Shown in pieces: positions 1-64,000 of a stretch of DNA of 64,000 nucleotides; within the stretch, counting starts at the first letter, position 1, and each line of letters starts with the position of its first letter. The DNA is from Alcaligenes faecalis (lineage in GTDB: Bacteria; Pseudomonadota; Gammaproteobacteria; Burkholderiales; Burkholderiaceae_B): assembly GCF_009497775.1 (NCBI RefSeq), contig NZ_CP031012.1:310001-374000 (forward strand), in the 5' to 3' direction. The notes below the pieces were generated by a model that saw nothing but the letters and a program-made list of their open reading frames with translations, made no database searches and had not been told where the DNA came from. The translations under genes were made by a program, and so were the position numbers.

Positions 1-19
1 TGAATTCTATTTCTGTCAT
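1..19 (-). CDS. trpE: trpE, anthranilate synthase component I, 5' end only
   Basis: Only the first six codons are inside the window: ATG at 19-17 reading into MTEIEF, which matches the usual N-terminus of trpE in this family as I remember it. Stronger support is positional: it lies directly downstream of a Trp-codon leader peptide and an attenuator-type terminator on the same strand, and downstream of gph, the usual order in Bordetella relatives. The ribosome binding site is weak (GAG about 8 bases upstream). The remainder of the gene lies outside the window, so function is inferred from context. Confidence 0.75.
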
Positions 20-62
20 TGGGATCTCGAGGGTCAGTGGGTACGACGAGCCGGACAGAAAC

Positions 63-95
63 AAAAAAAAGCCCGGTCGTTGTGATTACCGGGCT
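63..95 (-). terminator. trp attenuator terminator
   Basis: Read on the minus strand there is an 8-bp stem (AGCCCGGT at 95-88 pairing with ACCGGGCT at 77-70), a 10-base loop and a run of eight T (70-63). It sits between the Trp-rich leader peptide (159-230) and the trpE start, so it is best read as a transcription attenuator rather than as the end of gph. ATCGGGT, spanning the end of the leader ORF (about 168-162), can pair with GCCCGGT of the terminator 5' arm with two G-U pairs, which would be an antiterminator. Confidence 0.85.
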
Positions 96-158
96 TATTT
101 TCCTGGAGGCGGTCCGCTGTGTACTACTTTGCAGGGACGCCAGACTTCAAGGTTATAT

Positions 159-230
159 CTACCCGATACACGAACGCCACCAGCGCCAATAAGCGCCGTA
201 GATTGTGGATGCGTGAGTGCGAGTAGACAT
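159..230 (-). CDS. trpL: trp operon leader peptide
   Basis: A 23-residue ORF, ATG at 230-228 and TAG at 161-159, begins 5 bases after the gph stop. It contains the cluster YWRWWR, that is three TGG codons within four positions, followed by a short tail to the stop. Three Trp codons in 23 residues of a GC-rich genome is strongly non-random, and the terminator plus trpE start downstream complete the arrangement of a ribosome-mediated attenuator: stalling at the Trp codons when charged tRNA-Trp is scarce would favour the antiterminator and trp expression. No convincing Shine-Dalgarno sequence precedes the ATG. Confidence 0.85.
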   Translation of the reverse strand: MSTRTHASTIYGAYWRWWRSCIG

Positions 231-235
231 GAATT

Positions 236-916
236 TTATGACGTAAATATGGTGTTGCGTTTGTTGCGCAGCCAGGTGGCCGCGTCGGCAATAGAGGCAA
301 CTATACCATCGGAATCCAGGCTTTGCACATCCTTGCCTTCGTTATAGCCGTAAGGAACCAACAGTACGGGGATGTTCGCCGCACGCGCTGCCTGGGCGTC
401 ATTCATGGAATCCCCAATGACCAAGGTTTGTTCGGGAGCCAGTTTCATTTGCTCGCAGGCGTAGACAAAGGGCATGGGGTCGGGCTTTTTGCGCGGGCAG
501 GTATCGCCGCCTACCACCAGCTCGAAATATGGGCTCAATCCCGTTTGTTCCAGCAAGGGACGGGCAAATTGTTCGGGCTTGTTGGTGACCACGGCCAGAC
601 GCAATCCCTGGCTTTTAAAGTCGTCCAATCCTTTTAGTACACCGGGATACAGGCGGCTGTGTTGGCCATTACATAATTGGTAATGGTAATAAAATGATTC
701 CAGTGCCTGGGTGTAGTCGGCAGAAGGTTCAGGCAGGTCGGTCAGGGCGCGTCGCACCAGGTTTTCCGAGCCTTTGCCCACAAAAGTGGCAATACGCTCC
801 TCTGGGAGCGGGGGCAAACCAAGGTCGATACGCATGGCATTACATGCCGAGGCCAGATCGGGAATGGTATCGAGCAGGGTGCCGTCCAAATCAAACAGTA
901 CAGAGAAAATATTCAT
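236..916 (-). CDS. gph: phosphoglycolate phosphatase, HAD superfamily
   Basis: A cytosolic HAD-family hydrolase of 226 residues that by family removes phosphate from 2-phosphoglycolate, a by-product of DNA 3'-end repair. Seen: N-terminal motif I FDLDGTLLDT (nucleophile D9 and D11), motif II VVTNK, the K of KKPDP and the late acidic motif VIGDSMND. A TTG at 940-938 could extend it by eight residues, but the ATG at 916 sits right before the conserved core and is preferred. It is followed at 5 bases by the trp leader peptide, so gph and trp may be partly co-transcribed. In relatives gph directly follows rpe; here another gene separates them. Confidence 0.92.
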   Translation of the reverse strand: MNIFSVLFDLDGTLLDTIPDLASACNAMRIDLGLPPLPEERIATFVGKGSENLVRRALTDLPEPSADYTQALESFYYHYQLCNGQHSRLYPGVLKGLDDFKSQGLRLAVVTNKPEQFARPLLEQTGLSPYFELVVGGDTCPRKKPDPMPFVYACEQMKLAPEQTLVIGDSMNDAQAARAANIPVLLVPYGYNEGKDVQSLDSDGIVASIADAATWLRNKRNTIFTS

Positions 917-1126
917 CTTTTTGTAGCGAACTTGTGACAAAATATTGTCAAATTCCTGTTAAGGTCGAGCAGAAAAAGTTTTCGGAACATCGGGTTTTCA
1001 TTTCGTTTGATTCATCATGTTAAAGCTCCTTACTGCACGCGGGCTTATCAATTTAGTGAGCAAACCGTATTTTGGTACAAGATTGGCTTTCGATAGTCCG
1101 TTCAGAAAGGCCCTAGGAGCGGAAGT

Positions 1127-2929
1127 ATGATGCTCGATACATTTCATCAGATTCTCGTAGAAAAACAAGTTACGCCGGTCTTTCAGCCCATTGTGGATTT
1201 GCAGTCCGGCTTTATTCTGGGTTACGAGGGTTTGATTCGAGGGCCAAAGGACACCAGTTTTTATTCGCCATTAGCTTTGTTCGACGCTGCCCGGCAGTGC
1301 GGGCGCCTATGGGATCTGGAAGAGCTGTGTTGCCATACCTTGGTCAGCAGTTTCAACCAGCAGGGTTTGGCGGGCAAACTGTTCCTGAATTCCAGCCCGG
1401 ATGTGGTGATACGCATGTTGCCTTCGGCCCGCATCGAACCGCGTACCGGCATGCCACAACTGGATGGCATTGACTGGAGCCGGGTGGTGGTCGAGTTGAC
1501 CGAGTCCGAGCGCACCGACAGCTACGACTATCTGAATCAGGCCATTGAGCTGTACCGGCATGAAGGCCTGCAGTTCGCCATTGATGATCTGGGCGAAGGC
1601 TATGCCTCGTTGCGTTTGTGGTCCGAATTGCGGCCTGAATACGTCAAGATCGACAAATATTTTGTGCGCGATATTGATACCGATGTGCTCAAGCAGCAAT
1701 TGGTGCGTTCCATTTGCGATATCGCCAGCCACGCGCAATCTGTGGTGATTGCAGAAGGGATTGAAACCGGCGCGGAACTACGCACCCTGCGGTATTTGGG
1801 CGTGGCCTGTGGTCAGGGCTATTTGCTATGCCGGCCCCAACCCAATCCTCCGACTCAATTGGAACCTGCCCAGGCTGCCTTGTTTGGTCCTTCCAATGTG
1901 CGCGCTCAGCGCCAGGTACAGGGACGGGAGTCCATGAGTGTGCGACGTTTGCTGCGTGCAGCCCCGGCCGTTCCGGATCACACCCCGACCAACCGTGTTT
2001 ATGAGCTGTTTCAAAGCCACCCCGATTTAAGCGCGGTGGCTTTGCTGCGAGGCAATCGGCCAACAGGCATTTTGCGCCGCAGCCAGCTTTACGATCAGCT
2101 TGCCCGGCCTTATCACCGCGAGCTGTATGGCAACAAACCATGTTCCCTGTTTATTGAAACCCCGCCGCTGATTGTGGATTGCGACACCAGCCTGCTGGAG
2201 TTGGGCACCTTGATGACGCAAGGAGCGGGGGATGCCTTGAGTGATGGTTTCATCATCACCGGCGCGGGAGAGTACTTGGGTTTGGGCTCCAGCGTGGAGC
2301 TGATGCGTGAAATTACGCAGATTCAGATCATGACGGCGCGTTATGCCAATCCCCTGACGCAATTGCCGGGCAATGTGCCGATTGATGAGCATATTGATGG
2401 TTTGCTGCGTAATCGTCAGAACTTCGCCGTGTGCTACGCGGATCTGGACCACTTCAAACCCTATAACGACTTGTACGGCTATCGCAAAGGAGATGAGCTG
2501 CTGCGCTCCATGGCCGAACTCTTTACCCGTTACGCAGTGGCACGCATGGACTTTGTGGGCCATGTGGGGGGCGACGATTTTATTTTGGTGTTTACCAGCC
2601 CGGATTGGGCCGAGCGCTGCCAAAGCATTCTGGACGAGCTGGAAAAAGAGCTGGAGTCCTTGTATCGACTGGAACACCGGCAAGCAGGCGGCTATCTGGC
2701 TGAGAACCGTCAAGGCGTGCTGGTATTTCACCCGCTAGTGAGCCTGTCTTTAGGTGTGGTCACTGTTGATGAGCCCGAATTGTATTCGGGCTCTTTAATT
2801 GCGGAGCTGGCCAGTTCTGCCAAGGCACAGGCCAAGCGTGTGCAGGGCAATGCCTTGTTTGTGGAGCGTCGCCGCCCGGACAATCCGGTTCGGCAGGGCA
2901 GTTATAGCCGCAATACGATGTTGCAGTAG
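1127..2929 (+). CDS. EAL-CBS-GGDEF cyclic-di-GMP protein
   Basis: A 600-residue soluble protein with an EAL phosphodiesterase domain first (about 10-245), a CBS-like regulatory segment (about 260-395) and a GGDEF domain last (about 400-580). The EAL domain keeps its catalytic set: EGL at 34-36, N in FLNSS, ELTES, DDLGEGY, KIDKYF, AEGIE and GQGYL. The GGDEF domain has DLDHFKPYND and an active-type GGDDF at 481-485, but no RxxD inhibitory site upstream. Both activities therefore look possible, with direction set by the middle module. There are no membrane segments or signal peptide. Start supported by AGGAG 8 bases upstream of ATG-ATG. It lies opposite to, and between, rpe and gph. Confidence 0.9.
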   Translation: MMLDTFHQILVEKQVTPVFQPIVDLQSGFILGYEGLIRGPKDTSFYSPLALFDAARQCGRLWDLEELCCHTLVSSFNQQGLAGKLFLNSSPDVVIRMLPSARIEPRTGMPQLDGIDWSRVVVELTESERTDSYDYLNQAIELYRHEGLQFAIDDLGEGYASLRLWSELRPEYVKIDKYFVRDIDTDVLKQQLVRSICDIASHAQSVVIAEGIETGAELRTLRYLGVACGQGYLLCRPQPNPPTQLEPAQAALFGPSNVRAQRQVQGRESMSVRRLLRAAPAVPDHTPTNRVYELFQSHPDLSAVALLRGNRPTGILRRSQLYDQLARPYHRELYGNKPCSLFIETPPLIVDCDTSLLELGTLMTQGAGDALSDGFIITGAGEYLGLGSSVELMREITQIQIMTARYANPLTQLPGNVPIDEHIDGLLRNRQNFAVCYADLDHFKPYNDLYGYRKGDELLRSMAELFTRYAVARMDFVGHVGGDDFILVFTSPDWAERCQSILDELEKELESLYRLEHRQAGGYLAENRQGVLVFHPLVSLSLGVVTVDEPELYSGSLIAELASSAKAQAKRVQGNALFVERRRPDNPVRQGSYSRNTMLQ

Positions 2930-2953
2930 AGGGAACAGCGGGTGCTGGCAGCA

Positions 2954-2974
2954 GGCCTGCCGGGTGGGCAGGCC
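2954..2974. terminator. hairpin between converging genes
   Basis: A perfect 8-bp inverted repeat, GGCCTGCC and GGCAGGCC, with a 5-base loop, lies in the 56-bp gap between the converging EAL-CBS-GGDEF gene and rpe. No T-run follows on either strand, so terminator function is only a guess from position. Confidence 0.35.
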
Positions 2975-2985
2975 GGACGCAGGGC

Positions 2986-3681
2986 TTAGGCCTGCTCTGC
3001 CAGCGCGATTTGCGCGCGCATGTCGCGGATGACCTGAGCGTAGTCGGGCTGACCAAAAATAGCCGAACCGGCCACAAAGGTGTCAGCACCAGCAGCGCGA
3101 ATGGCGCCGATATTGTCCACTTTCACGCCACCGTCGATTTGAAGCAGGATGGGCTGGCCACCTTCTGCGGTCCAGGCATCAATGCGGGCACGGGCCTGGC
3201 GCAGCTTGTCCATGGCGCTGGGGATGAAGGCCTGACCACCAAAGCCGGGGTTAACGGACATCAGCAAGACCAGATCCAGCTTGTCCATCAAGTGATCCAT
3301 CCAGTTCAGCGGGGTGGCCGGGTTGAACACCAGGCCGGCCTTACAGCCGTGGTCACGGATCAGCGCCAGGGTGCGATCCACGTGGCGCGAGGCTTCGGGG
3401 TGAAAACTGATGTAATTGGCACCGGCTTTGGCAAATTCGGGGATCAGCGCGTCCACGGGCTCTACCATCAGGTGTACGTCGATGGGAGCGGTAGTGTGGG
3501 GGCGCAGCGCAGCACAGACCATGGGGCCGAAAGTCAGGTTCGGTACAAAGTGGTTGTCCATGATGTCGCAGTGAACCCAGTCGGCTCCGGCGGCAATCAC
3601 ATTGCGGACTTCTTCACCCAGGCGGGCGAAGTCGGCCGATAAAATACTGGGAGCGATACGTGTGGAGCTGGCTTGGGACAT
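2986..3681 (-). CDS. rpe: ribulose-phosphate 3-epimerase
   Basis: A 231-residue TIM-barrel enzyme interconverting ribulose 5-phosphate and xylulose 5-phosphate in the pentose phosphate and Calvin-type pathways. Seen: [16 protein letters not shown] at the N-terminus, the metal and catalytic signature [20 protein letters not shown], the second acid in LQIDGGV, and a phosphate-binding [13 protein letters not shown] near the C-terminus. Length is normal for the family. ATG at 3681 is the natural start. The gene diverges from apaG across a 117-bp promoter region. Confidence 0.96.
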
Positions 3682-3798
3682 AATAGGTGCCGTAAAGATT
3701 AGACATCACGAAAATCGTGGCCATATGTCATCATTATAGTTTCAAGCGGGGGGCTGTGCAGCGCTCCGTATTTGTACAGCCGTAACCTGGAATCCATC

Positions 3799-4173
3799 AT
3801 GAAGCCTGACGATATTGAGGTGCAGATCACGCCCCAGTACCTGCCTGAGCAATCCGAACCCGATAGCAATCAATACGTTTTTGCCTATACCGTACGGATT
3901 ACCAACAATGGACAGCAGACGGCCCAGATTATCAGTCGTCACTGGATCATTACGGACGACAATCAGCAGGTTCAGGAAGTGCGCGGCCTGGGTGTTGTGG
4001 GACAACAGCCAGTGCTGGCTCCGGGCGAGACCTTCGAGTACACCAGTGGCTGCCCCCTGAACACGCCGTTTGGCACCATGCGCGGCAGCTATCAATGTGT
4101 TGGTGAAAATGGTGTGCCCTTTGAGGTCGCCATTCAGGAGTTCATCCTTTCCTCCCCCCGTACCTTGCACTAA
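3799..4173 (+). CDS. apaG: ApaG domain protein
   Basis: A 124-residue all-beta protein of the ApaG family (linked in Enterobacteria to Co/Mg tolerance; biochemical role not settled). Seen: VQITPQYLPEQS, FAYTVRITNNG, SRHWIITD, GVVGQQPVLAPGETFEYTSG, and TMRGSY, all typical ApaG landmarks. The frame is open nine codons further upstream to a TTG, but the ATG at 3799 gives the usual length and is chosen. It is the first gene of a same-strand run: mltA follows after 15 bases. Confidence 0.93.
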   Translation: MKPDDIEVQITPQYLPEQSEPDSNQYVFAYTVRITNNGQQTAQIISRHWIITDDNQQVQEVRGLGVVGQQPVLAPGETFEYTSGCPLNTPFGTMRGSYQCVGENGVPFEVAIQEFILSSPRTLH

Positions 4174-4188
4174 GGGCCAAACCCAGCC

Positions 4189-5484
4189 ATGAAGATAATT
4201 TATTGCGTGCCAGCCGTATTGCTGGCATTAAGTGCCTGTTCCACTGTTCCTGTGGATCAGGGTTCTTCGTCAACGGCTCCGGGTACAGCAGAAGGCGGTC
4301 CTGATATCGCTCTGCAGCCTTTGCGCGTGCCGTCCCTGTCGGCACTGCCGGAAACCCCGGCGCGTGCGCTGGCGGGTCGTTATCAGGCCGTGAACTGGTC
4401 CACTTTGCCGGGCTGGCAGGCTGATTCGCTGGACCATGTCTGGAAAGGGTTTATCAATAACTGCAAGGGCCTGATGCGTCCGGTCAGCGGTTCGCTGGCC
4501 ATGCCGGCACGTGCCAATCCCCGTGCCTGGCAACCCGTGTGTCAGGCTGCAGCGTCCGCAGGTCTGAACGCTGAGACCAAAGATACGGCGGCCGTGCGCA
4601 ATTTCCTGCAGGAGCAGTTGCAGCCCTGGCGTTTGCTGACCGGCGATGGCGCGGTGGCTCAAAACACCGTCACTGGCTATTACGAACCACTGTTGAAAGC
4701 CTCGCGTACACGCAGCTCCGGTTATCAGTGGCCGTTGTTCGCCGCACCGGATGATTTGTTGACGATTGATCTGGGCAGCTTGTATCCCGAACTGGCTGGC
4801 AAGCGTATTCGCGGCAAGCAAGTGGGCAAACGTATCGTGCCTTACGACACACGCGAGCAGATCGTGTCCAAGCAGGATCGTCAGCCACCCGTGATTGTTT
4901 ATGCAGAAGATCCGGTAGAAGGTTTCTTCTTGCAGATTCAAGGCTCGGGCCGTGCTGTATTGCCCGATGGCAGCGCCGTACGTCTGGCCTATGCCGACCA
5001 TAACGGCCGTCCTTATGCTTCGGTAGGTCAATGGCTGGCCAAGCAGGGCGAGATGCCTTTGGCACAAACCTCCATGCAAAACATCAAGGCCTGGGCCAAG
5101 CGCAATCCGCATCGCGTTCAGGAAATGATGAATGTAAATACCGCCATGGTGTTCTTCCGTGAAGAGGCCATTGTGGATCAGGACCTGGGCCCTAAAGGTG
5201 CCTATGGCATTCCCTTGATTGGCCTGCGTTCCGTTGCTATTGATCCCACTTACGTACCTTTGGGTACGCCTGTGTATCTGGCCACCTCGCAGCCTGCGAC
5301 GAACCAGCCTTTGCAGCGACTGGTCTTTGCTCAGGACACAGGCGCGGCGATTAAAGGTGCCGCTCGTACCGACTTGTACTGGGGCACGGGCGATCAGGCA
5401 GGCGCACAGGCAGGGCGCATGAAGCAGCAAGGTCAAATGTGGCTGCTGTGGCCACGTCAGGCAGGAGCACCGAGCGCACGATGA
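4189..5484 (+). CDS. mltA: membrane-bound lytic murein transglycosylase A
   Basis: A 431-residue outer-membrane lipoprotein that cleaves peptidoglycan glycan strands to 1,6-anhydro ends. Seen: lipoprotein signal with lipobox LSAC (Cys17); MltA domain with GYYEPLL and QIQGSGRAVL; C-terminal 3D domain with GLRSVAIDP, VFAQDTGAAIKG and RTDLYWGTG. The Asp of AQDTG matches the catalytic acid region of the family. Residue 18 after the lipidated Cys is Ser, not Asp, consistent with outer-membrane sorting. The stop overlaps the next gene's start (ATGA), indicating translational coupling. Confidence 0.95.
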   Translation: MKIIYCVPAVLLALSACSTVPVDQGSSSTAPGTAEGGPDIALQPLRVPSLSALPETPARALAGRYQAVNWSTLPGWQADSLDHVWKGFINNCKGLMRPVSGSLAMPARANPRAWQPVCQAAASAGLNAETKDTAAVRNFLQEQLQPWRLLTGDGAVAQNTVTGYYEPLLKASRTRSSGYQWPLFAAPDDLLTIDLGSLYPELAGKRIRGKQVGKRIVPYDTREQIVSKQDRQPPVIVYAEDPVEGFFLQIQGSGRAVLPDGSAVRLAYADHNGRPYASVGQWLAKQGEMPLAQTSMQNIKAWAKRNPHRVQEMMNVNTAMVFFREEAIVDQDLGPKGAYGIPLIGLRSVAIDPTYVPLGTPVYLATSQPATNQPLQRLVFAQDTGAAIKGAARTDLYWGTGDQAGAQAGRMKQQGQMWLLWPRQAGAPSAR

Positions 5485-6674
5485 AGAAAGAACGAATTGT
5501 GGTGTGTGGCGGGGCCTTGGCCGGTATGGCCAGTGCCCTGGGTTTACGCAAGGCCGGGTTTGATGTCAGTATCCTGTCCCCCGCCTACAAGCCTATGGAG
5601 CTGGCGGCGGGGCAGTATCACCCCCGTGTCTATGCTGTCTCGGTCGCCAGCCAGCGTTTTTTGGCGCAGCTGGGTGCCTGGAACTTGATGTCGGCCCAGC
5701 GTATTTCGCCGGTGCAGGCCATGGAAGTCCATGGTGATGGCGGTGGTTGTCTGAATCTGCATGCCTGGCAGGATGCGCAGGACTATCTGGCCTGGATTGT
5801 CGAGTCCGGTCAGATGGAACAAGCTCTGTATCAAGCGCTGCAAGTGTTTGGTGTGCCTTGGATTGAAGATCGCTTTGAGCGCCTGGAAGGCAATACCATC
5901 GTTACCGCCGGACAAAAGCGCATCAGCGCCGATTTGTTCGTGGGGGCGGATGGTGCCCGTTCTGGCCTGCGCTCTGCTGCCGGCATTGAACATCATGGTC
6001 GTGAATACGGGGATGCCGGCCTGGTGGCCCATTTCAACGTAGAACGCCCGCACCAGCAAGTCGCCCTGCAGTGGTTTACAGGCGATTCGATTCTGGCCCT
6101 GTTGCCTATGCCGGATGTGGATGGCAGAGCGCAAGTCTCCATGGTCTGGTCCGTGCCGCAAGCACAGGCAGACAAGGTGCTGGCCATGCCTTCAGAGGAG
6201 CAGGCGCAGTATCTGCAAAACAGCCTGTTTTCCTTGTCCAATGGCCGTTTGGGGCAGCTCAGCTTGCGTAGCCCTGTACACGGTTTCCCTCTGACCTTTG
6301 AACGCAGCGGCCTGGTGTCGCCCGGCGTGGCGCTGGTGGGGGATGCGGCGCATCGCGTTCATCCTTTGGCCGGTCAGGGTTTGAATCTGGGTCTGGGCGA
6401 TATCGAAGCCCTGATCAAGGTCTTGTCCGAGCGCGGCCCGCATTATTCGGTCGGTGATATGCGCGTGCTCAATCGCTACAAGCGCGCTCGCGCTGAACCG
6501 ATTGCGGCCATGCGGGCAGCTACGGATGGCTTGTACCGTCTGTTCGCGGCACCGGGAGCACCGGCTTCCATGCTGCGTAATGCCGGCATGCAAGTGGTGG
6601 ACCGCCTGCCCTGGGTGAAACGCCGCCTGATTGCGCATGCTGCCGGAATCAGCCCCGGCGCGCTCTTGTTCTAA
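5481..6674 (+). CDS. UbiH/UbiF-family FAD-dependent hydroxylase
   Basis: A 397-residue flavoprotein monooxygenase of the Ubi hydroxylase family, probably acting in ubiquinone ring hydroxylation. Seen: N-terminal dinucleotide motif CGGALAGMASALGL, the DG motif FVGADGARSGLR, and the GD motif VGDAAHRVHPLAGQGLNLGLGD that is characteristic of UbiH/UbiF/COQ6 proteins. The start ATG at 5481 overlaps the mltA stop by four bases; a longer in-frame extension into mltA is disregarded. Which ring position it hydroxylates cannot be told from sequence. Its placement before dsbC matches Bordetella relatives. Confidence 0.85.
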   Translation: MKKERIVVCGGALAGMASALGLRKAGFDVSILSPAYKPMELAAGQYHPRVYAVSVASQRFLAQLGAWNLMSAQRISPVQAMEVHGDGGGCLNLHAWQDAQDYLAWIVESGQMEQALYQALQVFGVPWIEDRFERLEGNTIVTAGQKRISADLFVGADGARSGLRSAAGIEHHGREYGDAGLVAHFNVERPHQQVALQWFTGDSILALLPMPDVDGRAQVSMVWSVPQAQADKVLAMPSEEQAQYLQNSLFSLSNGRLGQLSLRSPVHGFPLTFERSGLVSPGVALVGDAAHRVHPLAGQGLNLGLGDIEALIKVLSERGPHYSVGDMRVLNRYKRARAEPIAAMRAATDGLYRLFAAPGAPASMLRNAGMQVVDRLPWVKRRLIAHAAGISPGALLF

Positions 6675-6713
6675 GGCCGCTAGGGTCTTGTCGATTAGTA
6701 AAGGAAGTACGTC

Positions 6714-7445
6714 ATGATGTTGCACCTTCGTTCTGTATTGGCTCTGGCGCTGTTGTCGCTGTGTGGCCTGGCTCAGGCAGCCAGCCCCGCCAAAGTAGAC
6801 ACTCGTTTCGAACCCACACGCCAGGCTTTTGAAGCCGCCTTCCCCGGTGTAACGGTGGATGGCATTCGCGCCACGCCGTTCCCCAATTTGCTGGAAGTGG
6901 AAGTGGGTGGCACCTTGCTCTATACCGACCCGCAGGCCAGCTTCGTGATGCAAGGTTCTTTGCTGGATAGTAAAACCCGTGTTGATCTGACCGAGCAGCG
7001 CATGCAGGAACTCAATCGCGTGTCGCTGAATGACTTGCCGCTGGATAAGGCCATCAAGCTGGTAAAAGGCGACGGTAGCCGTCAAATGGTGGTTTTTGAA
7101 GATCCCAATTGCGGCTATTGCAAACGTCTGCATACAACTTTGCAGGAGATCGACAATGTTACGGTTTATAGCCTGATGTTTCCCATCCTGGGACCGGACA
7201 GCCGCCGCAAAGCCGAGGACATTTGGTGTGCCCAAAACCCCGCTAAAACCTTGAGTGATTGGATGGGGGGCGGAGCGCGACCCGAGAAAGCCTCGTGTGA
7301 GCATCCATTGGATCAGTTATTGGCAGTAGGACAAAAACTGCGCGTTCAAGGCACCCCGGCCATTTACTTTGCCGATGGCAGCCGCGCTGATGGCTGGCTG
7401 CCTGCTGCCCAGTTGCAGTCTCGTCTGGACGCTGCCGCCCAGTAA
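6714..7445 (+). CDS. dsbC: thiol:disulfide interchange protein DsbC
   Basis: A 243-residue periplasmic disulfide isomerase. Seen: signal peptide (MMLHLRS followed by a leucine-rich core and cleavage near AQAAS), an N-terminal dimerisation region with a GTLLYTDPQASFVMQGSLLD motif, and a thioredoxin-fold domain with the redox motif CGYC in EDPNCGYCK. The cis-Pro loop QGTPAIYF and an extra Cys pair (WCA, SCEH) are typical of DsbC. AAGGAAG six bases upstream supports the first ATG. A strong terminator follows, closing the apaG-mltA-hydroxylase-dsbC run. Confidence 0.94.
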   Translation: MMLHLRSVLALALLSLCGLAQAASPAKVDTRFEPTRQAFEAAFPGVTVDGIRATPFPNLLEVEVGGTLLYTDPQASFVMQGSLLDSKTRVDLTEQRMQELNRVSLNDLPLDKAIKLVKGDGSRQMVVFEDPNCGYCKRLHTTLQEIDNVTVYSLMFPILGPDSRRKAEDIWCAQNPAKTLSDWMGGGARPEKASCEHPLDQLLAVGQKLRVQGTPAIYFADGSRADGWLPAAQLQSRLDAAAQ

Positions 7446-7472
7446 GTATTCTGGCTGGTCTTGAGCTAGAAC

Positions 7473-7496
7473 AACCCGCTTTCGAGCGGGTTTTTT
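7473..7496 (+). terminator. intrinsic terminator after dsbC
   Basis: AACCCGCT, loop TTCG, AGCGGGTT, then six T. It is a compact stem with a tetraloop, 27 bases after the dsbC stop. Confidence 0.93.
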
Positions 7497-7756
7497 ATGT
7501 CCCATCGTTATGGAAACTATAATTATTTGTAGGGCATGATTTTAAAAGAACAGCGATTAGAAAATAATCCCGAGATGGTTCAGGCGGTAAGGCGGACGTT
7601 ATTTTGAAGACAAAAAATTTCAAACGCCACATTTGACCATTCTTTACTTTGTGCTCCGTATTCTAGAAGTGATAATTCTAACTATTGATAAAAATAGTAT
7701 TGTCGGCCCTCGTCGGGACCGCCGTGGGACTGACAATAATTAAATAGTAGGCGCTT
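7497..7756 (+). promoter_or_regulatory. AT-rich leader with hairpins before regulator gene
   Basis: About 260 bases without a gene, markedly AT-rich to about 7700. Just before the next start there are two inverted repeats: ACTATT-gataaa-AATAGT at 7681-7698 and TATTGTC (7698-7704) pairing with GACAATA (7732-7738), whose interior adds CCC/GGG pairing. The second ends about 18 bases before the ATG at 7757 and could form a 5'UTR structure controlling translation, or serve as an operator. No clear sigma-70 promoter was assigned. Confidence 0.5.
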
Positions 7757-9373
7757 ATGGAACATGCACGCTGCGTGTTGATTGTTTTGGAAGAAGGCGA
7801 AGGCTTGCACTACTGGCTGGAGCAACTGCGGGTTTTCGGTACCAAGACAAGCGTTGTCAGATCCCTGGAGAAGGTCGCGGAGGCGCGTCTGAGCCAGGCT
7901 GATCTGCTGCTGTTTCCTGTCGAGACGGGCTACGTGCCTTTGATGGTGGCCAAGTTGCGCAATGACTTTGGTTCCCTGGGTATCGTGGCCGTTCAGTCCG
8001 GCCTGTCTGCCAGCGCCCGTGTGCAGCTGCTGCTGACGGGGGCGGACGCGTGTCTGGCACTGGATGTGCAAGTGCCCGAGCTGATGGCCTGGTGCCATGC
8101 TGTGCGTCGCCGGAATGTTTATGCTGCCGTGGGTGCCGCCCAGGCGATAGAAGAGGTTCAGGACCATAGCGGCCAGCAGGAATGGATCTTGCGCGACAAG
8201 GGCTGGACGCTGGTGGCTCCCAATGGGGTAGGCCTGGAGCTGACCCATAGCGAGCGTCAATTGATGGACGCCTTTATTCGCCATGCGGATGCCCGTTTCA
8301 GCCGTGAAGACCTGATGCGCGACAAGGGACTGGCTGCCAGCGACAGCCGCGCCGTGGATTCCCTGATCAGCCGTTTGCGCCGCAAGGCCAGCCAGGCTGG
8401 TGTGGCCTTGCCGATCAAATCGGTGCACGGCTGGGGCTATACCTTTACGGGCAAATTGATCGCCCAGCAAGAGCCACAAGACACGGAAATCATGGAGTTT
8501 TACGCGCCGCGTGACGATCAGGAGGCATCCCAGCCCACGCCGCTGGAACTCTTGCGTGCTTTGGAAACGCTGGATGTGCTGGACCCCCATGCCAGCGAAG
8601 CGCTGTCTTTCTCTTATCAGTTGCGGGTGGCGACCAGCACAGGTCAATACAGTGGTGTGGATGCTCAGGTGTTCTGGACCTCGCCCACAGGCTTGCGTTT
8701 GTCCTCGGACCTGGTGCTGCGCCATATGCCGGACTCGATCCACCGTCAGGCTTTGTGTGAATGGATGCTGCGCACCCTGATGGCTGACGTGCGTCGCTGG
8801 TGGCAGGAGTATTCGCTGCGTGCCAGCCATATCGGCCTGAAGTTGCCCATTGATATGCTGCTGCCTATGTACAAGCGCATGCCCAGCATGTTGCGTCAGT
8901 TCGAGCTGCAGCCTTGTTGTGTGGAGCTGGACTTGTTCAGCGACGAGGAGTTGGAAGAAACGCCGGAATTGATCCAGGCTTTGCAATTCCTGAAAGAGCA
9001 GGACATTCAGGTCTGGCTGACCAGTCCTGATATTGAAAACACCAAGCTCAACCGTTTGCGTGGCTGGCCGATCAGCGGGGTCAAGCTGGAAGCCGAGGTG
9101 ATTCAACGAGCCTGCCGTGAACCAACGTTCAAGGCTTTGCTGGAAACCGCGTGCCATTTGCTGAGCGAGCAGGGCTTTGAACTGGTCATCAAAGGCGTGG
9201 ATAACCTGGAACAGCGTGATCTGGCACTGAATCTGGAACTGGGTCACTACCAGGGGCGTCTGACCTCGGAATTGATGTCCGAAGACGGCTTCCTGCTGAC
9301 TTTGGCCAGTAGCGAACCCTCTTTTGGCCAAGGCCATGACGCATCCCGACGCCTGAGCGGTAGTGTTTTGTAA
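7757..9373 (+). CDS. receiver-like, winged-helix and degenerate EAL fusion regulator
   Basis: A 538-residue soluble protein in three parts. Residues 1-120 resemble a response-regulator receiver fold but lack the usual acidic pocket and phosphoacceptor Asp context. Residues about 135-235 are an OmpR-type winged helix (LTHSERQLMDAFIRH, DSRAVDSLISRLRRKA, IKSVHGWGYTF). Residues about 265-525 follow the EAL fold order but with catalytic motifs lost: the EAL position reads DAQVFW, ELTE reads VELDLFSDEEL, the DDFG loop reads LTSPDIENT, and AEGVE reads IKGVDN. It is thus likely a non-catalytic c-di-GMP sensor or structural EAL controlling a DNA-binding domain. RBS is weak (TAGGCG). No cognate kinase gene is adjacent. 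Confidence 0.8.
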   Translation: MEHARCVLIVLEEGEGLHYWLEQLRVFGTKTSVVRSLEKVAEARLSQADLLLFPVETGYVPLMVAKLRNDFGSLGIVAVQSGLSASARVQLLLTGADACLALDVQVPELMAWCHAVRRRNVYAAVGAAQAIEEVQDHSGQQEWILRDKGWTLVAPNGVGLELTHSERQLMDAFIRHADARFSREDLMRDKGLAASDSRAVDSLISRLRRKASQAGVALPIKSVHGWGYTFTGKLIAQQEPQDTEIMEFYAPRDDQEASQPTPLELLRALETLDVLDPHASEALSFSYQLRVATSTGQYSGVDAQVFWTSPTGLRLSSDLVLRHMPDSIHRQALCEWMLRTLMADVRRWWQEYSLRASHIGLKLPIDMLLPMYKRMPSMLRQFELQPCCVELDLFSDEELEETPELIQALQFLKEQDIQVWLTSPDIENTKLNRLRGWPISGVKLEAEVIQRACREPTFKALLETACHLLSEQGFELVIKGVDNLEQRDLALNLELGHYQGRLTSELMSEDGFLLTLASSEPSFGQGHDASRRLSGSVL

Positions 9374-9470
9374 GCCGCCTTAGCATCCAATCATCTCGAT
9401 ATGTAACTTTAGTTAAGTATTTCAAGCCCGAGGCCGTTACCCAGCTTGTTCGATGGGGCCTCCTTGCAGG

Positions 9471-9497
9471 CCGACCGTGCTGACACGGTCGGTTTTT
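9471..9497 (+). terminator. intrinsic terminator
   Basis: CCGACCGTG, loop CTGA, CACGGTCGG, then TTTTT: a perfect 9-bp stem about 100 bases after the preceding regulator gene and 43 bases before the chemotaxis receptor start. Confidence 0.9.
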
Positions 9498-9540
9498 GCG
9501 TACCTGGGACCTGTCTCTTCAGCGTTGCTCGGGGAATATG

Positions 9541-11085
9541 ATGCGTTTGGGCTTGAAACAGAAGTTGTGGTTGCCATTGATCTTGTGCTTGATGGCTTTG
9601 GTGGCGGTTTTTGCGTTTGTGAACTATCAGCTCTATCAGGCACAGATGGAAGAGCGAAGAACCAGTTTGCAGCACATCGTCAATATTGCAGCGAACATTA
9701 CGCAGGACTACCAGCAACTGGTCAGCAAAGGCGTTCTCAGCAAGGAAGAGGCGCAAAAGCAGGCGCTGCAACGCATCAGCAGTATCCGTTTTGGACAGGA
9801 AGGCTACGTGTCGGTGTTATCGACCGATGTGGTGTCCATCATGAATCCCAGCCGACCGGAGCTGGACGGTCAGGACGTCAGTGCCGTGGTCGATAGCAAT
9901 GGGGTGCATCCTTTTGCCGAGATGAGCCGCATCGGCCGCAATGGCGGTGAAGGCTTTCTGGAGTATCACTGGCCCAAGCTCAGCGACAAGAGCAATGCGC
10001 CCAAACTGGCCTTTGGTAAGGGGGTGACGCAGTGGGATTGGGTGCTGACCTCGGGCGTGTATATCGACAATATCCAGGCGCGTTTCCTGAACAATCTGCT
10101 CAGCTCTTCGATCGTGTTCATTCTGATCGTGCTGCTGGTATCGACCGTCACCGTGTTCTTGGCGCGCCAGATCTTTGCCGAGCTGGGCGCTGAACCCAAG
10201 ATTTTGCATGGAGCGGCCCAGGCCATTGCTAATGGCGATTTGCGTGTGGCACATTCCTTGCGTTCGATTCCGGACAATAGCGTGATGGCGTCCATCGAGC
10301 AGATGCGCCTGAAGCTGAACGAGGTCATGCGCACGCTGCAACACAGCAGTGGCGTGATTGCGGACGATACCTCGCAGCTGTCTGTGGGCAATCTGGAGCT
10401 GTCCAGCCGCACGACTCAGCAGGCGGCGGCCTTGCAGGAAACAGCATCGGCCATGGAAGAGATGACCGGTACGGTGCGCATGAGCGAAGAAAACGCCATG
10501 CGGGCTGAGGAAGTCTCCAGCCAGGTGCAGAAAACCGCTCAGCACGGTGGCCAGATGGTCAGCGAGCTGGTGGACCGCATGGGCGCGATTCGTGACACCA
10601 GCGGCAAGGTGGCGGACATCACCACGGTGATTAACTCGATTGCCTTCCAGACGAATATTCTGGCCTTGAACGCCGCTGTGGAAGCCGCGCGAGCCGGTGA
10701 ACAAGGTCGAGGTTTTGCGGTGGTGGCCGGTGAAGTGCGTGCCTTGGCGCAGCGTACGACCGCTTCTGCCCAGGAGATTGCTCAATTGGTGGAGGCGTCC
10801 TCCAACAGCACCCGCGAAGGGGTGCAGTTGATGGGGCAGGTGGGTGAGGTCATTGATGAGATGGTCACCGGCAGCTCGCAAGTGATGACGATTGTTCACG
10901 AGATTGCGGCTTCTACTCGCGAGCAAACCATTGGTATCGAGCAAATCAATGTGGCTGTGGGTCAGCTGGATTCGGCCACTCAGCAAAACGCGGAGATGGT
11001 GAACCAGGTGGCGCACACCTCCAGCGAGTTGCAAGACCAGGTACAAGAGCTGGATCGTTTGATTCAGGCTTTCCGTCTGGGGTGA
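9541..11085 (+). CDS. methyl-accepting chemotaxis protein with single Cache domain
   Basis: A 514-residue inner-membrane chemoreceptor. Seen: TM1 at about 6-27 ([19 protein letters not shown]), a periplasmic single-Cache-like sensor (about 30-190, with [13 protein letters not shown] and [12 protein letters not shown]), TM2 at about 195-215 ([21 protein letters not shown]), a HAMP-like linker, and a methyl-accepting signalling domain whose hairpin tip carries the signature around [20 protein letters not shown]. It ends without an NWETF-type CheR pentapeptide. ATG at 9541 has GGGGA at suitable spacing and is preferred to ATG at 9538 or the upstream TTG. Single-Cache receptors often sense small carboxylates; the ligand here is unknown. 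Confidence 0.92.
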
Positions 11086-11194
11086 TAAAAGGCGCCGCCT
11101 CGCGCCAGCCAAGGGGTGCGCTGATTATTTTTGATCGTATACTGCTTCTTGGTACTGGGCTTGTCCTGCGGCAAACCGGCATTTAGGAGGATGT

Positions 11195-12772
11195 ATGTTG
11201 CGCGCACCTGTTGTTGCTGTATTGATGGTGGGAATGGTTGGGTCGGCTTGGGCGGCTACGCTGCCTTCGGCTCAAGGTGAAGTTCAGGCGCACGAACATC
11301 ATGAACGAATACTGAGCTTGCAACAGAATGATCTGGTGCAAGGCAGTTGGCAGCACAGTGGTGATGTGGCGCTGGAGTTATTCGGCCCCGATGGCAAGGC
11401 GATTCGTCATTGGGCGGATGCACCGGAGCGGGGCGGTCCTTTTGGCTTTATTGCCAGCACGGCGGGCGAGTATCGTTTGCGTGTGCTGGGGCAGGGCGAG
11501 TATCAGTGGCAGGTCAAATCGGTCACGGCTCCCCAAACGCCGGCTCAGGCCGAACCTTTGCAAGGTGATGTGATCCGTCAGTGGAGCATGCGGTTGCGCG
11601 CTGGCGAGCCATCTCGCGGTTTTTGGGATTATGTGCAGCGTGTGGGTTCTCCTTTGGTGGAGCGCTACAGCAATACGCATGATCGCGTCACGTTTGTCTG
11701 GCGCGGTGCCCAGAACGAGGTGCGTCTGCACGGCGGGCCTTTCTCTTATACCGATCGCATGCATCGCTTGGGCGAGTCGGATATCTGGTACATCACCTAC
11801 GATTTGCCGCGTGATGCCCGTTTTGCTTATCGCATGGCACCGGATGTGCCTTATGTAGGTCAGAACCTGGCGCGTGAAGTGCTGCGGGCGGCTTTGCAGC
11901 GCGATCCTCATAATTCCCAGGTTTTGCCGGAAAACAGCAAGGATCTGTTTGATGGTGAGTCGGTCTTGCGTTTGACGCAGGCTCCGGCCGAGGTGGTGAG
12001 CCTGGAGCCGCAGCAGTTGGGGCAGGGACAATGGCGTACGGAACGCTTGCCCAGCGAGGCCTTGGGTGTGGAGCGGCAGGTGCAGATTTATCAGCCTGCT
12101 GGCACTCGGGCCCAGGAAATTGATCACACTTTGATTTTGTTCGATGGTCGTGACTATCGGGATTTGGCGCGCGCGCCTGCCATGTTGGACACTTTGATTG
12201 CGCAGGGGCGTGTGGAGCCTATGTGGCTGGTCCTGGTGGACAATCCGGGCATGGCGGAACGGGCACGGGAATTGCCGCCGAATGAGGCTTACATCAAGTT
12301 TCTGGACAAGGAGCTGATGCCTTGGTTGAATGCCCAGGGTGTGCAGTCGACGGCGGACAAGACGGCGATTGGTGGCTCCAGTTATGGTGGTTTGGCCGCC
12401 ATGAATGCTGCGTGGCGTTTGCCGCAGTGGTTTGGCAATGTCCTGAGCATGTCGGGGTCGTTCTGGTGGGCTCCGACGGGTGATGCTCGTGGGCAGTGGC
12501 TGACGCGCCAGATGGCGGATTCGCCTGCTGTGCCAGTGAAGGTTTATATGAGCGCGGGGGTGTTCGAGTCTTCAGGCTCCAGCCGGGATGTCAGCCTGGT
12601 GCAGGCTAATCGTCATCTGGATGATGTGCTGCGGGCACGGGGGTATGACGTGCGTTACGTGGAAAGCGCGACGGCGCATGATTTTGTGGCTTGGAGGGAT
12701 GCTTTGGCTTTGGGGCTGGAGCATTTGTTTGGGATTGAGCAGGTTGAAGAGCCTGTTCAGGAGAAGAAGTAG
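11195..12772 (+). CDS. secreted Fes-like siderophore esterase
   Basis: A 525-residue protein with a signal peptide (cleavage near AWAATL), an N-terminal beta-rich region, an enterochelin-esterase N-terminal-like domain (about 150-230, WRGAQNEVRLHGGPFS, DIWYITYDLPRDARFAYR) and a C-terminal alpha/beta hydrolase domain with nucleophile motif GGSSYGG, an acidic turn in SAGVFES and a late His in AHDFVAWRD. By family it hydrolyses trilactone siderophores such as ferric enterobactin. Fes itself is cytosolic, so the export signal implies periplasmic hydrolysis. A strong AGGAGG lies upstream. No Fur-box match is seen before it, although the enterobactin-type genes lie just beyond the convergent gap. 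Confidence 0.85.
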   Translation: MLRAPVVAVLMVGMVGSAWAATLPSAQGEVQAHEHHERILSLQQNDLVQGSWQHSGDVALELFGPDGKAIRHWADAPERGGPFGFIASTAGEYRLRVLGQGEYQWQVKSVTAPQTPAQAEPLQGDVIRQWSMRLRAGEPSRGFWDYVQRVGSPLVERYSNTHDRVTFVWRGAQNEVRLHGGPFSYTDRMHRLGESDIWYITYDLPRDARFAYRMAPDVPYVGQNLAREVLRAALQRDPHNSQVLPENSKDLFDGESVLRLTQAPAEVVSLEPQQLGQGQWRTERLPSEALGVERQVQIYQPAGTRAQEIDHTLILFDGRDYRDLARAPAMLDTLIAQGRVEPMWLVLVDNPGMAERARELPPNEAYIKFLDKELMPWLNAQGVQSTADKTAIGGSSYGGLAAMNAAWRLPQWFGNVLSMSGSFWWAPTGDARGQWLTRQMADSPAVPVKVYMSAGVFESSGSSRDVSLVQANRHLDDVLRARGYDVRYVESATAHDFVAWRDALALGLEHLFGIEQVEEPVQEKK

Positions 12773-12835
12773 TTGTAGCTGGGCTTAAGTTGTGAGGTAC
12801 GGGCTATAGACAGGCTCAGTCGACTGGACCGGGAG

Positions 12836-13068
12836 GCTGTTCGGGTCGGGGCAGGCTCAGGCGGGGCTGAGCGTTTGCTGGTGCTGCGCACCAGTACCCT
12901 TGGCATAAGATTGCTACGGGCGGGGCCTGAACTCGCCGGGTACTTGGTCCCCCGGACCAAGTACAAACGCCCGGCTCAAACAGCAGGCCCCTTGCATCCC
13001 TACGCAATCTCATGCCCGCGGCAAGCACTCTGATCCGCCCCGCCTGAGCCTGCCCCGACCCGAACAGC
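12836..13068. repeat. 233-bp nested inverted repeat
   Basis: The outer arms, 12836-12867 and 13037-13068, are perfect 32-bp reverse complements, GC-rich. Inside them are further matched arms in the correct nested order: 12902-12914 with 13004-13016 (12 of 13 match), 12922-12929 with 12984-12991 (GGGGCCTG/CAGGCCCC), and a central perfect 11-bp hairpin 12940-12950 with 12954-12964 (GTACTTGGTCC/GGACCAAGTAC, 3-base loop). A side hairpin CTGGTGC-tgc-GCACCAG lies at 12878-12894. Transcribed from either strand it would fold into one long rod. Confidence 0.9.
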
Positions 13069-13375
13069 ATGGCAGCAGTGCTCTTGAGTGGGCCTGCTTT
13101 CAACGGCTGTAGGTTGGGGCGTTTGGAACGCTGCAGTTGCTCGATCTAGTTCATAAGACTCGACTGAGTTAAGGGGAATCCGACAGGGGGACCTGCACTG
13201 AGCAGGTCTAATCTGATGCAGGCCTGACTGCGCTTGGCTTTAATTAATCTCGTTCGCGATGTGTTGGTTCGCGTGTATTTTTCCTTGGCCCGGCAATATG
13301 TGCCCAGTCCTTATCGGCACTGGCTCTAATATTGGTGTGCGCATGCTTGTGTCCGGACTCGTTCCGATGAGCAAT

Positions 13376-13404
13376 AAAAAAGGGCGGAGATTCCGCCCTT
13401 TTTT
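13376..13404. terminator. bidirectional terminator after entA
   Basis: AAAAAA then GGGCGGA, a 3-base loop, TCCGCCC and TTTTTT. It has a T-run on both strands and is 12 bases past the entA stop, so it ends the long minus-strand siderophore operon and can also stop plus-strand readthrough. Confidence 0.93.
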
Positions 13405-13416
13405 GCGTCTGGCTGT

Positions 13417-14205
13417 TTAGCCTTGGTCCAGTGTGGCACCGCCGTCCACGCGCAGGTCGGACAGGGTGATGTGGCTGGCGCGGTCCGAGAGCAGGAACAG
13501 GACGGCTTCCGCGATTTCTTCGGGGGTGGCGATTTTTTGCAGGGGGATGCCCAGGCGGTAGTTTTCGCCGGAGCCCGCGATGACGGTTTCGCGTGAGCTG
13601 CCTTGTGCCCACATGGCTTGTTGCATGGGGGTGTCGGTGGAGCCGGGGGAGATGACGTTCACCCGGATGCCGTGTGGGGCCAGTTCCAGGCCCAGGCAGC
13701 GGCTCAGTTGGGTGACGGCAGCTTTGGAGGCGGCGTAGGCGCCCATGGCGATGCGTGGGGTGGCGGCGGAGTTGGAGCTGACGTTGACGATGGCGCCTTG
13801 TTTGCGCTCGATCATGCCTTTGGCCACGTTGCGGCAGACGTTAAAGACGCCGGTGGTGTTGATGGCAAAGGTGCGATCCCATTGTTCGTTGCTCAGCTCG
13901 GTGATGCGGCCCATTTGCAGGACGCCCGCCACACAGGCCAGGCGCTGGATGGGCCCCAGTTTTTCCTGGCCTTGGGCCAGCGCTGCATCGACGGCATCGG
14001 CCTGGCTGATGTCGACCAGGTGGCAGGAGACGCGCTCGCTGTAGCTGGACTGGCTCAGTTGGGTCAGGCCTTCTACGTCCAGGTCCAGGGCGATGACGCG
14101 TGCGCCTCGCTCCAGCAGCAGTTTGGTCACGGCAGCGCCAATGCCACGGGCGGCGCCCGTGACGGCGACGCATTCGCCTGCAAATTCTTGTGTGTTAGTG
14201 CTCAT
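13417..14205 (-). CDS. entA: 2,3-dihydro-2,3-dihydroxybenzoate dehydrogenase
   Basis: A 262-residue short-chain dehydrogenase that by context oxidises 2,3-dihydro-DHB to 2,3-dihydroxybenzoate with NAD. Seen: nucleotide-binding TGAARGIG, the NVSSNSA serine region, catalytic YAASK, and an EntA-like motif NVISPGSTDTPMQ. SDR sequences are hard to assign individually; the identification as EntA rests on the adjoining isochorismatase and isochorismate synthase genes. It is the last gene of the run, 13 bases after entB. Confidence 0.9.
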   Translation of the reverse strand: MSTNTQEFAGECVAVTGAARGIGAAVTKLLLERGARVIALDLDVEGLTQLSQSSYSERVSCHLVDISQADAVDAALAQGQEKLGPIQRLACVAGVLQMGRITELSNEQWDRTFAINTTGVFNVCRNVAKGMIERKQGAIVNVSSNSAATPRIAMGAYAASKAAVTQLSRCLGLELAPHGIRVNVISPGSTDTPMQQAMWAQGSSRETVIAGSGENYRLGIPLQKIATPEEIAEAVLFLLSDRASHITLSDLRVDGGATLDQG

Positions 14206-14218
14206 GTGTGCGTCCTGT

Positions 14219-14857
14219 TTAGCTTTGCAGGCTGTCCTGGATTTCGGTGCAGGTCAGGCTGACGCCGCAGCGTTGCGAGACGTGGCGGATGGCCATTTGG
14301 TGTTCTTCCAGAGAGAAGTCGGCAACGCCGTCGATGGCCAGGAAGGGCTGCACGTCTTGCATGAAGGCTTCCAGGGCGGTGGTCATGCAGCCGATGTGGG
14401 CGTAGACGCCCGTGATGATCAGTTGGTCACGGCCCAGATTGCGCAGTTGCTCTCGCAGGTCGGAGCGCTGGAAGGCGCTGTAACGCCATTTGGTCAGCAT
14501 GATGTCCTGCTCGGCCGGTGTCAGCTCCGGCACGACGGCTTGCTGGGTGTGAAATTCGGTGGCGGTCAGGCCTGGGCCCCAGAAATCGTTCAGCAAGGCA
14601 CGGTCTTTCTCGGGCTGCTCGGTAGGCTGGGCGGTATAGAACACGGGAATCCCCAGCTTGTGGCAGACGTCGCGCAGGGCGGCGATGCGTTCGATCAGCA
14701 TGGGGATAGGGGCCTGGCTCATATCGTATTTCTGCAGAAAGTAGGTCTGCATGTCGTGAATGAGCAGGGCGGCACGATTTGCCTGTGGGCGCCAATTGAC
14801 GCGGTTGGCTACGGGGGTTTGAGGCAGCTCGTAGCTGGGCAACGCGTGAATGGTCAT
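14219..14857 (-). CDS. entB: isochorismatase, stand-alone (EntB N-terminal domain)
   Basis: A 212-residue isochorismatase that converts isochorismate to 2,3-dihydro-DHB and pyruvate. Seen: NRAALLIHDMQTYFL with the catalytic Asp, KWRYSAFQRSDL, ITGVYAHIGCMTTALEAFMQDV, and DFSLEEHQMAI, all strongly EntB/DhbB-like. The protein ends where these proteins normally continue into an aryl carrier domain; that domain is instead a separate gene about 8 kb upstream (22842-23087). Spacing of 16 bases from entC shows an operon. Confidence 0.94.
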   Translation of the reverse strand: MTIHALPSYELPQTPVANRVNWRPQANRAALLIHDMQTYFLQKYDMSQAPIPMLIERIAALRDVCHKLGIPVFYTAQPTEQPEKDRALLNDFWGPGLTATEFHTQQAVVPELTPAEQDIMLTKWRYSAFQRSDLREQLRNLGRDQLIITGVYAHIGCMTTALEAFMQDVQPFLAIDGVADFSLEEHQMAIRHVSQRCGVSLTCTEIQDSLQS

Positions 14858-14873
14858 AAGTCGTGTCTCCGTT

Positions 14874-16079
14874 TTAAAGTGTTATGTTTTGCGCCAGACC
14901 CAGTGAGTTGATCAGGGTCATGAGTTTATTGCCGGTTTCCTGGCGCTCCAGGGCAGGGACGGAGCCGTCCACAATGCCGGCGCCAGCCGATAAGGTCAGG
15001 CCTTGCTGGGTGTAGTGGCCGCAGCGAATGGCCACGGCCCATTCGCCGTTTCCTTCATGGTCGTTCCAGCCTATGGCGCCTGCAAAGTAGCCGCGATCAA
15101 AGACTTCGGTGGCTTCGATGGCCTGCATGGCTGGCTGGGTAGGCAGGCCGCAGACGGCCGGAGTGGGGTGCATGGCCAGTGCCAGCTCCAGAGAGGTGAC
15201 GGAAGGGTCACGCAAACGGCCGCTTATACGGGTGGACAGGTGCCACAGGTTGGCGGTGCTGGTCAGGTTGGGGCCGTCGGGCACTTCCATGGAGTCGCAG
15301 AACTGGGACAGGATACGCACCACGTCCTGAATCACGTAGGCGTGCTCGCGCAGGTCTTTGCTGGAGGCCATCAAGGTTTCGGCGCTGGTCTGATCGCGCT
15401 GCGGATCGGCAAAGCGTGGGGCTGTGCCTGCCAGCGGGTTGACTGTCACCAGATCGCCCTGGCGGCGTACCAGCAGTTCGGGGCTGGCCCCAAAAAACAG
15501 GTCCGGGTCTTCGGCCTTGCCGCCTGGCACAGGCAGGGCGTAGGTGTAGCCAGCCGGATTGCTGTGGAGCATGTTGCTCAACACAGTCTGACGATCCAGG
15601 GCTTCGTTCAGTGTGATGGTCACGGTGCGGGCCATCACAGTTTTGGAAATGTTCTGTTCGCGCATCGTTGCCAGGATGCGGCTGACGCTGTCTTCGTAGC
15701 CTTCGCCATCGGGCAGCAAGCTTTGGCTGGCAATGGTGTTGCCGGATTTGGCCAGCGGTGGGCGCTGGACCGGGCGCAGCAAGACGGGATCGCGCCGGTA
15801 TTCCTTGGGCACTCGCAAATAGGCTTCGCGGGCCGGGTTAAAGGGGATTACGCCCAGCAGGAGGGGGGCGTCCAGACCTTCCTGTGCAGCTTGCGACAGC
15901 AAGGTTCGGGCATCGTCCAGCAATTGCCCCTGGGCATTATTGGTATGCCGCTCCAGTGCCGTGCCGTGTGCCATCAAACTGACGGAGGGAGAGGCAAATA
16001 CGCTGCTGTCGGCCCGGTAATGCTTTAGCCATTCTTCAATGGCGGCAGGGCGGACTTGATCGTCGATACGGCTGTTCAT
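14874..16079 (-). CDS. entC: isochorismate synthase
   Basis: A 401-residue chorismate-binding enzyme that makes isochorismate for DHB synthesis. Seen: GVIPFNPA, NPAGYTYALPVPG, FFGASPELLVRRQGD with VNPLAGTAPR, the conserved EHAYVIQDVVRILSQF helix, STANLWHLSTRISGRL, HPTPAVCGLPTQPA and the C-terminal FAGAIGWNDHEGNGEWAVAIRC. The start at 16079 (MNSRID) has AAAGGA five bases upstream; an in-frame start 16 codons earlier lacks such support. It is 68 bases after the propeller-protein gene and is followed by entB. Confidence 0.94.
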   Translation of the reverse strand: MNSRIDDQVRPAAIEEWLKHYRADSSVFASPSVSLMAHGTALERHTNNAQGQLLDDARTLLSQAAQEGLDAPLLLGVIPFNPAREAYLRVPKEYRRDPVLLRPVQRPPLAKSGNTIASQSLLPDGEGYEDSVSRILATMREQNISKTVMARTVTITLNEALDRQTVLSNMLHSNPAGYTYALPVPGGKAEDPDLFFGASPELLVRRQGDLVTVNPLAGTAPRFADPQRDQTSAETLMASSKDLREHAYVIQDVVRILSQFCDSMEVPDGPNLTSTANLWHLSTRISGRLRDPSVTSLELALAMHPTPAVCGLPTQPAMQAIEATEVFDRGYFAGAIGWNDHEGNGEWAVAIRCGHYTQQGLTLSAGAGIVDGSVPALERQETGNKLMTLINSLGLAQNITL

Positions 16080-16147
16080 AGGAGTCCTTTTTAAGGGCAG
16101 GGGTTTTGCCTTTGCGCCCCTTTTCATGGAAGGGGCGCGTCGGGCGA

Positions 16148-17545
16148 TTACTTCAGGTGAAGACGCGTGATGCGGTCAGCAGTCTGGTCAGCCTTACCTT
16201 TGGATTTGTTGACCAGGTAGGCATTGCCTTCGCCATCCAGCGAGACGTGGTTGGGGAAGCTGCCGCCGTCCAGATTGGCAACGATTTCGCCTTTACCGTT
16301 AACAGCGGTCACGGTGCCTGCACCGCGAGAGGCCACGTAGGCCAGGGATGTCTTGGGATCAAAGACCACGTTCAAGGCGCCAGCGCCAATCTTGATGTCG
16401 TGCTGAATGGCACCGTCTTTGGCGTTGATGATCAGCAGGTTGTCGCTGCCTTGGGCGGCCACATAGACTTGATCATTCTTGCTGTCTACCGATACGCCAG
16501 CCAGGCCACGAGCGCCAGGAATGGGGAATACGGTTTGAGCATTGCCGTTTTTCAGATCCACAATGATCAGCTCATTGGTGCTGGCGCTGACGGTGTACAG
16601 ACGGTCTTTTTCAGCGTCCAGGATCAGGCTCATGCTGCCGGGCTTGTTGCGGGTTTTCGATTGCAGTTCGATCGGGTCCAACTGAGTCAGCTTTTTGGTG
16701 TCGAACACGGCCAGGGTGTCAGCGCCGGGCGAGGACACGTAAGCGCGGTTGGTCTTTTCGTCCACAACCACATCACGTGGGTGGCTGACGACGCCGTCTT
16801 CAAACTGTTTGACCAGTTTCAGGTCTTTCTGGCTGTAGACAGCGATGGAGCTGCTGCGGGTGTTGGTAACCCAGACATTGCCTTGCTTGTCGTCCACGTC
16901 CACGCCATAAACGGCTTGAACCTGGCCATCGTCACGGCCTTTTTGTGCGGCCGGTGTCACGCTGGCTTCAACGGCCAGGGTCTTGGGGTTAACTTTGAGC
17001 AGCTGCGATTGCTTGACCGGTGGGCGGCCCACGGCGGAGGTCACGAACAGCACTTTGTTCTTGGGGCTGTAAGCGCTTTGGTACAAGCCGGGCACCAGGT
17101 GCTGGGATTGCAGTTCAAATTTGTCCTGGCCGCTCAGTTCAACTTTAGGAGAAACCTTCAGGTTGAAGATGCCGGCGGTCGAGGGCTTGCTGACCTGCAT
17201 GACCACGGGGTGCACGCCAACGGCGGCTTCGGCAGGAATGGCAACGGTGGTGCTCAGATTGCCTTCTTTGTCAGCGACCAGCGCTTGAGGTGTCAGAGTG
17301 TGGCCGTTTTGCAGCAGGATCACTTCCTGGCCAGGTGTGAAACCACGGCCTGCCAGTTGGGCTTCATTACCTGCATAGACCACACCAGCGGCATTCATGG
17401 AGCCGCGGAAGTCAACATCAGGCTGGTCAAAAGCGGGGGCCGCAAAGGCATTGGCCAGGGACAGGGACAGGACGGCTGCGCTCAGGCCGGCCTTGCGCAG
17501 CAGTGCAGCAGGGGTACGGCGAATGCAATTGACATTGATTAGCAT
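16148..17545 (-). CDS. YncE-like periplasmic beta-propeller protein
   Basis: A 465-residue secreted protein: signal peptide with cleavage around AFAAPAF, an Ig-like N-terminal stretch (about 45-140) and about seven YVTN-type propeller repeats (about 150-460, for example YGVDVDDKQGNVWVTNTRSSSIAVY and HPRDVVVDEKTNRAYVSSPGADTLAVFD). Relatives such as E. coli YncE are iron-repressed and of unclear function. Location between the exporter and entC on the same strand suggests a periplasmic role linked to the siderophore. AGGA eight bases before the ATG supports the start. Confidence 0.82.
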   Translation of the reverse strand: MLINVNCIRRTPAALLRKAGLSAAVLSLSLANAFAAPAFDQPDVDFRGSMNAAGVVYAGNEAQLAGRGFTPGQEVILLQNGHTLTPQALVADKEGNLSTTVAIPAEAAVGVHPVVMQVSKPSTAGIFNLKVSPKVELSGQDKFELQSQHLVPGLYQSAYSPKNKVLFVTSAVGRPPVKQSQLLKVNPKTLAVEASVTPAAQKGRDDGQVQAVYGVDVDDKQGNVWVTNTRSSSIAVYSQKDLKLVKQFEDGVVSHPRDVVVDEKTNRAYVSSPGADTLAVFDTKKLTQLDPIELQSKTRNKPGSMSLILDAEKDRLYTVSASTNELIIVDLKNGNAQTVFPIPGARGLAGVSVDSKNDQVYVAAQGSDNLLIINAKDGAIQHDIKIGAGALNVVFDPKTSLAYVASRGAGTVTAVNGKGEIVANLDGGSFPNHVSLDGEGNAYLVNKSKGKADQTADRITRLHLK

Positions 17546-17642
17546 CTTTTAATCCTAAATAAAGGTTCGGTCGACAAGACGGTCCATGTAGGAGATCTTT
17601 CTACAGGCGTGCAGCAGGCGTGGGTAGAACAAAATCGAGATG

Positions 17643-18893
17643 TCAGGCATTGGGTGGGCCATCCTGTTTGCTGGCCGAACGCAGGCCTTGATTGAGAATT
17701 CCGAAACCACCCGCTACCGCGGCACAGGCCAAGCCCCCTACCGCAACGGCGACGGCCGGGCTGAGCAGGCGGGACAGATAGCCCATTTGCATATTGCCCA
17801 GAGCCTGGCCCAGAGAGTACTGCGTCATCCACAGGCTGGAGACACGGCCCAGGAGGTAGTCGGGAGTGTGGTGCTGAACCAGCGCCATACGCATGATTTT
17901 GGAAATGGTATCGGCGGCACCCATGATGGCCAGACAAATCAGGGCCCACCATAAGGTCGGTTGCAGGGACAGGGCGGCCACGGCCAAACCCCAGATCAGC
18001 ACGGCAATCACAATGGCTGCACCGGGGCGGGAGACTTGGCGGCACCAGCCGCTGGACAGGGCGGCCAGCGTGGCACCTACAGCCGGAGCGGCGTAAAGGT
18101 AGCCGGTGGCAGTGGCACCCATCTTCAAAATGGTGTCGCCCCATTCGGGCATCAAAGCCAGAGGCGTCGCCAGAATCAGGGCGGCCAGATCAATCAGCAG
18201 CAGGGCGCGCAGCAAGGGGTGGCTGGCGACAAAGGTCAGCCCATCGCGCAGGGACTGGAAGGCATTTTTCTGTGGCTGCTTGCCGGCTTGCGGAGGCAAG
18301 GGCGGCAGAGCACGCAAGAGCAAAGGGGTGACGATGACACCACACAGCACGATCACGTAGCAGAACACCAGGCCAGGGCCTGCAATCAGTACGCCTGCCA
18401 GTGCTGGCCCGATAATGCCGCCCAATTGCATGGCCAGACCGGACAGCGCAGCCGCAGCGGCCAGCTTGTCGCGACCGACCAGCGCCGGGGTGGCCGACAT
18501 CATGGCCGGAACGCTGATCCCGCCTGCTGCGCCACCAATGGCCGCAGCTACATAAATCAGCCAGACCTGGGGGTTGGGCAAGAGCGTATTGAGCAGGAAC
18601 AGCACCACGCTGATGATATAGACGCTGCGCGACCAGACCATCAAGCTGCGTCTGTCCATACGGTCGGACAAGACACCGCCCGCAATCAGGGCCAGCACCA
18701 TGGGGGTGGCCATGGACACGTTCAGAAAGGCAACGGCCACACTGGATTTGGTCAGCTCATAGAGCTGCACGCTGGCAGCCACCATCAGCATGCCGGTGAC
18801 CAGCACGGTCGCGGCCCGAGCGAAGTAGGCAAAGCGGAAGGCTCGGCTTTCGATCAGCGGTGAGATATCCAGAAAGAAACGTCTTACAGACAT
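17643..18893 (-). CDS. MFS transporter, EntS-like siderophore exporter
   Basis: A 416-residue inner-membrane protein with about 12 hydrophobic segments. Seen: an EntS-like opening (LIESRAFRFAYFARAATVLVTGMLMVAASVQLYELTKSS), the MFS loop motif GGVLSDRMDRR, and a central hydrophilic loop near residues 190-220. By family and by its place 3 bases after the entF stop it most likely exports the finished catecholate siderophore by proton antiport. A 97-bp gap separates it from the next gene. Confidence 0.88.
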   Translation of the reverse strand: MSVRRFFLDISPLIESRAFRFAYFARAATVLVTGMLMVAASVQLYELTKSSVAVAFLNVSMATPMVLALIAGGVLSDRMDRRSLMVWSRSVYIISVVLFLLNTLLPNPQVWLIYVAAAIGGAAGGISVPAMMSATPALVGRDKLAAAAALSGLAMQLGGIIGPALAGVLIAGPGLVFCYVIVLCGVIVTPLLLRALPPLPPQAGKQPQKNAFQSLRDGLTFVASHPLLRALLLIDLAALILATPLALMPEWGDTILKMGATATGYLYAAPAVGATLAALSSGWCRQVSRPGAAIVIAVLIWGLAVAALSLQPTLWWALICLAIMGAADTISKIMRMALVQHHTPDYLLGRVSSLWMTQYSLGQALGNMQMGYLSRLLSPAVAVAVGGLACAAVAGGFGILNQGLRSASKQDGPPNA

Positions 18894-18896
18894 GGC

Positions 18897-21800
18897 TTAT
18901 ACATCGAGTTCAGGTTGAGCTTGTGCCTGTTCGGCAAAAGCCATGGCCGAGTCCATCAGCGGGGCCATGATGGCCACAGCTTCAGTACCGGTCAAATGAG
19001 CGTGCAGGGAGGCAATGTCGTGCACGTCCAGCTGCCCTGCATAGGGCTTCCACAAATCGGGATGCAATTGTGTGCCTGCATGATCCAGCGCCGCGCGGAA
19101 ATACAGCATGGAGCCGTCATAGGCGTGATGCTCGTACAGACGCACCAGGCGGTTATTGTTTTCCACCACCTGGAATACGCTGTCCAGACGCGTGTCGGGC
19201 AGTTCGGCCAGCGGATGACCGCTGCGCTTGAGGAAGTCCACCACACCCTGACGGGTCAGGGAAACGTCGGGCAAGCTGTCCGGGTCGTGACCCGCAATAT
19301 GCAGCAGCGCCTTGTAGATGGCGTTGGGCTCGGGAGCCGGTTCGTTACGCCAGGCGTCGCTGGGGTAGGCGTCCAGCAAGGACAACATGCCCACCAGTTG
19401 ACCGCGACGGCGTAGCTCTACGGCCATGGCCTGAGCAATAATGCCGCCTACGGACCAGCCTGCCAGATGGTAGGGGCCGTGCGGCTGAACTTGCTCGATA
19501 CGGTCCACATAGACTTTGGCCATGGCGTCCAGGCTGCCATCCAGACCCAGCGAGGCGTCAGATAGCACGCTGGCTTGCAAACCATAGACAGCACGGCCTG
19601 GAGGAAGGTGACGCGCCAGCGCACCATAGCACCAGGACAAGCCACCGGCCGGGTGAATCACGAACAGCGCAGGCTGATCGTTTTGTGCTGGGCGCAAGGT
19701 GATGATGGGACCAAAACCATCGGCTGTCGTACTGCCAGCCTGATCCAGGTGTTTGGCCAGACGGGCAATGGTGGGGTATTCAAAAATAGTGCCAATCGAC
19801 ACGGCCTGACCACGCGCTTCACGCAGCATCAAGGCCAGTTTGGCGGCCAACAGCGAATGTCCGCCCAGGGCGAAGAAGTCGTCGTCGGCGTAAAACGCTT
19901 CGCTGCTTTCCAGCACGGTGGCGAAAGCGGCGGCGATTTGATGTTGAGTAGCGCCTTCCAGTGGCAAACCTGCCGAACGTGCCTGCAAGGCAGGGACGGG
20001 CAGGGCCTTGCGGTCCAGCTTGCCGTTGGCCGTCACGGGCAGAGCGTCCAGGCTGATCCAGGCGCTGGGCACCATGTAGGACGGCAAGTGCTCGCCTACA
20101 TAAGCGGCCAGCGTGTTGTCTGTGCACTGGCTGCCTGCTTGCGGCACCCAGTAAGCCACAATCGCCATTTGACCGGGTACATCTTCACGGGCAATAACAG
20201 CGACGTGGGCCACATCGGGGTGACGCGCCAGCAAGGCTTCAATTTCGCCCAGCTCGATACGTTGACCGCGCAGCTTGATCTGGTGGTCGGAGCGACCCAG
20301 GAAAATAACCGCACCATCGTCACGCCAGCGGGCCACATCGCCGGTGGCGTACATGCGGTCGCCATGCAGGGCGTAAGGATCGGGCACAAAGCGTTCTTCA
20401 GTCAGGTCCGGGCGGCCCCAGTAGCCTTGCGCCAGTTGTCGGCCAGCCAGGTACAGATGACCGGCCACGCCGGGCGGTACGGGCTGCAACTGCTCGTCCA
20501 GAATGTACAGAGCGGTGTTCCACACGGGGAAACCGATAGGCACAGGCTGGGATTTGTCGTCGCGCGAAGCAGGCCAGTAGGACACGTCCACGGCGGCTTC
20601 GGTGGGGCCGTACAGATTGTGCAGCTCGGCGTTCAGCAGGGAATGGAAGCGGTCGCGGGTGGCGGCCGACAGTTCTTCACCACTACAAAACACCAGACGC
20701 GGCGCCAGTCCACGAGCGGCAGGCTCATCCAGGAAGGCGCTGAGCATGGAGGGCACAAAGTGCAGCACTGTGATGCTCTGTTCGCGCATCAGGCGGGCGA
20801 TATGGGCCGGATCGCGGTGCGCTTGTGGCGGGGCCACGACCAGGGTCGCACCCGACAGGAAGGGCAGGAAGAACTCCCACACCGACACGTCAAAGGTGGC
20901 CGGGGTCTTTTGCAGAATGCGATCACCGGCACCAATGCCGTAATGCGTTTGCATCCACACCAGACGGTTGACGATGGCGTCGTGGTTGACCAGCACGCCT
21001 TTTGGGGTGCCGGTAGAGCCGGAGGTGTAGATCAGGTAAGACGGGTCATGCGGGCCAGCGGCTGTCCAGGCGTCTGCGCTGCAAGCCTGTTCAGGCTGAG
21101 GAACCAGCAGGGTGGCGTTCAGCGTGCAATCAGGTTGGCCAACCAGCAGGCGCGGTTGAGCGGCTTGCAAGATGGTGTTCAGGCGATCGGCAGGCTGGTC
21201 CAGATCCAGTGGCAAGTAGGCAGCACCGGCACGATGAATAGCCAGCAAGCTCAACACCAGTTCCAGCGAGCGGGGCAGGGCGACGGCGACGATATCGCCG
21301 GTCTGCACACCGGCCAGACGCAGTTGCGCGGCCAGATTGGTGGTTTGTTCGTCGATCTGGGCGTAGCTGAGTTTCTTGCCTTCAAACTCCAGGCCATTTT
21401 GTTCCGGGTGAGCCTGCAACTGGGCGTGGATCAGTGCCCACAGCGTGGTCTCGGGAACCGGGTGAGCGGTCTGGTTGACGGTTTCAATCCAGTGATAGTG
21501 TTCTGCTTCCGTCAGCGTAGGCACAGCAGACAGCGTGTCCGCTTGCAAAGCGCGCAACAGGAACTGTTCGAGACGAACCAGATGGGTTTGAATCTGCTCT
21601 TCGGTGTACAGACGCGGATTGGCTTCCACTTCCAGACGCAAACCACCGGCATCGGGCTGGGCGCGGAAGGTGAAGTTCAAGTCTTCCACGGGGCCAGCGC
21701 ACAGCACAGTCTGGCTGGCGGTCAGGCCCGCTTGTTCGTAGGGGGCATCGAAAGGCAGGACGTTGATGATGGGGCCGTGCAGGCGACGCATGCCACCCAG

Positions 21801-22820
21801 CAAACCCAGATCACGACGCAGTTGTTCACTGCGATAGCGGCCATGACGACGTGCCTGACGCAGGGCCTTGGAAACCTGAATCAGGTACTGATTCAAAGGC
21901 TGGGATTCGTCGATCTGCAAACGCAGCGGAGCCACGTTCATGACGGTGGAGACGATACGGGCGCTGATGTGGCCCAGACGTCCCATCCACGGCACACCGA
22001 CGGTGCATTCGTCCTGGCGGGTGTGACGGCGCACATAGGCGGCGGTCAGGCCCGTCAGAATGTCTGGCCAACTGATGTCGCTGCTTTGTGCCAGTGCTTG
22101 CAGGCTGGCCGTCAGCTCGGGCTTGACGGCGCTGCGTGCCAGCAGGAAATGATGGTCGCTCAAGGCCTGGGATTCGCTCAGGCTTTGGGCGGGTTCTGCA
22201 TCGCTCAAGGTGTCCAGCCAGAACTGTCTGTCCTTGCTGCGGCGCTCGCTCTCCCGATAGCTTTGATCGTCATCCTGCAAAAGGGTGAACGATTCCAGCT
22301 CATGCCCATGATCTTCACGGCCGCTTAACAAGGCCTTGTAGAGCTTGACCACGCGCGTCTCGATCAGCGCCATGCCATAGCCGTCGGCGGCCAGGTGATG
22401 GATACGCTGATACCAAAGATGATGCTTGGGCCCCAGCACAAACAGGATGTGCCGTGCCAGTGGCGCAACGGTCGGGTCCAGCGGCGTGCGCAGGTCGGCC
22501 ATCAACTGGGTTTGGGCTTGTTCGGCACCGTCTGCGTGCGCGGACAGGTCGACAATTTCCAGTTGGATAGGCTCTTGCGGGCGCAGGTACTGGGCCGGGC
22601 CATCGGGCGTGTCCACCATGCGCAAGGTCAAGGCATCGGCTTCAGTCAGCGTCAGATTGATGGCTTGCGCAAACAGCGCAGTGTCCAGCGCCGAGTGGAT
22701 ATGGGTGCAATGCCCTGTATTGAAAATCGGGTTGAGCGGGTCCAAACGCTGGGCGTACCACAGACCTTCTTGTGCTTCGGTCAGGGGGCGCAATGGCAGT
22801 TCGGAAGGGGAGCTAAACAT
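18897..22820 (-). CDS. entF: EntF-type nonribosomal peptide synthetase (C-A-T-TE)
   Basis: A 1307-residue single-module synthetase. Domains: condensation (about 10-440, HHLAADG at 141-147), adenylation (about 460-960, YTSGSTGTPKG, FDVSVWEFF, LHNLYGPTEAAVDV, GKLDRKALP), thiolation (Ser in DDFFALGGHSLL, about 990) and thioesterase (last 260, nucleophile in GWSVGG, Asp in LLDAYP, His in SLHAHLTG). Binding-pocket residues track E. coli EntF, predicting serine. With DHB delivered on the free aryl carrier protein this would build DHB-Ser and release it as a cyclic trilactone by family precedent; oligomer number is not readable. No MbtH gene is in the window. Confidence 0.93.
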   Translation of the reverse strand: MFSSPSELPLRPLTEAQEGLWYAQRLDPLNPIFNTGHCTHIHSALDTALFAQAINLTLTEADALTLRMVDTPDGPAQYLRPQEPIQLEIVDLSAHADGAEQAQTQLMADLRTPLDPTVAPLARHILFVLGPKHHLWYQRIHHLAADGYGMALIETRVVKLYKALLSGREDHGHELESFTLLQDDDQSYRESERRSKDRQFWLDTLSDAEPAQSLSESQALSDHHFLLARSAVKPELTASLQALAQSSDISWPDILTGLTAAYVRRHTRQDECTVGVPWMGRLGHISARIVSTVMNVAPLRLQIDESQPLNQYLIQVSKALRQARRHGRYRSEQLRRDLGLLGGMRRLHGPIINVLPFDAPYEQAGLTASQTVLCAGPVEDLNFTFRAQPDAGGLRLEVEANPRLYTEEQIQTHLVRLEQFLLRALQADTLSAVPTLTEAEHYHWIETVNQTAHPVPETTLWALIHAQLQAHPEQNGLEFEGKKLSYAQIDEQTTNLAAQLRLAGVQTGDIVAVALPRSLELVLSLLAIHRAGAAYLPLDLDQPADRLNTILQAAQPRLLVGQPDCTLNATLLVPQPEQACSADAWTAAGPHDPSYLIYTSGSTGTPKGVLVNHDAIVNRLVWMQTHYGIGAGDRILQKTPATFDVSVWEFFLPFLSGATLVVAPPQAHRDPAHIARLMREQSITVLHFVPSMLSAFLDEPAARGLAPRLVFCSGEELSAATRDRFHSLLNAELHNLYGPTEAAVDVSYWPASRDDKSQPVPIGFPVWNTALYILDEQLQPVPPGVAGHLYLAGRQLAQGYWGRPDLTEERFVPDPYALHGDRMYATGDVARWRDDGAVIFLGRSDHQIKLRGQRIELGEIEALLARHPDVAHVAVIAREDVPGQMAIVAYWVPQAGSQCTDNTLAAYVGEHLPSYMVPSAWISLDALPVTANGKLDRKALPVPALQARSAGLPLEGATQHQIAAAFATVLESSEAFYADDDFFALGGHSLLAAKLALMLREARGQAVSIGTIFEYPTIARLAKHLDQAGSTTADGFGPIITLRPAQNDQPALFVIHPAGGLSWCYGALARHLPPGRAVYGLQASVLSDASLGLDGSLDAMAKVYVDRIEQVQPHGPYHLAGWSVGGIIAQAMAVELRRRGQLVGMLSLLDAYPSDAWRNEPAPEPNAIYKALLHIAGHDPDSLPDVSLTRQGVVDFLKRSGHPLAELPDTRLDSVFQVVENNNRLVRLYEHHAYDGSMLYFRAALDHAGTQLHPDLWKPYAGQLDVHDIASLHAHLTGTEAVAIMAPLMDSAMAFAEQAQAQPELDV

Positions 22821-22841
22821 AAGCGTGTTGCAGTAAGAGAA

Positions 22842-23087
22842 TCAACGACCGTTTTGCTGGGCACGCTCGATCAGCGACCACCATTGGCCCAGGGTCACGA
22901 CCGAGGCCATTTCGGAAAACTCGATAGGAGCGCCCGCTTCGCGCCAGCGCGTAGCCAAAGTCATGACGCGCATGGAATCCAGGCCCAGATCGATCAGGTT
23001 GTCGTCGTCCAGAATGTCCTGCGGGTCTTCATGCAGCATGGCGGCAATGTCTTGCCGCATGCGTTCCAGGGTAAGTGCAGTACTCAT
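22842..23087 (-). CDS. free-standing aryl carrier protein
   Basis: An 81-residue carrier protein: four-helix ArCP with the phosphopantetheine site Ser in LIDLGLDSMRVM. It corresponds to the C-terminal domain of EntB, which is missing from the isochorismatase of this operon. It would receive DHB from EntE and present it to the EntF condensation domain. The ATG at 23087 starts 2 bases after the entE stop; the frame is open much further upstream but that part lies inside entE. It is 21 bases before entF. Confidence 0.92.
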   Translation of the reverse strand: MSTALTLERMRQDIAAMLHEDPQDILDDDNLIDLGLDSMRVMTLATRWREAGAPIEFSEMASVVTLGQWWSLIERAQQNGR

Positions 23088-23089
23088 GA

Positions 23090-24730
23090 TTATTCTTGCG
23101 TTGTGTTTTCTAATTGCTCGCGCAACTGGGCGCGCAGTTCTTTGCGGCTGATCTTCAAGGCCGCTGTTTCCATGAAACGATCCACAAACACGATTTGATC
23201 CGGCACCTTGAAGTCGGCCAGACCGCGGCTGCGTATCCATTTCTTCAGCTCAATGGCGCGTGGCTTCTCATCCTTGGGGATGATGAAAGCGCAGCTGCGC
23301 TCGCCCAGGAATTCGTCGGGTATCGACACCACGGCGGCATCAAAGACCTGCGGGTGGGCCAGCAGATGGTCTTCAATTTCCTCGGCGGAGATTTTCTCGC
23401 CAGCACGGTTGATGTGGTCAGTGGCACGGCCCTGAACCATCAGATTGCCTTCGGGCGTCATGCGTACCACGTCGCCTGTGCGGTAAAAACCGTCCTCGGT
23501 AAAGGAGCGGGTATTGGCCGACGGGTTGTTGTGATAGGCGCGGATTGTGTAGGGGCCACGAGTGAGCAGGTAGCCGGTTTCGCCAGGGGCGACCGGTGTG
23601 CCGTTGTCGTCCACGATCAGGATTTCATCGTCCGGGCTGATAGGACGGCCCTGGGTGTTGATGATGACGTCCTCGGGATCGTCCAGGCGGGTGTAGTTCA
23701 CCAGGCCTTCGGCCATGCCAAACACCTGCTGCAAGGTCACGCCCAGGGTGGGGCGCACGCGCTTGGCTGCTTCGGAGTTCAGCTTGGCACCGCCTACCTG
23801 AATCACTTGCAGCGATTCCAGATTGGCATTGGTCTTGGTGGCCGCATCCATCCACAGCATCAGCAGCGGGGGAACCAGACTGGTGTCGGTCACGCCTTCG
23901 CGCTCGATCAGCTCAAAGCAAACGTCCGGGCTGGGGGCAGGGCTCAGTACCACTTTGGCACCGGCGTACAGCGCACCCAGAAAACCGGGCGAGCTCATGG
24001 GAAAGTTGTGAGCAATGGGCAAAGCGCCCAGGAACACACTTTTCTCGTCCAGACCGGCAATCTTGGCGCTTTCGCGCAAGGTGTAGATGTAGTCGTCGTG
24101 CGTGCGGGGGATCAGCTTGGACAAGCCTGTGCTGCCGCCTGAAATTTGCAGGAAAGCCACTTCGGAAGGCTGGGCGGCCGATACGGGCACGTCCACATTG
24201 GCAGCGCTGCTTTGCAACTGAGCCAGGGAGGTAAATTCTTGTGCCTCGCCCACGATGTAAACCTGCTCAATTTGCGGGCAGCGTTCACGCAGCTCGCGCA
24301 CCAAAGGCAGGTAAGCAAAACCGGCATGAGCATCAACACCTATATAGGCGCGTGCTTCGGCGGAATTGGCAAAGTGTTCGACTTCGGTGATGCGGTGCGC
24401 AGGCAGGACGTACACGGGCAACAGACCGGCACGGAACAGGCCAAAGATCACACTGACAAATTCAGGGATGTTGGGCAGGTGCACCAGGACGCGGTCGCCC
24501 TTGCGCAGACCGGCTTGCAGCAGGCCTGCCGCGATCTGGCTGGCGTACTGATCCAGCGCGCCATAGGTCCAGCGCTGGGTGCCGCCAACAATGGCTTCGC
24601 GTTCCGGGTGGTTTTGCGCGCGCGTGCGCAGCAAAGCGCCAAAAGTTTCCCCTTGCCAGTGTCCAGCATCGCGGTATCGCTGGGCAAAAGCGTCAGGCCA
24701 AATTTGTTCAACAGGAATAGATTTCATCAT
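23090..24730 (-). CDS. entE: 2,3-dihydroxybenzoate-AMP ligase
   Basis: A 546-residue adenylate-forming enzyme that activates DHB and loads it on the aryl carrier protein. Seen: LQISGGSTGLSKLIPRTH (P-loop), the aryl-acid signature LPIAHNFPMSSPG with Asn in place of the amino-acid-binding Asp, QQVFGMAEGLVNYTRLDD, and the C-terminal RTGDVVRM and GRATDHINRAGEKISAEEIE. ATG-ATG at 24730 has no clear Shine-Dalgarno sequence, and a Fur-box-like sequence abuts the start. It follows the phosphopantetheinyl transferase gene by 41 bases. Confidence 0.95.
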   Translation of the reverse strand: MMKSIPVEQIWPDAFAQRYRDAGHWQGETFGALLRTRAQNHPEREAIVGGTQRWTYGALDQYASQIAAGLLQAGLRKGDRVLVHLPNIPEFVSVIFGLFRAGLLPVYVLPAHRITEVEHFANSAEARAYIGVDAHAGFAYLPLVRELRERCPQIEQVYIVGEAQEFTSLAQLQSSAANVDVPVSAAQPSEVAFLQISGGSTGLSKLIPRTHDDYIYTLRESAKIAGLDEKSVFLGALPIAHNFPMSSPGFLGALYAGAKVVLSPAPSPDVCFELIEREGVTDTSLVPPLLMLWMDAATKTNANLESLQVIQVGGAKLNSEAAKRVRPTLGVTLQQVFGMAEGLVNYTRLDDPEDVIINTQGRPISPDDEILIVDDNGTPVAPGETGYLLTRGPYTIRAYHNNPSANTRSFTEDGFYRTGDVVRMTPEGNLMVQGRATDHINRAGEKISAEEIEDHLLAHPQVFDAAVVSIPDEFLGERSCAFIIPKDEKPRAIELKKWIRSRGLADFKVPDQIVFVDRFMETAALKISRKELRAQLREQLENTTQE

Positions 24731-24749
24731 GGTAATGAGAACTATTACA
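24731..24749. promoter_or_regulatory. possible internal Fur box before entE
   Basis: GGTAATGAGAACTATTACA matches 13 of 19 positions of the Fur consensus GATAATGATAATCATTATC, counted by eye. It lies between the transferase gene and entE, directly before the entE ATG. A CTGACA with a TAATAG 16 bases on could be a promoter here. It would provide a second iron-controlled entry point within the operon. Confidence 0.5.
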
Positions 24750-24771
24750 TAAATAAGTTAGCTTGTCAGAT

Positions 24772-25458
24772 TTACTCGTGGTAAGTCAGCTTAGCGTCAG
24801 GCAGTTGAATACTGTCCAAAAAGCTGACTGTCCAGGGAGCAAAGGAAGTGTTCAGACAGACCGCGGCGGCATAGTTTTCCACCGGCCGGTGACTGTGCAC
24901 CACCAAACCTTGCAAGATGGGATGGGGGGATTGTACGGTGCATCCGTGATCTGGGTGACCGTCCAAGGATAATTCTTGAGGCTGAATATGAAAACTCGTG
25001 CCTGCTTGTTTCAGGGCGGCTTCTTTGCCACACCAAAGCGCGTAGAAGTCCAGATCGCTCTTTAGCCAGGAGCGCTCGGACGGCACACTGCAATGTTCGA
25101 CCAGCCCCGGTTTGACGGGCAGGCGCATGGCTTCTATGTCTACGCCTATGGTTCGGTCGGCTATTCCGATCAGCACACGCTCGCCGCTGTGCGACAGGCT
25201 GAAGTGCAGATCGCTATCGTCCAGATCCAGCACCGGCTTGCCATGTTCCAGATGGGTGATGGGAACGGCGCGCGGCGTGCAGCCCAGCAGGGGCGCCAGA
25301 AAATGGCGCAGCGCACCGTGGGCCAGCAAGCTTAAATGCTGATCCGACTGCTGTCGGCGGCGGGCAATCATCGCCAAGGTGCTGTCGGGAATCTGGTTTC
25401 GTAACCAGGATTCCATACCGGGGGGCAGGGGAAGCGACAAGCTGTACACAGACAGCAT
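24772..25458 (-). CDS. entD: Sfp/EntD-type 4'-phosphopantetheinyl transferase
   Basis: A 228-residue enzyme that adds phosphopantetheine to the carrier serines of the ArCP and EntF. Seen: HFSLSHSGERVLIGIA, the magnesium site GVDIEAMR, and WCGKEAALKQAG, the three core PPTase motifs. ATG at 25458 is chosen because it follows the preceding ATPase stop by one base; an upstream in-frame start would lie inside that gene. It links the transporter half and the biosynthesis half of the operon. Confidence 0.92.
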   Translation of the reverse strand: MLSVYSLSLPLPPGMESWLRNQIPDSTLAMIARRRQQSDQHLSLLAHGALRHFLAPLLGCTPRAVPITHLEHGKPVLDLDDSDLHFSLSHSGERVLIGIADRTIGVDIEAMRLPVKPGLVEHCSVPSERSWLKSDLDFYALWCGKEAALKQAGTSFHIQPQELSLDGHPDHGCTVQSPHPILQGLVVHSHRPVENYAAAVCLNTSFAPWTVSFLDSIQLPDAKLTYHE

Positions 25459-25459
25459 G

Positions 25460-26176
25460 TCAAAGTCCCAAATGGCGTTGCAAAAGGGCCGCGTCCTGGC
25501 GAAGCTGTTCGGCAGGGCCGTCGTAAACCAGCTGACCATTGCCTAATAACAAGGCGCGATCGGCCAGTTGCAGGGCCAGACTCAAATTCTGTTCGGCAAT
25601 CAGCACGGTAATGCCTTGCTCGTTCAGTGTTTGCAGTTGCGGCAGCAAGGTGTCCTGAATCGTCATGGGAGCCAGGCCTTCGCTGGGCTCGTCCAGAACA
25701 ATAATGGAGGACTGCGTCAGCAGCGCACGGGCCAGTGCCAGCAATTGTCGTTCGCCACCACTCAAGGCCGAGCAGGAGGATTGACGGCGCTCGTACAGAC
25801 GCGGCATGGCCTCGTAGATGCTGCTCAGCGTCCAGCGATCATCGGAGCGTGGACGTCGCGCCAGCCCGGCCAAACGCAGGCTTTCCTGCACGGTCAGCGT
25901 CGGGAAGCGTCCCCGGCCTTGCGGCACCAAAGCCATGCCCAGCAGGGCGATTTTGTGCGTGGGCCAACCTGCAATGTTTTTCCCGTGCACATTGATTTGT
26001 CCGCTCCATTGCGGGCCCATATTGAACAGGCAATGCAGCAGGCTGGTTTTGCCGGCACCGTTGCGGCCCAGCAGGGCTACGCTTTGTCCGGCGGGAATAT
26101 CCAGCGAAATTTCTTGCAGAATGTCGGCACGGTCGTAGCGTGCATGCAGGCCCGAGATGTTCAGCGCTGTGCTCAT
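25460..26176 (-). CDS. Liv-type ABC transporter ATPase (LivF-like)
   Basis: A 238-residue ATPase of the branched-chain amino acid (HAAT) transporter class. Seen: Walker A GRNGAGKTS, Q-loop region LVPQGRGRFPTLTVQESL typical of LivF, signature LSGGERQLLALARALL, Walker B IIVLDEPSEGLAP and a switch His replaced by Gln-containing LIAEQNLSLAL, as usual in LivF. It starts inside the LivG-like stop (ATGA overlap) and ends one base before the PPTase start. The unit belongs to a five-gene transporter whose substrate is not known. Confidence 0.92.
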   Translation of the reverse strand: MSTALNISGLHARYDRADILQEISLDIPAGQSVALLGRNGAGKTSLLHCLFNMGPQWSGQINVHGKNIAGWPTHKIALLGMALVPQGRGRFPTLTVQESLRLAGLARRPRSDDRWTLSSIYEAMPRLYERRQSSCSALSGGERQLLALARALLTQSSIIVLDEPSEGLAPMTIQDTLLPQLQTLNEQGITVLIAEQNLSLALQLADRALLLGNGQLVYDGPAEQLRQDAALLQRHLGL

Positions 26177-26931
26177 GCTGCCTCCAAAGCCAGTTCACCC
26201 AGATAGGCCTGACGCGCGCCTTCGTGCTGACGCACAGCGTCCGGAGTGTCGCAGGTCAGCAAGGTGCCGGACGACAACACGGCGATCCGGTCACATTCCT
26301 GGAAAACAATATCAATGTCATGGCTGATCAGCAGCACGGCGCATTGGCCGCGCATGGCATGGACCAGCGCCATGACTTCACGCGATTCGGACTCGGACAG
26401 ACCCGCGGTAGGCTCATCCAGCAAGAGCACGCGGGGTTGCTGCGCCAGGGCAATCAGCAAATCCAGAATGCGTTGCTCGCCATAGGACAGGGAGCGGGCC
26501 AGCAAATGGCCTCGACCAGCCAGGGCACTGTGTTCCAGCAAGGCTTCGGCAGCTTTCTGGCTGGCGGCGCGGGCGTCCTTGCGGCCCCACCAGTGGTAGG
26601 CGCAATCTTTTTTGATGCGCACGGCCAGGGCCAGGTTTTGCAGCAGGGTCAGTTCGGGGAAAATGCGGCTGGTTTGAAAGCTGCGCACCATGCCTTGCTT
26701 GGCGCGTTCAATCGGGCCCAGACTGCGCAGGTCCTTGCCTTCCAGAAACACCTGGCCGCTGGAAGGCGTGGCCAAACCGCTGATGATATTGAACAGCGTG
26801 GTTTTGCCTGCGCCATTGGGGCCAATCAGCCCCAGGGTTTCGCCCGCCCGCAGCTCCAGGCTGACGTCCGTCAGAATGTCCAGACCGCCCACATGCAAGG
26901 CCAGTTCGCGCGTGCTTAATAAAACGCTCAT
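26173..26931 (-). CDS. Liv-type ABC transporter ATPase (LivG-like)
   Basis: A 252-residue ATPase pairing with the LivF-like one. Seen: Walker A GPNGAGKTT, the LivG feature VRSFQTSRIFPELTLLQNL, signature LSYGEQRILDLLIAL (LSYGE variant), Walker B VLLLDEPTAGLSESE and switch ISHDIDIVF. The true start is ATG at 26931, overlapping the permease stop as ATGA; the frame remains open upstream inside the permease gene but does not look coding there. Both ends overlap neighbours, indicating tight translational coupling. Confidence 0.92.
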   Translation of the reverse strand: MSVLLSTRELALHVGGLDILTDVSLELRAGETLGLIGPNGAGKTTLFNIISGLATPSSGQVFLEGKDLRSLGPIERAKQGMVRSFQTSRIFPELTLLQNLALAVRIKKDCAYHWWGRKDARAASQKAAEALLEHSALAGRGHLLARSLSYGEQRILDLLIALAQQPRVLLLDEPTAGLSESESREVMALVHAMRGQCAVLLISHDIDIVFQECDRIAVLSSGTLLTCDTPDAVRQHEGARQAYLGELALEAA

Positions 26932-27866
26932 GCAGACCTCTTGCGTCGTTCTGCCAGACCGTTGGGCATGAACAGAACCGTCAGCACAAAGATCAAACCT
27001 ACCAGCAACTGCCAACGATCCGTGTAGGAGCTCAGGTAGGTCTGGGCAAACAGGTAGAAGGTGGCACCGATGAATGCGCCTCGCCAGGTGCGTATGCCAC
27101 CGATCACGCCCATGATGATGAGTGTGGCCGAGAAGCTCCAATGCACTTGCTGCGGGCTGACGTACTGATTCGCAAAGGGATACAGGCCGCCAGCCGCACC
27201 CGCTACCGCACCTGCAATCATGAAGGTGTAAAGGCGGATGCGCCATGCCTGATAACCCAGGGCAGCCATGCGCAAGGGCTGGTCACGCAGGCCGGTCAAG
27301 GCCAGCCCGATTGGGGCACGGCTGAAGGAGCGCAGCAGCAACCAGCAGATCACTGCCAGCACCAGGGCCAGAATCATCAGGGTGTAGGGGGCGCTCAGGG
27401 GCAGATCGCCCAGGCTCAGACGCGGGAAGCCGCGCAGGCCATCGGCACCGCCGGTGACATCACGCCAGCGAAACGCCACTTCCCAGATCAATTGACCGGC
27501 GACCAGCGTCGCCACCATGAAGAACAGTTCCGAACTGCGCAGGCTGATCAGCGCCATCAAAACGGACAGCAGGGTGCCCGCCACCATGCCCACCAGCAGC
27601 ATCAGCGGCAGGGACGCGCCCCAATACTGGCTGCTGACAGCGGTGGCATAGGCGGCAAAGCCAAAGACGGCACCGTGGCCCAGGGAGACCAGACCGCCGT
27701 AACCAATCAAGAGGTTGATGCTAAGGACAGCGCAACCAATCAGCAGGGCTTCGGTGCCAAAGCGCCACAAGAAGGCGTCGCCCCAGAAATAGCTGCTGAG
27801 CAAGACCAGACAGGCCAGAGCGGGCCAAAGTCCAGTGCGCAGCAGGCAGGTGTTGAGCTTGTTCAT
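26928..27866 (-). CDS. Liv-type ABC transporter permease (LivM-like)
   Basis: A 312-residue membrane protein with about 10 hydrophobic segments. Seen: the LivM core LSINLLIGYGGLVSLGHGAVFGFAAY and the terminal RRLLTG-like loop region FSRAPIGLALTGLRDQPLRMAALGYQAWRIRLYTFMIAGA conserved in HAAT permeases, ending in MPNGLAERRKR. The ATG follows the LivH-like stop without a gap. No substrate can be inferred from the permease itself. Confidence 0.92.
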   Translation of the reverse strand: MNKLNTCLLRTGLWPALACLVLLSSYFWGDAFLWRFGTEALLIGCAVLSINLLIGYGGLVSLGHGAVFGFAAYATAVSSQYWGASLPLMLLVGMVAGTLLSVLMALISLRSSELFFMVATLVAGQLIWEVAFRWRDVTGGADGLRGFPRLSLGDLPLSAPYTLMILALVLAVICWLLLRSFSRAPIGLALTGLRDQPLRMAALGYQAWRIRLYTFMIAGAVAGAAGGLYPFANQYVSPQQVHWSFSATLIIMGVIGGIRTWRGAFIGATFYLFAQTYLSSYTDRWQLLVGLIFVLTVLFMPNGLAERRKRSA

Positions 27867-28748
27867 TTAAACCTGACGCGTAGCGGATTTGCTCAGACCA
27901 TTGGGCCAGCAAAGAAGAAGCCCCAGCATGACGGCTAGGGTGGCAGCATTGGCAAAGGCCGGGACCCAGACGCGGGCAAAGGTGGTGACGAAACCCAGAA
28001 TCAGTGCGCACAGCAAGGTGCCGCGTACCGAGTTCAAGCCGCCAATGACCACCACCAGCAAGGCCAGCAAGAGAATTTCTTCATCCAGACCAGGGTAGAC
28101 CGACAGCATCCCTGCGCCCAAGGCACCGCCCAAACCGGCCAAACCGGCGGCCAGTGCCATGCCGATGGCAAACAGGCGACGCGAGTTCAAGCCCAGGGTT
28201 TCAACAATCTGGGCGTCCTGTACGCAAGCGCGAATGGCTGCGCCCCACAGGGTGCGATCCAGCAGGAACCAGAACAGCAAGGCCAGCGTCAGGCCGGTGA
28301 CGATCAGGAATAGGCGATAGGTGGGGAAGGGCAGGCCCATGATCCACACCCCGCCACGCAGCACTTGCGGCAGCATGGGCGAGAGCGTGTCGGCGCTGAA
28401 ACCCCAGCGCATCAAGTCCGCCAGAATCACGGACAGGCCGTAGGTCAGCAGCACCTGCATCAAGTGGGTACGCTGGTAGAACTGGCGAAAGGGGAAGCGG
28501 TCCAGCAACAGGCCCATCAGCCCGCACAGCGCAAAAGCGGCGGGGAAGGCCAGCCACCAGGGCGCGCCGGATGCCAGCCACTGGACGCTGATATAGCCGC
28601 CCAAGAGGAAAAAAGAGCCGTGTGTCAGGTTGATGAAGTTCATCAGGCTGAGCACTAAAGACAGCCCCAGCCCTGCCAACATCAGCAGGGCTGAGAATGA
28701 CAGGGCATTGAGGATTTGAAGCAGGAAATAAGACAAGGTGGAGCTCAA
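27867..28748 (-). CDS. Liv-type ABC transporter permease (LivH-like)
   Basis: A 293-residue membrane protein with about eight hydrophobic segments. Seen: the LivH signature LSLVLSLMNFINLTHGSFFLLGGYI and AIRACVQDAQIVETLGLNSRRLFAIGMALAAGLAGLGGAL, plus VVVIGGLNSVRGTLLCALILG. Its start overlaps the stop of the binding-protein gene by four bases. It is the second gene of the operon that continues into siderophore biosynthesis. Confidence 0.92.
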   Translation of the reverse strand: MSSTLSYFLLQILNALSFSALLMLAGLGLSLVLSLMNFINLTHGSFFLLGGYISVQWLASGAPWWLAFPAAFALCGLMGLLLDRFPFRQFYQRTHLMQVLLTYGLSVILADLMRWGFSADTLSPMLPQVLRGGVWIMGLPFPTYRLFLIVTGLTLALLFWFLLDRTLWGAAIRACVQDAQIVETLGLNSRRLFAIGMALAAGLAGLGGALGAGMLSVYPGLDEEILLLALLVVVIGGLNSVRGTLLCALILGFVTTFARVWVPAFANAATLAVMLGLLLCWPNGLSKSATRQV

Positions 28749-29992
28749 GAACGCGGGCCGGGGTCCTGGATGCGCTGGTAAGTGTGAACCACGGTGTTAA
28801 AGGGGCGACCTTGCGCGTCTTTTTCCACCCGGTTGACGTAAATATCCAGAATGGACTGGTTATTGCGCGGGTCAAAAGCCATGGGGCCAAAGGCGGTATT
28901 GATGGGCTTGTCCAGCAGGGCTTGCTTGAAGGCGGCCTTATTGGACAGATCGCCCTTGACCGCATCCAGACCGGCCTTGATGACCTGGCCGGTTACGTAA
29001 CCGGAGGTGCTGGCCTCGCCGGGCAAACGGCCACGGCTGGCCTGGTAAGCAGCCACAAAGTCCTGGGCAGCCGGAGCGCCGGGCGATTGGTGGAAGGTGC
29101 TGACGCCACCCAAAGCGGCTTCGCCCACAGCGGTAATCACGTCTTCCTGATCGAACAGGGCGCCGGGGCCCACGATCTGGATCTTGCCGTGCAACTGGTA
29201 GTCCTGCATTTGCTGGTGGAAACGAACGGCGTCGGCACCGGCCAGGAAGGTGTAAACAAACTTGGGATTGCTGGCAGCCAGATTCATCAGGATAGGCGCG
29301 AAGTCGGGCGTACCCAAGGGTGTCCAGATGCGCTCGCCCAGCGTGCCGCCTTGTTCCTGATAGGTTTTGGCGAAGTCGTCAATGTATTCGCGGCCTGCGG
29401 TGTAGTCCGAACCCAGCGTGATACCGCCGGATTTTTCGATGTGCTCGAAAGTCCACAAAGCGCCAGTGTGGCCCAACATCCAGCTGGTTTTGGTGGGGCG
29501 GAACACGTAGGGGCTGGCGGCTTCACGGGCCAGACCATTGGCAGCGGCGTTGGAAATGAAGGTGGGCAGTTGCGCATCGTGCACGATGTCACGGATGGCC
29601 AGCGCGATATTGGCGCTGATGACTCCGCCCAGTACGTCGATCTTGTCGCGCTCGATCAGCTTGCGCACTTTACGGATGGCTTCGTCCGGTTTGCCGTGGT
29701 CGTCTTCTACCAGCAACTGAACCTTGCGCCCGCCCATTTCGTAATTGCACTGTTGCAGCATCAACTCCAGACCGGCGCGCATGCTTTCGCCCAGAGAGGC
29801 GAAGGGGCCGGACAAGGAAGTCAGCAGGGCAATTTTCAGGGGACCGTCTTGGGCGCGAAGCAGGCGGGGGACGCCAAATAGCAAAGGGCTGGCCGCAGCG
29901 GCCAGCAAGAGCTGGCGACGTCCAGCGCGAGTAGGAGAGAGAGTCACGAGATCTGATTTCCGTAAGAGAACCAAGCGTACCTGGCAAGACAT
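28745..29992 (-). CDS. Liv-type periplasmic binding protein (LivK/HAAT-like)
   Basis: A 415-residue periplasmic-binding-protein type I domain: LKIALLTSLSGPFASLGESMRAGLELML, VEDDHGKPDEAIRKVRKLI, DVLGGVISANIALAI, FRPTKTSWM, and GSDYTAGREYIDDF. The N-terminus carries RAGRRQLLLAAAASPLLFG, a Tat-like signal; a GTG at 29947 just before it is an alternative start. As first gene after a Fur-box-like site it leads the whole run. HAAT binding proteins take amino acids, amides, urea or aromatic acids, so a DHB- or DHB-serine-like ligand is possible but unproven. Confidence 0.9.
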   Translation of the reverse strand: MSCQVRLVLLRKSDLVTLSPTRAGRRQLLLAAAASPLLFGVPRLLRAQDGPLKIALLTSLSGPFASLGESMRAGLELMLQQCNYEMGGRKVQLLVEDDHGKPDEAIRKVRKLIERDKIDVLGGVISANIALAIRDIVHDAQLPTFISNAAANGLAREAASPYVFRPTKTSWMLGHTGALWTFEHIEKSGGITLGSDYTAGREYIDDFAKTYQEQGGTLGERIWTPLGTPDFAPILMNLAASNPKFVYTFLAGADAVRFHQQMQDYQLHGKIQIVGPGALFDQEDVITAVGEAALGGVSTFHQSPGAPAAQDFVAAYQASRGRLPGEASTSGYVTGQVIKAGLDAVKGDLSNKAAFKQALLDKPINTAFGPMAFDPRNNQSILDIYVNRVEKDAQGRPFNTVVHTYQRIQDPGPRS

Positions 29993-30012
29993 CTCAGGTC
30001 GCTGCGCTACTA

Positions 30013-30031
30013 CTAAATGTTAATCATTATC
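30013..30031 (-). promoter_or_regulatory. Fur box upstream of transporter-siderophore operon
   Basis: Read on the minus strand, GATAATGATTAACATTTAG matches 14 of 19 positions of the Fur consensus by eye, including an unbroken GATAATGAT half. It lies 21 bases upstream of the binding-protein ATG and is the best iron-box match in the window. It would place the Liv-type transporter, and by readthrough the catecholate genes, under iron repression. Confidence 0.72.
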
Positions 30032-30199
30032 ATTTTATGGTCTTTCCTGTCGTAAATAAAGGCTCATCGCCCTTGAATGTCCATTTCAAGCCTGGACGAT
30101 CAGGGGCAACAGGCCCCGATGTGGGGCGGATTCAGGGGTGACAGGCGAGTGAAAGCGGCCAAGGGGACGCTTTACAGGAAAGACGGCAGGGCGTGACGC

Positions 30200-30661
30200 T
30201 TAGCGGGCATCCCCATTGATATTGGCGCGAATGCGGTTCAGAAACTGACGCAGCTGGGTCAGCTCTTCAGCCGAAAAGCCCTGAATGGCACGGTGATGGA
30301 TGTCCAGAGCGGCGGGCAGGACGCGCAGAAAGTGCTGGCGACCTTGTTCATGCAGATGGATCAGCACACGGCGTTGGTCCAGCGGATCGGGCTGGCGGGA
30401 CAGGTGGCCCGCATTTTCCATTACCACCAGGGCGCGCGACAAGGTGGTTTGATCCACGTCCGTATATTGCGCCAGGGTGCTGACGCCCAGGCCATCGGTT
30501 TCGTTCAGAAAAGCCAGTACGCGCCAATGCAGCAGGGTCAGTTCATGGCTGCGCAGCAAGGTTTGAAAGTCAGCATTTAAGGCCGAGGTGCTGCGATTGA
30601 GCAGATAGGGAATAAACGTATCGTGCCCGGTATAGGCGTCGGTCAGAGGACGGCTGGCCAT
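30200..30661 (-). CDS. MarR-family transcriptional regulator
   Basis: A 153-residue winged-helix repressor type protein. Seen: helix LTLLHWRVLAFLNE, recognition region LAQYTDVDQTTLSRALVVMENAGHLSRQ and wing DPLDQRRVLIHLHEQG, all in MarR order. It lies upstream of the iron operon and downstream of the Ssu/Tau-type operon on the same strand, isolated by a terminator at 30686-30729. Which neighbour it regulates is unclear; MarR proteins usually sense aromatic or other small acids. Confidence 0.9.
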   Translation of the reverse strand: MASRPLTDAYTGHDTFIPYLLNRSTSALNADFQTLLRSHELTLLHWRVLAFLNETDGLGVSTLAQYTDVDQTTLSRALVVMENAGHLSRQPDPLDQRRVLIHLHEQGRQHFLRVLPAALDIHHRAIQGFSAEELTQLRQFLNRIRANINGDAR

Positions 30662-30685
30662 AGTGAAGCGGCTTCCTTGATGCAG

Positions 30686-30729
30686 AAAAAAAAGCAGGCT
30701 ACTCGTTCAGAGTGATTGAGTGAGCCTGC
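30686..30729 (-). terminator. terminator of the Ssu/Tau-type operon
   Basis: On the minus strand GCAGGCT (30729-30723) pairs with AGCCTGC (30700-30694), with inner ACTC/GAGT pairing, followed by eight T (30693-30686). It ends the operon that finishes at 30779. Confidence 0.88.
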
Positions 30730-30733
30730 GAAA

Positions 30734-30761
30734 GCCCGGTCAGCGCTGCCATTGACCGGGC
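30734..30761. other. second hairpin in the same gap
   Basis: GCCCGGTCA and TGACCGGGC form a perfect 9-bp stem with a 10-base loop, directly before the terminator at 30686-30729. It lacks its own T-run and may stabilise the transcript end. Confidence 0.6.
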
Positions 30762-30778
30762 AAGTGGTTGGTTCAGTC

Positions 30779-31591
30779 TCAGTTCGTATGATCCACTTTG
30801 CGCTGCAAAGCGGCAATCGTCAGGTTCAGTGCGAAGCCCAGCACACAGATCCAGACCAAGGGTACAAACATATCAATCGTGCGGTAGCTGCGTGCGGCGG
30901 CGGTCAGCATATGGCCCAGACCGTCGGTGGAGGCAATCATCTCGGCCAGAAAAACCACCACGCAGGCAATCACGCCGGCCACCCGGACACCGGCCAGCAC
31001 GGTCGGGCTGATGGCGGGCAAAATGATTTTCCACAGGCAGGCACTGCGGGATGTGCCCGCGGCACGTGCCGACCAGATCAGCTTGCGGTCCACGGTTTGC
31101 GCCGCCACCCAGCTGGCCATCAGCACAGGGAAAATCGCGTCTGAAACCACCAGGGCGATTTTCGATGAGCTTTCAAACCCCATGATCAGGATCAGTGCCG
31201 GGTAAAGGGCGATCTTGGGGATAGGGGCCAGCAGGCGGATCAGGGCATCCAGCAGAAACGAGCTCCAGCGCGTCAGCTGTGCAATCAGCGCCAGGGCGAC
31301 ACCGGCCACACAGGCAATCAGCAAACCGCTTAGCAGGCGGTAGACCGTAATGCCCAGGTTCTGCCAGAAGTCCGCCTGACCGGCCAGTTCCAGTACACGC
31401 ATCAAAATGGAAGAGGGGGCCGGCAGCAACTGCGGGCTGACCCAGCCCGAGCGGGTGCATAGCTCCCAGACAATCAGCATCAGGGCCGGACTGATGCACA
31501 AAGACAGTCCCGACAAATCCCGGCGTTTGGCCGGGCGGGTTTGAGTAGAACGCATAGCTTGTCCCGGTGAGGCTAAGGTTTTGGTGGTCAT
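30779..31591 (-). CDS. Ssu/Tau-type ABC transporter permease (second)
   Basis: A 270-residue inner-membrane permease with about six hydrophobic segments and the BPD_transp_1 EAA-like loop SARAAGTSRSACLWKIILPAISPTVLAGVRVAGVIACVVVF. The N-terminal 30 residues are hydrophilic and basic. It lies four bases after the first permease and is the last gene of the run. Together they probably form a heterodimeric channel, whereas SsuC and TauC usually act as homodimers. Confidence 0.88.
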   Translation of the reverse strand: MTTKTLASPGQAMRSTQTRPAKRRDLSGLSLCISPALMLIVWELCTRSGWVSPQLLPAPSSILMRVLELAGQADFWQNLGITVYRLLSGLLIACVAGVALALIAQLTRWSSFLLDALIRLLAPIPKIALYPALILIMGFESSSKIALVVSDAIFPVLMASWVAAQTVDRKLIWSARAAGTSRSACLWKIILPAISPTVLAGVRVAGVIACVVVFLAEMIASTDGLGHMLTAAARSYRTIDMFVPLVWICVLGFALNLTIAALQRKVDHTN

Positions 31592-31595
31592 AGCG

Positions 31596-32381
31596 TCATC
31601 CTTTGTCCATCAGGCTCTGGGTAGAGTCATGCCAGTGCGTGCAGCGTTTGCGGACAAACTCGAACAGCGCATCGCAGGCAATGCCCAGCACGGCCAGCAG
31701 CATGATGACCGCGTACACCGTGGAGTACTGCGCCATATCCATGGAGGTGAACAGCAGATTGCCTATGCCTTCCTGACGCGCAATCATCTCGGAGGACACC
31801 ATCACGATCAGGGCCATGACCACCCCGACGCGGCAGCCAATCATGACTTCCGGCAAGGAGGCGGGCAGCACAATCTTGCCCAGACGGGCCAGTGGACCCA
31901 TGCCCATGGATTGGGCCACCCAGATCAGCTTGGGCTCGATACGGGTTGCGCCGTGATAGCTGTGATAGAGCAAAGGCAGGGACACGCCCAGCGCAATGAC
32001 CAGGATCTTGGAGAAATCTCCCAGACCGAACCACAGCATCAGGATCGGCATCAAGGCTGCTTTGGGCATGGGGTAGGCCAGGGCCACCAAGGGATAAAAG
32101 GCGGTATAGACCAAGCGACTGCGGCCCATGGCCAAACCCAGCGGCACGGCCACGACCAGCGCCAGGGCATAGCCTGCAAACATGCGGCCTACCGACTGCA
32201 GGATGGCCGACCAGGCCATCGGGTCGCTGATCAGGGCGGGCAGTTCGCCCAGGGCCGCCCAGGGGCTAGGGAAGGAATCCAGCCCCACCCAACGGGCCAG
32301 CCCCGCCCAGGCCAGCAGCACCAGAATGGCCGCCATGACCAAAGAGGCCCAGCGATTTTCATACCAGTGCTGTGGCGTCAT
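31596..32381 (-). CDS. Ssu/Tau-type ABC transporter permease (first)
   Basis: A 261-residue permease with six or so membrane segments. Seen: YPMPKAALMPILMLWFGLGDFSKILVIALGVSLPLLYHSYHG and the cytoplasmic EAA loop WVAQSMGMGPLARLGKIVLPASLPEVMIGCRVG. Its start overlaps the ATPase stop (ATGA). The transported compound is not deducible from this gene. Confidence 0.9.
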   Translation of the reverse strand: MTPQHWYENRWASLVMAAILVLLAWAGLARWVGLDSFPSPWAALGELPALISDPMAWSAILQSVGRMFAGYALALVVAVPLGLAMGRSRLVYTAFYPLVALAYPMPKAALMPILMLWFGLGDFSKILVIALGVSLPLLYHSYHGATRIEPKLIWVAQSMGMGPLARLGKIVLPASLPEVMIGCRVGVVMALIVMVSSEMIARQEGIGNLLFTSMDMAQYSTVYAVIMLLAVLGIACDALFEFVRKRCTHWHDSTQSLMDKG

Positions 32382-33142
32382 GGGTGGGCCTCCGCCATCA
32401 GGGATTGCTCCAGACGAATAATGGTTTCCTGGTAAACCGGATTGCGCAGCAGCTCGCTACGGACGCGGGGGCGGGGCAAGTCAATATCCACCACCTCCTT
32501 GATGCGGCCAGGCGAGCCAGTCATGACAATCACGGTATCGGACAGAAAGACCGCTTCGTCCACGCCGTGCGTCACAAAGACCACGGTATTGCGCAACTGC
32601 TCCCACAAGCTGAGCAGTTCCGTTTGCAGGGTGACGCGCGTATGGGCATCCAGCGCCCCGAAGGGCTCGTCCATCAGCAGGATGTCCGGCTCATAGGCCA
32701 GGGTGCGGGCAATGGCCGCGCGCTGACGCATGCCGCCGGACAGTTCACGCGGATAGAAGGCGGCGTAAGGCCCCAGCTTGACCTTGTCCAGCCATTCGCT
32801 GGCGCGTTGTTCGGCCTGGGCTTTAGGCATGCCTTGTTCGCGCATGCCGTAGGCCACGTTTCCCAGCACGGTTTTCCAGGGAAACAGGGCATATTCCTGA
32901 AACACCGGGCCCCGGTCTGGACCTGGGCCGGTAATGGGCTTGCCCTTGACGCGGATCTGGCCGCTGGAGCAGGACTCAAAGCCCCCTAACATATAGAGCA
33001 GGGTGCTTTTGCCGCAACCGCTGGGTCCCAGAATAGACACAAAGCGCCCTGCCGGAATGCTCAGGGCGATGTCTTGCAGGGCCGTATGGCTGCGGCCCTG
33101 CCGGGTGTTAAAGGTTTTACCGACACCATCCAGTTCAATCAT
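32378..33142 (-). CDS. Ssu/Tau-type ABC transporter ATPase
   Basis: A 254-residue ATPase of the nitrate/sulfonate/taurine class. Seen: Walker A GPSGCGKST, Q-loop VFQEYALFPWKTVLGNVAYGM, signature LSGGMRQRAAIARTLA, Walker B ILLMDEPFGALDAHTR and switch FVTHGVDEAVFLSDTVIVM. It overlaps both neighbours by four bases, so the importer genes are translationally coupled. Confidence 0.93.
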   Translation of the reverse strand: MIELDGVGKTFNTRQGRSHTALQDIALSIPAGRFVSILGPSGCGKSTLLYMLGGFESCSSGQIRVKGKPITGPGPDRGPVFQEYALFPWKTVLGNVAYGMREQGMPKAQAEQRASEWLDKVKLGPYAAFYPRELSGGMRQRAAIARTLAYEPDILLMDEPFGALDAHTRVTLQTELLSLWEQLRNTVVFVTHGVDEAVFLSDTVIVMTGSPGRIKEVVDIDLPRPRVRSELLRNPVYQETIIRLEQSLMAEAHP

Positions 33143-34113
33143 GGTGTTGCCTCACGTAAATCAGCCCGATAGAAGTCCTGCACGTTCAAGGCTTTTTTCA
33201 GGAAACCAGCCTTGTGATAGCGGTCGTAAGTGCCCTGGATGGACTCCAGATTGGGCTGCATGTCCGGGACGCGAGCAAAGTCCTTGTCCGTGAACAGGTA
33301 CTGGGCCAGCAGGTCTTTGGGTGCACGGGTAATTTGTGCCGTCACGTCCACGGCCAGCGATGGGTCTTTGCTAAGCATGCCCATGGCTGTCTTCAAATCT
33401 TGCACGTAGGCACGCACTACCTCGGGGTTGGCGTCGCTATAGGATTTGCTGCAAGCCTCGAAAATCTGCACCGAGGGGCTGGCCACTTCGGACAGGGAGA
33501 ACAGCTTGCGCAAGCCGCCTTTCTTTTCGTTCAGCAGGGCAAAGGGCTGGGCCATGGGGCCCGCATCAATGCGGCCACTGCGAATCGCGTCAGCCGCAGG
33601 TGGAAAGCCGGTTTCAACGATTTTCACGTCCTTGTCCGGGTCAATGCCGTTCTGGCGCAGCCACAGCAGCATGTCGAAGTACACGCCAGCCCCATAGGCG
33701 TTGGTGCCAATGACCTTGCCTTTCAGATCAGCCGCCGTCTTGATCGGGCTGTCTTCCTTCACCGCCCAGTAGACGGAGAAGTGATCATCATCCGAGTGCA
33801 CGTGCTGGGCCACGATATAGGCTTCCAGACCGCTTTCGATAGCGCCATTGGCCAGCGACATGGGGGCCATGGTAGAGCATTCCAGAACGCCAGCGCGCAT
33901 GGCTTGCACCATGGGCGAGGTGCCCTGGAACTGGGTCCACTGTATCTGGTATTTCTTGCCCAGTTGCGGGAACAGTTCGGGGCGCTTGGCCATCAGATAC
34001 TTGGCTTCCTCGCCCGGAATGGTCCAACCTACCCGTAGGGTGGGGACTTCCTGAGCCTGGCTCAGACCGTGACAGCTCATCAGGGCAAACAGCAACGCAG
34101 CAGTTTTTTTCAT
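33139..34113 (-). CDS. NMT1/SsuA-like periplasmic binding protein
   Basis: A 324-residue secreted binding protein: signal peptide with cleavage near SQAQEV, then LRVGWTIPGEEAKYLMAK, the substrate-loop TSPMVQAMRAGVLECSTMAPMSLANG, DLKGKVIGTNAYGAGVYFDMLLWLRQNG and ETGFPPAADAIRSGRIDAGPM. The fold fits NMT1/SsuA-type proteins that bind sulfonates, pyrimidine precursors or aromatic acids. It overlaps the dehydrogenase gene upstream by four bases, which links the imported compound to two dehydrogenases. Confidence 0.88.
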   Translation of the reverse strand: MKKTAALLFALMSCHGLSQAQEVPTLRVGWTIPGEEAKYLMAKRPELFPQLGKKYQIQWTQFQGTSPMVQAMRAGVLECSTMAPMSLANGAIESGLEAYIVAQHVHSDDDHFSVYWAVKEDSPIKTAADLKGKVIGTNAYGAGVYFDMLLWLRQNGIDPDKDVKIVETGFPPAADAIRSGRIDAGPMAQPFALLNEKKGGLRKLFSLSEVASPSVQIFEACSKSYSDANPEVVRAYVQDLKTAMGMLSKDPSLAVDVTAQITRAPKDLLAQYLFTDKDFARVPDMQPNLESIQGTYDRYHKAGFLKKALNVQDFYRADLREATP

Positions 34114-35126
34114 TCCTGTGTCTCCTTGGCAAGGTTCTCGGCGCGGGCAGGGGCCAGGCCGATGTGATCCAGCATTCCCAGTACGCGGGCCAGCACATCG
34201 CGGCGGTATGCCTGTTGCTGGTCCACCGGGTATTCATGAAAGCCCTGTCCGCTGCGCAGACCGTTGCGTCCACTTTCCATATAACGGGTGATGATGTCGG
34301 GTACGGCGTAGCGTTCCGGGTCCAGGTTCTGCGATAGATACTGTCCGGCGTGATACAGAATGTCGTTGCCGCCGTAGTCGATGAACTCCAGTACGCCGAT
34401 GCTGGCAAAGCGGAAGCCCAGGCCGTAGCGGGTGGCTTTATCAATATCAGCAGCACTGGCCACGCCTTCCTCCACCATGCGAGCGGCCTCGTTCATGATC
34501 AGGGTTTGCAGGCGTGGAACGATGAAACCGGGGTGGCAGCCACAGACCACAGGCACTTTGCCGATGGACTCCAGATTGCTTTGCAGACGACTCAAGGTCT
34601 GCTCGCTGGTGCCGGGGTGGGCGCTGATTTCCACCAGTGGAATCAGAAAAGCCGGGTTGAGCCAGTGCGCGTTCAGGAAGCGCTCGGGATGGCTCAACAT
34701 GGGGGCCAGATCCGAGGCCAGCATGGTGGAGGTCGTGGAGGCGATCAGTGCATCGGGCTGGGCCAGTTCACCGATACGTCCCAGGGCGTCGGTCTTGGCT
34801 TCCCGTGTTTCGGGCACGCCTTCGTAAATCAGATCGGCCTGGCCCAGCACTTGCGCGGCGTCGCTCAAGGGGGCGACGCCGATGCAGGCCAGATAGCCAT
34901 CGATCTGTTCGGCGGCGAACATGCCCAGGTCGGCCAGCTGTTCCAGCGTGGCACGCAATTCCTGGCGTATTTCGGCTTCCAGACGGGCGCTATCAGCAGG
35001 CTGACGGGGTTTGAAATCCAGTAGGGTCACGGCTTGGCCGCGCAGCGCATAGGCCAGGGCGATGCCCCGCCCCATGCGACCTGCGCCCACCGCAACGATA
35101 CGTTTGATCGGGGCGGGCGCGTTCAT
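34110..35126 (-). CDS. 3-hydroxyacyl-CoA dehydrogenase-like NAD enzyme
   Basis: A 338-residue enzyme. Seen: Rossmann motif VGAGRMGRGIALAYALRG, IYEGVPETREAKTD, ASTTSTMLASDLA with the Ser, the catalytic-His region RFLNAHWLNPAFLIPLVEI with VEISAHPGT, and C-terminal domain motifs RLQTLIMNEAARMVEEGVAS, DIDKATRYGLGFRFASIGVLEFID. The family oxidises L-3-hydroxyacyl-CoA esters, but members with this length also use free hydroxy acids such as L-carnitine. Its start overlaps the preceding gene as TGATG. The operon context favours a small free substrate. Confidence 0.82.
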   Translation of the reverse strand: MNAPAPIKRIVAVGAGRMGRGIALAYALRGQAVTLLDFKPRQPADSARLEAEIRQELRATLEQLADLGMFAAEQIDGYLACIGVAPLSDAAQVLGQADLIYEGVPETREAKTDALGRIGELAQPDALIASTTSTMLASDLAPMLSHPERFLNAHWLNPAFLIPLVEISAHPGTSEQTLSRLQSNLESIGKVPVVCGCHPGFIVPRLQTLIMNEAARMVEEGVASAADIDKATRYGLGFRFASIGVLEFIDYGGNDILYHAGQYLSQNLDPERYAVPDIITRYMESGRNGLRSGQGFHEYPVDQQQAYRRDVLARVLGMLDHIGLAPARAENLAKETQE

Positions 35127-36208
35127 CAGGCTCTCCCGGCTTGCAGCATCTCTTGCAGTTGCTCGCGGCTCATCTTGTCCAGACCCAGGCTGGCCAGAGT
35201 GCGTTGGCCCTGGCGCAGATCTTCACCCACGATGGCACCGGCAATCGCCAGCAAGCCCTTGGTGACGGGGGCGTCCACACCGGCCCAGTCGGCTACGGAA
35301 GCGAAGAAGGCCAGACCCAGCATGGTGTCTTCACGCATGTAGCGGTGCTCGTGCAGGTCGATCTTCTCGCGCCAGTCGCCGCTTTTTACCAGCTTGGAGT
35401 GCGAGGAACGGTCGCCATACATCCACTGGTCGTTTTCGTAGTGGTCGGACAGGGGGAAGTGCGGGGCACCGTAGCCCAGCGCTTCACGAATACGCATGCG
35501 TTCATTGTCCAGCTGCGTGGTCACGGCACGTACCGAGGGCTGAGTGCCTTCGTTATGAATATCCCAGGCCGGGAAGTGCTCCAGCGGGCCTGCGTTCATC
35601 ATGATCAGTGGTGGGTGGATGATGGGGCCAGCATTCATCAGGGCACCGGACAGGGCATCTTCGCAGCGCTCCACGCTGGGGAATACCTTGCCAATCACCT
35701 CCAGGGCGTGATCGGTATTGCGTGCGGGGTACACGCCGGTAGGCAGGCGGGTGGCGCGGGTGGTGATGTTGATGACGGTATCGCCATGCTTGCGGGCCAG
35801 CCAGGGCAGGGTGCCGGTTTCAGCCCAGCTGACGTCGGCCTTGTTGCCGGTGCCGCGCACGATCTCGCTCATGATGAAGGAGCCAAAAGTGCCTGGTGGC
35901 AGGAACACGACCTGGCCGTCCGTCAGGTGGGGAGCCATGACGCGGGCAATATCGGTTTGTGCAATAGCGGGCGAAGGAATCAGCACCAGGTCGGCACCGG
36001 CGATGGCCTCGCCAATATCGGCGCAGACTTTGGCAATGGGGATGTCGCGCTCGCCCGCTTCGTCTTTCAGTGTCATGACCGGACGGTCCAGCAAGGGTTG
36101 CAGCTGAGCCGTATCACGACGCCACAAACGTACTTCGTGACCCTGTTCGCTCAAGTCTGCCGCTGCCGCGTAACAACCGTGCCCGCCACCTAATACCGCT
36201 ACCTTCAT
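35126..36208 (-). CDS. opine dehydrogenase-family NAD(P) oxidoreductase
   Basis: A 360-residue protein with an N-terminal Rossmann domain (VAVLGGGHGCYAAAADLSEQGHEVRLW) and the C-terminal octopine/nopaline dehydrogenase domain (LSGALMNAGPIIHPPLIMMNAGPLEH with the catalytic His, later SDHYENDQWMYGDRSSHSKLVKSGDWREKI). The family makes or breaks secondary-amine dicarboxylates from amino and keto acids. ATG at 36208 has GGAGA five bases upstream and is preferred to an earlier ATG 14 codons away. It is the first gene of a six-gene operon. Confidence 0.83.
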   Translation of the reverse strand: MKVAVLGGGHGCYAAAADLSEQGHEVRLWRRDTAQLQPLLDRPVMTLKDEAGERDIPIAKVCADIGEAIAGADLVLIPSPAIAQTDIARVMAPHLTDGQVVFLPPGTFGSFIMSEIVRGTGNKADVSWAETGTLPWLARKHGDTVINITTRATRLPTGVYPARNTDHALEVIGKVFPSVERCEDALSGALMNAGPIIHPPLIMMNAGPLEHFPAWDIHNEGTQPSVRAVTTQLDNERMRIREALGYGAPHFPLSDHYENDQWMYGDRSSHSKLVKSGDWREKIDLHEHRYMREDTMLGLAFFASVADWAGVDAPVTKGLLAIAGAIVGEDLRQGQRTLASLGLDKMSREQLQEMLQAGRA

Positions 36209-36237
36209 ATTCGTCTCCAATCTCTTTTTTTGATTTC

Positions 36238-36251
36238 TATGCACTTGCATA
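36238..36251. promoter_or_regulatory. palindromic operator candidate
   Basis: TATGCACTTGCATA is a perfect 6-bp-arm palindrome with a 2-base centre, about 30 bases upstream of the opine dehydrogenase-like start, in an AT-rich promoter-like stretch. No regulator gene is adjacent to assign it to. Confidence 0.45.
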
Positions 36252-36372
36252 TAAATACAGACTAAAAGATGTTGAGGCCTAAAACAAGAGGAGGAATGGG
36301 GGGAGTTACCCTAGGGCGGGAAAACTTGGATAGGGGCTGAAAAGGCGCAGGATGCGCGCAGAGAAAATGCGG

Positions 36373-37152
36373 CTAAGCCGCGCCGCAGGCCAGTTCCAGC
36401 GCCCGCAGGGTGGCTTGGGCCAGAACATGGCCGTGACCGGCTCCGGGCAGAACATGCAAGTTTGCCTGCATGCCTTGAGCTTGCAATTGCGCTTGCAGTT
36501 TTTGCATGGCGGGCAGGGTAGGCACGCCATTTTTGCGTCCTTCCGGTCCCGCTGCCTGAGCGCTAAGCGGATACCAGGCCTCGGAGGCACCGGCCAGAAT
36601 ATCCACCTGCACCGGCTTGCCCAACTGCTCCAGCAAGGTCCAGATCAGGGGATCGCGCCACCACAAAGAAGGGCTGGCGCACAGGTAGTGCTGGATGGGC
36701 AGACTGTGCTGGCTAAGGGCATACAGCACGAACAGACCGGCGTAGGAATGGCCGTACAGGCTGATGCGCGAACGGGTCAGTGCGGGCTCCATTCTTTGGG
36801 CCAAGGCCAGCGCCATGCGCACTTGTTCGATCATGGCGGGCGCGCCACCCGCTTGCCATTGGGGAACGCGCGGGTCTTCCCATAAACCACCGTCCGGGCC
36901 GGGCGGGGTGTAGTCCAGGGCGCGATACCGAGTGATCTGATCGCGCTCGCCCTGGTAGCCCAGCGACAGAATCGCACAGTGCTGCAAGGCGGGGTGACCG
37001 CTTTCTTCCAGCAAGGGCAAGGTCCACTGACCATCGAGCAGGCACAGCAAAGGCAGGGGGCCTTGTGCAGGCTTTTCGTCCGGCAGGCGCAGCAAGACGT
37101 GATGGGGATGGCCGCCTGCAGGCGGCAGTTCCAGTGGAAGCAGACGAGACAT
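36373..37152 (-). CDS. cytosolic Fes/IroE-like esterase
   Basis: A 259-residue alpha/beta hydrolase without signal peptide. Seen: LLCLLDGQWTLPLLEES, ILSLGYQGERDQITRYRALDYTPPG, nucleophile motif GHSYAG, YLCASPSLWWRDPLIW and a late His in GAGHGHVL. The order matches esterase-D-like enzymes that hydrolyse ferric siderophore esters. It follows the binding-protein gene of the siderophore importer by six bases on the same strand, so it probably opens the imported siderophore to release iron. Confidence 0.85.
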   Translation of the reverse strand: MSRLLPLELPPAGGHPHHVLLRLPDEKPAQGPLPLLCLLDGQWTLPLLEESGHPALQHCAILSLGYQGERDQITRYRALDYTPPGPDGGLWEDPRVPQWQAGGAPAMIEQVRMALALAQRMEPALTRSRISLYGHSYAGLFVLYALSQHSLPIQHYLCASPSLWWRDPLIWTLLEQLGKPVQVDILAGASEAWYPLSAQAAGPEGRKNGVPTLPAMQKLQAQLQAQGMQANLHVLPGAGHGHVLAQATLRALELACGAA

Positions 37153-37158
37153 GAAGGC

Positions 37159-38292
37159 TTAGGGGGCGGGCTTCAGATCAATCATGTAGGTGCCTTCCAT
37201 GGGTACGGTCAGAAAGCGCTGGTTCACCTCTTCCAGCGTTTTCAAGGCCGAGACCCCTTCAAAACGATCCGGGTGAATCCAGGTTGCCAAGGCCTCAATG
37301 AAAATCATGTGCAAAGGCGAATCGTTGAAGGCGTGCCAGATGCCGTGGCTATTGCCGCTGCGCACGGCTGGCAAGGCTTGCAGACGGTTGCCATCGATAA
37401 TGGCCTGTAAGCTTTTACGGGCCTGTTCTTCGCTGACGCCTGTGCCAATGGCCAATCCACCGGAGGTGGTGCGCTTGCCTGCGCCTGTGCCCGTGGCCAC
37501 ATAGACCACAGGAGCGCGGGAGTGGATGTACTCAAAGTTCAGCTTGCCGGTGGAGCTTTTCAGGACATCCGCGCCAATATTGTGGCCGCCTGCATAGCTG
37601 ATCATGTCGTTAAAGGTGCCTGCACCGGGAGAGTTGCAGCAGTCCGTGCTGCCTGCATGGGCGTGCACGAACACAGGCGGGTGATCTTCCTTGGGGAGAT
37701 CGGCCAGTCGCTGGGCCACGCCTTGCATGTGTTCTTCGTAGAACTGAATGAATTCGTCGGTGCGTTCTTTCTCACCCACGGCGTAACCCAATGCGCGCAG
37801 GCTGGGCACGGTGTTTTCCAGTGGATTTACAAAGAAGTCGATCACGATGACGGGCACTTTGGCGGCGGTCAGACGCTGGATCAGTGCCGAATCGCGTGTG
37901 TCCTGACCGGGTGTCAGGCCGGCAAAGGCAGCCGTCAGCACCACCAGATCCGGGCGCAGGGCCAGGGCCTGTTCGACCGAGAAGGTATCCGCGGTATGGC
38001 GACCCACAACAGGAATATTGGCCAGTTGCGGGTAGCGCTTCAGATAGGTGTTGTATTCGTTGGAAAAGGAGGTCTTGAACTCGTCTGACCAGCCTGCAAT
38101 CAGGGTGGCTGGTTCCGGGTGGACCAGAGCCAGCACCTGGAAGTGGCGTGCCTGGGTCAGCACAACGCGCTTGGCCGGGCCGGGCAGGGTAACGGTACGA
38201 CCCATGGCATCGGTAACTTCGATGGGCTGGGCCTGCACGCCCAAAGGCAAGAGCAAGGTCAGCGACAACAGCAGGTGGCGCAGGATGTTCAT
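37159..38292 (-). CDS. periplasmic siderophore/haem-type iron binding protein
   Basis: A 377-residue class III periplasmic binding protein: signal peptide with cleavage near VQAQP, then VTDAMGRTVTLPGPAKRVVL, VVGRHTADTFSVEQALALRPDLVVLTAAF, and a C-terminal domain with GTFNDMISYAGGHNIGAD. The segment STDCCNSPGAG with two adjacent Cys is unusual for the family. The start at 38292 has GGAG five bases upstream and overlaps the ATPase gene slightly. It would deliver the ferric siderophore to the FecCD-type permease. Confidence 0.87.
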   Translation of the reverse strand: MNILRHLLLSLTLLLPLGVQAQPIEVTDAMGRTVTLPGPAKRVVLTQARHFQVLALVHPEPATLIAGWSDEFKTSFSNEYNTYLKRYPQLANIPVVGRHTADTFSVEQALALRPDLVVLTAAFAGLTPGQDTRDSALIQRLTAAKVPVIVIDFFVNPLENTVPSLRALGYAVGEKERTDEFIQFYEEHMQGVAQRLADLPKEDHPPVFVHAHAGSTDCCNSPGAGTFNDMISYAGGHNIGADVLKSSTGKLNFEYIHSRAPVVYVATGTGAGKRTTSGGLAIGTGVSEEQARKSLQAIIDGNRLQALPAVRSGNSHGIWHAFNDSPLHMIFIEALATWIHPDRFEGVSALKTLEEVNQRFLTVPMEGTYMIDLKPAP

Positions 38293-38305
38293 GGGTTCTC
38301 CGAGG

Positions 38306-39091
38306 TCACAGCACAGGCTCTTGCAGCCCGTCGATAATGATTTGCAAGGTGCCTTGCGAGCAGCTTTCCACGCGGGCACGGACACCATAGGCCTGGGCCA
38401 GCGAGTTGGGGGTAATTACCTTGGAAGGCTCGCCTTGTGCCAGCAGACCACCGCCTTCGATCATCAGCGCATAGTCGCTGTGGCGCAGGGCCACGTTCAG
38501 ATCATGCAGCACGATCAGGGTGATCAGATTATTGTCGTGGGTTTCCTGGGCCAGCAAATCCATCACGTGGAATTGGTAGTTCAGGTCCAGAGCAGACAAG
38601 GGTTCGTCCAGCAGCAGCAAGGTCGGCTTGCGGATCAAGGCCTGTGCCAGGCCCACTAATTGCTTCTGGCCACCCGAGAGCTGATCCAGATAATGCATGG
38701 ACAAGTGCGCAATGCCCAGACGCTGCAGAATGTGCATGATGTGGTCGTGATCCACATCGCGGGCATGGCCGCCGGGGGCCGAGGCATTGGCCGCTACCAG
38801 TACGGATTCAAACACACGCAGGTGGACCGAGGCGGGCAGGGACTGGGGCAGGTACACCACTTTTTGGGCGCGCTGCTCGAAGCTGACGCCGCTCAGTTCC
38901 TGGCCGTCCAGCAGGATCTTGCCGGTGGTGGGCTTGAGCAGCCCCGCCAGGGACTTGAGCAGGGTGGATTTGCCGCTGCCATTGGGGCCCAGCAAAGCCA
39001 CCAGCTGACCGGGCTGCAAAGGCTCGATGGTCAGCTTGGACAGGATTTCGCGTTTGCCGTAAGACAGGCTCAGATCGTGGACTTCAAGCAT
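38306..39091 (-). CDS. FepC/FecE-type ABC ATPase
   Basis: A 261-residue ATPase. Seen: Walker A GPNGSGKST, Q-loop VVYLPQSLPASVHLRVFESV, signature LSGGQKQLVGLAQALI, Walker B LLLLDEPLSALDLNYQ and switch VLHDLNVALRHSDY with the FepC-style ending ALMIEGGGLLAQGEPSKVI. It lies three bases after the permease stop. It powers iron-siderophore import. Confidence 0.93.
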   Translation of the reverse strand: MLEVHDLSLSYGKREILSKLTIEPLQPGQLVALLGPNGSGKSTLLKSLAGLLKPTTGKILLDGQELSGVSFEQRAQKVVYLPQSLPASVHLRVFESVLVAANASAPGGHARDVDHDHIMHILQRLGIAHLSMHYLDQLSGGQKQLVGLAQALIRKPTLLLLDEPLSALDLNYQFHVMDLLAQETHDNNLITLIVLHDLNVALRHSDYALMIEGGGLLAQGEPSKVITPNSLAQAYGVRARVESCSQGTLQIIIDGLQEPVL

Positions 39092-39094
39092 GGT

Positions 39095-40147
39095 TCACTT
39101 TATTTGGCGTCGCAGCACAACGCCCAGGAAGAAGGGCACACCCACCAGCGAGGTGACAATGCCGACCGGAATAATAATGCCGGGCACAATGTTTTTCGAG
39201 GCAATCGAGGCCAGCGACAGAATCACGCCACCGACCAGCGCACTGCCGGGCAGGTAGAAACGGTGATCTTCACCAAACAGACGGCGTGCGATATGCGGTG
39301 CAATCAGGCCCACAAAGCCGATGGTGCCCACAAAGGACACGGCCAGCGCTGCCAGCAAGCTGATACGCAGCAGGGACACCAGACGCAGGCGTGAGACATT
39401 GATACCAAAGCTGGTGGCTCGGTCTTCACCCAGACGCAGGGCGGTCAGTTTCCAGGTATCGCGCAGGGACAGCGGCAGAATCAGCGCAAACACCGCCAGC
39501 ATGATGCCGACCTTGCCCCAGGAGGAGCGCGACAGGCTGCCCATGGTCCAGAACACCAGCCCTTGCAGGGCTTCGGCGCTGGCCACAAACTGCACCAGCG
39601 AAACCAGTGCGTTAAAGGAGAACACCAGCGCAATACCAAACAGCACCAGATTGGCGGTGCTCATGGCGCCCCAGCGGGCGACTGCGTCCAGCAGCAAGGC
39701 GGACAGCAGCGCAAAAATGAAGGCGTTGGCGGCAATGGTCCAGGCTTGCGGAATGCCGGGAATCGACAGGTCCAGCACAATGGCCAGGGATGCGCCAAAA
39801 GCCGCTGCCGAGGAAATCCCCAAGGTAAAGGGACTGGCCAGCGGGTTATTCAGGATGGTCTGCATTTCCGCGCCGGACAGGCCCAGCGCCAAACCAATGG
39901 CCATGGCCATCAAGGCATAAGGCAGGCGGATTTCCCAGACGATGACGCGCGTGGTCGGGTCGGACTGTTCCGGGTTGAACAGTGCGTGGCTCAGTTCTCC
40001 CAGGCTAAGACCCGAGGGCCCCAACATGAAATCGGCCACAATCGAGGCCAGAATCACAAGAACCAGGGCTCCAACCAGGAGCCAGCGACGTCTGAGGATG
40101 TGTTGATAGTCGGCCAGCGCAGGGGCCGGAACAGCAGATGTGGACAT
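39095..40147 (-). CDS. FecCD-type iron-siderophore permease
   Basis: A 350-residue inner-membrane permease with about nine or ten segments. Seen: RLPYALMAMAIGLALGLSGAEMQTILNNPLASPFTLGISSAAAFGA, LVFWTMGSLSRSSWGKV, and FVGTIGFVGLIAPHIARRLFGEDHRFYLPGSALVGG, all hallmarks of FecCD. Only one permease gene is present, so it probably forms a homodimer. ATG at 40147 is chosen; 16 upstream codons run through the promoter region. It diverges from the esterase gene at 40231. Confidence 0.92.
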   Translation of the reverse strand: MSTSAVPAPALADYQHILRRRWLLVGALVLVILASIVADFMLGPSGLSLGELSHALFNPEQSDPTTRVIVWEIRLPYALMAMAIGLALGLSGAEMQTILNNPLASPFTLGISSAAAFGASLAIVLDLSIPGIPQAWTIAANAFIFALLSALLLDAVARWGAMSTANLVLFGIALVFSFNALVSLVQFVASAEALQGLVFWTMGSLSRSSWGKVGIMLAVFALILPLSLRDTWKLTALRLGEDRATSFGINVSRLRLVSLLRISLLAALAVSFVGTIGFVGLIAPHIARRLFGEDHRFYLPGSALVGGVILSLASIASKNIVPGIIIPVGIVTSLVGVPFFLGVVLRRQIK

Positions 40148-40159
40148 TAAGTGTCTGAA

Positions 40160-40174
40160 TGATAACCGTTTACA
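40160..40174. promoter_or_regulatory. possible Fur box in divergent promoter
   Basis: TGATAACCGTTTACA matches 10 of 14 informative positions of the 7-1-7 Fur motif. It lies 13 bases before the FecCD permease start and about 57 before the divergent esterase, where it could control both. Confidence 0.45.
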
Positions 40175-40230
40175 TAGAAAGAAAGTATAGTTCATCAGCC
40201 GGGCTTTGGCGCCCTTACCGCGATTCTTTT

Positions 40231-40986
40231 ATGCAGCTTGAACATTTGGATTTTCTTTCCCCATTGGGCCGACAGTATCGTCTGACTTTGGCCTGGCCGG
40301 ACGCGCCAGCGCCTGTAGATGGTTGGCCATTGCTGTGTGTGCTTGATCTACCGCAATTTGAAGCGGTGCAGGCCACCTGTGAAAAGCAGGCTCCACAAGC
40401 CTGTGCCGTGCTGGGGATAGGTTATGGCGGGGAGGTCTGGCGCGATCAGGACTTCACGCCCGCGCTGAATGGGGAAGCGGGCCATGCGCCGGATTTTCTG
40501 GCCATGATGCAGGACGTGTTCTTGCCCTGGGCTTATGCTCAAGCGCCCTTGAATGCGCAGCGGCGTCTGCTCTGTGGCCATTCCCTGGGTGGCCTGTTTG
40601 CCTTGCAACTGCTGTATCAGCAGCCGGAATTGTTCGATGCGCTGGTAGTGTCCAGCCCTTCGGTCTGGTGGGGAGAGGGCTATCTGGCTCGATTGCTGGC
40701 TCAACCCTTGCCTAAAGCTGCCTTGACGATGCCCGTACAGTTCTCCGTTGGCGAGTTCGAGCAAAGCCTGGGCCCGGCAGAAGAAGCCATGCCTGAGGAC
40801 AAGCGCGAGCTGCGTCGTCTGCGTTTGCAAGAGCGCCGCATGGTGGATGGCACCCGCGAACTGGCGCAGGCTTTGGCGCAGCAACAAGGTGGTGAGCCGC
40901 GTTTTCGCATCGTGCCGGGCTGTAATCACAGTCAGTCCGGTTTGGCCGCCTTGCCGCAAGCTTGTCTGGAATGGCTGGCTGATTAG
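40231..40986 (+). CDS. second cytosolic Fes/IroE-like esterase
   Basis: A 251-residue alpha/beta hydrolase without signal peptide. Seen: LLCVLDLPQFEAVQAT, AVLGIGYGGEVWRDQDFTPAL, nucleophile GHSLGG, LVVSSPSVWWGEGYLAR, and a His in PGCNHSQSG. It is a paralogue of the esterase at 36373 (same motifs in the same order). ATG at 40231 starts at MQLEHLDF; RBS is poor. Its divergence from the importer operon over a Fur-like site suggests co-regulation by iron. Confidence 0.83.
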   Translation: MQLEHLDFLSPLGRQYRLTLAWPDAPAPVDGWPLLCVLDLPQFEAVQATCEKQAPQACAVLGIGYGGEVWRDQDFTPALNGEAGHAPDFLAMMQDVFLPWAYAQAPLNAQRRLLCGHSLGGLFALQLLYQQPELFDALVVSSPSVWWGEGYLARLLAQPLPKAALTMPVQFSVGEFEQSLGPAEEAMPEDKRELRRLRLQERRMVDGTRELAQALAQQQGGEPRFRIVPGCNHSQSGLAALPQACLEWLAD

Positions 40987-41143
40987 GCCTGTGTCTTCTT
41001 GCCCACAAAGACGTGCAGCACGGTGATTGCCTGTATCCTCTGAACGTCCCGGAGCAGACCCGTATAATGCTGCTCATGCTTGCTTGAACCGGCTTTTCTG
41101 CCCTTCTCGTTCTCTTCTTCCCGTATTTTCAGGTCCCCGCCCT

Positions 41144-44100
41144 ATGGCTGCGCGTCGCGCTTCGTCTGTTTCCGATTCTCCCGTCCCCACTCAAGCGGGC
41201 TTGCTGCTCCATCCCCAATGGCTGGATTATCCGCGTCTGGAAGGTGTGGCTCGTCAGGTCGCCAAGAAAGCACGTTTTCAGGACCGGGCAGGCATACGGC
41301 GCGTATGGCTGAAAGCCTGGCGCTTGCCGCAGGACGCTGCCTTTTTCAATCAGATCATTGCGGCTGAGCTGGGCTTGAAGGATGCGGACCAGCGCCTGGA
41401 GTCCCAAGGTGTGCCCGAGGTCGTGATTCGGACCCTGCGCCTGCTGTATCAAATGAGCGCAGACAAGCTGGAAGCGGATATTTATGAAGTCCTGCGCGAG
41501 CAACTGCTTGAACAGCGTGGTCAATTGGCCGGAGCGATTGCCTCCCAGTCCTTGCCTTTAAGCGAGAACTGGCCCGAAGCCGAGCGCGCTCCGCGCTTGC
41601 AGGCTTTGGTGCAGGCCTGGCAATCCTTGCCCCTGGCCCAAACCTACCTATGGCAGTTGCAGGCCGAGCAGCGTGACCGTGATCAACGTGCCCAGCGCTG
41701 GGAGCAGGCCCAAAAAGAACGCGAACAAGCGCGCCAAAAAGAACAAAACGACAAGCAGCGCAAGTTCGATCAAGCCCAGGAGCGTTTGACAGCCTGGCTG
41801 AAAGAGCAGGGTTGCGAACCGCAGCGCATCACCCTGGAGGCCTTTGAGGGCCTGCAAGCCGGTGAGCCTGCTCATTGGTTCATGACGGTGTATGGCCGCA
41901 ATGCCAGCGCCGCTGTATTAACCCAGGAATTCAAACTGGATGCTGAGCAGCAGGAGTTTTTGTTGCAGGCCCAGGCACAACGTCAGGAACGTCAGCGCGA
42001 GCAACGCCAGCAGCGCTGGGCCTGGGAGCAGGAGTGCATAGGGTCGGAAGAAACCATGGCCTTGCTGGGTATTACCCGGCAGGAATACGAGCTGTGGCTG
42101 GCTGATCGCCGTTTGCCCAGTACCAAGCTGGAAGTGCGTGGTGGAGCCGCTGGGGGACGTGATCGCGTTGCCCATCACCCGGATTTATTGGTGGCGATTG
42201 ATCAGAACCAGATTGAACAATGGCGCGAGCAACATGCCAGCACCTTGAGCAATCGTGAACGTGCGCAGTACCAGCGAGCCGCCGACCGTGCCCGTACGCA
42301 ATGGCGTCAGCAACAAGTGCTGAACCAGATCAAGAAGCAAGAAGAGTGCGATTACGAAATTGACCCGGAAGATCCACTGCGCCTGTGGTGGCACAAGGAT
42401 TTGTGGCTTGCAGTGAATGTGCCCGTAGCGGGTGAACGTCAGCACTGGCGCGCCAATGTGCGTATGCAGGCCGCCGTGCCGTTGCCACGTACCGGCTCGG
42501 AGCTGGACCGATTGCCCGCCCGTGTCACGGTCTTGTTCAACACGGCGGCTCAAAACCGTTTGTCCCAGCGTCTGGAAGATTCGCTGGATGCGTTTTTGCA
42601 AACCCAGCGCCCTCTGATTGATGGCTCGTCCTTTCTGGAATTGGCCAAAGCCTTGCGCATGGCTCTGGAAGAGGGCATCGAGCAAAAGGAAATCGAGGCC
42701 GGGGATTTTGAAAAACGCCTGCTGAATGGCCCGGTGCGCCGCATTCTGGAAAGTGTAGAGCAGCAGCGCGCTCAGGACTTGATGCGTCTGGGCGACTTCC
42801 CGGAAATGTTCAGTCTGGCCCGTGGTATCCGCCGCCATCTGGTATTCCGCTTGGGGCCGACCAACTCGGGCAAGACGCACGAAGCTCTGGAAGCTCTGAT
42901 GGAAGCGCGATCCGGTGTGTATCTGGCACCGCTGCGACTGCTGGCCATGGAAGTGCGTGACCGTCTGATGAATGCCGGTATCCCCTGCAATCTGGTGACG
43001 GGCGAAGAGCGCGTGATGGTGCCCGGTGCCCAGCACACCGCCTGCACGGTCGAGATGATGGACCCCACGATGGAAGTGCGCGTGGCTGTCCTGGACGAGA
43101 TTCAAATGCTGCAAGACGAGCAGCGCGGCTGGGCCTGGACGGCGGCCTTGGTCGGTGTTCCGGCCCGTACTCTGTTTGTCTGTGGTGATGCCTCGGTCTT
43201 GCGTCCTTGCGAGCGTCTGGTGCGCTCCATGGAAGAGACCATGGAGCTGGAGTTTACCGAACGCAAAACCCCGCTGGAGGTCATGCCTTATCCGGTGGAC
43301 CCGCCGCGTGCGACGGGCAAGCAAGGGCGCCAGGAAGCGCCGTGGCGTGGTCGCAAAGACCGTCAACGTGAAGCCCAGGGCGTCTCCAAAGGCGATGCGG
43401 TGGTGGCCTTCACCCGTAAGGATGTACTGACGCTCAGTGCTCGCTATCGCGCCCAGGGCTGGAAAGTCGCCACGATTTACGGCGCGCTGGCTCCCGAAGT
43501 GCGTCGTACCGAGTCCGAACGTTTTTCCCAAGGCGAGGCCGATGTGTTGGTCGCCACCGATGCGATTGGCATGGGTTTGAATCTGCCGATACGCCGCGTC
43601 CTGTTCTCTACCGTTCACAAGTTCGACGGCCGCTCCATGCGCGCCCTGAACGCCACCGAAGTGCGCCAGATCGCCGGACGGGCAGGCCGCTACGGTCTGT
43701 ACCCCAAAGGCTATGTGGGGGCGATGGACAAGCAGGACTTGAACCATGTCCGTGCCCAATTGCAGAGCGACGCCCCCAGCGTGGATTTGCGCTTGCCCAT
43801 TGCACCCAGCCCCGAGCACGTGCAGGCACTGGCGTCTTTATTGGATAACAACAATATTGGCGCGGTGCTCCAGTACTTTGCGCAGAAAGTGGCTTCCGAC
43901 AGCCCCTTGTTCCAGACAGCGGGTTTGAAAGACGCTATCGAGCTGGGCTTTTGTGTAGACCGTCTGGCTCCCAAGCTGGACCTGCGCGAGAAGTTCACCT
44001 TTGCGTGTGCGCCGGTGTCCGTGGATAAAGATACGGAGCTGGATTACTTCAAGCGTTGCCTGTCGGCCTATGTGGCACAACGCCCCATGGCCTTGCCACC

Positions 44101-44344
44101 GGCACCGTCCTGGTTGAAATCCGCCAGTCCCTCCCGCCTGGAAGACGCGGAATTGCTGAGCAAGCAGATCAGCCTCTACGCCTGGTTCAGCATGAAGTTC
44201 CCGCAAGTGTTTGACCAGGGCCCGTGGTTGCCGGAAGTGCGCTCTCAGGTCAGCCGCTTTATTGAGCGCAGTCTGCTGCATCAAAGCGGTTTCGGGCAGA
44301 CCAGCCGCGAGGCTTTTGGGACGCCGTCGCCGGGCAGACGCTGA
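41144..44344 (+). CDS. Suv3-like superfamily 2 RNA helicase, large
   Basis: A 1066-residue protein. The core (about 555-900) is Suv3-like: Walker A GPTNSGKTHEAL, APLRLLAMEVRDRL, VTGEERVMVPGAQHTACTVEMMD, Walker B VLDEIQM, VCGDAS, then VAFTRKDVL, IYGALAPEVRR, VATDAIGMGLNLPIRRVLFST and QIAGRAGRYG, followed by a C-terminal domain seen in Suv3 (SPEHVQALASLL, LDLREKFTFACAPV). The first 550 residues include a long charged coiled coil (about 180-250, rich in Q, R, E, K) and no domain I can name. Suv3 is the mitochondrial RNA-degradosome helicase; bacterial forms are little studied. Start chosen at ATG 41144. Confidence 0.85.
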   Translation: MAARRASSVSDSPVPTQAGLLLHPQWLDYPRLEGVARQVAKKARFQDRAGIRRVWLKAWRLPQDAAFFNQIIAAELGLKDADQRLESQGVPEVVIRTLRLLYQMSADKLEADIYEVLREQLLEQRGQLAGAIASQSLPLSENWPEAERAPRLQALVQAWQSLPLAQTYLWQLQAEQRDRDQRAQRWEQAQKEREQARQKEQNDKQRKFDQAQERLTAWLKEQGCEPQRITLEAFEGLQAGEPAHWFMTVYGRNASAAVLTQEFKLDAEQQEFLLQAQAQRQERQREQRQQRWAWEQECIGSEETMALLGITRQEYELWLADRRLPSTKLEVRGGAAGGRDRVAHHPDLLVAIDQNQIEQWREQHASTLSNRERAQYQRAADRARTQWRQQQVLNQIKKQEECDYEIDPEDPLRLWWHKDLWLAVNVPVAGERQHWRANVRMQAAVPLPRTGSELDRLPARVTVLFNTAAQNRLSQRLEDSLDAFLQTQRPLIDGSSFLELAKALRMALEEGIEQKEIEAGDFEKRLLNGPVRRILESVEQQRAQDLMRLGDFPEMFSLARGIRRHLVFRLGPTNSGKTHEALEALMEARSGVYLAPLRLLAMEVRDRLMNAGIPCNLVTGEERVMVPGAQHTACTVEMMDPTMEVRVAVLDEIQMLQDEQRGWAWTAALVGVPARTLFVCGDASVLRPCERLVRSMEETMELEFTERKTPLEVMPYPVDPPRATGKQGRQEAPWRGRKDRQREAQGVSKGDAVVAFTRKDVLTLSARYRAQGWKVATIYGALAPEVRRTESERFSQGEADVLVATDAIGMGLNLPIRRVLFSTVHKFDGRSMRALNATEVRQIAGRAGRYGLYPKGYVGAMDKQDLNHVRAQLQSDAPSVDLRLPIAPSPEHVQALASLLDNNNIGAVLQYFAQKVASDSPLFQTAGLKDAIELGFCVDRLAPKLDLREKFTFACAPVSVDKDTELDYFKRCLSAYVAQRPMALPPAPSWLKSASPSRLEDAELLSKQISLYAWFSMKFPQVFDQGPWLPEVRSQVSRFIERSLLHQSGFGQTSREAFGTPSPGRR

Positions 44345-44524
44345 TCCTTTTTTCAGACAAGTGGTTACCGGACCGGCCTGCACGGAAACAGGCTGGCTCG
44401 ATCCGCTTTATATCGTTTGATACACTATGCCCTGTGCGGACGTGTCCGTACGGTCCGGTTAAGGGGTACCATGCCCCTATCCCTGCGCCGATTCTGGCGC
44501 CCTCCCTGTTTTCCAAAGCTATCT

Positions 44525-45718
44525 ATGAATTACCGCAAGCTGACCTTGGTGTTGGCGGCGTTGGCGATGCTGGGGCCTTTTGCTACCGATGCCTATCTGC
44601 CGTCATTTCACCGTATCGGTGTTGAATTTTCCGTTGACCAGTCAATGGTTCAGCAGACCTTAAGTCTGTATCTGTTTGGCTTTGCCTTCATGAGCCTGTT
44701 CTGGGGCATGTTGTCCGACAGTTTCGGGCGGCGTCCCGTGATTCTGGCCTCCCTGATCCTGTTCCTGATCGGGTCCGTGGGCTCGGCGCTGGCCCCCAGC
44801 TTTTCCTGGCTGTTGTTCTTTCGTTTGATCCAGGGCTGTTCGGCTGGTGCAGGGCGGGTCGTCGGTCAGGCCCTGGCGCGCGACTGTGTGCAAGGGGTGC
44901 AGGCCCAGCGCTTGTTTGCCCACATCACCATGGTGTTCAGTTTGGCGCCCGCGCTCGCTCCGGTAATGGGAGGCTATTTAAGCAGCTATTCGGGTTGGCG
45001 TTCTGTGTTCTGGATGCTGACGGTGCTGAGCGTCGGCCTGATTGCGCTGTGCTGGCGGCAACTGCCTGAAACCTTGCCCGTGGCCTCGCGCCAGCCTTTG
45101 AAGCTGTGGGTGATTCTGGCCAATTACGCACGCGCCTTGAGCAATGGCCGCTTTGTGCTGGCCATCTCCGCAATTGCCTGTGCGTTTGGTGGTTTTGCCT
45201 TGTACATTTCGTCCGCTGCCAGCTTTGTGATTGGTGTGCTGGGCCTGACAGAAACCGCCTTTGCCTGGCTGTTCCTGCCCTTTATTGGCGGTATGTTGGG
45301 CGGTTCTATCCTGAATGCCCGCTTTGCCGAGAAGCTGGCCCCGGCACGCATGATTCGTCTGGGCCTGTCCATCATGCTGGCTGGAGCGACGTTCAACACC
45401 GTGTACAACCTGCTGTTCCAGGCTGAAGTGCCTTGGGCCGTGATGCCGATTTTTGTGTACGCCTTTGGCATGTCCATGGCCTTGCCGGGCATGACGGTGG
45501 TGACCTTGGGCACCTTCCCCACCATGCGCGGCCTGGCCTCTTCGGTACAAAGTGCCTGGCAAATGCTCTTGTTTGCCACCGTGTCCGGTGTGGTGGCTCC
45601 GCTGCTGTTCGATAGCGGCTTGTTGCTGGCCCTGGGCATGTTGTCGGCGGCTGCCTTGTCGGCCGGGTTCTGGTGGTGCAGCCAGTTCCGCTCCAAATCT
45701 ACCAAGGCGTCCGCCTAA
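44525..45718 (+). CDS. Bcr/CflA-type multidrug MFS exporter
   Basis: A 397-residue protein with 12 hydrophobic segments. Seen: LGPFATDAYLPSFHRIG, FMSLFWGMLSDSFGRRPVILASL, and the motif C-like RLIQGCSAGAGRVVGQALARD typical of Bcr drug exporters. ATG at 44525 opens at MNYRKLTL right before TM1; ATG at 44471 has a better AAGGGG site and would add 18 residues. Substrate unknown. Its terminator lies inside the converging transporter gene. Confidence 0.88.
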   Translation: MNYRKLTLVLAALAMLGPFATDAYLPSFHRIGVEFSVDQSMVQQTLSLYLFGFAFMSLFWGMLSDSFGRRPVILASLILFLIGSVGSALAPSFSWLLFFRLIQGCSAGAGRVVGQALARDCVQGVQAQRLFAHITMVFSLAPALAPVMGGYLSSYSGWRSVFWMLTVLSVGLIALCWRQLPETLPVASRQPLKLWVILANYARALSNGRFVLAISAIACAFGGFALYISSAASFVIGVLGLTETAFAWLFLPFIGGMLGGSILNARFAEKLAPARMIRLGLSIMLAGATFNTVYNLLFQAEVPWAVMPIFVYAFGMSMALPGMTVVTLGTFPTMRGLASSVQSAWQMLLFATVSGVVAPLLFDSGLLLALGMLSAAALSAGFWWCSQFRSKSTKASA

Positions 45719-45724
45719 GCCTTA

Positions 45725-46294
45725 TCAAGAGCGGGTGCTGCTTTCAGCGCCTGCGCTTTGAGCCACGCTTGGATTGCTTTCCAGAGCGCCACTGTGATCT
45801 GCAGTGGCGCTTTTGTTTTCAGCCGCAGCAGGCACCGAAGGCGTAAACCATTGCACCAGGCCCATGCCGGCCAAAATCAGCAGCACGCCCACTATGCGTC
45901 CCATATGCACAGGGCGCGGGGTCAGGCCCATCAAACCGTAGTGGTCGATCAGCATGGAGCTGAGCATTTGCCCGGCCACCACACAGACAATAAAGCTGGC
46001 GGCGCCCATGCGTGGCGTCAGAATCAGGGCGGCGCTGATGTAAATGACGCCGCCAATCCCGCCCGTCCATACCCACCAGGGGGCGTGCGCCAGTTGTGCA
46101 GTCAGGGGAGCGGGGGCGCGCATCAGCCAGATTGTGGGCAACACCAGGGCTGCACTGATACAGAGCGAGACCAGCGTGGCCCATAGCGGATGCCCCAGGA
46201 CTTTACCCAGAACGGCATTGCTGGCGGCTTGAAACGGCACGGCTGATCCAGCAAAGACAGCCACCAACATACTGAACAAAGCGGTACCGGGCAT
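45725..46294 (-). CDS. DMT-family transporter, YdcZ/DUF606 type
   Basis: A 189-residue membrane protein with five hydrophobic segments (FSMLVAVFAGSAVPFQAASNAVLG, WATLVSLCISAALVLPTIWLM, WVWTGGIGGVIYISAALILTPRMG, SFIVCVVAGQMLSSMLIDHYGL, GRIVGVLLILAGMGLVQW), the usual DUF606 unit. After these the last ~38 residues form a low-complexity Ser/Ala tail not seen in the ~150-residue relatives; this tail is encoded across the opposing gene's terminator. Divergent from a LysR gene 89 bases away, which probably regulates it. Confidence 0.85.
   Translation of the reverse strand: MPGTALFSMLVAVFAGSAVPFQAASNAVLGKVLGHPLWATLVSLCISAALVLPTIWLMRAPAPLTAQLAHAPWWVWTGGIGGVIYISAALILTPRMGAASFIVCVVAGQMLSSMLIDHYGLMGLTPRPVHMGRIVGVLLILAGMGLVQWFTPSVPAAAENKSATADHSGALESNPSVAQSAGAESSTRS
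45785..45819 (+). terminator. terminator of the MFS gene, inside DMT gene tail
   Basis: AGCGCCACTG, 7-base loop, CAGTGGCGCT, then TTTTGTTTT. A perfect 10-bp stem 66 bases past the MFS stop, lying wholly within the 3' end of the converging transporter gene. Confidence 0.85.
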
Positions 46295-46383
46295 GAGCGC
46301 ATCTCCATAAGAATCAAAGCTCTATCTTGCACTATTCGCGATTCTTATTGAAATTAATAGTGTGCACAGTCATTATTCGTTCT

Positions 46384-47280
46384 ATGGATGAACTGCGCCG
46401 TATAGACCTGAATTTGATGCTGAGCCTGCATGCCTTGTTGACCGAACAGCATGTGACGCGGGCTGCCCAACGCTTGCATAAAAGCCAGCCTGCCGTGAGC
46501 CACGCCTTGGCGCATTTGCGGCAGGTGTTCAACGATCCCTTGTTGATACGCCGTGGCTCCCGGCTGGAACTGACCGCGCTGGCCTTGCAATTGCAGCGCC
46601 CTCTGGAACAGGCATTGCAGCAGTTAAATGGCCTGCTGGATGCGGGTGGCTTTGACCCGGCCAGTGAAGAGCGTGAATTTCGCTTGGCCATGTCGGATTA
46701 CGGCGCGCAAATCGTCTTGCCACCGTTGATGCGCCGCCTGCGTCGTGATGCACCGGGTATTCGGCTGGCGGTTAGCCAGGCCAGCCGGGAAGCCATGCAA
46801 GGCCAACTGCGTGATGGTGAGATTGATCTGGCCTTGAGCGTGTTCTCGGAAATTCCGGCCAACCTGCAGGCGCAGACCTTGTTTGAGGAACACCTGATCT
46901 GTATTGCGGATCGGGCCAGTCTACGCGGTGGGGAAGTGCCTGCTCTGGAAGAGTGGTTGCAGCGTCCGCATGTGCTGCTGGCCATGCGTCCGGGAGGGGA
47001 AAGCGAGGTCGATAATGTCCTGAATCGGCTCGGTCTTAAACGGCAGATTGCCCTGTCCTTGCCGCACTGGAGTGCTGCGGCCCAGGTCCTGGCAGGCACG
47101 GACCTGATTTTGACGGTATCCAGCCGTAGTGCCGAGCATTTGCGCGAGCAGGCCGAGCTGGTGTTTTTCCAGCCTCCCTTGCCCATTCCCTCGGTTTTGT
47201 TTCAGCAAGTCTGGCATAGCCGTCGCCAGGCGGACCCGGCCCATGTCTGGCTGCGCCAGCAGTTGATGCAGTGCTGTTAA
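46384..47280 (+). CDS. LysR-family regulator
   Basis: A 298-residue LysR protein: N-terminal helix-turn-helix (DLNLMLSLHALLTEQHVTRAAQRLHKSQPAVSHALAHLRQVF) and a C-terminal effector domain (REFRLAMSDYGAQIVLPPLMRRLRRDAPGI, DGEIDLALSVFSEIP). ATG at 46384 starts at MDELRRID, the usual position. It is divergent from the DMT transporter, the common LysR target arrangement. The effector is unknown. Confidence 0.92.
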   Translation: MDELRRIDLNLMLSLHALLTEQHVTRAAQRLHKSQPAVSHALAHLRQVFNDPLLIRRGSRLELTALALQLQRPLEQALQQLNGLLDAGGFDPASEEREFRLAMSDYGAQIVLPPLMRRLRRDAPGIRLAVSQASREAMQGQLRDGEIDLALSVFSEIPANLQAQTLFEEHLICIADRASLRGGEVPALEEWLQRPHVLLAMRPGGESEVDNVLNRLGLKRQIALSLPHWSAAAQVLAGTDLILTVSSRSAEHLREQAELVFFQPPLPIPSVLFQQVWHSRRQADPAHVWLRQQLMQCC

Positions 47281-47449
47281 GGCCCGTCTTTACCCTTTAT
47301 GACGGGCTATGGCTTGACGATAGGGCCTGCAGTTTCCGACAATTTATGTTTGCTTTTGAATTTCAGCTTTTATCTGTTTAAACGGATAGATAAAACGTTT
47401 TGGATTGCGATTGTCAGTCCCTGTGTAGTGCTTTTTGAATTGATTGTTG

Positions 47450-48424
47450 ATGAACCCTGCCAATGCCTTGAATCTGGATGAAGACACCTTGCACAAGGAG
47501 GCACGAGCCTGGGTCAGCCGCCTGAAAACGTCCTCGCTGACCTCTCGTCAGGCTCGGGAACTGCGCCGCTGGTGTGGGCGCAGTCCTTCTCACGCATCCG
47601 CTTTTGCGCACGCGCGCGAAATGTGGGATGCCATGCCCCAAGATCGTGAAGATTGGCTGCGCGAAGCCAAGTTGATGAAAAAACGCGGTCACCAGCCTTT
47701 GCGCCGTGCCTTGCTGGGCGGTTTGCTGGTGGGCGGCGGTCTGTACCTGGTCGCCAAACCCCCCATGCAGTTATGGCCCTCGCTGGCTGATTTGCGTGCC
47801 GACTACCGCACGGGTGCGGGTGAGCAGCGGCGCGTGCAGTTGCTGGACCATGTCTGGCTGGATATGAATACACGCAGTCGCCTGAATGTCAGTGACGACC
47901 CGCATCTGGGCCGGATCGTGGCCCTGCTGGATGGTGAAGTGGAAGTGCGTCAGTCCGAGCGCTCGGCCTCGGTGTGTACGGTGTTTGCCGGTGCTGGCTC
48001 CATTCAGACCTTTAATGGCCGTACCAATATTCGCTATCTGGATGGCAAGACCCAGGTGACCTGTTTGTCCGGCAGTGCCCAGGTGGATTTTGGTGGACAG
48101 GGATACCGGCTGGCGGCGGGTGAGCAGCTGGTGTATGGACGCCATGCAATCAGCTCGGTGCAGACGGTCGCGGCGGAGGATTTCCCGTCCTGGCGTCAGC
48201 GCCAACTGGTTTTCCACGAACAGCCCTTGTCTCAAGTGCTGGCTGAGTTGAACCGCTATTGGGCGGGACATCTGATTTTGCGGGACGGCTCCTTGGGCCA
48301 TGTGCTGGTCAGTTTTGCGGTCAGCCTGGATAGCCTGTCCGAAGCGCTGGATATTTTGCAGCAGCTCTATGGCGTGGATGTGATGCGCCTGCCCGGTGGA
48401 ATTGCTCTTTTGAGCCGTGCCTGA
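47450..48424 (+). CDS. FecR-like anti-sigma/sensor protein, no partner
   Basis: A 324-residue single-span protein. Seen: N-terminal DUF4880-like segment (EARAWVSRLKTSSLTSRQARELRRWCGRSPSHASAFAHAREMWDAM), a hydrophobic span (about 76-92), the FecR domain (DYRTGAGEQRRVQLLDHVWLDMNTRSRLNV, LLDGEVEVRQSE, AGEQLVYG) and a C-terminal STN-like region (PLSQVLAELNRYW, SLSEALDILQQLYGVDV). FecR proteins normally control an adjacent FecI sigma factor and a TonB receptor; neither is present, the upstream gene being a LysR regulator. It ends at a strong bidirectional terminator. Confidence 0.88.
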   Translation: MNPANALNLDEDTLHKEARAWVSRLKTSSLTSRQARELRRWCGRSPSHASAFAHAREMWDAMPQDREDWLREAKLMKKRGHQPLRRALLGGLLVGGGLYLVAKPPMQLWPSLADLRADYRTGAGEQRRVQLLDHVWLDMNTRSRLNVSDDPHLGRIVALLDGEVEVRQSERSASVCTVFAGAGSIQTFNGRTNIRYLDGKTQVTCLSGSAQVDFGGQGYRLAAGEQLVYGRHAISSVQTVAAEDFPSWRQRQLVFHEQPLSQVLAELNRYWAGHLILRDGSLGHVLVSFAVSLDSLSEALDILQQLYGVDVMRLPGGIALLSRA

Positions 48425-48427
48425 TTG

Positions 48428-48459
48428 AAAAAGGCCCGCTTTGCAGCGGGCCTTTTTTT
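48428..48459. terminator. bidirectional terminator between fecR-like and terC-like genes
   Basis: AAAAA, GGCCCGC, 6-base loop, GCGGGCC and TTTTTTT. The far end touches the stop codon of the minus-strand TerC-CorC gene, so it serves both converging genes. Confidence 0.93.
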
Positions 48460-50017
48460 ACTCTTGTGTCAGCTCCGGTGCCTGCAAGCGGCTGACGTGT
48501 ACCGTCGCAATACGGCGCTGGCTGACTTCGGTAATCTCGAAGCGCAAGCCGTCTGCTTCAACAACCGTGCCCACTTTGGGCAAAGAGTCCAGACGCTCCA
48601 GCAAGAAACCGGCCACGGAATTAAAGCTGCTGTCTTTCAGGAGCAGATCGTCCGCTTCCACCGCCTGGGCCAGCAAGAGCAAGTCTATGCTGCCATCTAC
48701 CTGCCACAGATTGGGGCCAATTTGCTGAATGGCGGGTTGTTCGTCCTCGTCGGGGAACTCGCCGGCAATGGCTTCCAGAATGTCGATGGGGGTTAGCAGG
48801 CCTTCAATTGCGCCGTATTCGTCGGTTACCAGCACGAACTGGCCATTGGACTGCTTCAGCATGGCAATCGCGCTGAGTACATCGGTGTGCTCGTGCACGA
48901 TGATGGGCTCACGCAGATCCGGCCACAGTTTTACTTGCGGATATTCGTCCAGATCGGCCAGCAAGTCCTTGGCGCGGGCCACACCCACCACCTGATCCAG
49001 ATCGCCCTGACACACAGGCAAGAAGCTGTGCGGGGTAGAGCGCAATTGCTGGCGCAGGGTGTCGGCGGAGTCCTCAATATTGAGCCAGGTAATTTCCTGA
49101 CGAGGGGTCATTAGAGAGCGGATAGGGCGTTCTGCCAGGCTGAGCACGCCGCTGACCATATTGCGTTCTTCGGTGCGGAAAGCCTGCTCGTCCAGTTCCA
49201 GCTGGCCATCGCTGCCGCCGTCGTCCTTGTCTTCATTCTTGCGGTTGCTCAGCATGCGCAGCACGGCTTCAGCGGTACGGTCACGCAAAGGACGGCGTGA
49301 CTGCGAGCGTTGCAGGCTGCGGCGGGCAATCTGGTTGAAGAACTCGATCAGGATGGAGAAGCCAATGGCCGCGTACAGATAGCCCTTGGGAATCTTGAAG
49401 CCCAGGCCTTCGGCAGTCAGCGTCAGACCAATCATCAGCAAGAAGCTCAGGCACAGCACCACCACGGTGGGGTGGTTGTTCACGAAGGTGGTCAGTGGCT
49501 TGGAGGCCCAGATCATCAAACCGATGGAGATGATAACGGCCGTCATCATGACGGGCAGTTCGTCCACCATACCCACGGCGGTAATCACCGCATCCAGGGA
49601 GAACACGGCATCGAGCACCACAATTTGCGCCACGACCACACCGAAGCTGGCGTAAGCCTTGTTGGTGCTGGCGTGGTGGCTGCCGCCTTCCAGACGTTCA
49701 TGCAGTTCGCTGGTGGCCTTGAACAGCAGGAACAGACCACCCAGCAGCAGGATCAGGTCGCGCCCGGAGAAACTAAGCGGGCCAATGGAGAACAGCGGCG
49801 TGGTCAGGGTGACCAGCCAGGAGACGATGGTAAGCAGACCCAGGCGCATGATCAGCGCCAGAGACAGGCCGATCAGACGAGCACGGTCGCGCTGATGTGG
49901 GGGAAGTTTATCGGCCAGAATCGCGATAAAGATCAGGTTGTCGATGCCGAGAACAATCTCCAGCACCACCAGAGTTAATAAGCCGACCCAGATGCTGGGA
50001 TCGAGTAGCCATTCCAT
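48458..50017 (-). CDS. TerC-CBS-CorC_HlyC membrane protein (YoaE/YegH type)
   Basis: A 519-residue protein: seven-segment TerC domain (about 1-240, [15 protein letters not shown] and [30 protein letters not shown] with conserved acidic residues in the membrane), a pair of CBS domains (about 300-425, [40 protein letters not shown]) and a C-terminal CorC_HlyC domain (about 440-515, [12 protein letters not shown]). TerC proteins are linked to manganese/metal ion handling in exported-protein metallation. It is preceded on the same strand by a small CzcI-like gene. Confidence 0.9.
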
Positions 50018-50088
50018 GATGTTGTCCTGTTAGACAGATAAATAAGTGCAAAAAAGCAAAGAGACAGGGCGCCGCAAAGCGTCAGGGG

Positions 50089-50439
50089 TCAGACGCGGGG
50101 CGGGCGGTGCTCCGGGGCAAATTCGCAGCAAATTGCTGGCAGGGAATAGGGCGGACACGCCGAGGGCCAGGCATGCAGCCAGAAAGACTGAACCGGGCAG
50201 GGCAAGGGGGTATCCGCGTGATCGGCATACTGTTGCATGGGCGTGTGCGCCAGAATGGCGCTGAGCTGCTGCAAGGGATGATTCCCCGATAGGACACGTT
50301 GCTGTGCAGGCTCGGTCGCATTGGCTTCGTGTTGAACGAACAACGCGGATTGACCACCTTGCACGGTTGCGTGGTAGTGGGAGCTGTAAGCCTGCAGGGG
50401 AAGGATAAGAAGCAAGACGACGACGAACCAGCGTCTCAT
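50089..50439 (-). CDS. small secreted protein, CzcI-like
   Basis: A 116-residue protein with a clear signal peptide (MRRWFVVVLLLILPLQAYS), then a short region with several His (HYHA, QHE, HAD) and Cys, and a Pro-rich end. The opening MRR...LLLILPLQ and the Cys/His content recall CzcI, a periplasmic protein near cation-efflux operons, but the match is weak and from memory. The frame is open upstream to 50625; ATG at 50439 is chosen for the signal peptide. It ends 71 bases before the TerC-CorC start. Confidence 0.5.
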   Translation of the reverse strand: MRRWFVVVLLLILPLQAYSSHYHATVQGGQSALFVQHEANATEPAQQRVLSGNHPLQQLSAILAHTPMQQYADHADTPLPCPVQSFWLHAWPSACPPYSLPAICCEFAPEHRPPRV

Positions 50440-50584
50440 AGTGTCTAAGGGAAGTCGATGACGGTTCAGTATATCGTATGCGGGCTGGCTCAATGCAAGT
50501 GTGCGGTGATGATGGATGAGGAGGGCCGGGTGGCAGGGCCTGCCATCGGGGCGTGTGGCGACCTTGAAATCGCAGAGGGAATGT

Positions 50585-51475
50585 TCAGCCCAGACAGCCA
50601 AACCGGCCCTGATCAAAATCGGCAATTGCCTGGGTAATTTCCTGTTGTGTATTCATCACAAAAGAGCCGTAGGCCAGGACAGGCTCATCAATGGGCTCGC
50701 CGCCCAGTAAAAGCAGGTGGGCGTCGCTTTGGGCATTCAGTCTGATGCTCTGGCCTTCCAGGCTCAGCAACACAACCTGGGCGGGGCGGACCCGTGTTTG
50801 CTGGTTCACCTGTACCTCGCCGTCCAGCACCAGCAAGCTGGTGTTCCAGCCCTCGGGCACTTGAAAACAGGCTTGATGCCCGGCCTTGATCTCTATGTCC
50901 CACAAGAGGAGCGGGCTGTGATGTCGGGCCGCGCCGGGCTGTTCCAGGTACTGACCGGCAATCACTCGTATCTGTCCTGCCTGATCGGGCAGGGCCAGGA
51001 CGGGAATGTCTACGCTGGGCAGAAATTGCTGGCTGGGGGGCAGGGTTTTCGCACAGGCTGGCAGGTTGACCCATAGCTGCACCATCTCCCACGTACCGCC
51101 CTGGCGGGCGAAGGGTTCGGAATGGCTGGCCTTGTACAGCAGGCCGGAGGCCGCGCTGAGCCATTGCACATCGCCCGGACCCAGAATGGCGCTATGGCCG
51201 GTGGAATCGCGATACTCCAGTTCGCCCTGATACACCAGTGTGACGGTTTCAAAACCGCGCTGCGGGGAGCCATGCACCTTGTGTCGACGGCTGCGGGCCG
51301 GGTAGTGGGTGGGGGCGGCGTAATTTAAACGCAGAAAGGGGCTGTGTTGATCCGCGTGATCCTGATGGCTGAACAAAGTACGCGCCGCCAGGCCATCGTC
51401 ACCCGCCAGAGAGGGGCATGGACTGAGGATGCTGGCGACCTTTTTCATGGCATGGGTTCCGATTGAAAAACGCAT
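50585..51475 (-). CDS. pirin-family bicupin lacking metal ligands
   Basis: A 296-residue pirin-like protein with two cupin domains: LRLNYAAPTHYPARSRRHKVHG, RGFETVTLVYQGELEYRDSTGHSAILGPGDVQWLSAASGLLY in the first, and a C-terminal GWNTSLLVLDGEVQVNQQ plus GGEPIDEPVLAYGSFVMN in the second. In pirins the first cupin has HPHRG and, after the GDVQW motif, a His and Glu that bind iron; here these read SPQRG and YKAS, so all four ligands appear replaced. ATG at 51475 or 51448 could start it. Confidence 0.88.
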   Translation of the reverse strand: MRFSIGTHAMKKVASILSPCPSLAGDDGLAARTLFSHQDHADQHSPFLRLNYAAPTHYPARSRRHKVHGSPQRGFETVTLVYQGELEYRDSTGHSAILGPGDVQWLSAASGLLYKASHSEPFARQGGTWEMVQLWVNLPACAKTLPPSQQFLPSVDIPVLALPDQAGQIRVIAGQYLEQPGAARHHSPLLLWDIEIKAGHQACFQVPEGWNTSLLVLDGEVQVNQQTRVRPAQVVLLSLEGQSIRLNAQSDAHLLLLGGEPIDEPVLAYGSFVMNTQQEITQAIADFDQGRFGCLG

Positions 51476-51601
51476 GCTTTCAAGGATAGGGGCGAAATCC
51501 CGCTATGATTAGCCCCCGCTATTGCAAAACTGTATTGCTTTGGCGGGCTGGACGAATGTGAGCAATTAGTAACCAAATTAACAAACGTAATCTCCCTGAC
51601 C

Positions 51602-51617
51602 GCGCTAGCATTAGCGC
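51602..51617. promoter_or_regulatory. palindrome upstream of the hydroxylase-desaturase cluster
   Basis: GCGCTA-gcat-TAGCGC, a perfect 6-bp-arm inverted repeat, lies 22 bases before the first gene of the cluster. The surrounding 90 bases are AT-rich and promoter-like. It could be an operator; no regulator gene is adjacent. Confidence 0.45.
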
Positions 51618-51639
51618 ACTTTGTTACGTAGAGAGTGGA

Positions 51640-52377
51640 ATGGGGCAGGCTTTTCAGGCCTTGAGCGTCTGGCAGGTAATGGGCGTGGGCTTATTGTTCT
51701 TCGGCGGCATTTACGTGCTGTTTGCACTGGGCACCTTGGCGCTGACACATTGGCTTTTACCCGCCTTGGGTTGGGGACGCCCCCTGGACACGCGCCCGCT
51801 GCGCCCTGGTCAGTTGCGCCGGGAATTGAAGCAATCGGGCACGGCCATTCTGATTTTTGGCACAGGCATGATTTTCCCCTGGGGCTTCTTGCAGCTAGGT
51901 TGGGCGCATCTGACGCCCAATGCCAGCGCGACCCGCATTGCTCTGGAAATTCTGGCTCTGGTGATCTGGAACGACGTGCATTTCTGGATCAATCATCGTC
52001 TCTTGCATACCCGCTGGCTGCGCCGTTACCACGGCCCGCATCATTCTTCCGTGGTGGTGACGCCATTTTCCACCTACAGCTTTCACCCTCTGGAGTCGAT
52101 CATGCTGGGCAATGTGATCTTGCTGCCCATGGTCGTGCATGATTTCAGCTTCTGGTCGCTTTTGTCCGTGCCCTTGTTCAGCCTGTTTTTCAATAGTATC
52201 GGCCACTCCAATTACGACTTTTTCCCCAATGTCTCCAGCCGCCATTGGCTGGCGGCCAGCCGTCGTCACCAGCGCCATCACGCGCAATACAACGGTAATT
52301 ACGGTTTTCAATTCAGCTTTATGGACCGCCTGTTTGGCACCCGCCTGCCCGATCGCCCCGAGGAGGCGCGGGGATGA
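51640..52377 (+). CDS. sterol desaturase/fatty acid hydroxylase-family membrane enzyme
   Basis: A 245-residue integral-membrane diiron enzyme. Seen: three His clusters in family order, HFWINHRLLH (114-123), HGPHH (131-135) and HQRHH (210-214), plus GHSNYDFFP and the FSFMDRLFGT ending typical of the family; four or five hydrophobic segments surround them. Members hydroxylate or desaturate sterols, fatty acids, or carotenoids. AGAGAGTGGA precedes ATG. It is the first gene of a tight cluster; its stop overlaps the next start (ATGA). Confidence 0.88.
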   Translation: MGQAFQALSVWQVMGVGLLFFGGIYVLFALGTLALTHWLLPALGWGRPLDTRPLRPGQLRRELKQSGTAILIFGTGMIFPWGFLQLGWAHLTPNASATRIALEILALVIWNDVHFWINHRLLHTRWLRRYHGPHHSSVVVTPFSTYSFHPLESIMLGNVILLPMVVHDFSFWSLLSVPLFSLFFNSIGHSNYDFFPNVSSRHWLAASRRHQRHHAQYNGNYGFQFSFMDRLFGTRLPDRPEEARG

Positions 52378-53288
52378 GCGCTGCGTGGCGTTTGCGTAAG
52401 CCGCGCGATTGGCAAAGCCTGCTGTATCTGATTGCCTACCCGGTGCTGGTGGTCGCGCTGTGGCGGGGTGGTTTCTCCTGGATTCTGTACGGCTTGCTGC
52501 TGTTTCTGACGCTGGGCATAGGCGTCATCAACCACAACCATCATCATCTGCGCATGTGGCGCGGCCGTCTTCCCAATCGCTTGACGGATTTCTGGCTGAC
52601 GCTGGTGCAAGGCCACCCCGCTTGCGTGTTCTGGCCTGCGCATGGGCGCAATCACCATCGCTACAAACATGGCGAAAAAGATGTGGCCCGCACCTACCGT
52701 TTCTGGCGGGGCGACACCAACGACACGCTGGGCTGGCTGATGCACCCCTTTGAGGCCGTGCCTGCGCTGTACCCCACGATTTTTGGTTGGCTGGGCAGTC
52801 TGCGCCGCCATTGGCCGGGTGTCTGGGCCTATTGCATGGCGCAATACGGCGTGTGGTTGGGAAGCTGGGGCCTGGCCCTGGCGCTGGACCCGATGAAAGG
52901 CTTTTTGTACGTCATCCTGCCGCAGCTGCATGGCTTGCACTGGCTGCTGACCACGAATTATCTGCAACATGCTCATGCCGATGGCAGCCATGAAGGCCGG
53001 CATGGCGAGCAACTGGCCTATGCCCGTAACTTCGAGGGCCTGGTCAATCCCTTGCTCTTTAATATCGGCCTGCATGTGGCCCACCATGAACATTCACGTG
53101 CGCACTGGTCCGAGCTGACACGGCTGCACGATACCGAATACCGAGCCCGCACCCCGGACGCCTTGAACGAAGGGGGGCTGGTGCCTTATATGCTGCGTGT
53201 TTTTGTGCTGGGCCTGTTTGTGCCCCGCTACCGCAGTCAATCCTTGAACGCCGTGGGCCAGACGGAGCGTCGGCGTGATTCCGTGTAA
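52374..53288 (+). CDS. membrane fatty acid desaturase-like protein
   Basis: A 304-residue membrane protein with the three His boxes of acyl-lipid desaturases: HNHHH (54-58), HGRNHH (90-95) and HVAHHEH (234-240), and long hydrophobic segments between. A further HAHADGSHEGRHGEQ (199-213) is His-rich. By family it inserts a double bond (or a hydroxyl) in an acyl chain using O2 and an electron donor. Overlaps the preceding hydroxylase gene by four bases and is followed after 14 bases by the synthase fusion. Confidence 0.87.
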   Translation: MSAAWRLRKPRDWQSLLYLIAYPVLVVALWRGGFSWILYGLLLFLTLGIGVINHNHHHLRMWRGRLPNRLTDFWLTLVQGHPACVFWPAHGRNHHRYKHGEKDVARTYRFWRGDTNDTLGWLMHPFEAVPALYPTIFGWLGSLRRHWPGVWAYCMAQYGVWLGSWGLALALDPMKGFLYVILPQLHGLHWLLTTNYLQHAHADGSHEGRHGEQLAYARNFEGLVNPLLFNIGLHVAHHEHSRAHWSELTRLHDTEYRARTPDALNEGGLVPYMLRVFVLGLFVPRYRSQSLNAVGQTERRRDSV

Positions 53289-53302
53289 TCAGGAGTATTT
53301 CT

Positions 53303-55213
53303 ATGCCCGTGGCCTTTGAGCACGTTGTTATCCATCAGGCCCAGTGGTTTATGCCCGGCGAGCCGGTCGATAACACCACCATGGATAACTTTATTGCCCC
53401 CTTGAATCGTATTTCGGGGCGCATCAAGCAGCGCATTCTGGCCGAAAACGGTATTCAGCAGCGTTACTACGCCATTGGTGAAGATGGCAGCACGCGCTGG
53501 AGCAATACGGCCATGGCCGCCAATGCCATCCGCAGTTGCCTGGAGCAGGCGGGGCTGGGTATGGCCGATATTGGCCTGCTGGCCAGCGGCTCGTCGGGTG
53601 GCGATTTGCTGATGCCCGGTTTTGCCAACGCGATTCAGGGTGAACTGGCGGCTCCCCCGCTGGAAGTGCATTCCGTACACGGGATTTGCGCCGCGGGTGT
53701 CACGGCTTTGCAGACAGTTGCCCAAGGCATCGAGCTGGGGGCGCATCGTCATGGCATGGCCGTGGCCAGTGAAATGCCTTCGCGCCTGTTCCGCCGCTCG
53801 CGCTTTGCCTCGCAGGATTATCAAGCGGACTTTGATGCGCACTTCCTGCGCTGGATGCTGTCCGATGGCGCGGGTGCGGCTTTGCTCAGCCATCAGGATC
53901 AGGTGCTGCCCACCACCCAGCCCGGTGTGCGTTTGCGCCTGCGCTGGATTCATCAGAAATCCTTCTCCGGTGACTACCCTGTTTGCATGCAGCTAGGTGC
54001 CGCACGCGACTCCACGCGTAGCCATTTGGATTACGATTCCTGGGCCGACGCCGAGCAGGCCGGTGCCTTGTCCTTGCGCCAGGACATTCGCCTGCTGCCG
54101 CATTTGTTCGACATCGGCATTCATGAGTACGTGAAACTGGTGCGTGATGGTTGGGTAGACCCGGAGCGCATCAGTCATTTCCTGTGCCATTACTCGTCCG
54201 AAAAATTCATCCCCGTGGTGGCCGATCTGCTGGAACAGGCAGGTCTGGGCATTCCTGCCGAACGTTGGTACAGCAATCTGCGTTGGCGCGGCAATACGGG
54301 CGCAGCCTCCATCCTGATCATGCTGGCCGAGTTCATGCGCGACCGGACCTTGACGCCGGGCGAGCAGATCCTGTGCTACGTGCCCGAGTCGGGCCGCTTC
54401 ATGACGGCCTACATGCTGCTGGAAGTGGAAGCCTGCGATGCGCCGGCTCCCGCCGTGTCCTACCCGTCTGCCAAGCAATCGGTCGCTGCGTCCTCCGATC
54501 AGGTAGATATTGCTCCCCCGCATGACCCCGCCACGGCCCCGCAAGGCTTGCGCGATCTGCTGACGCAATTGGCTCCCATCTGGCACGACTATCGCTCCCA
54601 GGTGTGGCGCACTCCCTTGTTGCGCAGCCTGCACGATGGCTCGATTCGCATACAGGACTATCAAAAGTGGATGGCAGACTGGATTCCCCAAGTACGCGAA
54701 GGGGCCAAGTGGATGCGCGAAGCCTGCGACTCCCTGTCGCCCGCCTACGCACCGCTGGCCGAGCTGATTCGTCTGCATGCGGGCGAAGAACAGGACGACT
54801 TCAAAATTCTGTTCGAGGATTATCAACATGCGGGCGGCACTGCGACCGAGATCGAGCAACTGAGCCGTAATCCCGGCGGTCAGGCCCTGAACTCCTACCT
54901 GCATGCCCTGGCGGCCAGTCAGGACCCGATTGGCTTGCTGGGTGCGATTTATATTATTGAAGGCACCGGCCAGCGCATTGTGCCCGCCTTGTTGCCTCTG
55001 CTGAAATCCTCGCTGTCGCTGGAACCGAATATGTACCGTTTCCTGCACTATCACGGCATGAACGACGAGCATCACCTGGCCCGTTGGCTGGTGGCGGTGG
55101 AGCTGGCTCTGGATTGCGATGAAACAGGTCGCGCCGAGCAGATTATTATTGAAACCGCACGTCGTACCGCCGCCCTGTACCTGATGCAGTTCCAATACGC
55201 GAAAGAGTTTTAA
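53303..55213 (+). CDS. ketoacyl synthase III fused to haem-oxygenase-like diiron oxidase
   Basis: A 636-residue two-domain protein. Residues 1-375 are a FabH-like condensing enzyme: active Cys129 in VHGICAAG, His296 in LCHYSSEKF and Asn331 in WRGNTGAAS form a complete triad. A Pro/Ala/Ser linker (about 378-415) leads to residues 415-636, a haem-oxygenase-like diiron domain with candidate ligands His492, Glu495/496, Glu553 in YIIEGTGQ, and H584/D588/H590-591 in HYHGMNDEHHLARW, the fold of UndA-like oxidases. It may condense an acyl unit and then oxidise the product. AGGAG is seven bases upstream. No carrier protein gene is nearby. Confidence 0.85.
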   Translation: MPVAFEHVVIHQAQWFMPGEPVDNTTMDNFIAPLNRISGRIKQRILAENGIQQRYYAIGEDGSTRWSNTAMAANAIRSCLEQAGLGMADIGLLASGSSGGDLLMPGFANAIQGELAAPPLEVHSVHGICAAGVTALQTVAQGIELGAHRHGMAVASEMPSRLFRRSRFASQDYQADFDAHFLRWMLSDGAGAALLSHQDQVLPTTQPGVRLRLRWIHQKSFSGDYPVCMQLGAARDSTRSHLDYDSWADAEQAGALSLRQDIRLLPHLFDIGIHEYVKLVRDGWVDPERISHFLCHYSSEKFIPVVADLLEQAGLGIPAERWYSNLRWRGNTGAASILIMLAEFMRDRTLTPGEQILCYVPESGRFMTAYMLLEVEACDAPAPAVSYPSAKQSVAASSDQVDIAPPHDPATAPQGLRDLLTQLAPIWHDYRSQVWRTPLLRSLHDGSIRIQDYQKWMADWIPQVREGAKWMREACDSLSPAYAPLAELIRLHAGEEQDDFKILFEDYQHAGGTATEIEQLSRNPGGQALNSYLHALAASQDPIGLLGAIYIIEGTGQRIVPALLPLLKSSLSLEPNMYRFLHYHGMNDEHHLARWLVAVELALDCDETGRAEQIIIETARRTAALYLMQFQYAKEF

Positions 55214-55216
55214 GTC

Positions 55217-56143
55217 ATGGATCAAATCCCGGATTTTTTAAGCAAGCCGCATGACCCGCAGGATCCCAACCCCTGGCGGGCCCTGTATCTGGATCGCAGC
55301 ACGCCCCTGCCTGATGAAGTGAAGCAGGCCTGGCTGGCCGATTCCAGCTCTTCGTCACGCCAGTATTTGCTGCCGTTCTTGCGGCCACTGGCACGCTTGA
55401 TGATTGTGCTGATTCAGGTCGTTAAAACCTTTTTGCCGCGCAAATGGTCGCACTCGGGCCTGTTGCACCGCATTCTGGTGTGGGGCTTGAAGCGTTTTGT
55501 CTCGCCCCAGGCCAACTGGCTGATTCTGCGTCACTTCCATCTGGGTTCACAGGTGCTGGCCTTTATTGCTGCCAACTCGCCCACCAAGGTGCCGACCACG
55601 CCGCTGACGCCCATGAACATCGACGAATTGCGCGATCACACCTTTGTGAAGCACGATTTGAATCTGTTCAATTTCGTGATCCGACTGAATCAGACCTTGC
55701 GGGACAATAATCAGGAAATCGGCCCGCCGGAGCGGGTGGACTTCTCCATGATTCAACCCGTGCCCCTGGCGCTGGACGATATGCCGCAAGGCCCGCTGAA
55801 CAAGATGGACCTGCAAAGTGCCATTGAACTGTTCACGCCCTTGTACCAACTGCTGCTGACCGATAACGACTTCTGGCGTGCGGCCAATTCCTTGCAACTG
55901 GACGAGACGATCGGGATTTATGCCGCCAAGATTTTGCAGGCGCCCGAGCATCTGATTCTGGTGAACAATGGCCACCCTCTGGTGCCCATGTCGACCTTGC
56001 GAGCAGGCTACCGACTGGTGTTGCACGGCTTGTCGACAGAGATGCTGCATAGCCTGCTGAATCAGATGAAGCAGGCGCAAGCGCAGCAGGAAATTGGCCC
56101 AGCGCCAGACTTGGCGCAGGACAATAGCGCAGCTTCTCCTTAA
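55217..56143 (+). CDS. unrecognised protein of the hydroxylase-desaturase cluster
   Basis: A 308-residue protein I cannot place in a named family. Seen: a polar N-terminus with DRSTPLPDEVKQAWLADSSSSSRQYLLPFLRPLARLMIVLIQVVK, an amphipathic or membrane-bound helix around 50-70, a second hydrophobic part about 85-115, then a mostly soluble helical region with PMNIDELRDHTFVKHDLNLFNFVIRLNQ. Its start is three bases past the fusion gene's stop, so it is co-translated with it. It could be a membrane-associated partner or acyl-handling protein. A terminator follows. Confidence 0.8.
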   Translation: MDQIPDFLSKPHDPQDPNPWRALYLDRSTPLPDEVKQAWLADSSSSSRQYLLPFLRPLARLMIVLIQVVKTFLPRKWSHSGLLHRILVWGLKRFVSPQANWLILRHFHLGSQVLAFIAANSPTKVPTTPLTPMNIDELRDHTFVKHDLNLFNFVIRLNQTLRDNNQEIGPPERVDFSMIQPVPLALDDMPQGPLNKMDLQSAIELFTPLYQLLLTDNDFWRAANSLQLDETIGIYAAKILQAPEHLILVNNGHPLVPMSTLRAGYRLVLHGLSTEMLHSLLNQMKQAQAQQEIGPAPDLAQDNSAASP

Positions 56144-56154
56144 GTGTGAGGCAG

Positions 56155-56185
56155 AAAAAAACGGCTCATACATGAGCCGTTTTTC
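56155..56185. terminator. terminator ending the four-gene cluster
   Basis: AAAAAAACGGCTCA, 4-base loop, TGAGCCGTTTTT: an 8-bp stem with A and T tracts on both sides, working in both directions, 11 bases past the last cluster gene. Confidence 0.93.
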
Positions 56186-56258
56186 TGAGCCACGGATTCC
56201 CTGCCAAAAGATGCAGAGTGGCATCGAAACCAGTTCTTATAGAGAACGCGGCTATTTC

Positions 56259-56552
56259 TTACGCTTCAAAACCCGGCACCACAATGAACTCAGCCTCGGA
56301 GGCGGGTTCACGGATGGCTTTGGCGGCCTGGTATTGGGCCGACTCGTAAAAGGCCTGGGCCTGGGCCACATCAGGAAATTCCACCACCACGGTGCGGCGT
56401 GTGTCGGCAGGACCTTCCAGAGTGATGGGCGCTTGGCTGCGGGCCAGAAAACGGCCCCCGTGAGCCTTGATGATGGCGGGACTCAGCGCCGTGTAGTTGG
56501 CGTAGGAGTCTGGGTCATGGACGTGTACGCGGGCGATCAGGTAAGCGGGCAT
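56259..56552 (-). CDS. DUF1330 family protein
   Basis: A 97-residue ferredoxin-like (dimeric alpha-beta barrel) protein: MPAYLIARVHVHDPDSYANYT, a central HGGRFLARSQAPITLEG, VVVEFPDVAQAQAFYESAQYQAAKAIRE and the ending AEFIVVPGFEA are all standard DUF1330 positions. Function of the family is unknown. It follows the aminotransferase gene by 17 bases on the same strand. Confidence 0.93.
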   Translation of the reverse strand: MPAYLIARVHVHDPDSYANYTALSPAIIKAHGGRFLARSQAPITLEGPADTRRTVVVEFPDVAQAQAFYESAQYQAAKAIREPASEAEFIVVPGFEA

Positions 56553-56569
56553 GGCGAGATATCCGTGAA

Positions 56570-57412
56570 TCAGTTGCGTTCGGTGTAGGCCATGTACAGC
56601 TCGTGGGCACGGGTTTCAATCGGGCCGCGCGCGTAATGGCGATCGTCAATGCGATTGCAGTGCAGAACCTTGCCGTAGTTGCCGGTACTGAAGACTTCGT
56701 CCGCATCCAGCACGTCTTGTGGTGTCAGGCTGGCTTCACGCACTTCAATGCCATCGTCACGCAGCAGTTGCATGACACGTCGGCGGGTAATGCCGTTCAG
56801 AAAGGTGCCGTTCAGCTCGGGTGTCAGCACTACGCCGTCCCGCACAATCCACAGATTGGCAACAGCAAATTCGGCGATCTTGCCTTTGGAGTCCAGCACG
56901 ATGGCGTTGTCAAAACCGCGTGCACTGGCCTCGCGCAAGATGCGCTGGGTATTGGGGTACAGGCAGGAAGCCTTGGCATCGGTAGGTGCCATGGAGGGGT
57001 CCGGGCGCAGGAATTCACTGAAAGTGGCGCTAAAGCCGCTGTCGTCCGGCATGGGGGATTCAAAAATATGAATGGCTAACTGGCTGGTGGCTGGATCGGG
57101 CTGGATGAAACCGCCGGGCGCGAAATACAGCAGCTTGATGTAGTAATCCGTGGTGTGGGACAGCTTTTTCAGGCCTTCGTGCACCAGGTCTACAGTTTGC
57201 TGGGGCGTCATCACCGGCTCCATGCCCAGGGTGACGGCAGAACGGTTCAGGCGCTCACAGTGCAAGTCCAGATCCGGAGTATGGCCCTGAATAGAACGGG
57301 CACCATCAAAGACAGTGGTGGCCATCCAGAAAGCATGGTCCGTCGCGCCAATCAGGGGTGCGCTGGTGCTGCTCCATTGACCGTTGGACCAGGTGATTTC
57401 ATTTTTACTCAT
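56570..57412 (-). CDS. branched-chain aminotransferase-like class IV aminotransferase
   Basis: A 280-residue PLP fold IV enzyme. Seen: FDGARSIQG, LHCERLNRSAVTLGM, the probable PLP Lys in YYIKLLYF, LREASARGFDNAIVLDSKGKIAEFAVANLWIVRDG (with the Glu-N loop), GTFLNGITRRRVMQLL and DADEVFSTGNYGKV. By family it transaminates branched-chain or related amino acids with 2-oxoglutarate. Divergent from a LysR gene over 108 bp, which probably controls it. Confidence 0.88.
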   Translation of the reverse strand: MSKNEITWSNGQWSSTSAPLIGATDHAFWMATTVFDGARSIQGHTPDLDLHCERLNRSAVTLGMEPVMTPQQTVDLVHEGLKKLSHTTDYYIKLLYFAPGGFIQPDPATSQLAIHIFESPMPDDSGFSATFSEFLRPDPSMAPTDAKASCLYPNTQRILREASARGFDNAIVLDSKGKIAEFAVANLWIVRDGVVLTPELNGTFLNGITRRRVMQLLRDDGIEVREASLTPQDVLDADEVFSTGNYGKVLHCNRIDDRHYARGPIETRAHELYMAYTERN

Positions 57413-57520
57413 GGGGCTTTCCTCCTAGTTTTGTTGGGACGTAGTGGCAATTTATCTTGCCGTTGTACTATTTCCAATACACATAATAGAGAGCAAAAAA
57501 CGACTTGAGGTGGTGTCAGC

Positions 57521-58441
57521 GTGCTATCTGATATTTACAAAACATATAACTGGACGCTGGCCGAGCTGCATGCTTTCTGCCTGATCTGTGAGTGCCAGAA
57601 TCTGAGTCAGGCGGCGCTGCGCATCGGGATCAGCCAGTCGGCTATTTCCTTGATGGTGCAGCGTTGGCGACAGGCTTTGGGCGACCCTTTGTTTGTTCGG
57701 GCGCGCTATGGCGTCGCGCCCACGCAGATCGCCATTGCGCTGCGCGAAAAGCTGCAACCTTTGCTGGAAGAGGTAGGCATTGCGCTGACCCAGACCCAGG
57801 GCTTCAATCCTGCTCAGTCTACGCGCGTTTTTAAAGTTCATATGACGGACATTGGCCAGTTGGTCTTTTTGCCCGGTCTGAACAACTTTGTGGCCAAACA
57901 TGCGCCGGGTATTCGTCTGGTGATCAAGAACCTGGGCTGGGAAGCGCTGGAAAGCGGCTTGAGTTCGGGTGAGATTGATGTGGCGATTGGGTCTTTGCCC
58001 ATGATTAAAGGCCGGGTGCATTCGCGTGCATTTCGGCACGAGCGCTATGTGACAGCCATGCGCAAAGGCCATCCACTGGCTAAAACCGAGCTGGATCTGA
58101 CCGCCTTTGTGGCGGCAGATCATTTGGCGATTGATGCCACCAGCAGTGGGCATTCTCTGGTGGAAAATGCCCTGCGCGCTCTGGATATGCGCCGCAATAT
58201 CAGCCTGACGATTCCGCATTACTTGGCGGCCGAGCAGATTCTGGTCAACAGCAATTATTTGCTGACCGTGCCCAATGTAGCGGTGCTGTCTTTTCAGGAC
58301 CCCGCCGCCTTGCGCATCGTGCCTACGCCGCTGGCTTTACCCAGCTTTGATGTGCGCGTGCATTGGCATGAGCGCAGTCGGCAGGATGAAGGCGTGCGTT
58401 GGCTGCGTACGGCTATTTCCGATTTGTTCGAGCAGCGCTAA
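57521..58441 (+). CDS. LysR-family regulator
   Basis: A 306-residue LysR protein with HTH region NLSQAALRIGISQSAISLMVQRWRQALGDPLFVR and effector-binding domain (VFKVHMTDIGQLVFLPGLNNFVAKHAPGIRLV, GEIDVAIGSLP). It starts at GTG 57521 with GAGGTGG upstream. Divergent from the aminotransferase and DUF1330 genes, the likely target. N-terminal part reads DIYKTYNWTLAELHAF, an atypically extended start. Confidence 0.9.
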   Translation: MLSDIYKTYNWTLAELHAFCLICECQNLSQAALRIGISQSAISLMVQRWRQALGDPLFVRARYGVAPTQIAIALREKLQPLLEEVGIALTQTQGFNPAQSTRVFKVHMTDIGQLVFLPGLNNFVAKHAPGIRLVIKNLGWEALESGLSSGEIDVAIGSLPMIKGRVHSRAFRHERYVTAMRKGHPLAKTELDLTAFVAADHLAIDATSSGHSLVENALRALDMRRNISLTIPHYLAAEQILVNSNYLLTVPNVAVLSFQDPAALRIVPTPLALPSFDVRVHWHERSRQDEGVRWLRTAISDLFEQR

Positions 58442-58527
58442 GCCTGGTTGGCGATTGGGATTCGGTTTGCACAAGGGCTGTACGCGGTTTGCGAAGGCCG
58501 TCGCTCAGCCCCTTGCCCATTTGCTTA

Positions 58528-59019
58528 TCAATCAAACTTCAACACGGCTTCCAGCTCGTGTTCCCCATAGGTGCCGCCTGTCAGCTCAAAGCCCAGTTTG
58601 GTGTAGAACGCTTCTGGGCTGCCTTCGCCCCGGCTATAGCCCAACCGAATTTCCTTGTAGCCCTGATACTTCAGATCATGGATCAGCAGCGCGATGGCTT
58701 TGCGCCCGAAACCCAGATTTTGGAAGGGGGCGGCAATCATGAAACGCCATAAAAAGGCACCGGGATACAGAATGCCTTCGTCGTGGTCAGCACCGATGTG
58801 CAGCATGATAAAGCCCACCATCGTGTCATCGGCGTAGATGGCACGGAACCAGGCATTCTCGGAGAAGTGAGCCTCTGCAATGGAAGTGCCATTGTCGGCA
58901 ATCATGCTGCGCTGTGCGGGAGAAAGGGTCTCGCTGAGCTCGCACACCTCGTAGATGATTTTCGAGTTGATGCGACGAAAAGAGACGGTGGCGTCTTTGG
59001 AAACGGTGTGTTTGCTCAT
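58528..59019 (-). CDS. GNAT acetyltransferase
   Basis: A 163-residue GCN5-type acetyltransferase: VSFRRINSKIIYEVCELS, AEAHFSENAWFRAIYADDTMVGFIMLHIG, and the acetyl-CoA loop in FMIAAPFQNLGFGRKAIALLI, followed by GSPEAFYTKLGFELTG. The pattern is close to spermidine/diamine acetyltransferase-like members, but the substrate is not established. It is 36 bases after the DUF418 gene on the same strand. Confidence 0.87.
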   Translation of the reverse strand: MSKHTVSKDATVSFRRINSKIIYEVCELSETLSPAQRSMIADNGTSIAEAHFSENAWFRAIYADDTMVGFIMLHIGADHDEGILYPGAFLWRFMIAAPFQNLGFGRKAIALLIHDLKYQGYKEIRLGYSRGEGSPEAFYTKLGFELTGGTYGEHELEAVLKFD

Positions 59020-59055
59020 ATGAATTTAAGGTTTTATGTTCAGAGAAGAGGCGGT

Positions 59056-60159
59056 TCAGCTGCGCTTGGACCCATAGGTGATACGTCGTAGCACCGCCTC
59101 CAAGGGGCCTCGTCCCCAGCGCTGGGCGATCAGACCTGTCAGGCTCATGGCCAGCAGAGCCAGGCCAATGGCGATGACTAGCAATGCCGCATTGCCAAAG
59201 GAATCAAACAGGTCCAGGCCATAGCTGCTGAAAATCAGACCAGCCAGAATACCTTGGCTGACATAAGCACTAAGCGAATTGCGGCCCGCTTCAATCAGCA
59301 CATTGGGCAGCTTGAACCATTGTCCGCAACGCAGCAGCAGGTACAGATACACCGTGGACAACAAGGGCGCGCCGATTGCGATGCTGAAAAGGCCTATCAA
59401 GCCCATCAGATTCTCTTCGTTGGACACGCTGGCGCTAAAGAGGTTGATGGCCAGAGCCAGTGGCAAGAGCCAGGGCAGGGCGCGGCCCAGCTGTTGTTGT
59501 CCAGGGCTATGGGCTTCAAAAAAGTTGCTTTTGGCCGCGGCCAAGCCCATCAACATGGCTCCAAAGGCCAGCGGACCCTGGTAAAGAAACAGGAAGAAAA
59601 AGGACTCCGGCCACTCGCTGATGCGTGCCAGTGTTGCTTCGGTGAAGGCGCCACCCAGTGAGTACACCGGGGCCATGTCTTCGGCATCCGCCAGCAAATA
59701 AGCGATCAGTGCCAGACTGACAATTTCCACCAGCACCATTAACAAGGCCACCTTGATCAGCCCGCGTGGAGCCAGTTTGTGCAGCGGCCAGATCAGCACA
59801 CCCAGCACGGAGTAAAGCAGCAAGATGTCGCCGGTAAAAACCAGCGTCGCGTGCAGGCAACCCAGCACGGCCAGGCCGAGCATGCGGCGGAAATAACGAC
59901 TGCTCAGGGGGACGCCAGCACGTTCAGCGGAACGTGCCTGGATTTCTATGCCCCAGCCAAAAATCAGCGAGAACAGCAGAAAGAATTTGCCCTGAAACAG
60001 AAATTCGATCAGGAAGGCCGCCATGTGGTCATAGGCGGGGGACGTGGCTGTCGGGTCACTGTCGGTCAGTGCCAGATAGGGCAGGTTCACTACACAAATG
60101 CCGATCAGGGCAGCGGTGCGAATCAGGTCGATGGAGGAGTTGCGAGTGGCTGAAGACAT
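59056..60159 (-). CDS. DUF418/YeiB family membrane protein
   Basis: A 367-residue protein with about ten hydrophobic segments, starting IDLIRTAALIGICVVNLPY (the usual DUF418 opening), FFLLFSLIFGWGIEIQ, and ending with the DUF418 tail EAGRNSLSAYVSQGILAGLIFSSYGLDLF and LIAQRWGRGPLEAVLRRITYG. Function unknown; suggested to be transport or acyltransfer. Divergent from the tetR gene, over two operator copies, so probably repressed by it. Confidence 0.9.
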   Translation of the reverse strand: MSSATRNSSIDLIRTAALIGICVVNLPYLALTDSDPTATSPAYDHMAAFLIEFLFQGKFFLLFSLIFGWGIEIQARSAERAGVPLSSRYFRRMLGLAVLGCLHATLVFTGDILLLYSVLGVLIWPLHKLAPRGLIKVALLMVLVEIVSLALIAYLLADAEDMAPVYSLGGAFTEATLARISEWPESFFFLFLYQGPLAFGAMLMGLAAAKSNFFEAHSPGQQQLGRALPWLLPLALAINLFSASVSNEENLMGLIGLFSIAIGAPLLSTVYLYLLLRCGQWFKLPNVLIEAGRNSLSAYVSQGILAGLIFSSYGLDLFDSFGNAALLVIAIGLALLAMSLTGLIAQRWGRGPLEAVLRRITYGSKRS

Positions 60160-60171
60160 GGATGTTTATTG

Positions 60172-60189
60172 ATTGAGCGCTTGTTCAAT
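60172..60189. promoter_or_regulatory. TetR operator copy 1
   Basis: ATTGAGCGCTTGTTCAAT, an imperfect inverted repeat (ATTGA/TCAAT arms) in the 78-bp gap between the DUF418 and TetR genes. It differs from copy 2 by one base, and the centres are 26 bp apart, close to two and a half helical turns. Confidence 0.85.
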
Positions 60190-60197
60190 GCCATAAT

Positions 60198-60215
60198 ATT
60201 GAGCGCTTGCTCAAT
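60198..60215. promoter_or_regulatory. TetR operator copy 2
   Basis: ATTGAGCGCTTGCTCAAT, a perfect 7-bp-arm palindrome (ATTGAGC/GCTCAAT, centre GCTT), 22 bases before the TetR start. Typical TetR operator size and symmetry. Confidence 0.87.
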
Positions 60216-60237
60216 GTGTCAATAGGGAGGGAAGGGG

Positions 60238-60849
60238 ATGAGTGAAAAAGAAGACAGTGCCACACGAATTCGACAAGCCGCTGTCGAGATCCTGCTGGAA
60301 GTGGGGGTACGTGCCGCCACCACTCGCATGGTGACCGAACGGGCTGGTGTGGGCCGTGGACTTTTAAACCATTACTTTCGCTGGTCCGAATTGCGGGCCG
60401 AGGCCTGGGGGCAGATTTTTGACCAGTTGCTGGATCAGGAAGCACAAGGCTCGCAAGAGCCGCAGGTCTTGATGGAAAGCTACCTGAGCACCGCCTTTGA
60501 GCAGAACAATCGCATTTACTGGTTCTTGTGGCTTGATGCCACCGATCTGGCCAAAACCGATGCCGCCCTGGCGGTGGTGATTACACGGGTACACAGTCGA
60601 ATGCTGGAGCAACTGGCCTCTTATCTGCGACGAGGGGCCGAGCAAGGGCTGTGGCAAGCGCCCGATCCTGAAGGCATCGCGCTACGGCTGTCCGCCTTGT
60701 ATGACGGTCTGGCCAATATGTTACTTACGGACTCGACGGATTTGAGTGCAGAGCAAGCCGAACAACATTTACGGCATTTGTTTTTTCTGGAAACCCGGCC
60801 GATTTCGGTGGGCAGTGCAGGCCAGGCAAAGTCAGTGCGTGGGCGATAG
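60238..60849 (+). CDS. TetR-family repressor
   Basis: A 203-residue TetR protein: N-terminal HTH (RIRQAAVEILLEVGVRAATTRMVTERAGVGRGLLNHYFRWSELRAEAW) and an all-helical ligand-binding domain (about 75-190, TetR_C_6-like with LRRGAEQGLWQAPDPEGIALRLSALYDGLANMLLTD). It resembles BetI-type members in that domain. GGAGGGAAGGGG precedes ATG. The two palindromes before it are probable autoregulatory and divergent-gene operators. Confidence 0.93.
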   Translation: MSEKEDSATRIRQAAVEILLEVGVRAATTRMVTERAGVGRGLLNHYFRWSELRAEAWGQIFDQLLDQEAQGSQEPQVLMESYLSTAFEQNNRIYWFLWLDATDLAKTDAALAVVITRVHSRMLEQLASYLRRGAEQGLWQAPDPEGIALRLSALYDGLANMLLTDSTDLSAEQAEQHLRHLFFLETRPISVGSAGQAKSVRGR

Positions 60850-60921
60850 CCCCAGCCAATAAGGGGGATCTGCCCGGCTCACAAGGCTAAGGCAAGGTCC
60901 TTCGTATCAAGGAGAAGTTGT

Positions 60922-61536
60922 TTGAATAATCAGAACAAAAACGTGCCTGTACGGGCACTGGAACAAATCACCACCTTCGAGGATGGCGATCCCAATGAGA
61001 ATCCCTGGGTGGCAGGTCAACCCAAGGCAGAGCTGATCGAGGTCCAGGCCTACGATGCGAACTGGCCTGTGCTGTATCAGTGCTTGAGCCAGGAGATTCT
61101 GAGGGCTTTGGGTAACAAGGCCCTGACCATTGCGCATGTAGGTTCGACTGCTGTGGTCGGCCTGCCTGCCAAGCCTGTCATTGATATTGATGTGCTGGTG
61201 GCGGACCCGGAACAGGAAGAGGACTATGTGCCTGCTTTGGAGGCCTTGGGTTATGCGCTCAGCATACGCGAACGCTCCTGGTATCAGCACCGTATGCTGC
61301 GTCAGGAAGAGCCGCGCGTGAACCTGCATGTGTTCGGCTCGGACTGCCCCGAGCATATTCGCCATATCTTGTTTCGGGATTGGTTGGGTACACATCCCGA
61401 GGATTTGCAACGCTACGCGGATGCCAAGACGCAGGCCAAAGAAGGGGTCAATAATGTGCGGGACTACAACCAGAGAAAGCAGGCTGTAGTTCGGGATATT
61501 TACCGGAAAATCTTTGAGTCTCAAGGTCTGCTGTAA
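60922..61536 (+). CDS. GrpB-family nucleotidyltransferase-fold protein
   Basis: A 204-residue GrpB (UPF0157) protein: EVQAYDANWPVLYQCLSQEI, IAHVGSTAVVGLPAKPVIDIDVLV (the conserved HxGSTAV...KPxIDI core), LNLHVF-like NLHVFG and FRDWLGTHPEDLQRYADAKTQA. The family has a nucleotidyltransferase-like fold and uncertain activity. It starts at TTG 60922 with AAGGAG seven bases upstream; no better ATG exists before the conserved region. Confidence 0.88.
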   Translation: MNNQNKNVPVRALEQITTFEDGDPNENPWVAGQPKAELIEVQAYDANWPVLYQCLSQEILRALGNKALTIAHVGSTAVVGLPAKPVIDIDVLVADPEQEEDYVPALEALGYALSIRERSWYQHRMLRQEEPRVNLHVFGSDCPEHIRHILFRDWLGTHPEDLQRYADAKTQAKEGVNNVRDYNQRKQAVVRDIYRKIFESQGLL

Positions 61537-61601
61537 CTCCAGGTTGTTTTGTCGGGGGTGATCCTCCCGCTGAAAACCAGATGAACCCTTGAAAGGGAAA
61601 G

Positions 61602-62039
61602 ATGATGAATATTCGCCATTCGCGCCCGGAGGACGGGCAACGTGTTGTTGAAATCTGGCGCAAGGCCGTTGATGCCACGCACGATTTTTTATCCGCTCAG
61701 GATCGTCAGGAGATTGATGAACTGGTATGTGGCTTTCTGCCTCAGGCCAGCTTGTGGTTGGCGGTGGACGAGGCTGACTACCCGTTGGCTTTCATGCTGA
61801 TCGACGAAGGCCATATGCAGGCCTTGTTTGTGGACCCGGACAGCCGGGGAACGGGTGTAGGCAAGGCTTTGGTGCTGCATGGCTTGAGCCTGCATCCCAC
61901 CATGACTACCGATGTGAATGAACAGAATGGGCAAGCCGTGGGCTTTTACGAAAAAATGGGCTTCAAGCGTATTGGGCGCTCGCCTGTGGATGATCAGGGC
62001 AAGCCTTATCCGCTGATTCATCTGCAACATCAGGCCTGA
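61602..62039 (+). CDS. GNAT acetyltransferase, YjaB-like
   Basis: A 145-residue acetyltransferase: IRHSRPEDGQRVVEIWRKAVDATHDFLSAQD, AFMLIDEGHMQALFVDPDSRGTGVGKALV (acetyl-CoA loop) and NEQNGQAVGFYEKMGFKRIGRSPVDDQGKPYPLIHL, matching YjaB at each landmark. GAAAGGGAAAG precedes ATG-ATG. Substrate unknown. Confidence 0.9.
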   Translation: MMNIRHSRPEDGQRVVEIWRKAVDATHDFLSAQDRQEIDELVCGFLPQASLWLAVDEADYPLAFMLIDEGHMQALFVDPDSRGTGVGKALVLHGLSLHPTMTTDVNEQNGQAVGFYEKMGFKRIGRSPVDDQGKPYPLIHLQHQA

Positions 62040-62080
62040 TGTGCATCGCTGTTTGATTCCTTGGGTGTAATCCCCGCCCC

Positions 62081-62104
62081 CTGTTTTTAGCGACTGTTTT
62101 TAGC
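62081..62104 (+). repeat. short tandem repeat before the aminoglycoside phosphotransferase gene
   Basis: CTGTTTTTAGC occurs at 62081-62091 and 62094-62104, two identical 11-mers with a 2-base spacer, 13 bases before the next start codon. Its role is unknown. Confidence 0.6.
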
Positions 62105-62117
62105 AAGGTTTTTGAGT

Positions 62118-62888
62118 ATGAGTTTTCCTGCTGCCTGGCAGACCCGACTGGCCGCCGCCAAGGTGCAACGTCAAACCATTGGAGAGTCTGGAGCCGACGT
62201 CTGGCGTCTGGAGTGGCCGGATGGCTCCTGCCAGTTTGTGAAGGCAGAGGATGATCTGCCCTTGGCCGAACTGCCCGATGAAATCGAGCGCCTGCGCTGG
62301 ATGCACGCGCAAGGTCTGCCTTGTCCTGAGGTGCTGGACACGCTGGTCGCAGATGGCCGCCATTGGCTCCTGATGAGCGCTGTTCCAGGGCGCGATCTGG
62401 CCTGCACAGAAGGCTTGTCTCCGCAGCAAACGGTGGAGTTATTGGCTTCGTCCTTGCAAAGCCTGCACCGCTTGCCGATTGAATCCTGTCCCTTCGATCA
62501 TCGCCTGGAGCACCGTTTGGCCGATGCCAGCGCACGGGCGAAAGCGGGCCTGATTGATGAAGAAGATTTTGACGATGAACGCCAGGGCATGCCGGTTCAA
62601 AGCCTGCTGGATGAGCTGTATGCCAGCCGCCCCCAGCAGGAGGATCTGGTGGTCACCCATGGTGATGCCTGTTTGCCCAACTTCATGGTGCATCAAGGGC
62701 AGTTCAGCGGTTTTATCGACTGCGGACGCCTGGGCGTGGCGGATCGTTTTCAGGATCTGGCGCTGACGGCGCGCAGCATAGAACGCAATTTAGGCAAGGA
62801 GTGGCTGGCGCCTTTCTTTGCCCTGTATGGCGTGGAAATGGATGCCGAGCGCATCGCTTTCTTCTGCCTTCTGGATGAGTTTTTTTAA
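62118..62888 (+). CDS. aph: APH(3')-type aminoglycoside phosphotransferase
   Basis: A 256-residue kinase that by family inactivates kanamycin or neomycin by 3'-phosphorylation using ATP. Seen: ADVWRLEWPDGSCQFVKAE (ATP Lys), LPCPEVLDTLVADGRHWLLMSAVPGRDLA, the catalytic loop VVTHGDACLPNFMV, the metal site FIDCGRLGVADRFQDLAL and the tail FFCLLDEFF, all diagnostic of APH(3')-II-like enzymes. ATG at 62118; a TTG six bases earlier is possible. No mobile element flanks it, so it looks like a resident chromosomal gene. Confidence 0.92.
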   Translation: MSFPAAWQTRLAAAKVQRQTIGESGADVWRLEWPDGSCQFVKAEDDLPLAELPDEIERLRWMHAQGLPCPEVLDTLVADGRHWLLMSAVPGRDLACTEGLSPQQTVELLASSLQSLHRLPIESCPFDHRLEHRLADASARAKAGLIDEEDFDDERQGMPVQSLLDELYASRPQQEDLVVTHGDACLPNFMVHQGQFSGFIDCGRLGVADRFQDLALTARSIERNLGKEWLAPFFALYGVEMDAERIAFFCLLDEFF

Positions 62889-63013
62889 ACCCGACTGGTC
62901 TGTGTAGACGGGCAAGTGCGTCAACCCCATCCGCTTGCTTCTCCTCGCATAAAAGATCGGCCAGCTCACTGTCGTGCGCTGGCTGATTGGCTACGTATTT
63001 TTGAGTGAGTTCA

Positions 63014-63763
63014 ATGATGGTTACTTCCACTTCTTCCGAACAAAGCGTGTTTTCTCCCAAGGTCAGCCACTATTGGGAAACCCGCTTTGCACGCGGCATT
63101 CCCTACAGCAGCAGTGCAGAGCTGGTGCTACGCGTTGACGACAGTCTGGATGAGGGCGAAGCAGGCATGGTTTTGCAGCGTCCCGGCCAGCCTGTGTGGG
63201 CCTTGATCTCTCCTGCAATGGCAAAAGCCATAGGCCCTCGCCCCCTGACTTCCTTGGAGGATTTGCAGGCCGCGGTGCAGGAAGCGGGTGGGCGTTTTCA
63301 TGGTGCTGATGCGCTGTTTTATTTCCCTTTGGCGGGTCAGGCAGGCTTGAGTGCTGCGCCGGCTGGCGGGCCGGTGCGTCAGTTAAATGCTGATGATGCC
63401 GCTGCGTTTGAAGCCTTCTCCGAGCAAGCTAGCGAAGAGGACCGGGACGCCAGTTATGTAGAGCTGGATCACTGGCTGGTCTTTGGTGCGTTTGATGGCG
63501 AAGAGCTGGCCTGCGCGGCCAGCATGTATGTCTGGGACGAGGACGAGTTTGGTCTGGCTGATCTGGGTGTGCTGACGCATGCCGACAAGCGTGGCCGGGG
63601 GTACGCCCGTTCTACGGTCCAGACCATGTGTCATTACGCCTTGCAACAAGGCTGGGAGCCGCAATATCGTTTTCAAGGGGACAACCTGGCCTCGGCCAGC
63701 GTCGCCCGTGGTGCGGGTCTGGAACTGTACGGCTATTGGGATGTAATTCTGCCGCCCGTATAA
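63014..63763 (+). CDS. GNAT acetyltransferase with extended N-terminal domain
   Basis: A 249-residue protein whose C-terminal half is a GNAT domain: VRQLNADDAAAFEAFSEQASEEDRD, WLVFGAFDGEELACAASMYVWDE, LADLGVLTHADKRGRGYARSTVQTMCHYALQQG, then YRFQGDNLASASVARGAGLELYGYWDVIL. The N-terminal 115 residues look like a second, worn GNAT-like or related lobe. Start could be GTG 63005 or ATG 63014/63017. Substrate unknown. Confidence 0.85.
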   Translation: MMVTSTSSEQSVFSPKVSHYWETRFARGIPYSSSAELVLRVDDSLDEGEAGMVLQRPGQPVWALISPAMAKAIGPRPLTSLEDLQAAVQEAGGRFHGADALFYFPLAGQAGLSAAPAGGPVRQLNADDAAAFEAFSEQASEEDRDASYVELDHWLVFGAFDGEELACAASMYVWDEDEFGLADLGVLTHADKRGRGYARSTVQTMCHYALQQGWEPQYRFQGDNLASASVARGAGLELYGYWDVILPPV

Positions 63764-63859
63764 AGACGCCAAGCTATTCAGCATGGGCGCTGGAGGGATA
63801 TGCAGCGCCTATGTTTATCTCAGCAATACTCTGACGATACAGGGGCAGTGTTTAGGGAG

Positions 63860-63947
63860 TTCTTAGGTAATCCCTGAACAATTCTTGGACGATATCCAGG
63901 TCGTTCCCAGGTGGCTTCCACATAGTTCCCAGGCAAAGCCAGCACCG
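63860..63947 (+). repeat. degenerate 22-bp tandem repeat, four units
   Basis: Units begin exactly 22 bases apart at 63860, 63882, 63904 and 63926, each opening with TTCYYRG (TTCTTAGG, TTCTTGGA, TTCCCAGG, TTCCCAGG) and sharing a C at unit position 15. Remainder of each unit has diverged. The array lies between the last gene and a possible gene end at the window edge. Confidence 0.55.
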
Positions 63948-63970
63948 TTTTGGACGCTGGCTTTGTGCTT

Positions 63971-64000
63971 TTATGCGCAGATGAAGTCCAGCTCACCGAT
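63971..64000 (-). CDS. possible 3' end of a gene entering from the right
   Basis: On the minus strand the final bases read IGELDFICA followed by TAA at 63973-63971. Nine codons are too few to identify anything. A hairpin AAAGCCAGC/GCTGGCTTT (63935-63943 and 63956-63964) follows the stop, as expected at a gene end, but without a T-run. Confidence 0.3.
   Translation of the reverse strand: MGELDFICA

Follow-up and report, generated by a model that had tools for sequence, protein, structure and literature searches.

The window, that is, the whole stretch of 64,000 nucleotides of Alcaligenes faecalis DNA that was analysed, contains a compact four-gene locus which is real, conserved and uncharacterised. 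The strongest new points are the exchange of the usual partner of a StlD/DarB-type ketosynthase (KS) for a haem-oxygenase-like oxidase (HDO) domain, the regular presence of a DUF6999 protein, the exchangeability of the accompanying membrane proteins and an aspartate within the HDO metal motif. The four genes appear to make an oxidised fatty-acid product, and we give about even weight to the reading that they constitute an uncharacterised pathway of acyl condensation and oxidation, a sister to the DarA/DarB route to dialkylresorcinols (DAR). The original prediction, made from the sequence, is partly supported; gene content, fusion and linkage stand, while the assignment of the condensing enzyme as KASIII and the choice of UndA as precedent do not.

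Gene content and layout of the locus

The genome consists of one contig of 4,159,911 bp. The features of the locus are as follows.

51602-51617, no strand assigned: palindrome GCGCTAGCATTAGCGC, 22 nt ahead of the first ATG (gene A)
51640-52377, plus strand: gene A, 245 aa, membrane fatty-acid hydroxylase superfamily, putative exchangeable tailoring enzyme; PF04116 (FA_hydroxylase) 86.2 bits
52374-53288, plus strand: gene B, 304 aa, membrane fatty-acid desaturase, putative exchangeable tailoring enzyme; PF00487 (FA_desaturase) 66.7 bits
53303-55213, plus strand: gene C, 636 aa, StlD/DarB-type ketosynthase fused to a haem-oxygenase-like domain of the dimetal-oxidase type
53303-54442, plus strand: KS domain of gene C, residues 1-380; triad C129, H296 and N331
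54500-55210, plus strand: HDO domain of gene C; PF14518 39.1 bits; candidate metal ligands E496, D499, E553, H584, D588 and H591
55217-56143, plus strand: gene D, 308 aa, DUF6999 protein; PF22523 443 bits
56152-56187, no strand assigned: terminator-like hairpin with A and T runs on its flanks

Coordinates, the 4 bp overlap of genes A and B and the gaps of 14 bp between B and C and 3 bp between C and D all confirm the predicted tight packing of four genes on the same strand. The two membrane His-box enzymes are equally borne out by their family matches and by conservation of the His boxes, whose residues are intact in 80/81 aligned rows for gene A and in 78-79 of 80 for gene B. In gene C, an intact-triad condensing enzyme is indeed joined to a haem-oxygenase-like domain, as seen from the Pfam matches (ACP_syn_III_C 38 bits; PF14518, Haem_oxygenas_2, 39.1 bits and thus above the curated cut-off of 28.9) and from the triad C129/H296/N331, which is invariant in 83/83 aligned rows. 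Residues 411-636 of the gene C model are helical with a block pLDDT of 76-95, the rows shown by the fold searches being KS matches. The 308-residue product of gene D, previously described as unrecognised, belongs to the DUF6999 family (PF22523, cut-off 27), for which one search retrieved 3690 homologues at E <= 0.001; its model is all-helical and found no structural match in the fold searches, and H106, H146, D147, H270 and E275 are invariant residues of this protein. Among ten window proteins subjected to a profile scan no acyl carrier protein, thioesterase or CoA ligase was detected, and the flanking genes are ordinary, encoding a TerC-CBS protein, an ORF without family, a pirin, a DUF1330 protein, a class IV aminotransferase and a LysR protein.

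The palindrome expected in front of the cluster is present and is a possible operator or 5' leader hairpin. As a conserved operator it was rejected, the exact palindrome recurring in 2 of 80 relatives, both Alcaligenes. Of the terminator placed behind the cluster the hairpin holds, the segment 56140-56195 folding at -22.7 kcal/mol (z -5.76 versus shuffled sequences), but it is absent from the list of a consensus scan, in which promoter- or terminator-like sites were no commoner than in shuffles. A conserved terminator was likewise rejected, a simple hairpin test 3' of gene D being positive in 9 of 79 cases. Separately, the block GCAATTAGTAACCAAATTNACAAACGTAA upstream of gene A (window positions 51562-51590) is shared by the window and loci L003-L005, and might be a regulatory site.

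Conservation and exchange of genes around a core

Among the best 80 of 202 confirmed relatives that were compared, Burkholderiales throughout, genes A-B-C-D occur in identical order and strand in 79, which argues for a set assembled beyond chance; the exception, L010, is without gene B, for which no match was found in L163 and L165 either. Gene C of L003-L005, all Alcaligenes, is 95-97% identical to that of the window. In wider sampling DUF6999 was encountered in 9 of 398 genomes of the phylum sample, in 10/147 of the family of G368 and in 13/250 of the order of the window, and in the sampled orders of G223 and G368 in 1/118 and 1/119, these same two genomes again, so that most genomes are without DUF6999. 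The control of the genome search reported DUF6999 in Caulobacter vibrioides.

In all 24 sampled genomes with a full-length DUF6999 gene, KS, HDO and DUF6999 (the trio) are adjacent. These genomes span the Burkholderiales and Colwellia with its family, plus a single genome from a different class, and are not independent of the 80 loci, G379, G834 and G927 being L067, L038 and L029. The prediction that the four genes travel together thus holds for the core, yet genes A and B are both present in 11/24 genomes only (G000, G082, G170, G196, G350, G379, G769, G810, G834, G927 and G928). Gene A without B is found in G840 and G864, and G316, a genome of 2.2 Mb, has only a shortened desaturase (L097:10077-10760) with the last His box absent, genes C and D being intact. 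Both A and B are missing in 10/24, nine of which carry another His-rich membrane protein and one, G223, none. In the nine genomes, which belong to the family of G368, a membrane protein of 186-189 aa is encoded directly upstream of the KS (L143-L150 and L099; e.g. L099:11444-12007); with His, Glu and Asp residues invariant in 9/9 loci and no Pfam family, it is possibly a new membrane metalloenzyme. As KS, HDO and DUF6999 are constant and A and B variable, the core consists of three enzymes around which membrane proteins are interchangeable.

KS and HDO share one reading frame in the window as well as in the remaining 13 Burkholderiales among the 24 genomes, and are separate genes in L098 and L099. 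In G223 the KS, HDO and DUF6999 genes are followed by a gene for an MFS-acyltransferase-AMP-binding protein. This locus is a mosaic (L098:8120-9884): for its DUF6999 the Burkholderiales type is the closer relative (55% versus 26%), for its HDO the Colwellia type (49% versus 33%). In G660 a DUF6999 remnant of 37 model positions (L151, around 8909-9034) lies in a stretch with neither KS nor HDO, an apparent loss of the set. Proteins of G368 are 100% identical to those of Colwellia echini, and the gammaproteobacterial four-gene arrangement is also carried on a plasmid of Pseudoalteromonas sp. THAF3.

Two further arrangements were considered and rejected. A triple fusion of desaturase, ketosynthase and oxidase in Achromobacter is an artefact, since the tblastn match had overrun the desaturase stop; gene B ends 33-35 bp before gene C in 19/19 loci. 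A wider conserved cluster was sought among 31 loci by inspecting one example from each of the top 25 ORF groups. For every group present in more than 10 loci this example lies on or against the four genes; the widest of the others is an ABC-transporter ATPase in 10 of the 31. No look-alike of pirin, TerC or LysR occurred among these examples. One group had three members, namely ORFs in L012 and L050 and the L098 protein with AMP-binding assignment.

The ketosynthase and its exchanged partner

Ketosynthases of the StlD/DarB class close 1,3-cyclohexanedione rings for dialkylresorcinols. The KS domain of gene C, the sole KS of this type found in the genome, belongs here by fold and active site, with StlD as its closest solved structure in the fold searches and with the Cys-His-Asn triad. 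The label 'FabH-like', or generic KASIII, therefore has to be replaced, the FabH models scoring far below their cut-offs (TIGR00747 44.4 bits, cut-off 292.1; PRK09352 67.8 bits, cut-off 249). On the StlD/DarB model NF005293 the domain reaches 313.6 bits (cut-off 450) and on the DarB model NF053539 248.5 bits (cut-off 550), and two other trio KSs reach 321.7 and 398.2 bits on NF005293. Two scanned KSs from the 12 loci without HDO score 582.4 and 561.7 bits on NF005293, with 477 and 448.3 bits on the DarB model, below its cut-off of 550.

Given the StlD/DarB type of the KS, ring formation as in DAR biosynthesis is a nearer precedent than the alkene formation of UndA that had been proposed. Ring closure may, nevertheless, not be conserved, because the trio KSs (314-398 bits) lie below the cut-off of 450 and the DarB model is further off. 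Close to the earlier idea is a linear route, in which the KS would deliver a beta-keto acid or a long beta-diketone that the HDO domain would cleave oxidatively in an UndA-like manner to an alkene, an aldehyde or a shortened chain; we regard this route as unlikely.

A KS match at E <= 1e-20 was obtained in 20 of the 398 genomes of the phylum sample, nine of which are trio genomes, and 12 loci of this sample carry a KS without HDO, one of them in G379, a genome that has a trio too. Directly upstream of the KS, 12/12 of these HDO-less loci encode a similar protein of about 300 residues, which we call DarA-like because darA adjoins darB in the published cluster and because DarG and DarH follow in L124, the one HDO-less locus of which other neighbours were scanned; the name thus derives from gene neighbours, namely the KS and, for L124, DarG/DarH as well, and no library model assigns it. 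In the DAR gene table, darA stands beside darB, with DarA listed as the DAR aromatase and DarB as the DAR cyclase (PMC3949708), and darA together with darB gave rise to a DAR in a heterologous host (PMC3992019). A KS relative from Streptomyces is also accompanied by a DarA-like protein. In a tblastn search with two DarA-like probes, covering up to about 9 kb on each side and less where the contig ends, the protein was recovered at 12/12 HDO-less loci, whereas no DarA-like protein was found in any of 104 other loci; 103 of the 104 are trio loci, which represent 100 distinct places. Equally, no DarA-like match was found in the whole genome of the window, in a search that had no separate positive control. 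A single branch (100/99) of the KS tree sets the HDO-less group apart; monophyly of the trio KSs is allowed (AU p 0.54) rather than established, and L098 is a long branch placed beside the HDO-less group.

With a DarA-like protein at 12/12 HDO-less loci versus 0/103 trio loci within the stretches searched, the trio appears to represent a branch sister to the DAR pathway, with an O2-using metalloenzyme presumably occupying the place of DarA. Since in G379 a DAR-type locus, DarA-like gene included, coexists with a trio locus (L093, L130), the trio there is not simply a replacement DAR pathway.

Genome annotation has very probably met this type of locus before. An antiSMASH 'resorcinol' cluster has been reported for A. 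faecalis Mc250 (PMC7643998), such a cluster in Achromobacter mucicolens IA has DarB as core gene, and in the parts of these reports and of that on A. faecalis MB207 that were available the computed label is given without discussion of the gene set or of the missing DarA. The MB207 cluster lists a quercetin 2,3-dioxygenase and a LysR gene. Quercetin 2,3-dioxygenase is a name often given to pirins, one of which is encoded near the locus in the window. As the sole StlD-type KS of the genome is located here, and as the quercetin 2,3-dioxygenase and LysR genes of MB207 have counterparts here, these 'resorcinol' clusters are very probably the locus of the window or its orthologue. The statement that no pathway with this set has been described is supported, in that open-licence papers yielded no characterisation of the gene set, of DUF6999 or of the KS-HDO combination, but the locus has very probably been seen under the 'resorcinol' label.

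That label might be correct despite the missing DarA if the locus were a true DAR pathway, in which the KS would make the cyclohexanedione and the HDO domain, with gene D, would perform a two-electron, O2-dependent aromatisation to a 2,5-dialkylresorcinol. The StlD/DarB type of the KS, the absence of the assigned aromatase DarA (PMC3949708) with an oxidase present and the antiSMASH calls all speak for this possibility, which we nevertheless hold to be doubtful, as the KS stays below the family cut-off, the DAR gene table of PMC3949708 lists nothing that corresponds to DUF6999 or to the membrane enzymes, the available part of the HDO review PMC13108848 contains no HDO aromatase, and G379 keeps both systems.

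Oxidase domain, proposed route and comparison with known systems

A profile of 28 HDO domains matched the haem-oxygenase-like protein 3dde with an E value of 1.7e-10, while MboA appeared at E 0.69 only, together with one unrelated designed helical protein. The residue numbers of UndA served as a first guide to the HDO motif positions, and the motif register was set by the profile alignment to 3dde. The positions read E496-D499-E553-H584-D588-H591 and so depart from the E-H-E-H-(D/E)-H metal motif of HDOs (PMC11363339) at the second position, which is Asp in 83/83 rows and in 28/28 rows of a second alignment and His in the corresponding column of 3dde. The other five of the six positions agree with the dimetal pattern and do not vary in the 83-row alignment, the D588 column showing one Asn (P0323) in the 28-row alignment; E466 and H492 are likewise invariant. 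The predicted metal site of the C-terminal domain is therefore mostly intact, the exception being Asp at one canonical His position. H492, one turn ahead of E496, might supply the missing His, and the change from the first His to Asp could point to a different metal, to a single metal or to an absence of O2 chemistry. In a survey covering the 150 largest HDO groups the motif was present in about 85% of those analysed, with about 9% without a strong prediction (PMC11363339), a fraction to which the group of the window's HDO may belong. The words 'fused', 'fusion' and 'ketosynthase' do not occur anywhere in the main text of the HDO review PMC13108848.

A distant HDO relative, with 24-25% identity to the Colwellia HDO and 22% to that of the window, is encoded in another type of operon, found on one plasmid each of Citrobacter and Vibrio (L168:3862-8028; L169:3862-8013) and annotated as thermostable hemolysin, AMP-binding protein, iron-containing redox enzyme, SDR and hypothetical protein.

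The invariant Asp in place of the first His also suits a domain that is not a metalloenzyme and would bind or cyclise what the KS makes; metal-free proteins of this fold act in that way, and PqqC (PMC11363339, PMC13108848) is a known metal-free member. Genes A and B alone would then oxidise. With five of the six motif positions fitting the dimetal pattern and invariant in the 83-row alignment, and with A and B both missing in 10/24 trio genomes, we consider this improbable.

Gene content, families, linkage, the absent DarA-like neighbour and the conserved catalytic residues are observations, from which we infer reactions, ring, substrates, metal, the role of gene D and the product of a sister pathway to the DAR route. 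The KS of gene C would load a fatty-acyl thioester on Cys129, its partner in the condensation being a (beta-keto)acyl thioester supplied by fatty-acid metabolism; as with StlD and DarB, the outcome is probably a closed ring of the 1,3-cyclohexanedione type. Using its putative dimetal site and O2, the HDO domain fused to the KS would then oxidise the KS product in place of the aromatase DarA, with the DUF6999 protein as a presumed regular partner in the oxidation or in product handling. Hydroxylase A and desaturase B, as lineage-specific additions, might tailor the alkyl chain in the membrane.

More tentatively, the locus might stand for a new, widespread bacterial lipid class, in which the usual aromatase of a StlD-type KS is replaced by an HDO metalloenzyme whose ligand set is new, Asp taking the place of the first His, and which cooperates with a DUF6999 protein of new fold; no earlier HDO is known to us that acts on a ring made by a ketosynthase. 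If so, the 'resorcinol'-labelled locus in Alcaligenes and Achromobacter would be a different O2-dependent branch with its own product, DUF6999 would gain a pathway, and ring-forming ketosynthase chemistry would join the HDO repertoire along with a testable variant of the metal site. Loss of gene C or D would then remove one defined lipid or small molecule from readily cultured organisms.

Among known systems, DarA/DarB and StlD come closest through the StlD/DarB-class KS with its intact Cys-His-Asn triad, through StlD as closest solved structure and through 31 positions of the gene C KS that are common to StlD and the DAR KSs and absent from FabH. The locus differs from the DAR pathway in having no DarA-like protein nearby, a KS below the family cut-offs, an HDO that is either fused to the KS or encoded next to it, a DUF6999 protein, and membrane enzymes that may or may not be present. 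With the HDOs UndA, SznF, BesC, AetD and MboA it shares a PF14518 match above the cut-off and the E, E and H-x3-D-x2-H positions, and it differs in the E-D-E-H-D-H motif and in the joining of the domain to a ketosynthase. Genes A and B fall into the same families as membrane fatty-acid hydroxylases and desaturases (PF04116, PF00487) with conserved His boxes, whereas the ornithine lipid hydroxylase OlsE gave a weak match only (24.4 bits versus a cut-off of 475).
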